Shown: one piece after another, positions 1-17,547 of the stretch
Position numbering within the stretch: the first letter of the stretch is position 1
How the letters are laid out: the number at the start of each line of letters is the position of its first letter
DNA from: Limnoraphis robusta CS-951
GTDB lineage: Bacteria; Cyanobacteriota; Cyanobacteriia; Cyanobacteriales; Microcoleaceae
Direction of reading: 5' to 3'
Assembly (NCBI RefSeq): GCF_000972705.2
Contig: NZ_LATL02000146.1
Coordinates: 1 to 17,547, forward strand
Length of the DNA: 17,547 bases
The notes under the pieces: generated by a model
Seen by the model: only the letters and a program-made list of their open reading frames with translations
Databases searched by the model: none
Told to the model about the DNA's origin: nothing
Made by a program: the position numbers and the translations under genes

Positions 1-2
1 AC

Positions 3-167
3 ATTGGCGAGGCAAACATTACCCCAGAAATGGGTGTTGGGGGCAACCATACCCCCATTAATTTTTTTATACAGGCGGTTTTAATCGCTCGTGTCGTTTT
101 TCCTCCCCGCTCTTTAGACACGGGGCTTCCAAACTCCCGGAGGTTTCTCGTGATTGATTCGCTTTAA
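3..167 (+). other. Possible 3' end of a gene entering from the left (IS200/IS605 tnpB-like tail)
   Basis: One frame stays open from the left edge to a TAA at 165-167, about 54 codons, with no start needed because the gene could begin outside the window. The reading contains VFPPRSLDTGLPNSRR, which runs through a hairpin (CCCCG at 105-109 with CGGGG at 121-125). A GC hairpin followed by a short gene tail resembles the right ends of cyanobacterial IS200/IS605 elements, where tnpB overlaps the structured end. No TnpB catalytic motif lies inside the window, so this is only a suggestion; it may equally be non-coding. Confidence 0.22.
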
Positions 168-170
168 ATA

Positions 171-199
171 ACGTAGGGTCAGCAACGCCGATCCTACGT
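171..199. repeat. Inverted repeat (hairpin), ACGTAGG/CCTACGT arms
   Basis: ACGTAGGGTC (171-180) pairs with GATCCTACGT (190-199), a 10-bp stem with one G-T pair around a 9-nt loop. There is no T tract on either side, so it is not an obvious terminator. It resembles the small dispersed palindromes common between genes in filamentous cyanobacteria, and may be part of a degraded mobile-element end with the hairpin at 105-125. Confidence 0.45.
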
Positions 200-252
200 C
201 CTGTTCGTTTTCTCAGCCTGACTTCACTCAGTCGCGGGACGGGGAGAGGGGG

Positions 253-281
253 TTGACAGGCTAGGCTATTTTTGGTAGGAT
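253..281 (+). promoter_or_regulatory. Sigma-70-like promoter candidate pointing right
   Basis: A perfect -35 hexamer TTGACA (253-258) is followed after 17 nt by TAGGAT (276-281). The predicted start would be near 288. No open reading frame follows on this strand; transcription would run into the 3' end of the oppositely oriented gene at 438-1610, so it could make a short non-coding or antisense RNA, or be a relic of an element end. Confidence 0.35.
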
Positions 282-324
282 AAGTATATTGAATAATGGG
301 GATTAAGCAAAAATATTTTTTTCA

Positions 325-341
325 AAACAATCCCATTGTTT
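325..341 (-). terminator. Weak candidate terminator hairpin downstream of the serine hydrolase gene
   Basis: AAACAAT (325-331) and ATTGTTT (335-341) form a perfect 7-bp stem with a 3-nt loop, about 100 nt past the stop of the minus-strand gene at 438. The stem is AT-rich and the T tract after it is poor, so its role as a terminator is uncertain. Confidence 0.25.
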
Positions 342-437
342 AATAATACCAGAACACAGGCTCAAAAGTCAAGCGGAAAGGCGAAAAAAAAAGGCCGAAT
401 TTCAAGGAAAAAGCATTTTTTTTGAGGTGAAAGTGAG

Positions 438-1610
438 TTAATCGGGAGCAGGTGAACCGTTGAGTCGATCAAAAATATAACGGGACATTTGAGGAAAAAT
501 CTCTTCATCCTGGGCGTAAGCGGAACTATTGGCAAAAATGGCTAGGATATAGATCGCTTTGTCATCCATTGTTCTAACGAAAGCAACTTCCTGACGAGAA
601 TGACTGGTATAGCCTACTTTTGAGCCAAAATAAATATTAGTGGGTAAAGACTCACCTAAGAACCCTTCAATAGAGTTGGGTTCCTCATCTTTCCAAGCTT
701 CAGGCTTCAAATCTCGGGTGAGGAGATAGGCAATTTTAGTCGAAGCTGTTTCGGAGATGGATTGTTTGGTGTAGATTTCATACAAGAGTCGAGCGGCTTG
801 ATCGGTGCTGAATCGGTTTCCACCCGCTAAAAATGAAGTTTTCCAGAGTTGAAAATCCCGTCCAGTCGGTTGTTCTCCCCAATTAGAAATGGGATAATTT
901 TTAGTAGATAATTTAATCCCACTATAACCAGCTTCTCGGAAAAAGAGATTGACTTGATGACGCTTATTAATCCAAGTTTCTAAAGCTTTTCCCTCTAAAT
1001 CCTGTCCTGATTTTGTAGCGGTAATGGCATCTAAAATCCGACTGGCTGAATCATTATCGGAAATTCGCATCATATTAGATAAATCAATATAATAGGCGGA
1101 TTCATCTTTAATGACACCTGCTTCTGAATAGCCGAGGAAAGCGACTAACCAGAATAACTTAGAAACACTGGCTGGAAATCTGAGAATGGTATTGTTGTAA
1201 CCCGCAAAGCTATGTGTCGCTGAACGACTGACATCAATTAAAGTAATCGATAAAGACTCAGTGGGTAGTTGTTTGCGTTTGGCGAGTTCAACGGTTTGAT
1301 CGACAATCTTCTGAAGTTCTTCGCTATAAACGAGCTTGGGAGGCTGGAGAACATTGTAAATTGGGTGTCCATCTCGGGTGGACGGTAAAACAGGAACCGA
1401 AGGAGTCGATGGTTGAGACAATGACAGAACTGTTTTGACTAGGATAACAGCAGTCGAACCGATGAGTGCGATCGCGACAGCAAGTAATAAAACCCGAGCA
1501 TAGTTAATCCGAAATCGGGGAGTGCGGTGTTTGGGATGAATCATAGAGCGGTGTAGGGACACCGAAGTAGGAAGACGATAACGGACTCGACGTTGAAAGC
1601 CAGATGACAA
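438..1610 (-). CDS. Membrane-anchored class A beta-lactamase-like serine hydrolase
   Basis: A 390-residue protein with the serine-hydrolase fold of class A beta-lactamases and DD-peptidases. The three active-site motifs are present in order: SxxK (S148-V-S-K151), SDN (184-186) and KVG (331-333, the KTG position). A basic N-terminal tail (about 1-38) is followed by one membrane segment (about 39-58), so the catalytic domain should face the periplasm. The start is TTG at 1610, supported by AGAGG 7 nt upstream; the first ATG would be codon 23. No clear ExxxN omega-loop motif, the general base of true class A enzymes, is visible between 187 and 300, so it may be a peptidoglycan DD-peptidase or a non-lactamase homologue rather than a resistance enzyme. 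Its stop lies well downstream of the glycosyltransferase, from which a terminator separates it. Family call good; substrate unknown. Confidence 0.85.
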   Translation of the reverse strand: MSSGFQRRVRYRLPTSVSLHRSMIHPKHRTPRFRINYARVLLLAVAIALIGSTAVILVKTVLSLSQPSTPSVPVLPSTRDGHPIYNVLQPPKLVYSEELQKIVDQTVELAKRKQLPTESLSITLIDVSRSATHSFAGYNNTILRFPASVSKLFWLVAFLGYSEAGVIKDESAYYIDLSNMMRISDNDSASRILDAITATKSGQDLEGKALETWINKRHQVNLFFREAGYSGIKLSTKNYPISNWGEQPTGRDFQLWKTSFLAGGNRFSTDQAARLLYEIYTKQSISETASTKIAYLLTRDLKPEAWKDEEPNSIEGFLGESLPTNIYFGSKVGYTSHSRQEVAFVRTMDDKAIYILAIFANSSAYAQDEEIFPQMSRYIFDRLNGSPAPD

Positions 1611-1721
1611 TTTAGTACCTCTTGTAGGAAAAATTGAAATCCCCGTTAAACGGTATCAGGTTTTGATTTTTGGTAGAGCTGCAAGTGAACAGCGAATTGT
1701 AATAATATCCTAAGATTCCAG

Positions 1722-1757
1722 AAAAACAAACAAAAAGCCAAGAGCAAGGCTCTGGCT
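1722..1757 (-). terminator. Rho-independent terminator of the glycosyltransferase gene
   Basis: Read on the minus strand, AGCCAGAGC and GCTCTTGGCT form a 9-bp stem with one bulged base and a 3-nt loop (1736-1757), followed by a T-rich run (1723-1735). It lies 57 nt past the stop of the gene at 1815-2990 and upstream of the serine hydrolase, so the two genes are probably separate transcription units. Confidence 0.7.
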
Positions 1758-1814
1758 TTGTAATATATTAACTCCTGCGGCACCCGAATCGATATCTCTC
1801 TTGCTGATTTGTGA

Positions 1815-2990
1815 TCAAGCGGCAACAACATCGCTAAAGTCACCCGCGAGATAACGTAAAATCGAGTCAACGGTTTCTTGCTTCAGCCATCCCTTGTGAA
1901 CTGCCGTTTCTCCAAAACGCATTCCAGTTAGGTGTTGTTCGGCTAAGATCGTTTCAATTTGCTGATCATTAAGTAATTTAGCGGTTTTCAGGTAGTGACC
2001 GATAGGCTGTTTACGGGACTCCATTGAAATTTTGGGTAAGTGTTCAGCGAAAAAGTCAACGGTTTCCTGATCGACCAATCCCCAGTGGGATAAAATTTCT
2101 CCAAATCGCATATTGCTCTGTTCAGCCTGAGCATCCAAAACCATGCTGACTTGATGAGGAGTGATTAAACCTGCTTCTTGTAAGACTTGACCTAATAATG
2201 GCATCTGCCAAGTCGGTGTAGCAGAGGGTAAGAGAGAAAACTGAGGAGCGCGGTAAAGATTGAGACGTTGCTTGATCACTAACCACACGAAGGGAAGATC
2301 ATCAACTAAATACCGTTTCCAGAGTCGCTTGGGTTCACAGGAGAGCCGATAGAGCCATTCAATGCCGAGTTCGCTCATCCACTCTGGAGAACGGGGTTTT
2401 TCACCCGCTTCAAAGTCAATGGAAGCTCCGATGGCGAGGAATACTCTAATATTTTTGAGTTTGTGCTTGTGCTTAACGATCCATTTTTCTTGCTTGGGAG
2501 CGCCTAAGCCAACGGCCAGCACCGTTGCTCCCGAATGGTTAACGCGATCAATTATTCTTTGGCATTCTACTTCATCTTTCTCAAAACCAAAGGGCGGGGA
2601 GTAGGTATCAACAACGATTTCCCGTCCGACAATGCTATTGATTTTTTGTTGGGCGCGAGCTGCTACGCCTTCACCCGCACCTAGAAGGAAGATTCTGGTA
2701 TTTTCACAACTTCCATAATGTCTGTAAAAAGCAGGGAATAGATCAGAGCCGGAAATTTTCTCGCGAATCGGTTGACCCAGAAGGCGAGAAGCATAATATA
2801 AAACTTGACTATCGCAAACACGGTAATCTGAATTTTGATAAATTCGGTAGAATTCCTCGTCTTTTTGAAGATTAATCAGGTGGTCTACGTTGGGTGTGAA
2901 CACAACACCACCCTGTTGACCTAACTTCTGAAGAAGCTCCTCTTTAGAAAGATTATCAATATGGGCATTCAGAATTTTAACGGTGTTCAT
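1815..2990 (-). CDS. WecG/TagA/CpsF-family glycosyltransferase with C-terminal MshEN-like repeats
   Basis: A 391-residue protein in two parts. Residues 1-245 are a WecG/TagA/CpsF (GT26) glycosyltransferase: FTPNVDHL (31-38), GLGAPKQEKW (161-170), GASIDFEAG (188-196), then the end motif GIEWLYRLSCEPKRLWKRYL. This family transfers N-acetylmannosaminuronate or a similar sugar to a lipid-linked acceptor in surface-polysaccharide synthesis. Residues 265-381 are an added region of four 24-residue units beginning LLGQVL (265), RFGEIL (295), PIGHYL (329) and RFGETA (358), paired with 6- and 5-residue spacers. This follows the pattern of MshEN domains, known as c-di-GMP binders in GspE/MshE-type proteins. 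Start ATG at 2990; no strong ribosome-binding site. A promoter candidate lies at 3195-3272 and a terminator at 1722-1757. The sugar and acceptor cannot be told from sequence. Confidence 0.88.
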   Translation of the reverse strand: MNTVKILNAHIDNLSKEELLQKLGQQGGVVFTPNVDHLINLQKDEEFYRIYQNSDYRVCDSQVLYYASRLLGQPIREKISGSDLFPAFYRHYGSCENTRIFLLGAGEGVAARAQQKINSIVGREIVVDTYSPPFGFEKDEVECQRIIDRVNHSGATVLAVGLGAPKQEKWIVKHKHKLKNIRVFLAIGASIDFEAGEKPRSPEWMSELGIEWLYRLSCEPKRLWKRYLVDDLPFVWLVIKQRLNLYRAPQFSLLPSATPTWQMPLLGQVLQEAGLITPHQVSMVLDAQAEQSNMRFGEILSHWGLVDQETVDFFAEHLPKISMESRKQPIGHYLKTAKLLNDQQIETILAEQHLTGMRFGETAVHKGWLKQETVDSILRYLAGDFSDVVAA

Positions 2991-3194
2991 AGGTGAAATT
3001 ATTGTGAATTATTAAAGATAGATTGATGGCTCAGAATAACTCCGTCAATTAAGCAACCTAAACAGATCTATAAATCTTTTAACTTTTTTCAACATCTATC
3101 TTGAGTTATACACGTTAGACAGATATTTGAGAAAGCTTTTAGGTGCTAACTTTTCTGCAAGATTTCACTCAATTTTGGTGCTTTGCATAACTGA

Positions 3195-3272
3195 ATTATA
3201 AGATCATTTATTGTAAAGATACTAGGTGTTTTTGTAAAGTTCCGACCCTTTATCTGTAAAGTTTCGGTAAAG
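3195..3272 (-). promoter_or_regulatory. Response-regulator-type promoter: phased CTTTACA direct repeats plus TATAAT
   Basis: Read on the minus strand there are four direct repeats: CTTTACC starting at 3272, then CTTTACA starting at 3261, 3239 and 3218. Starts are 11, 22 and 21 nt apart, all on the same helix face. The last repeat is followed after 11 nt by a perfect TATAAT (3200-3195) and there is no -35 hexamer. This is the layout of PhoB/OmpR-class activated promoters, where the repeats replace the -35. The 11-nt period fits cyanobacterial SphR (Pho) boxes better than the 10-nt RpaB HLR1 element, though the repeat itself differs from the published Pho-box core. Start predicted near 3188, giving a leader of about 200 nt before the glycosyltransferase. 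Confidence 0.55.
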
Positions 3273-3635
3273 AGCGAGTGATCAATTAGACATTGCGAAG
3301 AAACCCATATCATTGGATCTCAGTAGGTGATTGACATCCAGTATACACTTGCATCCGTATATTCCTCCGATTTTACTGATCTTCACGGTTTTGATAGACA
3401 TCAGACATCCACCGCGATCGCTTTTGAGGGACACAGGGGTACTTCAACGGATGAAGATCCCTTGCATAAATTTGATGGCAATCCCAGATAAAACAGTACA
3501 CCCTCAAATTTATCACTTTTATAATGCTAACCCAAGCGAAGCCAAGATGTCCCACTTGCTCTGTGCCTTCTCGGTTAAACTTAAAGCATCTTCGGGTTTC
3601 CAGCCCACAACAACAGCCAACTGAGATGCCACTAC

Positions 3636-3644
3636 AGAGGAGAG
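3636..3644 (+). promoter_or_regulatory. Ribosome-binding site deciding the GTG start of the sigma-like gene
   Basis: AGAGGAGAG ends 8 nt before GTG at 3653. Neither of the in-frame ATGs at 3524 and 3626 has a purine-rich site in front of it, so this sequence favours the GTG start. Confidence 0.5.
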
Positions 3645-3652
3645 CGAGCGCT

Positions 3653-4351
3653 GTGGATCAACAAATCAAAGGCTTAATTGAGCAAGTCTACCAATTTGAA
3701 CGGACTAGCCCCCAAGCACGCAAAGCCCTAACTCGACTGTTAATTTTCGTCCAGCGACATCCGGATTTATACCGATCCTCCCATCCCGACTATTCGGAGG
3801 CTCTTAATCGTACCCTAGAATGGATGTGCAGAAATCTTCAAAGCTTTGAACCCCGTTCTGCTTCTATCGAACAAAGCCTGATTCGCTGGATTAATGGTTA
3901 TCTTAAATGGCGGGTGCGAGATTTGTATAGTCCAGACAGTTATTATCAACGTCATGTTAGCTTCGATATTCCGATTATTAACCGTGAGGGAGAATCAACA
4001 ACTTTGATGGATTTGTTTGTTGATCAAAAAACGCTCATCGGTATTGAAGGATGGATCGAAGGCATTCAGAAGGAAAGACGTGTCAGTATCGGGGATGCTG
4101 TTTGGGAATATATAGAACAAGATCCAGAAAATCTGCTCAAAAGTTGTTATCCCAAAAAACAACCCGAATGTCACTGTCAAATTTTAGCAAAACGATTACT
4201 TTTGCAACAACCGCCTCAGAAAATTTCTGAGATCGCCCGAGAATATAATATAAGCAATCAAACACTTTACTCTCACTGGAAGCGCAAATGTCTTCCGTTG
4301 TTACAAACAATTTCTGATCAAATTAGTCAACGCTTTGGACTTGAAAAATGA
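3653..4351 (+). CDS. Sigma-70-like transcription regulator, first gene of the CHAT cluster
   Basis: With the GTG start at 3653 the protein has 232 residues and begins MDQQIKGLIEQVYQFER. It resembles a cyanobacterial group of short sigma-70-like proteins: a helical N-terminal part with SPQARKALTRLL (19-30), a region-2-like segment with EALNRTLEWMCRNL and IRWINGYLKWRVRDL (about 49-91), a linker with VSFDIPIINREGE (about 103-115), and a C-terminal helix-turn-helix (about 190-217, KISEIAREYNISNQTLYSHW) resembling region 4. Region 3 is reduced, so whether it binds RNA polymerase as a true sigma factor is open. In-frame ATGs at 3524 (275 residues) and 3626 are alternative starts. The stop overlaps the DUF1822 start by 4 nt (ATGA at 4348-4351), implying translational coupling. 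As the only DNA-binding protein in the cluster it is the likely output of the system. Confidence 0.75.
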   Translation: MDQQIKGLIEQVYQFERTSPQARKALTRLLIFVQRHPDLYRSSHPDYSEALNRTLEWMCRNLQSFEPRSASIEQSLIRWINGYLKWRVRDLYSPDSYYQRHVSFDIPIINREGESTTLMDLFVDQKTLIGIEGWIEGIQKERRVSIGDAVWEYIEQDPENLLKSCYPKKQPECHCQILAKRLLLQQPPQKISEIAREYNISNQTLYSHWKRKCLPLLQTISDQISQRFGLEK

Positions 4352-5346
4352 ATCTAATTCTCCCTTTGACTTTACCTGTTCCCGTCAGCCAAGATGCTCA
4401 CCGTTTCGCCCGACAATTTGCTCTAGAACAAGCCACTCCGGAAAAAGGAAAACAAGTTTATCTCAATACATTAGCGGTTGTGGCGCTGCGAGACTATCTG
4501 CGGTGGCTGTCAATTTCTACAGCAATTGATCAAGGTGATTGTTGGCAGCCGGCGAAAAGAGCGATGTTTAATGTAGCTGACTTGGTTTTACCCCATTTAG
4601 GCAAACTGGAATGTCTTCCAATTTTACCCAACCAAAACTATTTAGAAATTCCGACAGAAGTCGCTGATCAGCGTTTAGGTTATATTGCCGTTCAGTTTAG
4701 CGAGGAACTCAAAGAGGTTGAATTATTAGGGTTTGTTTCAGCCCAAGAAATCAGCCATCCTCCAGAACCGATTCCACTCAGTAAGCTTCATTCCCTTGAT
4801 GATTTGATTGATCATCTTAATTGGCATCGCAAATGGACGAATTTGTGGCAAGATCTTTCTCAACCGGAATGGCAACCTCTCGAACTGTTACCCTCTCTGA
4901 ATACAAGAAGTTTAAAAGCAACAAGACAACCCATGAGAAATTTTTTAAAACTTGAGTCTTTAGAACAAAGCTTTATTCGAGGAAAGGTGATTGAATGGGA
5001 AAATAATAACACAAAGTTAGCCTTTTTGCTAAGGGTAAAAGTCAGTGAACAGTCAACCGAAGAAGTTCATGTTAACATCAGACTTGATTCCTTTAGTGAA
5101 GAGTCAACCGAAGAAGTTGACGTCAAAATGGGAGTTAATTCCCGTTACTCCTTGGGAGAAAACACTTATTTGCCTGCGGGCTTGGAGGTTAGTGTACTCG
5201 ATGAATCTGGAGTCGTTTGTATGCAGAATAAAGCCGGAGAAGCCGATCAGTGGATTGAATTAGAATTCGGGTGTCAACCGCAGGAAAAATTCAGTCTACA
5301 AATTCTTTTAAACGAAAATAAGATGATCGAAAATTTTCAGGTTTAA
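4348..5346 (+). CDS. DUF1822 family protein
   Basis: A 332-residue cytoplasmic protein with no signal peptide or membrane segment, recognised as DUF1822, a family essentially confined to cyanobacteria and of unknown function. Family-like segments include YLNTLAVVALRDYLRWL (38-54), GDCWQPAKRAMFNVADL (63-79), LGKLECLPI (84-92) and LGYIAVQF (110-117). The C-terminal part (about 275-332) has the beta-rich YLPAGLEVSVLDESG pattern and ends NENKMIENFQV. Residues 232-265 hold a 17-residue tandem duplication, which looks like a recent insertion. The gene overlaps the sigma-like gene by 4 nt and is followed after 22 nt by the first CHAT gene; a DUF1822 remnant also precedes the second CHAT gene. The repeated pairing suggests DUF1822 is a partner, adaptor or substrate of CHAT proteases. 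That is inference. Confidence 0.85.
   Translation: MNLILPLTLPVPVSQDAHRFARQFALEQATPEKGKQVYLNTLAVVALRDYLRWLSISTAIDQGDCWQPAKRAMFNVADLVLPHLGKLECLPILPNQNYLEIPTEVADQRLGYIAVQFSEELKEVELLGFVSAQEISHPPEPIPLSKLHSLDDLIDHLNWHRKWTNLWQDLSQPEWQPLELLPSLNTRSLKATRQPMRNFLKLESLEQSFIRGKVIEWENNNTKLAFLLRVKVSEQSTEEVHVNIRLDSFSEESTEEVDVKMGVNSRYSLGENTYLPAGLEVSVLDESGVVCMQNKAGEADQWIELEFGCQPQEKFSLQILLNENKMIENFQV
5041..5142 (+). repeat. 51-bp in-frame tandem duplication inside the DUF1822 gene
   Basis: Copies lie at 5041-5091 and 5092-5142, identical at 40 of 51 positions by hand alignment, with an identical 17-nt core AGTCAACCGAAGAAGTT. They encode VSEQSTEEVHVNIRLDS and FSEESTEEVDVKMGVNS. The length is a multiple of three, so the frame is kept. 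Confidence 0.85.
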
Positions 5347-5368
5347 ACAATTTAACAGGGGGAACTAT

Positions 5369-7990
5369 ATGACAGTTATCAAGGTTTTAGTTTTTTGGGA
5401 TCAGGGAGTCAATAAATTTCGAGTTCGGCTGGCTCAGAGTGATGGTCAAATTAATTCACTGGATGGTTATTTGCCTGCTTTACCGCCTCACTTAGAAGCC
5501 TCACAACCGCAACTAGAATCCTCAAATTTTCGTCAATCTGCTTATAGTCAATGGCAGTATTCTTATAGTCAGTTTGAAGCCGTTCGTAAAGTTTCAAGCC
5601 GGATTAATCCCAAAAAAATCCTCACGGATTCGGAAGCTAGAGAAATCACTTCTCAGCAAAAAGAATCAGTGATTAAGAGTTTAAATGAATGGCTAAACTG
5701 TCAGGATTCAAGTTGGCAACCGATTCGAGATGAATTAATTGCGGTTCTCAGCCACTTACAAAAAACTGGACAGGAAGCCCGTCTTTTTCTGGATACAGAA
5801 CATCCTCAACTGCGTCGTCTTCCTTGGCAAGAATGGGATTTATTTAAACATCGTTTTCCTCAAGCTGAAGTTTCAGTTCGTCTGCAAACAAGCCTAACAA
5901 AAATTCAACCAATTCGCCAAGACGCTCAAGTTAAAGTGTTGGCTGTTATTGGTAAAAGTGATGGCATTAATACTCAGTTTGATGAAGAAGTGATTAAAGC
6001 GTTAGAGAAAAAAAATGCACAAGTCACGGTTTTAAAGCAGCCCAAGCGGGAAGAACTTTCAAAAGCCTTGCGAGAAAAACAAGGTTATCATTTATTTGTT
6101 TTTTCGGGTCACAGTTCTTCCCGTGCCGATGGTACAATTGGTAGTATTGAATTAAATGACCATGACAAAGATTCCCTTGAAATTGAGGAGTTTAAAAGTG
6201 CGTTTATAGAAGCAATTAAACAAGGATTACAACTCGCTATTTTCAATTCTTGTGATGGTTTAGGACTCGCCCACCAACTGGCTGAGTTAGGTTTACCTCG
6301 AAGTATTGTGATGCGAGAACCTATTCCTGATGAAGTTGCGGTGAAGTTTTTGAAGTATTTTTTTGAAGAATTTACGAACAAAAAATCTCTTTTTCATTCT
6401 ATTCATCTTTCGAGAGAACGACTAATCGAGTATGGTTTTGAAAAGTCTTATCCCGGTGTGTCTTGGCTTCCTACGCTTTGTGTACAGGAAGTAACGCTTT
6501 CAACATCACTAACTTGGCAAGATTTTATTAAACAAAAACCACTCCATGAAGCTTGGGTAAAACCGTTGGGGGTAATAGCAAGTTTAGCAATTGTGACGAT
6601 TGTTGCTCAGACTTTATACAGAGTGATACGTCAACCTGATCTGATTCCGTTATCCCCTTCGCTAGAAAATAAAATGAGTCAAGGTGAAAAACTTCTAATT
6701 TCATCTAATACAAACCAGCATAAAGAAGCAGGAATTGTTGACTACAAGAATCAAGATTTTGGAGGCGCAATAGACAATTTTATTAAAGCACTGAATAAAA
6801 ATCCTAATGATCCGGAAACCGTCATTTATTTGAATAATGCGATCGCTCAACAAAAAGTCGTAACTAATACGGGAAAAAAAGTTGAAATTGCTGTGAGTGT
6901 ACCCATTAGCAAGGAGCCTAATGTTTCGCAAGAAATGTTACGGGGTGTCGCTCAAGCTCAAACTCAGATTAATTGTGGTTTACAGGAAGTTCAGCAGGCT
7001 ATTACACAACTGCAAACACAATTTAACTGCTCAAAAGGGATCAATGAAACCTTTTTACAGGTGACAATTGCTAATGATGAATATCAGCCTGAAGTTGCAG
7101 AAAAAGTCGCTCAAGCTTTTGCAAAAAATCAAAATATCTTAGCGGTAATTGGTCATTTTTCGAGTGATATGACACTAAGGGCTGGAGAGGTTTATAATCA
7201 ACAGAAGTTAGTGGCTATTTCTCCCACTAGCACTTCAGTGGAGTTGTCTAATATCAGTAGTCCTTATATTTTTCGGACGGTTCCAAATGATAGAGCAGCT
7301 GCTCAACAGTTATTTGAATATATGCGTAAACAACTCGCAGAATATGCACAAGTAGCGGTTGCTTATGTTCCCGGTAATGCCTATAGTGAATCCCTGTTCA
7401 GTGAGTTTGAGAAGTTACTTTCTTCTAATTCTTTTGTTCATAAGTGTGACTTATCGAGTAGTTTTTTTAGTGCAGGAGACTGTGTAGACAATGCCAAGAA
7501 GGAAGGCGCTCAAGTATTATTATTAATTCCAGCGACTGATGAAACGCTCACTAAAGTCATTGGAATTATCAACAATACCAATGGAGATTTAAAACTTTTA
7601 GGGGGAGATTCTGTCTATAACCCGAGAACTTTAAAAGATGCAGGTGAACAGGCTTTCAAGGGAAGTCTTGCAATAGCAGTTCCCTGGCATCGTAGCCCAT
7701 ACTCTGATTTTTCCCAACAAGCTCAAGACTTTTGGAAAGCCTCTATAAACTGGCGAACAGCAACTACATATGATGCCACTCAAGCTATCATTCAAGCCCT
7801 AAGTGAAAGCCGGGAAAATTTCAGTCGTCGTCAGCTTCATCAAAAACTTTCGAGTCCTAATTTTTTTGCTAAAGGAGCAGAAGGAAAGATTTATTTTGAT
7901 GAGTATGGTGATTTTCAATCGACTGAGAATGTGTTAGTAGAGGTTCAAGAGAGTGGAAAAGAAAACTATATCTTTGAAAAAATTGAATAA
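5369..7990 (+). CDS. Transmembrane CHAT protease with LIVBP-type periplasmic sensor domain
   Basis: An 873-residue protein. Residues 1-180 are a cyanobacterial CHAT-associated N-terminal region (LPWQEWDLF at 151-159). Residues about 188-380 are a CHAT caspase-like peptidase with the expected catalytic dyad: H248 in FSGHSS and C295 in FNSCDGLGLAHQL. One membrane segment follows at about 398-418, then a single TPR-like hairpin (about 454-480), then a type I periplasmic-binding domain (about 504-873) like the Leu/Ile/Val-binding and ABC amino-acid receptors. With no N-terminal signal peptide the membrane segment should act as a signal anchor, leaving the protease in the cytoplasm and the binding domain outside. 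Four cysteines (536, 554, 693, 705) all lie in the outer domain in two close pairs, fitting disulfides. Start ATG at 5369 has AGGGGGAA upstream. Probably a ligand-controlled protease; ligand and substrate unknown. Confidence 0.88.
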   Translation: MTVIKVLVFWDQGVNKFRVRLAQSDGQINSLDGYLPALPPHLEASQPQLESSNFRQSAYSQWQYSYSQFEAVRKVSSRINPKKILTDSEAREITSQQKESVIKSLNEWLNCQDSSWQPIRDELIAVLSHLQKTGQEARLFLDTEHPQLRRLPWQEWDLFKHRFPQAEVSVRLQTSLTKIQPIRQDAQVKVLAVIGKSDGINTQFDEEVIKALEKKNAQVTVLKQPKREELSKALREKQGYHLFVFSGHSSSRADGTIGSIELNDHDKDSLEIEEFKSAFIEAIKQGLQLAIFNSCDGLGLAHQLAELGLPRSIVMREPIPDEVAVKFLKYFFEEFTNKKSLFHSIHLSRERLIEYGFEKSYPGVSWLPTLCVQEVTLSTSLTWQDFIKQKPLHEAWVKPLGVIASLAIVTIVAQTLYRVIRQPDLIPLSPSLENKMSQGEKLLISSNTNQHKEAGIVDYKNQDFGGAIDNFIKALNKNPNDPETVIYLNNAIAQQKVVTNTGKKVEIAVSVPISKEPNVSQEMLRGVAQAQTQINCGLQEVQQAITQLQTQFNCSKGINETFLQVTIANDEYQPEVAEKVAQAFAKNQNILAVIGHFSSDMTLRAGEVYNQQKLVAISPTSTSVELSNISSPYIFRTVPNDRAAAQQLFEYMRKQLAEYAQVAVAYVPGNAYSESLFSEFEKLLSSNSFVHKCDLSSSFFSAGDCVDNAKKEGAQVLLLIPATDETLTKVIGIINNTNGDLKLLGGDSVYNPRTLKDAGEQAFKGSLAIAVPWHRSPYSDFSQQAQDFWKASINWRTATTYDATQAIIQALSESRENFSRRQLHQKLSSPNFFAKGAEGKIYFDEYGDFQSTENVLVEVQESGKENYIFEKIE

Positions 7991-8052
7991 AACACTTATT
8001 TTCCCTCAAGTTTAGAAGTTCACAGTACATTAATCAGTTTGGAGATGCTTAT

Positions 8053-8178
8053 ATGAATGTTACAACTAGAAAAACCAAGCCGTGGGTTGAGTTAGAATGG
8101 GATTGTCAACTCCAAAAAGGAATCTGTTTGCAAATGTTAGTAGATAAGGATAAAATCATTGAACCCTTTAGGATTTGA
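8053..8178 (+). pseudogene. Remnant of a second DUF1822 gene (C-terminal end only)
   Basis: A 41-codon frame starting ATG at 8053, with GGAG 8 nt upstream, ending TGA at 8176-8178. It aligns without gaps to the last residues of the full DUF1822 protein at 4348-5346: WVELEWDCQLQ against WIELEFGCQPQ, and DKDKIIEPFRI against NENKMIENFQV, about 14 identities in 31 positions. The frame is open back to the preceding CHAT gene, but no further DUF1822 similarity was visible there. It sits 4 nt before the second CHAT gene, the place a DUF1822 gene holds before the first. It may still be translated as a 41-residue peptide and help couple translation of the next gene. Confidence 0.75.
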
Positions 8179-8182
8179 TTGT

Positions 8183-10369
8183 ATGAATACTTCAATGACC
8201 CTGATCAAGCTGCAACTCCTCGAAAGTTCTGAACCCGGTTTTCATGTCAATCTAACAATGCTAAAAAGTCAGGAAGACTTTGATTCGATTAATGGCTTTC
8301 TTGCTGATCCACCTCCAGAACTCGAAACCTCATTAAAAAATTGGCAGGAATCCTATTTTCAACTGGATGGAGTTCGTAAAATTTATACGCGAATTACTCC
8401 GATTTCTATTGTTTGTTGTTCTAGTGCTGAACAAAGAAATGCCGTTAAATTTCATCTCAATCAATGGCTGAATAACAGTGATCGTCGGTGGCAGATTTTT
8501 CGAGAAGAACTCATTTATCTGTTAAGTAAACTCAGAAATTCAGGTGGAGAGACAGGTATTATACTTGATGTTAATCAGACTCAATTAAGTCGTTTACCTT
8601 GGCAAGAATGGCAGTTGCTTGAATCTCATTTTCCAGACACTGAAATAGCAATTCGTGTGAAAGGTTCAGACAAAATAAAATCTCCTCCAAAATCGGATAA
8701 AATTAAAATTTTAATGGTGATCGGAACCCATGAGGGTTTAAACACAAATCAAGACTTGAACATCATTCAAAGTTTAGATCAAAAAGAAGCAGAAGTTACA
8801 ATTTTAATTCAGCCAAATAAACGAGAGCTTTCAGATGTTTTTTTAAAAGAGGATAGTTACCATATTTTTGTTTTTTCCGGTCATAGTGGGAGCGATGAAC
8901 AGGGAAAAATTGGCTGGATACAGATTAATGATAGCCAGAATGGTTCGCTCAGTATTGATGAGTTTAAAAATAATTTTAGATTTTTGATTGAAAAGGGATT
9001 GCAGTTAGCGATTTTTAACTCTTGTGATGGTTTGGGACTGGCTCATCAATTAGCGCAGTTGAATTTACCCCGTTGTATTGTGATGCGAGAACCTGTTCCC
9101 GATGAAGTTGCTATCCGGTTTTTAGAATACTTTTTTGTAGAGTTTACGCAAAATAAATCTCTGTTTAGCTGTGTTAATCGAGCCAAAAAATCTTTAGAGA
9201 TGTTTGATTTTGACGATCAAAAATGTCCGGGAGCAATGTGGCTACCCACTTTGTGTATTCGGGAGTCTGCCTTATCAAAACCCCTAACTTGGCAAGGACT
9301 AAAGCAATCAGACAAATCTATAAATAAAGTTAATTTTACATCGATTAGAAAGCCATTATTAATGGGAAGTTTAGTGGTTTTTACAATCTTTTTATGGATT
9401 GTTTATGATAAAACAAGACCTAAACACCCAGCAGGTTGTCCTCAGAGTGCGGTTGTAACGAACCGAAAAACCAACAAAAAATCTAATCAATGTTTTGCTT
9501 ATGTTGCCAATGTACCTGAAGGAAAAATCTGGCATGGAGGGAGTACAACTTGGGCAACTATCCGCAAAGAAGTTAATCCTGAAATCAAAAAAATATTTCC
9601 ACAATTTGATATAACTTACAAAGATCATTTGACTTTACCTCCCGGTTCTAGAACGGGAATTGAAATGTTACTCCAAGGTCAATTAGTCTTTGCTGAATCT
9701 TCCAGACCCCTAAGAGATGAGGAACTACGAGAGGCAAGAAATCGCGGATTTCAACTGAAGCAAGTTCCTGTCGGAATTGATGCGATCGCAGTCATTGTTC
9801 ACCCGGATCTAGAAATTTCTGGCTTAAGTATTGAACAACTCAAAAAGATTTATTTAGGTCAAATTACGAACTGGAAAGATGTCGGAGGGCCTGACCTAAA
9901 AATCATTCCTTATTCACGTCCAAGTAGCGGTGGAACGACACAGTTTTTTCAAGAAAATATTCTCGGAGAGCAAAATTTTAGTAAAAATGTTGAATTCATT
10001 CCAACCACAACTCAAGCAATCCGACAAGTCACTCAAAATCAAGCAGGAATTTACTATGCTTCTGCACCGGAAGTTGTCCCTAGCTGTGGTGTCAAATCCA
10101 TTCCAATTCGTCAATCTACAGGAGAATGGATAGCTCCCTATAAAGGTTCACTGGTATCACCAGAAAACTGTCCAAAACAGCGCAATCAGCTTAATCTAGA
10201 AGCCTTTAGAACAAATGAATATCCTCTAACTCGTAAAGTATTTGTGATTATTAGACTTGATGATTCAGTTGATCAACAGGCGGGAGAAGCTTATGCTGAA
10301 TTATTGTTAACAGATGAAGGACAAAAACTGATTCAGAAAGCGGGTTTTATTCCGCTTAGTTCTTTTTAG
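8183..10369 (+). CDS. Transmembrane CHAT protease with PstS-type periplasmic sensor domain
   Basis: With the ATG at 8183 (AGGA about 9 nt upstream) the protein has 728 residues. The first CHAT protein's start, MTVIK, aligns with the next ATG at 8195 (MTLIK); a TTG at 8159 is less likely. Residues about 1-380 closely match the first CHAT protein: LPWQEW (139-144), CHAT dyad H234 (FSGHSG) and C281 (FNSCDGLGLAHQL), then REPVPDEVAIRFLEYFF. One membrane segment lies at about 392-409. The outer part (about 437-728) is a PstS-like type II solute-binding domain: GGSTTWATI (452-460), SSRPLRD (506-512), QITNWKDVGGPD (560-571) and SRPSSGGTTQFF (578-589), the last in the oxyanion-binding position of phosphate-binding proteins. 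Cysteines 419, 437, 635 and 663 lie outside. No ABC transporter genes are adjacent, so this domain probably senses rather than transports. Confidence 0.88.
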   Translation: MNTSMTLIKLQLLESSEPGFHVNLTMLKSQEDFDSINGFLADPPPELETSLKNWQESYFQLDGVRKIYTRITPISIVCCSSAEQRNAVKFHLNQWLNNSDRRWQIFREELIYLLSKLRNSGGETGIILDVNQTQLSRLPWQEWQLLESHFPDTEIAIRVKGSDKIKSPPKSDKIKILMVIGTHEGLNTNQDLNIIQSLDQKEAEVTILIQPNKRELSDVFLKEDSYHIFVFSGHSGSDEQGKIGWIQINDSQNGSLSIDEFKNNFRFLIEKGLQLAIFNSCDGLGLAHQLAQLNLPRCIVMREPVPDEVAIRFLEYFFVEFTQNKSLFSCVNRAKKSLEMFDFDDQKCPGAMWLPTLCIRESALSKPLTWQGLKQSDKSINKVNFTSIRKPLLMGSLVVFTIFLWIVYDKTRPKHPAGCPQSAVVTNRKTNKKSNQCFAYVANVPEGKIWHGGSTTWATIRKEVNPEIKKIFPQFDITYKDHLTLPPGSRTGIEMLLQGQLVFAESSRPLRDEELREARNRGFQLKQVPVGIDAIAVIVHPDLEISGLSIEQLKKIYLGQITNWKDVGGPDLKIIPYSRPSSGGTTQFFQENILGEQNFSKNVEFIPTTTQAIRQVTQNQAGIYYASAPEVVPSCGVKSIPIRQSTGEWIAPYKGSLVSPENCPKQRNQLNLEAFRTNEYPLTRKVFVIIRLDDSVDQQAGEAYAELLLTDEGQKLIQKAGFIPLSSF

Positions 10370-10427
10370 AGGTGAGTAGGCTTAGTCAAAACTTGGGAAG
10401 AACTCAAAAATACTGAATTTCCACAGG

Positions 10428-10706
10428 TTAACAGTACAATGTATCCTCATAAAAATCTTCACAGGAGATAGGAATTACATCTTTAAAACCCAAACTTTCG
10501 AGATAGGATTTCCAACCTGTGGGATGATCTTCAACGTGTAGATTTCCGAGTAAACAAGCAACATTGGCAATCCAAGGAAGGGTTGAAATCCGATATCCCT
10601 GCCAATTCACTGCTACGGATAACCAGTCGGGTAGGTTATTAATATCTAATTGAATTGAGGGTTCATAACTTGCCCTAAAATAGTAAATTTTGCCAATATT
10701 TGACAT
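10428..10706 (-). CDS. Small hypothetical protein, 92 residues
   Basis: ATG at 10706, TAA at 10428-10430. The composition looks like a real folded cytoplasmic protein: four tryptophans, a segment DLSxW-like in PDWLSVAVNWQGYRI, and no membrane segment or signal peptide. I do not recognise a family or function. No clear ribosome-binding site is visible. It lies 56 nt downstream of the SDR gene on the same strand and could be the last gene of that unit; it converges on the second CHAT gene with a 58-nt gap. Confidence 0.6.
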   Translation of the reverse strand: MSNIGKIYYFRASYEPSIQLDINNLPDWLSVAVNWQGYRISTLPWIANVACLLGNLHVEDHPTGWKSYLESLGFKDVIPISCEDFYEDTLYC

Positions 10707-10762
10707 TTTTAACTGATTGAACTCCCGTCAACATTCGTCAAATTAACATTATAAATGACAAG

Positions 10763-11524
10763 TTACCGAACGTAGGAAGCCCCGTTAATATCAATCGTGG
10801 TTCCAGTTGTATGGGGGGATAAACCTGATGCTAAAAACGCCACAACATAACCCACATCTTCGGGAGATGCCATTTCGCCCATAGGAATATCTTTGGTTAG
10901 ATTTGCTTCTCCATAGGTTTTAATTGCTGTATCAATAATCCGTTCAGTGCGAACAAAACCGGGAGCGATCGCATAGGCTAAAATATTATCTTTAGCGAAT
11001 CCTCTGGCTATGCTTCGAGTCAGAGAAATCACTCCTCCTTTGGAAGCGGCATAATGAATATAGTCGGGTGTATCGCCTCGAAAAGCGGCACGACTGGCAA
11101 TATTAATGATGATTCCGCCGCTTTGTTGCTGAAAATGATGAATTGCTTCTCGACACAAATCAGCCACAGCAATTAAGTTAACCTGAAGCGTTTGTTGCCA
11201 AGTTTGGTTCCAAGTTTCTAACTCATCTTTAATACTCGCGGGAATAATTATTCCGGCATTATTCACAATTACATCAATTTTTCCTTTCCATGAAATCGCC
11301 TGTTTCCATAACTCAATCGCTGCATTTTTCTCCGCTAAATCAGCTTGAACTAAATAACAAGCCTCTTCCCCTAAATCTTGTAAAATTTCTGTAGCTTTCT
11401 GCTGACTCTTTCCATAGTGCAGAATCACATCTGCCCCGGCTTGGTTTAATATTTTGACTGTAGCGGCGCCAATTCCCTGACTTCCGCCTGTTACCAAAAT
11501 CACTTTTCCGCTCAAATCAATCAT
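10763..11524 (-). CDS. SDR-family NAD(P)-dependent oxidoreductase (FabG-like)
   Basis: A 253-residue classical short-chain dehydrogenase/reductase, the usual length for the family. The Rossmann nucleotide-binding motif TGGSQGIG is at 12-19, NNAG at 88-91, and the catalytic set is S144 (NIASRAAF), Y158 and K162 (YAASK), with the conserved APG at 187-189. It should reduce a carbonyl or oxidise an alcohol with NAD(P)H; the substrate cannot be read from sequence. FabG itself is possible, but SDRs are numerous and the neighbours (a Ca2+ ATPase, a small unknown protein) are not fatty-acid genes. Cytoplasmic, no signal peptide. Start ATG at 11524; only a weak ribosome-binding site. Confidence 0.88.
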   Translation of the reverse strand: MIDLSGKVILVTGGSQGIGAATVKILNQAGADVILHYGKSQQKATEILQDLGEEACYLVQADLAEKNAAIELWKQAISWKGKIDVIVNNAGIIIPASIKDELETWNQTWQQTLQVNLIAVADLCREAIHHFQQQSGGIIINIASRAAFRGDTPDYIHYAASKGGVISLTRSIARGFAKDNILAYAIAPGFVRTERIIDTAIKTYGEANLTKDIPMGEMASPEDVGYVVAFLASGLSPHTTGTTIDINGASYVR

Positions 11525-11565
11525 TCTTTTTTACTCACAGGTTGTTGCTCTAAATTTTGATAGAA

Positions 11566-11598
11566 AGCCAGTAATCATACAATAATTACTGACTTTTT
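11566..11598. terminator. Hairpin between the Ca2+ ATPase and SDR genes, possible bidirectional terminator
   Basis: AGCCAGTAAT (11566-11575) pairs with ATTACTGACT (11585-11594), a 10-bp stem with one mismatched (G-T in RNA) pair and a 9-nt loop. On the minus strand it follows the ATPase stop and is followed by TTTCTA; on the plus strand it is followed by TTTTT. It probably attenuates transcription from the ATPase into the SDR gene. Confidence 0.5.
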
Positions 11599-11609
11599 AA
11601 TCTCCAAAA

Positions 11610-14504
11610 TCAGCTTTGACTGACAGCTAATCGAGTGAATAATCGACGAATTTCTCCCATCCAGAGAACCATAGAAGTCCCGCCAATAATAATCAGCCAG
11701 TGTGTTAAAGATAGAGGTACGGTTCTAAACACTTGTCCACCAAACTGTACAATGATAATTTGACCGATTAAAATCAACAGAGCAATGCCAATAAAATTCC
11801 AATTCGTGGCTAAATTAGAAAAAACAGACTCTTTCAAGCCAAAACATTTGGCGTTAAACAAATTCCAAAATTGCAACATGACAAACGTTGTAAAAAACAG
11901 CGAAAGTTCATAGGGCGTAGTCGCATTATCCCGTTGAATATAAAGCAAAAACCCAGCCAGTAATAGGAGAAAAATCGGCCCAACGGTGAAAATACTGATC
12001 GCCATTGGTTTAGAAATAATAAACGCTTGGGAATCTCGAGGCGGCATTTCCATCACCTTTTGACTGGGCGGTTCTGTGGCTAACGCTAAGGCAGCAAAGG
12101 TATCCATAATTAAGTTGACCCAGAGTAATTGAGTCACCGTTAAGGGTAAATCAATCCCAATAAACGGCCCTAACAAGGCAATCCCACAAGCAGCCACATT
12201 AATAGTTAGCTGAAACAGAATAAATTTCTGAATGTTTTGATAAAGTGATCGCCCCCATAATACCGCTCGTTCGACACTGCCAAAAGAATTATCAAGTAAG
12301 ATAATATCGCTGGCTTCTTTACTAACAAATGTTCCACTTCCCATCGCTAAACCGACTTGTGCTTGGGATAACGCCGCCGCATCATTTGTTCCATCTCCGG
12401 TTACTGCTACGACTTCACCCATTGCTTGTAAAAGTTGTACAATCCGTTGTTTATCTTGTGGACGAGCGCGAGCAATGACTTTAGCATTTTTCAGCACAAA
12501 TTTGGCAGTTTCATCATCCATCAAACGCAACTGTGAACCCATGATAAAAGCATCAGGACTCTCATCTTGAGCGGCAATCCCAATTTGTTGAGCGATTTGT
12601 TGAGCCGTCAATAAACTATCACCCGTGATCATTTTGACATCAATTCCCGCACTCAAACACAATCGTACCGCATCAGGAACTTCGGGTCGAACGGGGTCAG
12701 CAATGGCAACAAATCCCAACCAAATCATGTCTTCATGTTCTTCAAGATTGACGTCTTGTTGGTGCATTGTGGGTTCGGCAATATAAGCAAATGCCAGGGT
12801 TCTTTTTCCCATTGCTTCGTACAGTCTCAACTCTTCTATGAGTTCTTTTCTTTCTTCGGGTCGAATAACGCTCACGCCTGCGGGAGTCAAAATTTGATCG
12901 CAGTGAGAGAGTAAAATATCGGGAGCGCCTTTAATATGCAAAACAGAACGACCTGTAGAGGGAGAAATACCCAAAGTTGTCATATACTTGCGTTCAGAAG
13001 TAAATGCAAGTTGATGGGTGACAACAAACTGTTCGCGACTGGTGACATAATCAACGTTAAAATTGCCTAACCACAACAATAAAGCGCCTTCTGTGGGGTT
13101 TCCTAAAGGGTGAGAAGCTTCTCCGGGATGACGTTCTAAGTTGGCGGTACTGTTGGCGGTTATTGCTTCAATGAGTAGCGGATTTTCTTTAAGAGGAGTG
13201 TTCCATAAACAAGGAAAATCATAGTTACTAACCTGCATTTGATTGAGCGTTAAAGTCCCTGTTTTATCTGAACAAATCACCGTCGCCGCCCCAATGGTTT
13301 CGCAGGCGTGCATTCGTCGTACTAGGTTATTTTGTTTTGCCATTTTATCCATACTGTAGCCCAGACTGAGGGTAACACTCAGAGGCAATCCTTCTGGTAC
13401 GGCTACTACAATGACAGCAACGGCAATCATAAAATAGGTGAGAAATTCAGCCGCAACAGAGGCGGGTATCCACTGCGTTGGAGAACCGGATATCCAGTTG
13501 AACCCGTAGCCGATTCCAATACTTGAAGCAAAAATGAGTAATCCGAATCCAAAGGTTTTTAACCACTCAATCCAGTTATTTTCTGCCAATTCCTCCGGGA
13601 GTTCGATCTCATATCCGGCTACTTCTAAACCATCATAAACGATGGGCAACCAAACCGGAATTAAAGCAATTGTTAGACTGATGATTAGGGAGCTAATGAT
13701 GTACCATTGAGAGAAATTAAGAGCGAGTTCACCGGTGATAATTCCTCTAACAACCAAAGCAATATCAATCAAAATGGCGATCGCTAATCCTAATACACCG
13801 ATGAGTTTGCTTAAGCCATCAAGTTGTTGATTTAAAGGCGTTTCAACATCGTTAGGATCAGCAACTGAACGAGCCGTTTTACCGATTTCAGTGTGATCAC
13901 CAACGGCTGTAATTTGAAGAATACCATGTCCATCTGTGACATAGGTTCCCCGAAAAACCTGATCGGGAGGATAGGCTATATCTTCATGCCAATCATCAGA
14001 AGTAGCGAAGGCGACTTTGTTGACTGAGGCGGACTCTCCGGTTAAGTTTGCTTCATTAACTTTCAGGGAAACTGCATCTAAAATTCGAGCATCAGCCGGA
14101 ATTTCATCGCCCAATTCAACCAAGACAATATCACCCACTACAATGTCTTTTTTGGGGACGGTTGTATAGCTATCATCTCGAATCACATTGATGGGAACTT
14201 CATCATTAATTTGATTGAGGATATTAAATTCTTGATTGGCTTTATATTCATTGATAAAAGCAACCGTTGTTGCCAGTATAATCGCTACAATAATACCAAA
14301 TCCTTCGAGAGCATTTCCTTCAAAAATACCCACGCTAATGGCGATCACTGCGGCAACAATCAGAATCCGAATAATTGGATCATCAAACTTTTCTAAAAAT
14401 TGTTTCCAAATGGGATCACGTTCTGGCGGTGTGAGAATATTAACGCCGTGAGTTTGGCGACTTGCCTCAACTTCTGCGGATGTTAGTCCTTTGAGGTGGT
14501 TCAT
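11610..14504 (-). CDS. PMCA-type Ca2+-transporting P-type ATPase
   Basis: Taken from ATG at 14504 the protein has 964 residues and opens MNHLKGLTSAEVEASR, the usual start of this family; an in-frame GTG at 14630 would add 42 residues that look unrelated. All P-type motifs are present: TGES (155-158), PEGLP in M4 (370-374), phosphorylated D413 in DKTGTLT, KGAP (525-528), TGD (627-629) and GDGTND (703-708). N797 and D801 in NLIMDT of M6, with the M4 glutamate, form the Ca2+ site. It should pump Ca2+ out of the cytoplasm at the cost of ATP. Between M3 and M4 it carries about 80 extra residues (about 265-350) with two further hydrophobic segments, a variant seen in bacterial PMCA-type pumps. Other divalent cations such as Mn2+ are possible substrates. 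It may be transcribed with the SDR gene downstream, though a hairpin separates them. Confidence 0.92.
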   Translation of the reverse strand: MNHLKGLTSAEVEASRQTHGVNILTPPERDPIWKQFLEKFDDPIIRILIVAAVIAISVGIFEGNALEGFGIIVAIILATTVAFINEYKANQEFNILNQINDEVPINVIRDDSYTTVPKKDIVVGDIVLVELGDEIPADARILDAVSLKVNEANLTGESASVNKVAFATSDDWHEDIAYPPDQVFRGTYVTDGHGILQITAVGDHTEIGKTARSVADPNDVETPLNQQLDGLSKLIGVLGLAIAILIDIALVVRGIITGELALNFSQWYIISSLIISLTIALIPVWLPIVYDGLEVAGYEIELPEELAENNWIEWLKTFGFGLLIFASSIGIGYGFNWISGSPTQWIPASVAAEFLTYFMIAVAVIVVAVPEGLPLSVTLSLGYSMDKMAKQNNLVRRMHACETIGAATVICSDKTGTLTLNQMQVSNYDFPCLWNTPLKENPLLIEAITANSTANLERHPGEASHPLGNPTEGALLLWLGNFNVDYVTSREQFVVTHQLAFTSERKYMTTLGISPSTGRSVLHIKGAPDILLSHCDQILTPAGVSVIRPEERKELIEELRLYEAMGKRTLAFAYIAEPTMHQQDVNLEEHEDMIWLGFVAIADPVRPEVPDAVRLCLSAGIDVKMITGDSLLTAQQIAQQIGIAAQDESPDAFIMGSQLRLMDDETAKFVLKNAKVIARARPQDKQRIVQLLQAMGEVVAVTGDGTNDAAALSQAQVGLAMGSGTFVSKEASDIILLDNSFGSVERAVLWGRSLYQNIQKFILFQLTINVAACGIALLGPFIGIDLPLTVTQLLWVNLIMDTFAALALATEPPSQKVMEMPPRDSQAFIISKPMAISIFTVGPIFLLLLAGFLLYIQRDNATTPYELSLFFTTFVMLQFWNLFNAKCFGLKESVFSNLATNWNFIGIALLILIGQIIIVQFGGQVFRTVPLSLTHWLIIIGGTSMVLWMGEIRRLFTRLAVSQS

Positions 14505-15082
14505 GTCTTTTGCCGAATTTGTAAGAGGTTTTCTAGATAACGCTTGAGTGTAAATGCACGACCTTGACATCAATCGCTTCTGATTAGACAGATCGATGAA
14601 TCTCAAACGAGGGAGGGTTTTCCAGTTCACAGTCTGAAGGGTCAGTCAGTTATGAATGGATAAAGTGCGGTATACTAACTTGTTTATTCAGCGTAGCAGA
14701 ATTGCAGAAAAATTGTAACAGGGTGAACGTTTTTGCTCTAAGGTCATAGGTATAAATTCCTTATACTTACCATGAGCTAACCTAAAGGGAGAGAGGAATT
14801 CTTTTCAGCCAGTTCAGTCATTAAAGCATTTAAAAATTCAACGTTTTTCGCTCATTAAATTTCAGGTGATTTTTAACTTTCCACCCAATTTAGCCCAATA
14901 GACTCATTCTCTAAATTATTTAATTTTTTGGAAAAATAAACAGTATCATAATTATCAAAATGAGATTTTAACTGGCGCTTATTGATTGCTCTGTTTTTGC
15001 TCAAACACAATCACTAAATTGAGGAAATTTTTCATCGGGAGAACTTGTAGACTGATGATCTGTCTTCTGATAATCATTTTAA
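14505..15082. other. Divergent intergenic region between Ca2+ ATPase and phosphodiester glycosidase
   Basis: About 580 nt, AT-rich, with no convincing gene. It contains a perfect dyad GTATAA/TTATAC (14750-14766), a near-palindrome TCATAATTATCA (14946-14957) and a Fur/Zur-like box directly before the glycosidase start. No clear -35/-10 pair was found for either gene, and no terminator. Confidence 0.45.
15068..15082 (+). promoter_or_regulatory. Fur/Zur-like operator candidate at the glycosidase start
   Basis: TGATAATCATTTTAA matches the 7-1-7 Fur-family core TGATAATnATTATCA at 12 of 14 positions. It ends immediately before ATG at 15083, so a bound repressor would block initiation. AT-rich DNA gives such matches by chance, hence the low confidence. 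Confidence 0.3.
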
Positions 15083-15946
15083 ATGATCATGGGAAAATAT
15101 ATTTTTTTGTTAAGTTTTGCATTTTTGTTAAGTTTTTTGCTATATCCCTCCTTTCCCCAAGTTAACCCGGCTATTCCGGCTGAGTTTAGCTTAATTCAAA
15201 CTGTTACTGGGATTAAACTTTATCGTAATCCTAAAGGTGATTTTATTCAAGTCATCGACCTGAGTCAAGGAGCATCTATTGAAGTGCTTTTAGGTGAACC
15301 CGTCGGGGAAGGGGAAGCTGCGGCTTATGGGGGTAAAAATCCTCTGTTTCAACGTCAAACGCTGCAACAATTTTGGTTAGAATTTTCTGAAACTTTTGGT
15401 GAAAAAGCATTTTCAGTTTATAATGGTCAGTTTTTTAACCTCAAAAACCCCAGCGCCTTGGCTTTTCCGGTTCAAGTGAAGGGAAAATTAATCACGACAG
15501 GTTATGCTGGAAATACTGAATTTCCCGGAGAAAAAGTAGTTTTAGGACTTGCAGAAAATCGGGCTGATATTCTTCCATTTTCAGAAGACAGCAATTTTCA
15601 AAAAGATTCATTTCCCTTTGATCACGCAATTGTTGGAATTCGAGAAGATGGCGGCACAAAAACCGTTGAATGGTATTCAAAAGATCCCTTAAAAGAACGA
15701 CCCCGAACATTTATGGGTGTTGCTAATTTTGACCATATTTTTATTTTAACGTCTCCCGGAAAAACTCAAGGAGATGCCGCTAAAATTTTAAAAGCGTTTG
15801 GTGCAGAAAAAGTGATGATGCTGGATGGTGGGGGTTCCACTCAACTGATAATCAAAGGAATAGATTTTGTTTCTTCCACTGACGCAACACCTCGAACGAT
15901 TCCCCAAGCCATAGGAGTATTTGAAGGCAAAAAAAAGGGAGAATAA
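15083..15946 (+). CDS. Exported phosphodiester glycosidase family protein (NAGPA domain)
   Basis: A 287-residue protein with an N-terminal hydrophobic signal segment (about 5-22), followed by a phosphodiester glycosidase (NAGPA/DUF2233) domain: NGQFF (114-118), the mid-domain RPRTFMGVA (206-214), and the hallmark MMLDGGGSTQL (245-255). Family members hydrolyse N-acetylglucosamine-1-phosphodiesters or act on exopolysaccharide and cell-wall sugars; the substrate here is unknown. Two ATGs (15083, 15089) are possible starts and neither has a clear ribosome-binding site. The last codons (KKKGE) lie inside the terminator of the convergent DoxX gene. A Fur/Zur-like box lies immediately upstream. Confidence 0.85.
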   Translation: MIMGKYIFLLSFAFLLSFLLYPSFPQVNPAIPAEFSLIQTVTGIKLYRNPKGDFIQVIDLSQGASIEVLLGEPVGEGEAAAYGGKNPLFQRQTLQQFWLEFSETFGEKAFSVYNGQFFNLKNPSALAFPVQVKGKLITTGYAGNTEFPGEKVVLGLAENRADILPFSEDSNFQKDSFPFDHAIVGIREDGGTKTVEWYSKDPLKERPRTFMGVANFDHIFILTSPGKTQGDAAKILKAFGAEKVMMLDGGGSTQLIIKGIDFVSSTDATPRTIPQAIGVFEGKKKGE

Positions 15947-15961
15947 TTTTATTTTTCTCCC
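15929..15961 (-). terminator. Rho-independent terminator of the DoxX gene, inside the 3' end of the glycosidase gene
   Basis: GGGAGAA (15937-15943) pairs with TTCTCCC (15955-15961), a perfect 7-bp stem with an 11-nt loop. Read leftward it is followed by eight T's (15936-15929), a classical terminator for the minus-strand gene starting at 16425. The A run is also the Lys codons of the glycosidase C-terminus. Confidence 0.75.
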
Positions 15962-15984
15962 AAATATAAGATTAATTTTTGGAT

Positions 15985-16425
15985 TTAATTCTTACGATTT
16001 TTCAGCCAACTATCAACAGAAAGAGAGTTAAAGCTATAACCCGATAACAAGATAAAAAAGACCAGACAGTAAATTAACTGTGAAGATGCTGTATCCCATT
16101 TCTGAAGTAAACACACGCCAAACATTAACGGCAACATTAACGTAAAACCTGCAATAATTGCATTACGAGTTTGAAAGCCAATAATCATTAAAAAACCAGA
16201 AATTAATTCAACAATGGGAATAAAAAATGCAGGAATTGCAATCATAAATTCAGGCACAGGTAATCCTTCGTACAAAGCCACTTGTGAGGCGACAAAGCCG
16301 GGAATATTGCCAATTCGGACTAACCCATGCACCATAAAGTTAATCCCAAATACCAGACGCAAAAGAGTATAAGCTAAGATGATATCCTGACGACGAAGGA
16401 GAATAGGAGTTTCGTTAAGTTTCAT
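15985..16425 (-). CDS. DoxX-family integral membrane protein
   Basis: A 146-residue protein with four predicted membrane helices (about 17-36, 60-83, 88-108 and 116-133) and the DoxX-like arrangement RLVFGINFMVHGLVRIGN in the first helix, then a short loop and PAFFIPIVELISGFLMIIGF. DoxX-family proteins are small membrane subunits linked to quinone- or redox-associated functions, but the role of most bacterial members is unknown. Start ATG at 16425. It lies 85 nt downstream of the dienelactone hydrolase-like gene on the same strand, so the two may be co-transcribed, ending at the terminator at 15929-15961. Confidence 0.82.
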   Translation of the reverse strand: MKLNETPILLRRQDIILAYTLLRLVFGINFMVHGLVRIGNIPGFVASQVALYEGLPVPEFMIAIPAFFIPIVELISGFLMIIGFQTRNAIIAGFTLMLPLMFGVCLLQKWDTASSQLIYCLVFFILLSGYSFNSLSVDSWLKNRKN

Positions 16426-16488
16426 GGTTCAACTGAGAGTAGATGTTGGTTTTATTGACTGATTTCCCTCAGTTTAGGTTCAAATATG

Positions 16489-16496
16489 GCGATCGC
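16489..16496. repeat. HIP1 octamer GCGATCGC (one of seven in the window)
   Basis: Intergenic copy of the highly iterated palindrome of cyanobacterial genomes. Other copies start at 1468, 3414, 6839, 9782, 10965 and 13777. Useful mainly as a lineage marker. Confidence 0.9.
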
Positions 16497-16510
16497 AATT
16501 TATCCCCAAC

Positions 16511-17383
16511 CTATTTTAAGTGTTGATTTAAAAAGGTAATGGTCTTTTTCCAAGCATCTTCAGCCGCTTCTGCATTATAACGAGTACCCGAGGGATTTGC
16601 AAAGGCATGATCCGCATTTTCATAGATATAAATTTCGGGTGACTTTCCAACTTGTTTTAAAGCGGCTTCAAACTGACGAACTGTTTCGACTGAAGGATTA
16701 TTATCGAGTTCGGCAAAAATCCCTAAAATCGGCATTTTTAAAGCTTTAAGCTGATTCGGGTTGGTTTCAATTCCGCCACCATAATAAATCACCGTTGCAT
16801 CCAACTCTTCAGGAAAGAGTAAGGCGGTATTCAGTGACCAAGTTCCGCCAAAACACCAACCAATACTCGCAATTTTTGGAGCTTTTTTATCTTGAGATAA
16901 ATATTGATAGGCTTGACGAATATTGTTTTTCAAAGGTTGTTCATTATTTCGGGCTGCTGTGACTAATTCTCTGGCTTTTTCAGGATTGTCTGCAACTTCT
17001 CCCCCATACAAATCAACAGCTAAAGCCACATAGCCTTCTCCGGCGAGTCGTGAGGTCATGCTTTTAATATTATCATTTAATCCCCACCATTCATGGATGA
17101 CAATTAAAGCAGGTAAAGATTCTTTTGCTTCCGTAGGACGAGCGAGATATCCGACTAAATCTTGATTGTTTAAACGTCCGTAAGTGACTGATTCTGTTTC
17201 TACAGGTTGACTCGGTTCAACGGCTACGAGGGGAGAAGAAAGGGGAAGATCATGCTGATGAGATCTCCACATTTGAGTAACACCATCTGGGGTGAGGCTA
17301 TGACTCGCATCACCGGAATATTGACTTCCCCACAGAATTATCCCTAAAAACGTTAACAAAGCCAGTCCTAAGAATTTACGCAT
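16511..17383 (-). CDS. Exported dienelactone hydrolase-family protein
   Basis: Taken from ATG at 17383 the protein has 290 residues and begins MRKFLGLALLTFLGIILWG, a signal peptide or membrane anchor; a TTG at 17398 would add five residues before it. The remainder is an alpha/beta hydrolase of the dienelactone hydrolase family: HEWWG (97-101, E98), nucleophile C177 in IGWCFGG, D227 in FAELDNNPS and H259 in NADHAFANPS give the Cys-Asp-His triad. Classical dienelactone hydrolases are cytosolic enzymes of chloroaromatic breakdown; this one appears exported and lies among surface-related genes, so it is more likely a general esterase or lactonase. Followed by the DoxX gene after 85 nt. Confidence 0.88.
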   Translation of the reverse strand: MRKFLGLALLTFLGIILWGSQYSGDASHSLTPDGVTQMWRSHQHDLPLSSPLVAVEPSQPVETESVTYGRLNNQDLVGYLARPTEAKESLPALIVIHEWWGLNDNIKSMTSRLAGEGYVALAVDLYGGEVADNPEKARELVTAARNNEQPLKNNIRQAYQYLSQDKKAPKIASIGWCFGGTWSLNTALLFPEELDATVIYYGGGIETNPNQLKALKMPILGIFAELDNNPSVETVRQFEAALKQVGKSPEIYIYENADHAFANPSGTRYNAEAAEDAWKKTITFLNQHLK

Positions 17384-17547
17384 GAGAGTTTGATCCAAGT
17401 TTTACAGTTCAGAGTTTAGCGCATCCGGCTAATTTTTTCAGGGAATAGCGATGAGCCGCAATCACTGAACCCTCGAACATACCCTCACTCTAATATTGAT
17501 TTAGATAAAAATAAAACCGGGGTAACAATAATTACATCTAAAAACAG

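Follow-up and report, generated by a model that had tools for sequence, protein, structure and literature searches.

A tandem pair of receptor-bearing CHAT proteases next to sigma factor and DUF1822 genes in Limnoraphis robusta: a possible outside-in switch of gene expression

The EACC2-caspase proteins, outlined from computation by Kaur et al. (2021, eLife 10:e70394), combine, according to the section on this class, a novel alpha+beta domain N-terminal to a caspase with variable C-termini (CHASE2, PDZ, kinase, STAND, macro, trypsin-like, multi-TM and unnamed "small-molecule-binding domains"), and have as gene neighbors an ECF sigma factor and DUF1822, which is called a TPR protein there; a TRADD-N neighbor is assigned to only one of two groups. 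As the output, that section proposes that autopeptidase activity is switched on, and the sigma factor may form the final step. Among the EACC1-caspases (Kaur et al. 2020, eLife 9:e52696), one variant has a TM and then an extracellular PBP domain after the caspase; the part of that paper dealing with the class describes it as prevalent in actinobacteria and accompanied by a separate EACC1 membrane gene, and mentions neither sigma factors nor DUF1822. In the type III-E system, as described in the portion of PMC10028731 considered here, the CHAT protease Csx29, activated by RNA via Cas7-11, cuts Csx30, a protein that, according to the authors' model, keeps the ECF factor CASP-sigma inhibited; the cut falls in a loop downstream of, not within, the main linker, and no Csx30 residue is given as essential. 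HetF of Anabaena appears in the excerpts considered here as a membrane CHAT protein with one TM that can cleave the regulator PatU3.

The locus analyzed here is a variant of the EACC2-caspase class, insofar as that section describes it: a constant N-terminal region and a caspase fold are followed by a variable C-terminus with or without a TM, and ECF sigma factor and DUF1822 genes are found next to them, at positions 3524-5346 of the window (the whole analyzed stretch of 17,547 nucleotides from Limnoraphis robusta CS-951). The pair of LIVBP-like and PstS-like receptors present here is not named in that section. The two proteases, denoted A and B below, share with the EACC1-caspase variant the order of caspase, TM and (here, predicted) extracellular PBP domain, and with HetF the one-TM CHAT architecture, whereas HetF additionally contains TPRs. 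The likeness to the type III-E module consists of a CHAT protease, a two-domain (here, candidate) substrate with a linker, an ECF sigma factor and the adjacency of their genes; the difference is that the locus has a membrane receptor in place of RNA activation. Our literature search found no report of the paired LIVBP/PstS arrangement or of the DUF1822 duplication stump described below, nor of a non-TPR model of DUF1822, its linker arginine or a comparison with Craspase, and no experiment on this receptor-CHAT/sigma/DUF1822 system.

Four consecutive forward-strand genes form an operon-like block. The first (3524-4351) encodes a protein of 275 amino acids if the first ATG is used, with conservation setting in near the ATG at 3626 (241 amino acids), and its sigma fold supports assignment as a divergent ECF-like sigma factor; a profile comparison with sigma-70 proteins encoded ahead of other DUF1822 genes gives E = 0.00047 with a probability of only 33%, and the HTH region shows a weak match to Csx31 (E = 0.027). 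The DUF1822 gene (4348-5346; 332 amino acids; PF08852, E = 1.1e-68) overlaps the sigma gene by 4 nucleotides. Protein A (5369-7990; 873 amino acids) and protein B (8159-10369; 736 amino acids from a TTG, the likely start being the ATG at 8183 or 8195) are encoded by intact ORFs, and each consists of an N-terminal domain, a CHAT protease domain, one TM and a solute-binding domain. The closest named relatives of the window proteins include those from Lyngbya, Limnoraphis and Capilliphycus. A CHAT protease and an ECF-like sigma factor occur in one locus as in Craspase; in contrast, the window's 11 ORFs of 100 amino acids or more include, on inspection, no Cas7-11-like effector, and there is no repeat (CRISPR) array at 3400-10800. 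The same inspection, in which 6 of the 11 ORFs were scanned against Pfam, detects no ABC transporter gene, in agreement with an earlier sequence-only reading of this DNA. Two genes divergent from the operon, for a beta-lactamase-like protein (438-1610) and for a WecG-type glycosyltransferase extended at the C-terminus by a part weakly similar to DUF4388 (1815-2990), are syntenic in Lyngbya aestuarii.

A common CHAT half and two unrelated outer domains

A BLASTP comparison of residues 1-435 of A with B shows 43% identity (E = 8e-109). In steps of 50 residues, identity ranges from 39 to 64% as far as residue 400 and drops to 15-28% thereafter; it reaches 60-64% in the CHAT core (residues 251-350) and is 39-46% over the first 200 residues, so that the description of the two proteins in the sequence-only reading as matching almost motif for motif is apt for the CHAT core and generous for the N-terminal part. 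Both CHAT domains exceed the curated Pfam cut-offs (7.9e-14 in A, 8.3e-10 in B), and in front of each lies a conserved stretch of roughly 110 residues, recognized at the sequence level only. The catalytic dyad, His248 (codon 6110-6112) and Cys295 (6251-6253) in A, is invariant in all 242 family sequences (those of the window, A and B included, of the fetched loci and of the listed database matches, with near-copies kept). The histidine of B aligned with His248 is residue 242 (8882-8884), and its cysteine, residue 289 (9023-9025), is present in 93 of 93 PstS-type rows, B counted; thus, both dyads are intact, as had been proposed, and conserved among close homologs. The HetF model NF045509 (NCBIfam) matches the CHAT halves of A and B with E-values of 2.9e-10 and 2.2e-9, and an assignment of either protein to HetF is rejected, since their scores of 39.1 and 36.2 bits fall below the cut-off of 1200.

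A simple hydropathy scan predicts a single membrane segment in each protein, at residues 395-413 of A (6551-6607) and 399-417 of B (9353-9409). This segment follows the CHAT half instead of preceding it and therefore looks like an anchor rather than a cleavable signal peptide. The charges flanking it do not settle the orientation. Four cysteines are conserved in the outer half of 20 of 20 A-type rows, and two in 91 of 93 B-type rows (near-full-length sequences, A and B included), which fits an oxidizing, outer compartment. These observations support an outside location of the sensors, and A and B are accordingly predicted to be single-pass membrane proteins with the CHAT domain in the cytoplasm.

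The outer domain of A (residues 551-859; 7019-7945) is a type I, LIVBP-like solute-binding domain (Peripla_BP_6, PF13458, E = 6.3e-22, 79.1 bits against a cut-off of 31.7), and a sequence search identifies LIVBP proteins as its solved relatives (4mlc, 1.1e-16). That of B (residues 460-720; 9536-10318) is a type II, PstS-like domain (PBP_like_2, PF12849, E = 1.8e-30, 107.1 bits against a cut-off of 27), with PstS proteins as solved relatives (Sll0540, 9l8j, 4.5e-18); its match to TIGR02136 (4.4e-43, 147.6 bits) stays below the cut-off of 206.6. The solved relatives confirm the two folds named in the earlier reading. The best local alignment of the two outer halves scores 42; among 200 shuffles, 30 score at least as high, so that the similarity is at chance level. 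Positions S598/S599, T620-S621-T622 and D747 of A, which we take from LIVBP proteins to be the ligand site, are kept in 20 of 20 rows. The presumed oxyanion site of B, transferred from PstS, is kept in most of the 93 rows (S462 in 93, T463 in 92, S515 in 93, R587 in 89, G592 in 93, T593 in 90), with the exception of position 591, which is split between 47 Ser and 44 Gly and is Gly in B. Given that the site residues are mostly kept and yet B has Gly at the split position, phosphate and amino acids are guesses as to the ligands.

Recurring gene sets, exchanged modules and the DUF1822 protein

At a threshold of E = 1e-20, 77 of 292 cyanobacterial genomes contain a match to the profile of the CHAT half (with up to 6 candidates scored per genome). 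A census was compiled from 100 hand-picked regions (most of the stronger matches and a scatter of weaker ones), three further loci and the window, and comprises 106 CHAT genes, with one locus counted twice (L001 and L042; L numbers denote fetched loci). A DUF1822 gene lies upstream, on the same strand and within 4 kb, of 75 of the 106 (B being counted through the DUF1822 gene that precedes A). A recognized sigma gene of either class is found upstream of 51, always together with DUF1822, so that among the 106 there is no CHAT gene with a recognized upstream sigma gene and without DUF1822. In 24 of the 75 DUF1822-bearing loci, other same-strand ORFs or none, instead of a recognized sigma gene, lie upstream of DUF1822, and the remaining 31 CHAT genes, some of them at contig ends, have neither gene within 4 kb. 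The latter include all CHAT proteins of the macro (4 of 4), TPR (3 of 3) and short-TM (3 of 3) types, which must act otherwise.

The C-termini of the CHAT proteins fall into 17 similarity clusters, singletons counted, named by Pfam scans of 20 representatives. The larger groups are CHASE2 (46), nSTAND/WD40 (15) and the type I binding domain (9), followed by multi-TM (5), macro (4) and PstS-like (3) modules and by smaller groups with TPR, NB-ARC, PsbP-like, pentapeptide and trypsin-like modules. The relatives nearest to A differ from the census in this respect: among the best 120 of 3008 database matches, 118 are of the PstS or LIVBP type. In a tree of the CHAT half (113 rows left from 242 after removal of near-copies), the 17 labels need 32 changes. 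In a more careful tree of 44 rows, the group of type I receptors that includes A nests inside a PstS-type clade; a single clade of all type I (PBP1-type) rows is rejected (p-AU 1.7e-10), and one of the PstS-type rows is weakly rejected (p-AU 0.028). On this sequence evidence, the C-terminal modules have been exchanged repeatedly on a conserved CHAT half, as the trees require, with the qualification that modules would also be mixed if tandem CHAT halves undergo gene conversion, which may account for part of the tree signal. The sequence-only reading had taken the receptor domains to be exchangeable; the clusters and trees agree, and some ten other modules on the same CHAT half are found in cyanobacteria. 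One of the proteins in the census (L003:7857-9755) carries a TM and two protease folds, a CHAT half and a trypsin-like peptidase domain, with neither a sigma nor a DUF1822 gene upstream.

An AlphaFold2 model of the DUF1822 protein (pLDDT 81.6, pTM 0.64) comprises an N-terminal alpha/beta part, a linker (residues 185-205) with pLDDT below 50 and a C-terminal Ig-like beta-sandwich. Thus modeled, DUF1822 consists of two domains around a disordered linker and not of TPRs, in disagreement with the description of the EACC2-caspase neighbors (eLife 10:e70394, section on the class). A search of PDB chains with the DUF1822 profile gives no match at E up to 10, so that homology to Csx30, which this PDB set may not include, is not established. 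In the linker, position 187 (codon 4906-4908) is Arg in 60 of 64 sequences, in 61 of 74 in the census set (plus 6 Lys) and in 110 of 120 in the database set (plus 5 Lys), figures to be read with the overlap of the two latter sets with the first in mind and with the caution that, in a gappy linker, aligners may favor Arg-to-Arg matches. All 20 control loci chosen as CHAT-free (two turned out to have a CHAT ORF nearby) likewise have Arg187, which accordingly is not specific to CHAT neighborhoods.

By inspection, a longer sigma-like ORF adjoins DUF1822 in 19 of these 20 control loci, and all 19 of the longer sigma-like proteins compared with TIGR02937 (11 from the control set, 8 from CHAT loci) match it. 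This arrangement of a sigma-70 factor of about 390 amino acids with a DUF1822 protein of about 390 amino acids recurs mostly away from CHAT genes (L174-L192, e.g., L177:3917-6387). A caspase (Peptidase C14) gene is confirmed near DUF1822 in two control loci (L183 and L187), which hints that other caspase-fold proteases might take the place of CHAT. A DUF1822 match at E = 1e-10 or better, some of them weak, is found in 99 of the 292 cyanobacterial genomes.

A possible sigma factor release and its alternatives

Given that sigma factor and DUF1822 genes lie directly upstream of A, transcription is the likeliest output of the locus. By analogy with Csx29-Csx30-CASP-sigma and HetF-PatU3, we tentatively favor the view that receptor, protease and sigma factor work together in this locus as an operon of the EACC2-caspase type. 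Ligand binding, or the loss of ligand, would be relayed through the single helix to the CHAT half; the activated protease would cut DUF1822 in the disordered linker, probably at Arg187; and the cut would free or activate the ECF-like sigma factor of the same operon, with DUF1822 acting as its anti-sigma-like partner. Two sensors of unrelated fold would thereby feed one sigma/DUF1822 pair. A third of the DUF1822-bearing CHAT loci, however, have no recognized sigma gene, which speaks against cleavage of DUF1822 as the mechanism, as do the position of the Csx30 cut outside the main linker, the negative PDB search with DUF1822 and the presence of Arg187 in the control loci. The earlier interpretation, an anchored CHAT protease with exchangeable receptors, stands as far as the proteins themselves are concerned; it had overlooked the upstream sigma and DUF1822 genes and the DUF1822 stump between A and B.

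The main substrate might instead lie elsewhere, with A and B being ligand-controlled proteases comparable to HetF acting on PatU3, and the sigma/DUF1822 pair being mere regulators of the operon. According to the excerpts considered, HetF does combine a one-TM CHAT architecture with a regulatory substrate, and the 31 CHAT genes that lack an upstream DUF1822, together with the 24 that lack a recognized sigma gene, are compatible with such a role. Nevertheless, we consider it unlikely given the invariable presence of DUF1822 wherever a sigma gene is recognized upstream and the persistence of sigma/DUF1822 coupling without CHAT. Slightly less unlikely is a conflict or cell-suicide system, close to the stimulus-induced autopeptidase activation proposed by Kaur et al. 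in the section cited (eLife 10:e70394), in which danger would cause the caspase half to release itself or to degrade cell proteins, while sigma factor and DUF1822 would serve expression only. The nSTAND, NB-ARC, macro, pentapeptide and trypsin modules of relatives fit this scenario, as does the fusion of NNH2-NACHT to DUF1822 in one locus; on the other hand, nutrient-type solute-binding sensors combined with a sigma factor would better suit a graded response, the A/B pair is retained in several genomes, and a PADLOC search with the four operon proteins, which covers described systems only, yields a single weak match (BovA, E = 0.0086, 12.7 bits). It is highly improbable that the outer domains, ordinary solute-binding domains by sequence as they are, are constitutive scaffolds or scavengers for a distant ABC permease with an incidental CHAT fusion: the fusion recurs in many cyanobacterial proteins (the 118 of the best 120 matches), other modules replace the outer domain on the same CHAT half, and no ABC gene is seen within the window.

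Caspase-fold proteases are common in filamentous cyanobacteria, and to our knowledge few of them have a known substrate. The four adjacent genes offer a testable candidate substrate (DUF1822), a candidate cut site, a sigma factor output and two inputs with recognizable ligand classes. Should sigma factor release be correct, the set would be an outside-in switch for gene expression, DUF1822, with matches (some weak) in about a third of the genomes searched, would gain a function, and CHAT-controlled sigma release would be a general design rather than a CRISPR-specific one. A broader and rather doubtful extension is a large, modular cyanobacterial class of one-component signaling by proteolysis, in which any sensor may be attached to a membrane-bound or cytoplasmic CHAT protease that sets free a dedicated sigma factor, DUF1822 would be a widespread protease-sensitive anti-sigma factor cut at Arg187 in the disordered linker, and Craspase would be one RNA-sensing instance.

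Origin of the tandem pair

The DNA between the two CHAT genes retains part of a second DUF1822 copy, a stump at 7989-8178. A 41-amino-acid ORF at 8053-8178 corresponds to the C-terminus of DUF1822 (profile positions 268-308 of 308, E = 7e-6), and in a two-sequence comparison the DNA at 5159-5278 is 67% identical to that at 7989-8110 (E = 4.7e-6), the homology starting within the stop codon of A. The position of this stump points to a tandem duplication, and such an origin of the A/B pair is supported at the level of DNA and profile similarity; either no more than the end of DUF1822 was included in the duplicated unit, or a complete copy later disappeared.

In 6 of 12 family-level loci (L161-L165 and L170), a type I CHAT gene is followed by PstS-type CHAT genes or remnants, and sigma factor and DUF1822 come first in the five of these that reach far enough upstream. 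The type I gene of L165 is divided between two ORFs, and L163 has a possible, weakly similar 21-residue DUF1822 stump at the equivalent place (E = 0.003-0.007). Lyngbya aestuarii has sigma factor, DUF1822 and A without B, between the same flanking genes as in the window; in place of B, this genome (L001:10746-15751) encodes a protein with solute-binding and vWA domains and a fusion of an M48 peptidase with a solute-binding domain. An ORF with a similar N-terminus is present in L163 (354-2051).

Two of the fetched loci have further peculiarities. In L171, a single ORF of 1030 amino acids (1887-4979) combines an NNH2-NACHT NTPase, a 27-residue sigma remnant and a full DUF1822, and precedes a PstS-type CHAT gene. 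In L161 (7213-8687), the type I receptor gene is followed downstream by 300-nucleotide copies of its 3' end with 97-100% identity, accompanied by short receptor-fragment ORFs; similar fragments of 65-78 amino acids occur in L162, L163 and L172. The repeats of L161 could represent receptor-diversifying cassettes or simple tandem duplication.
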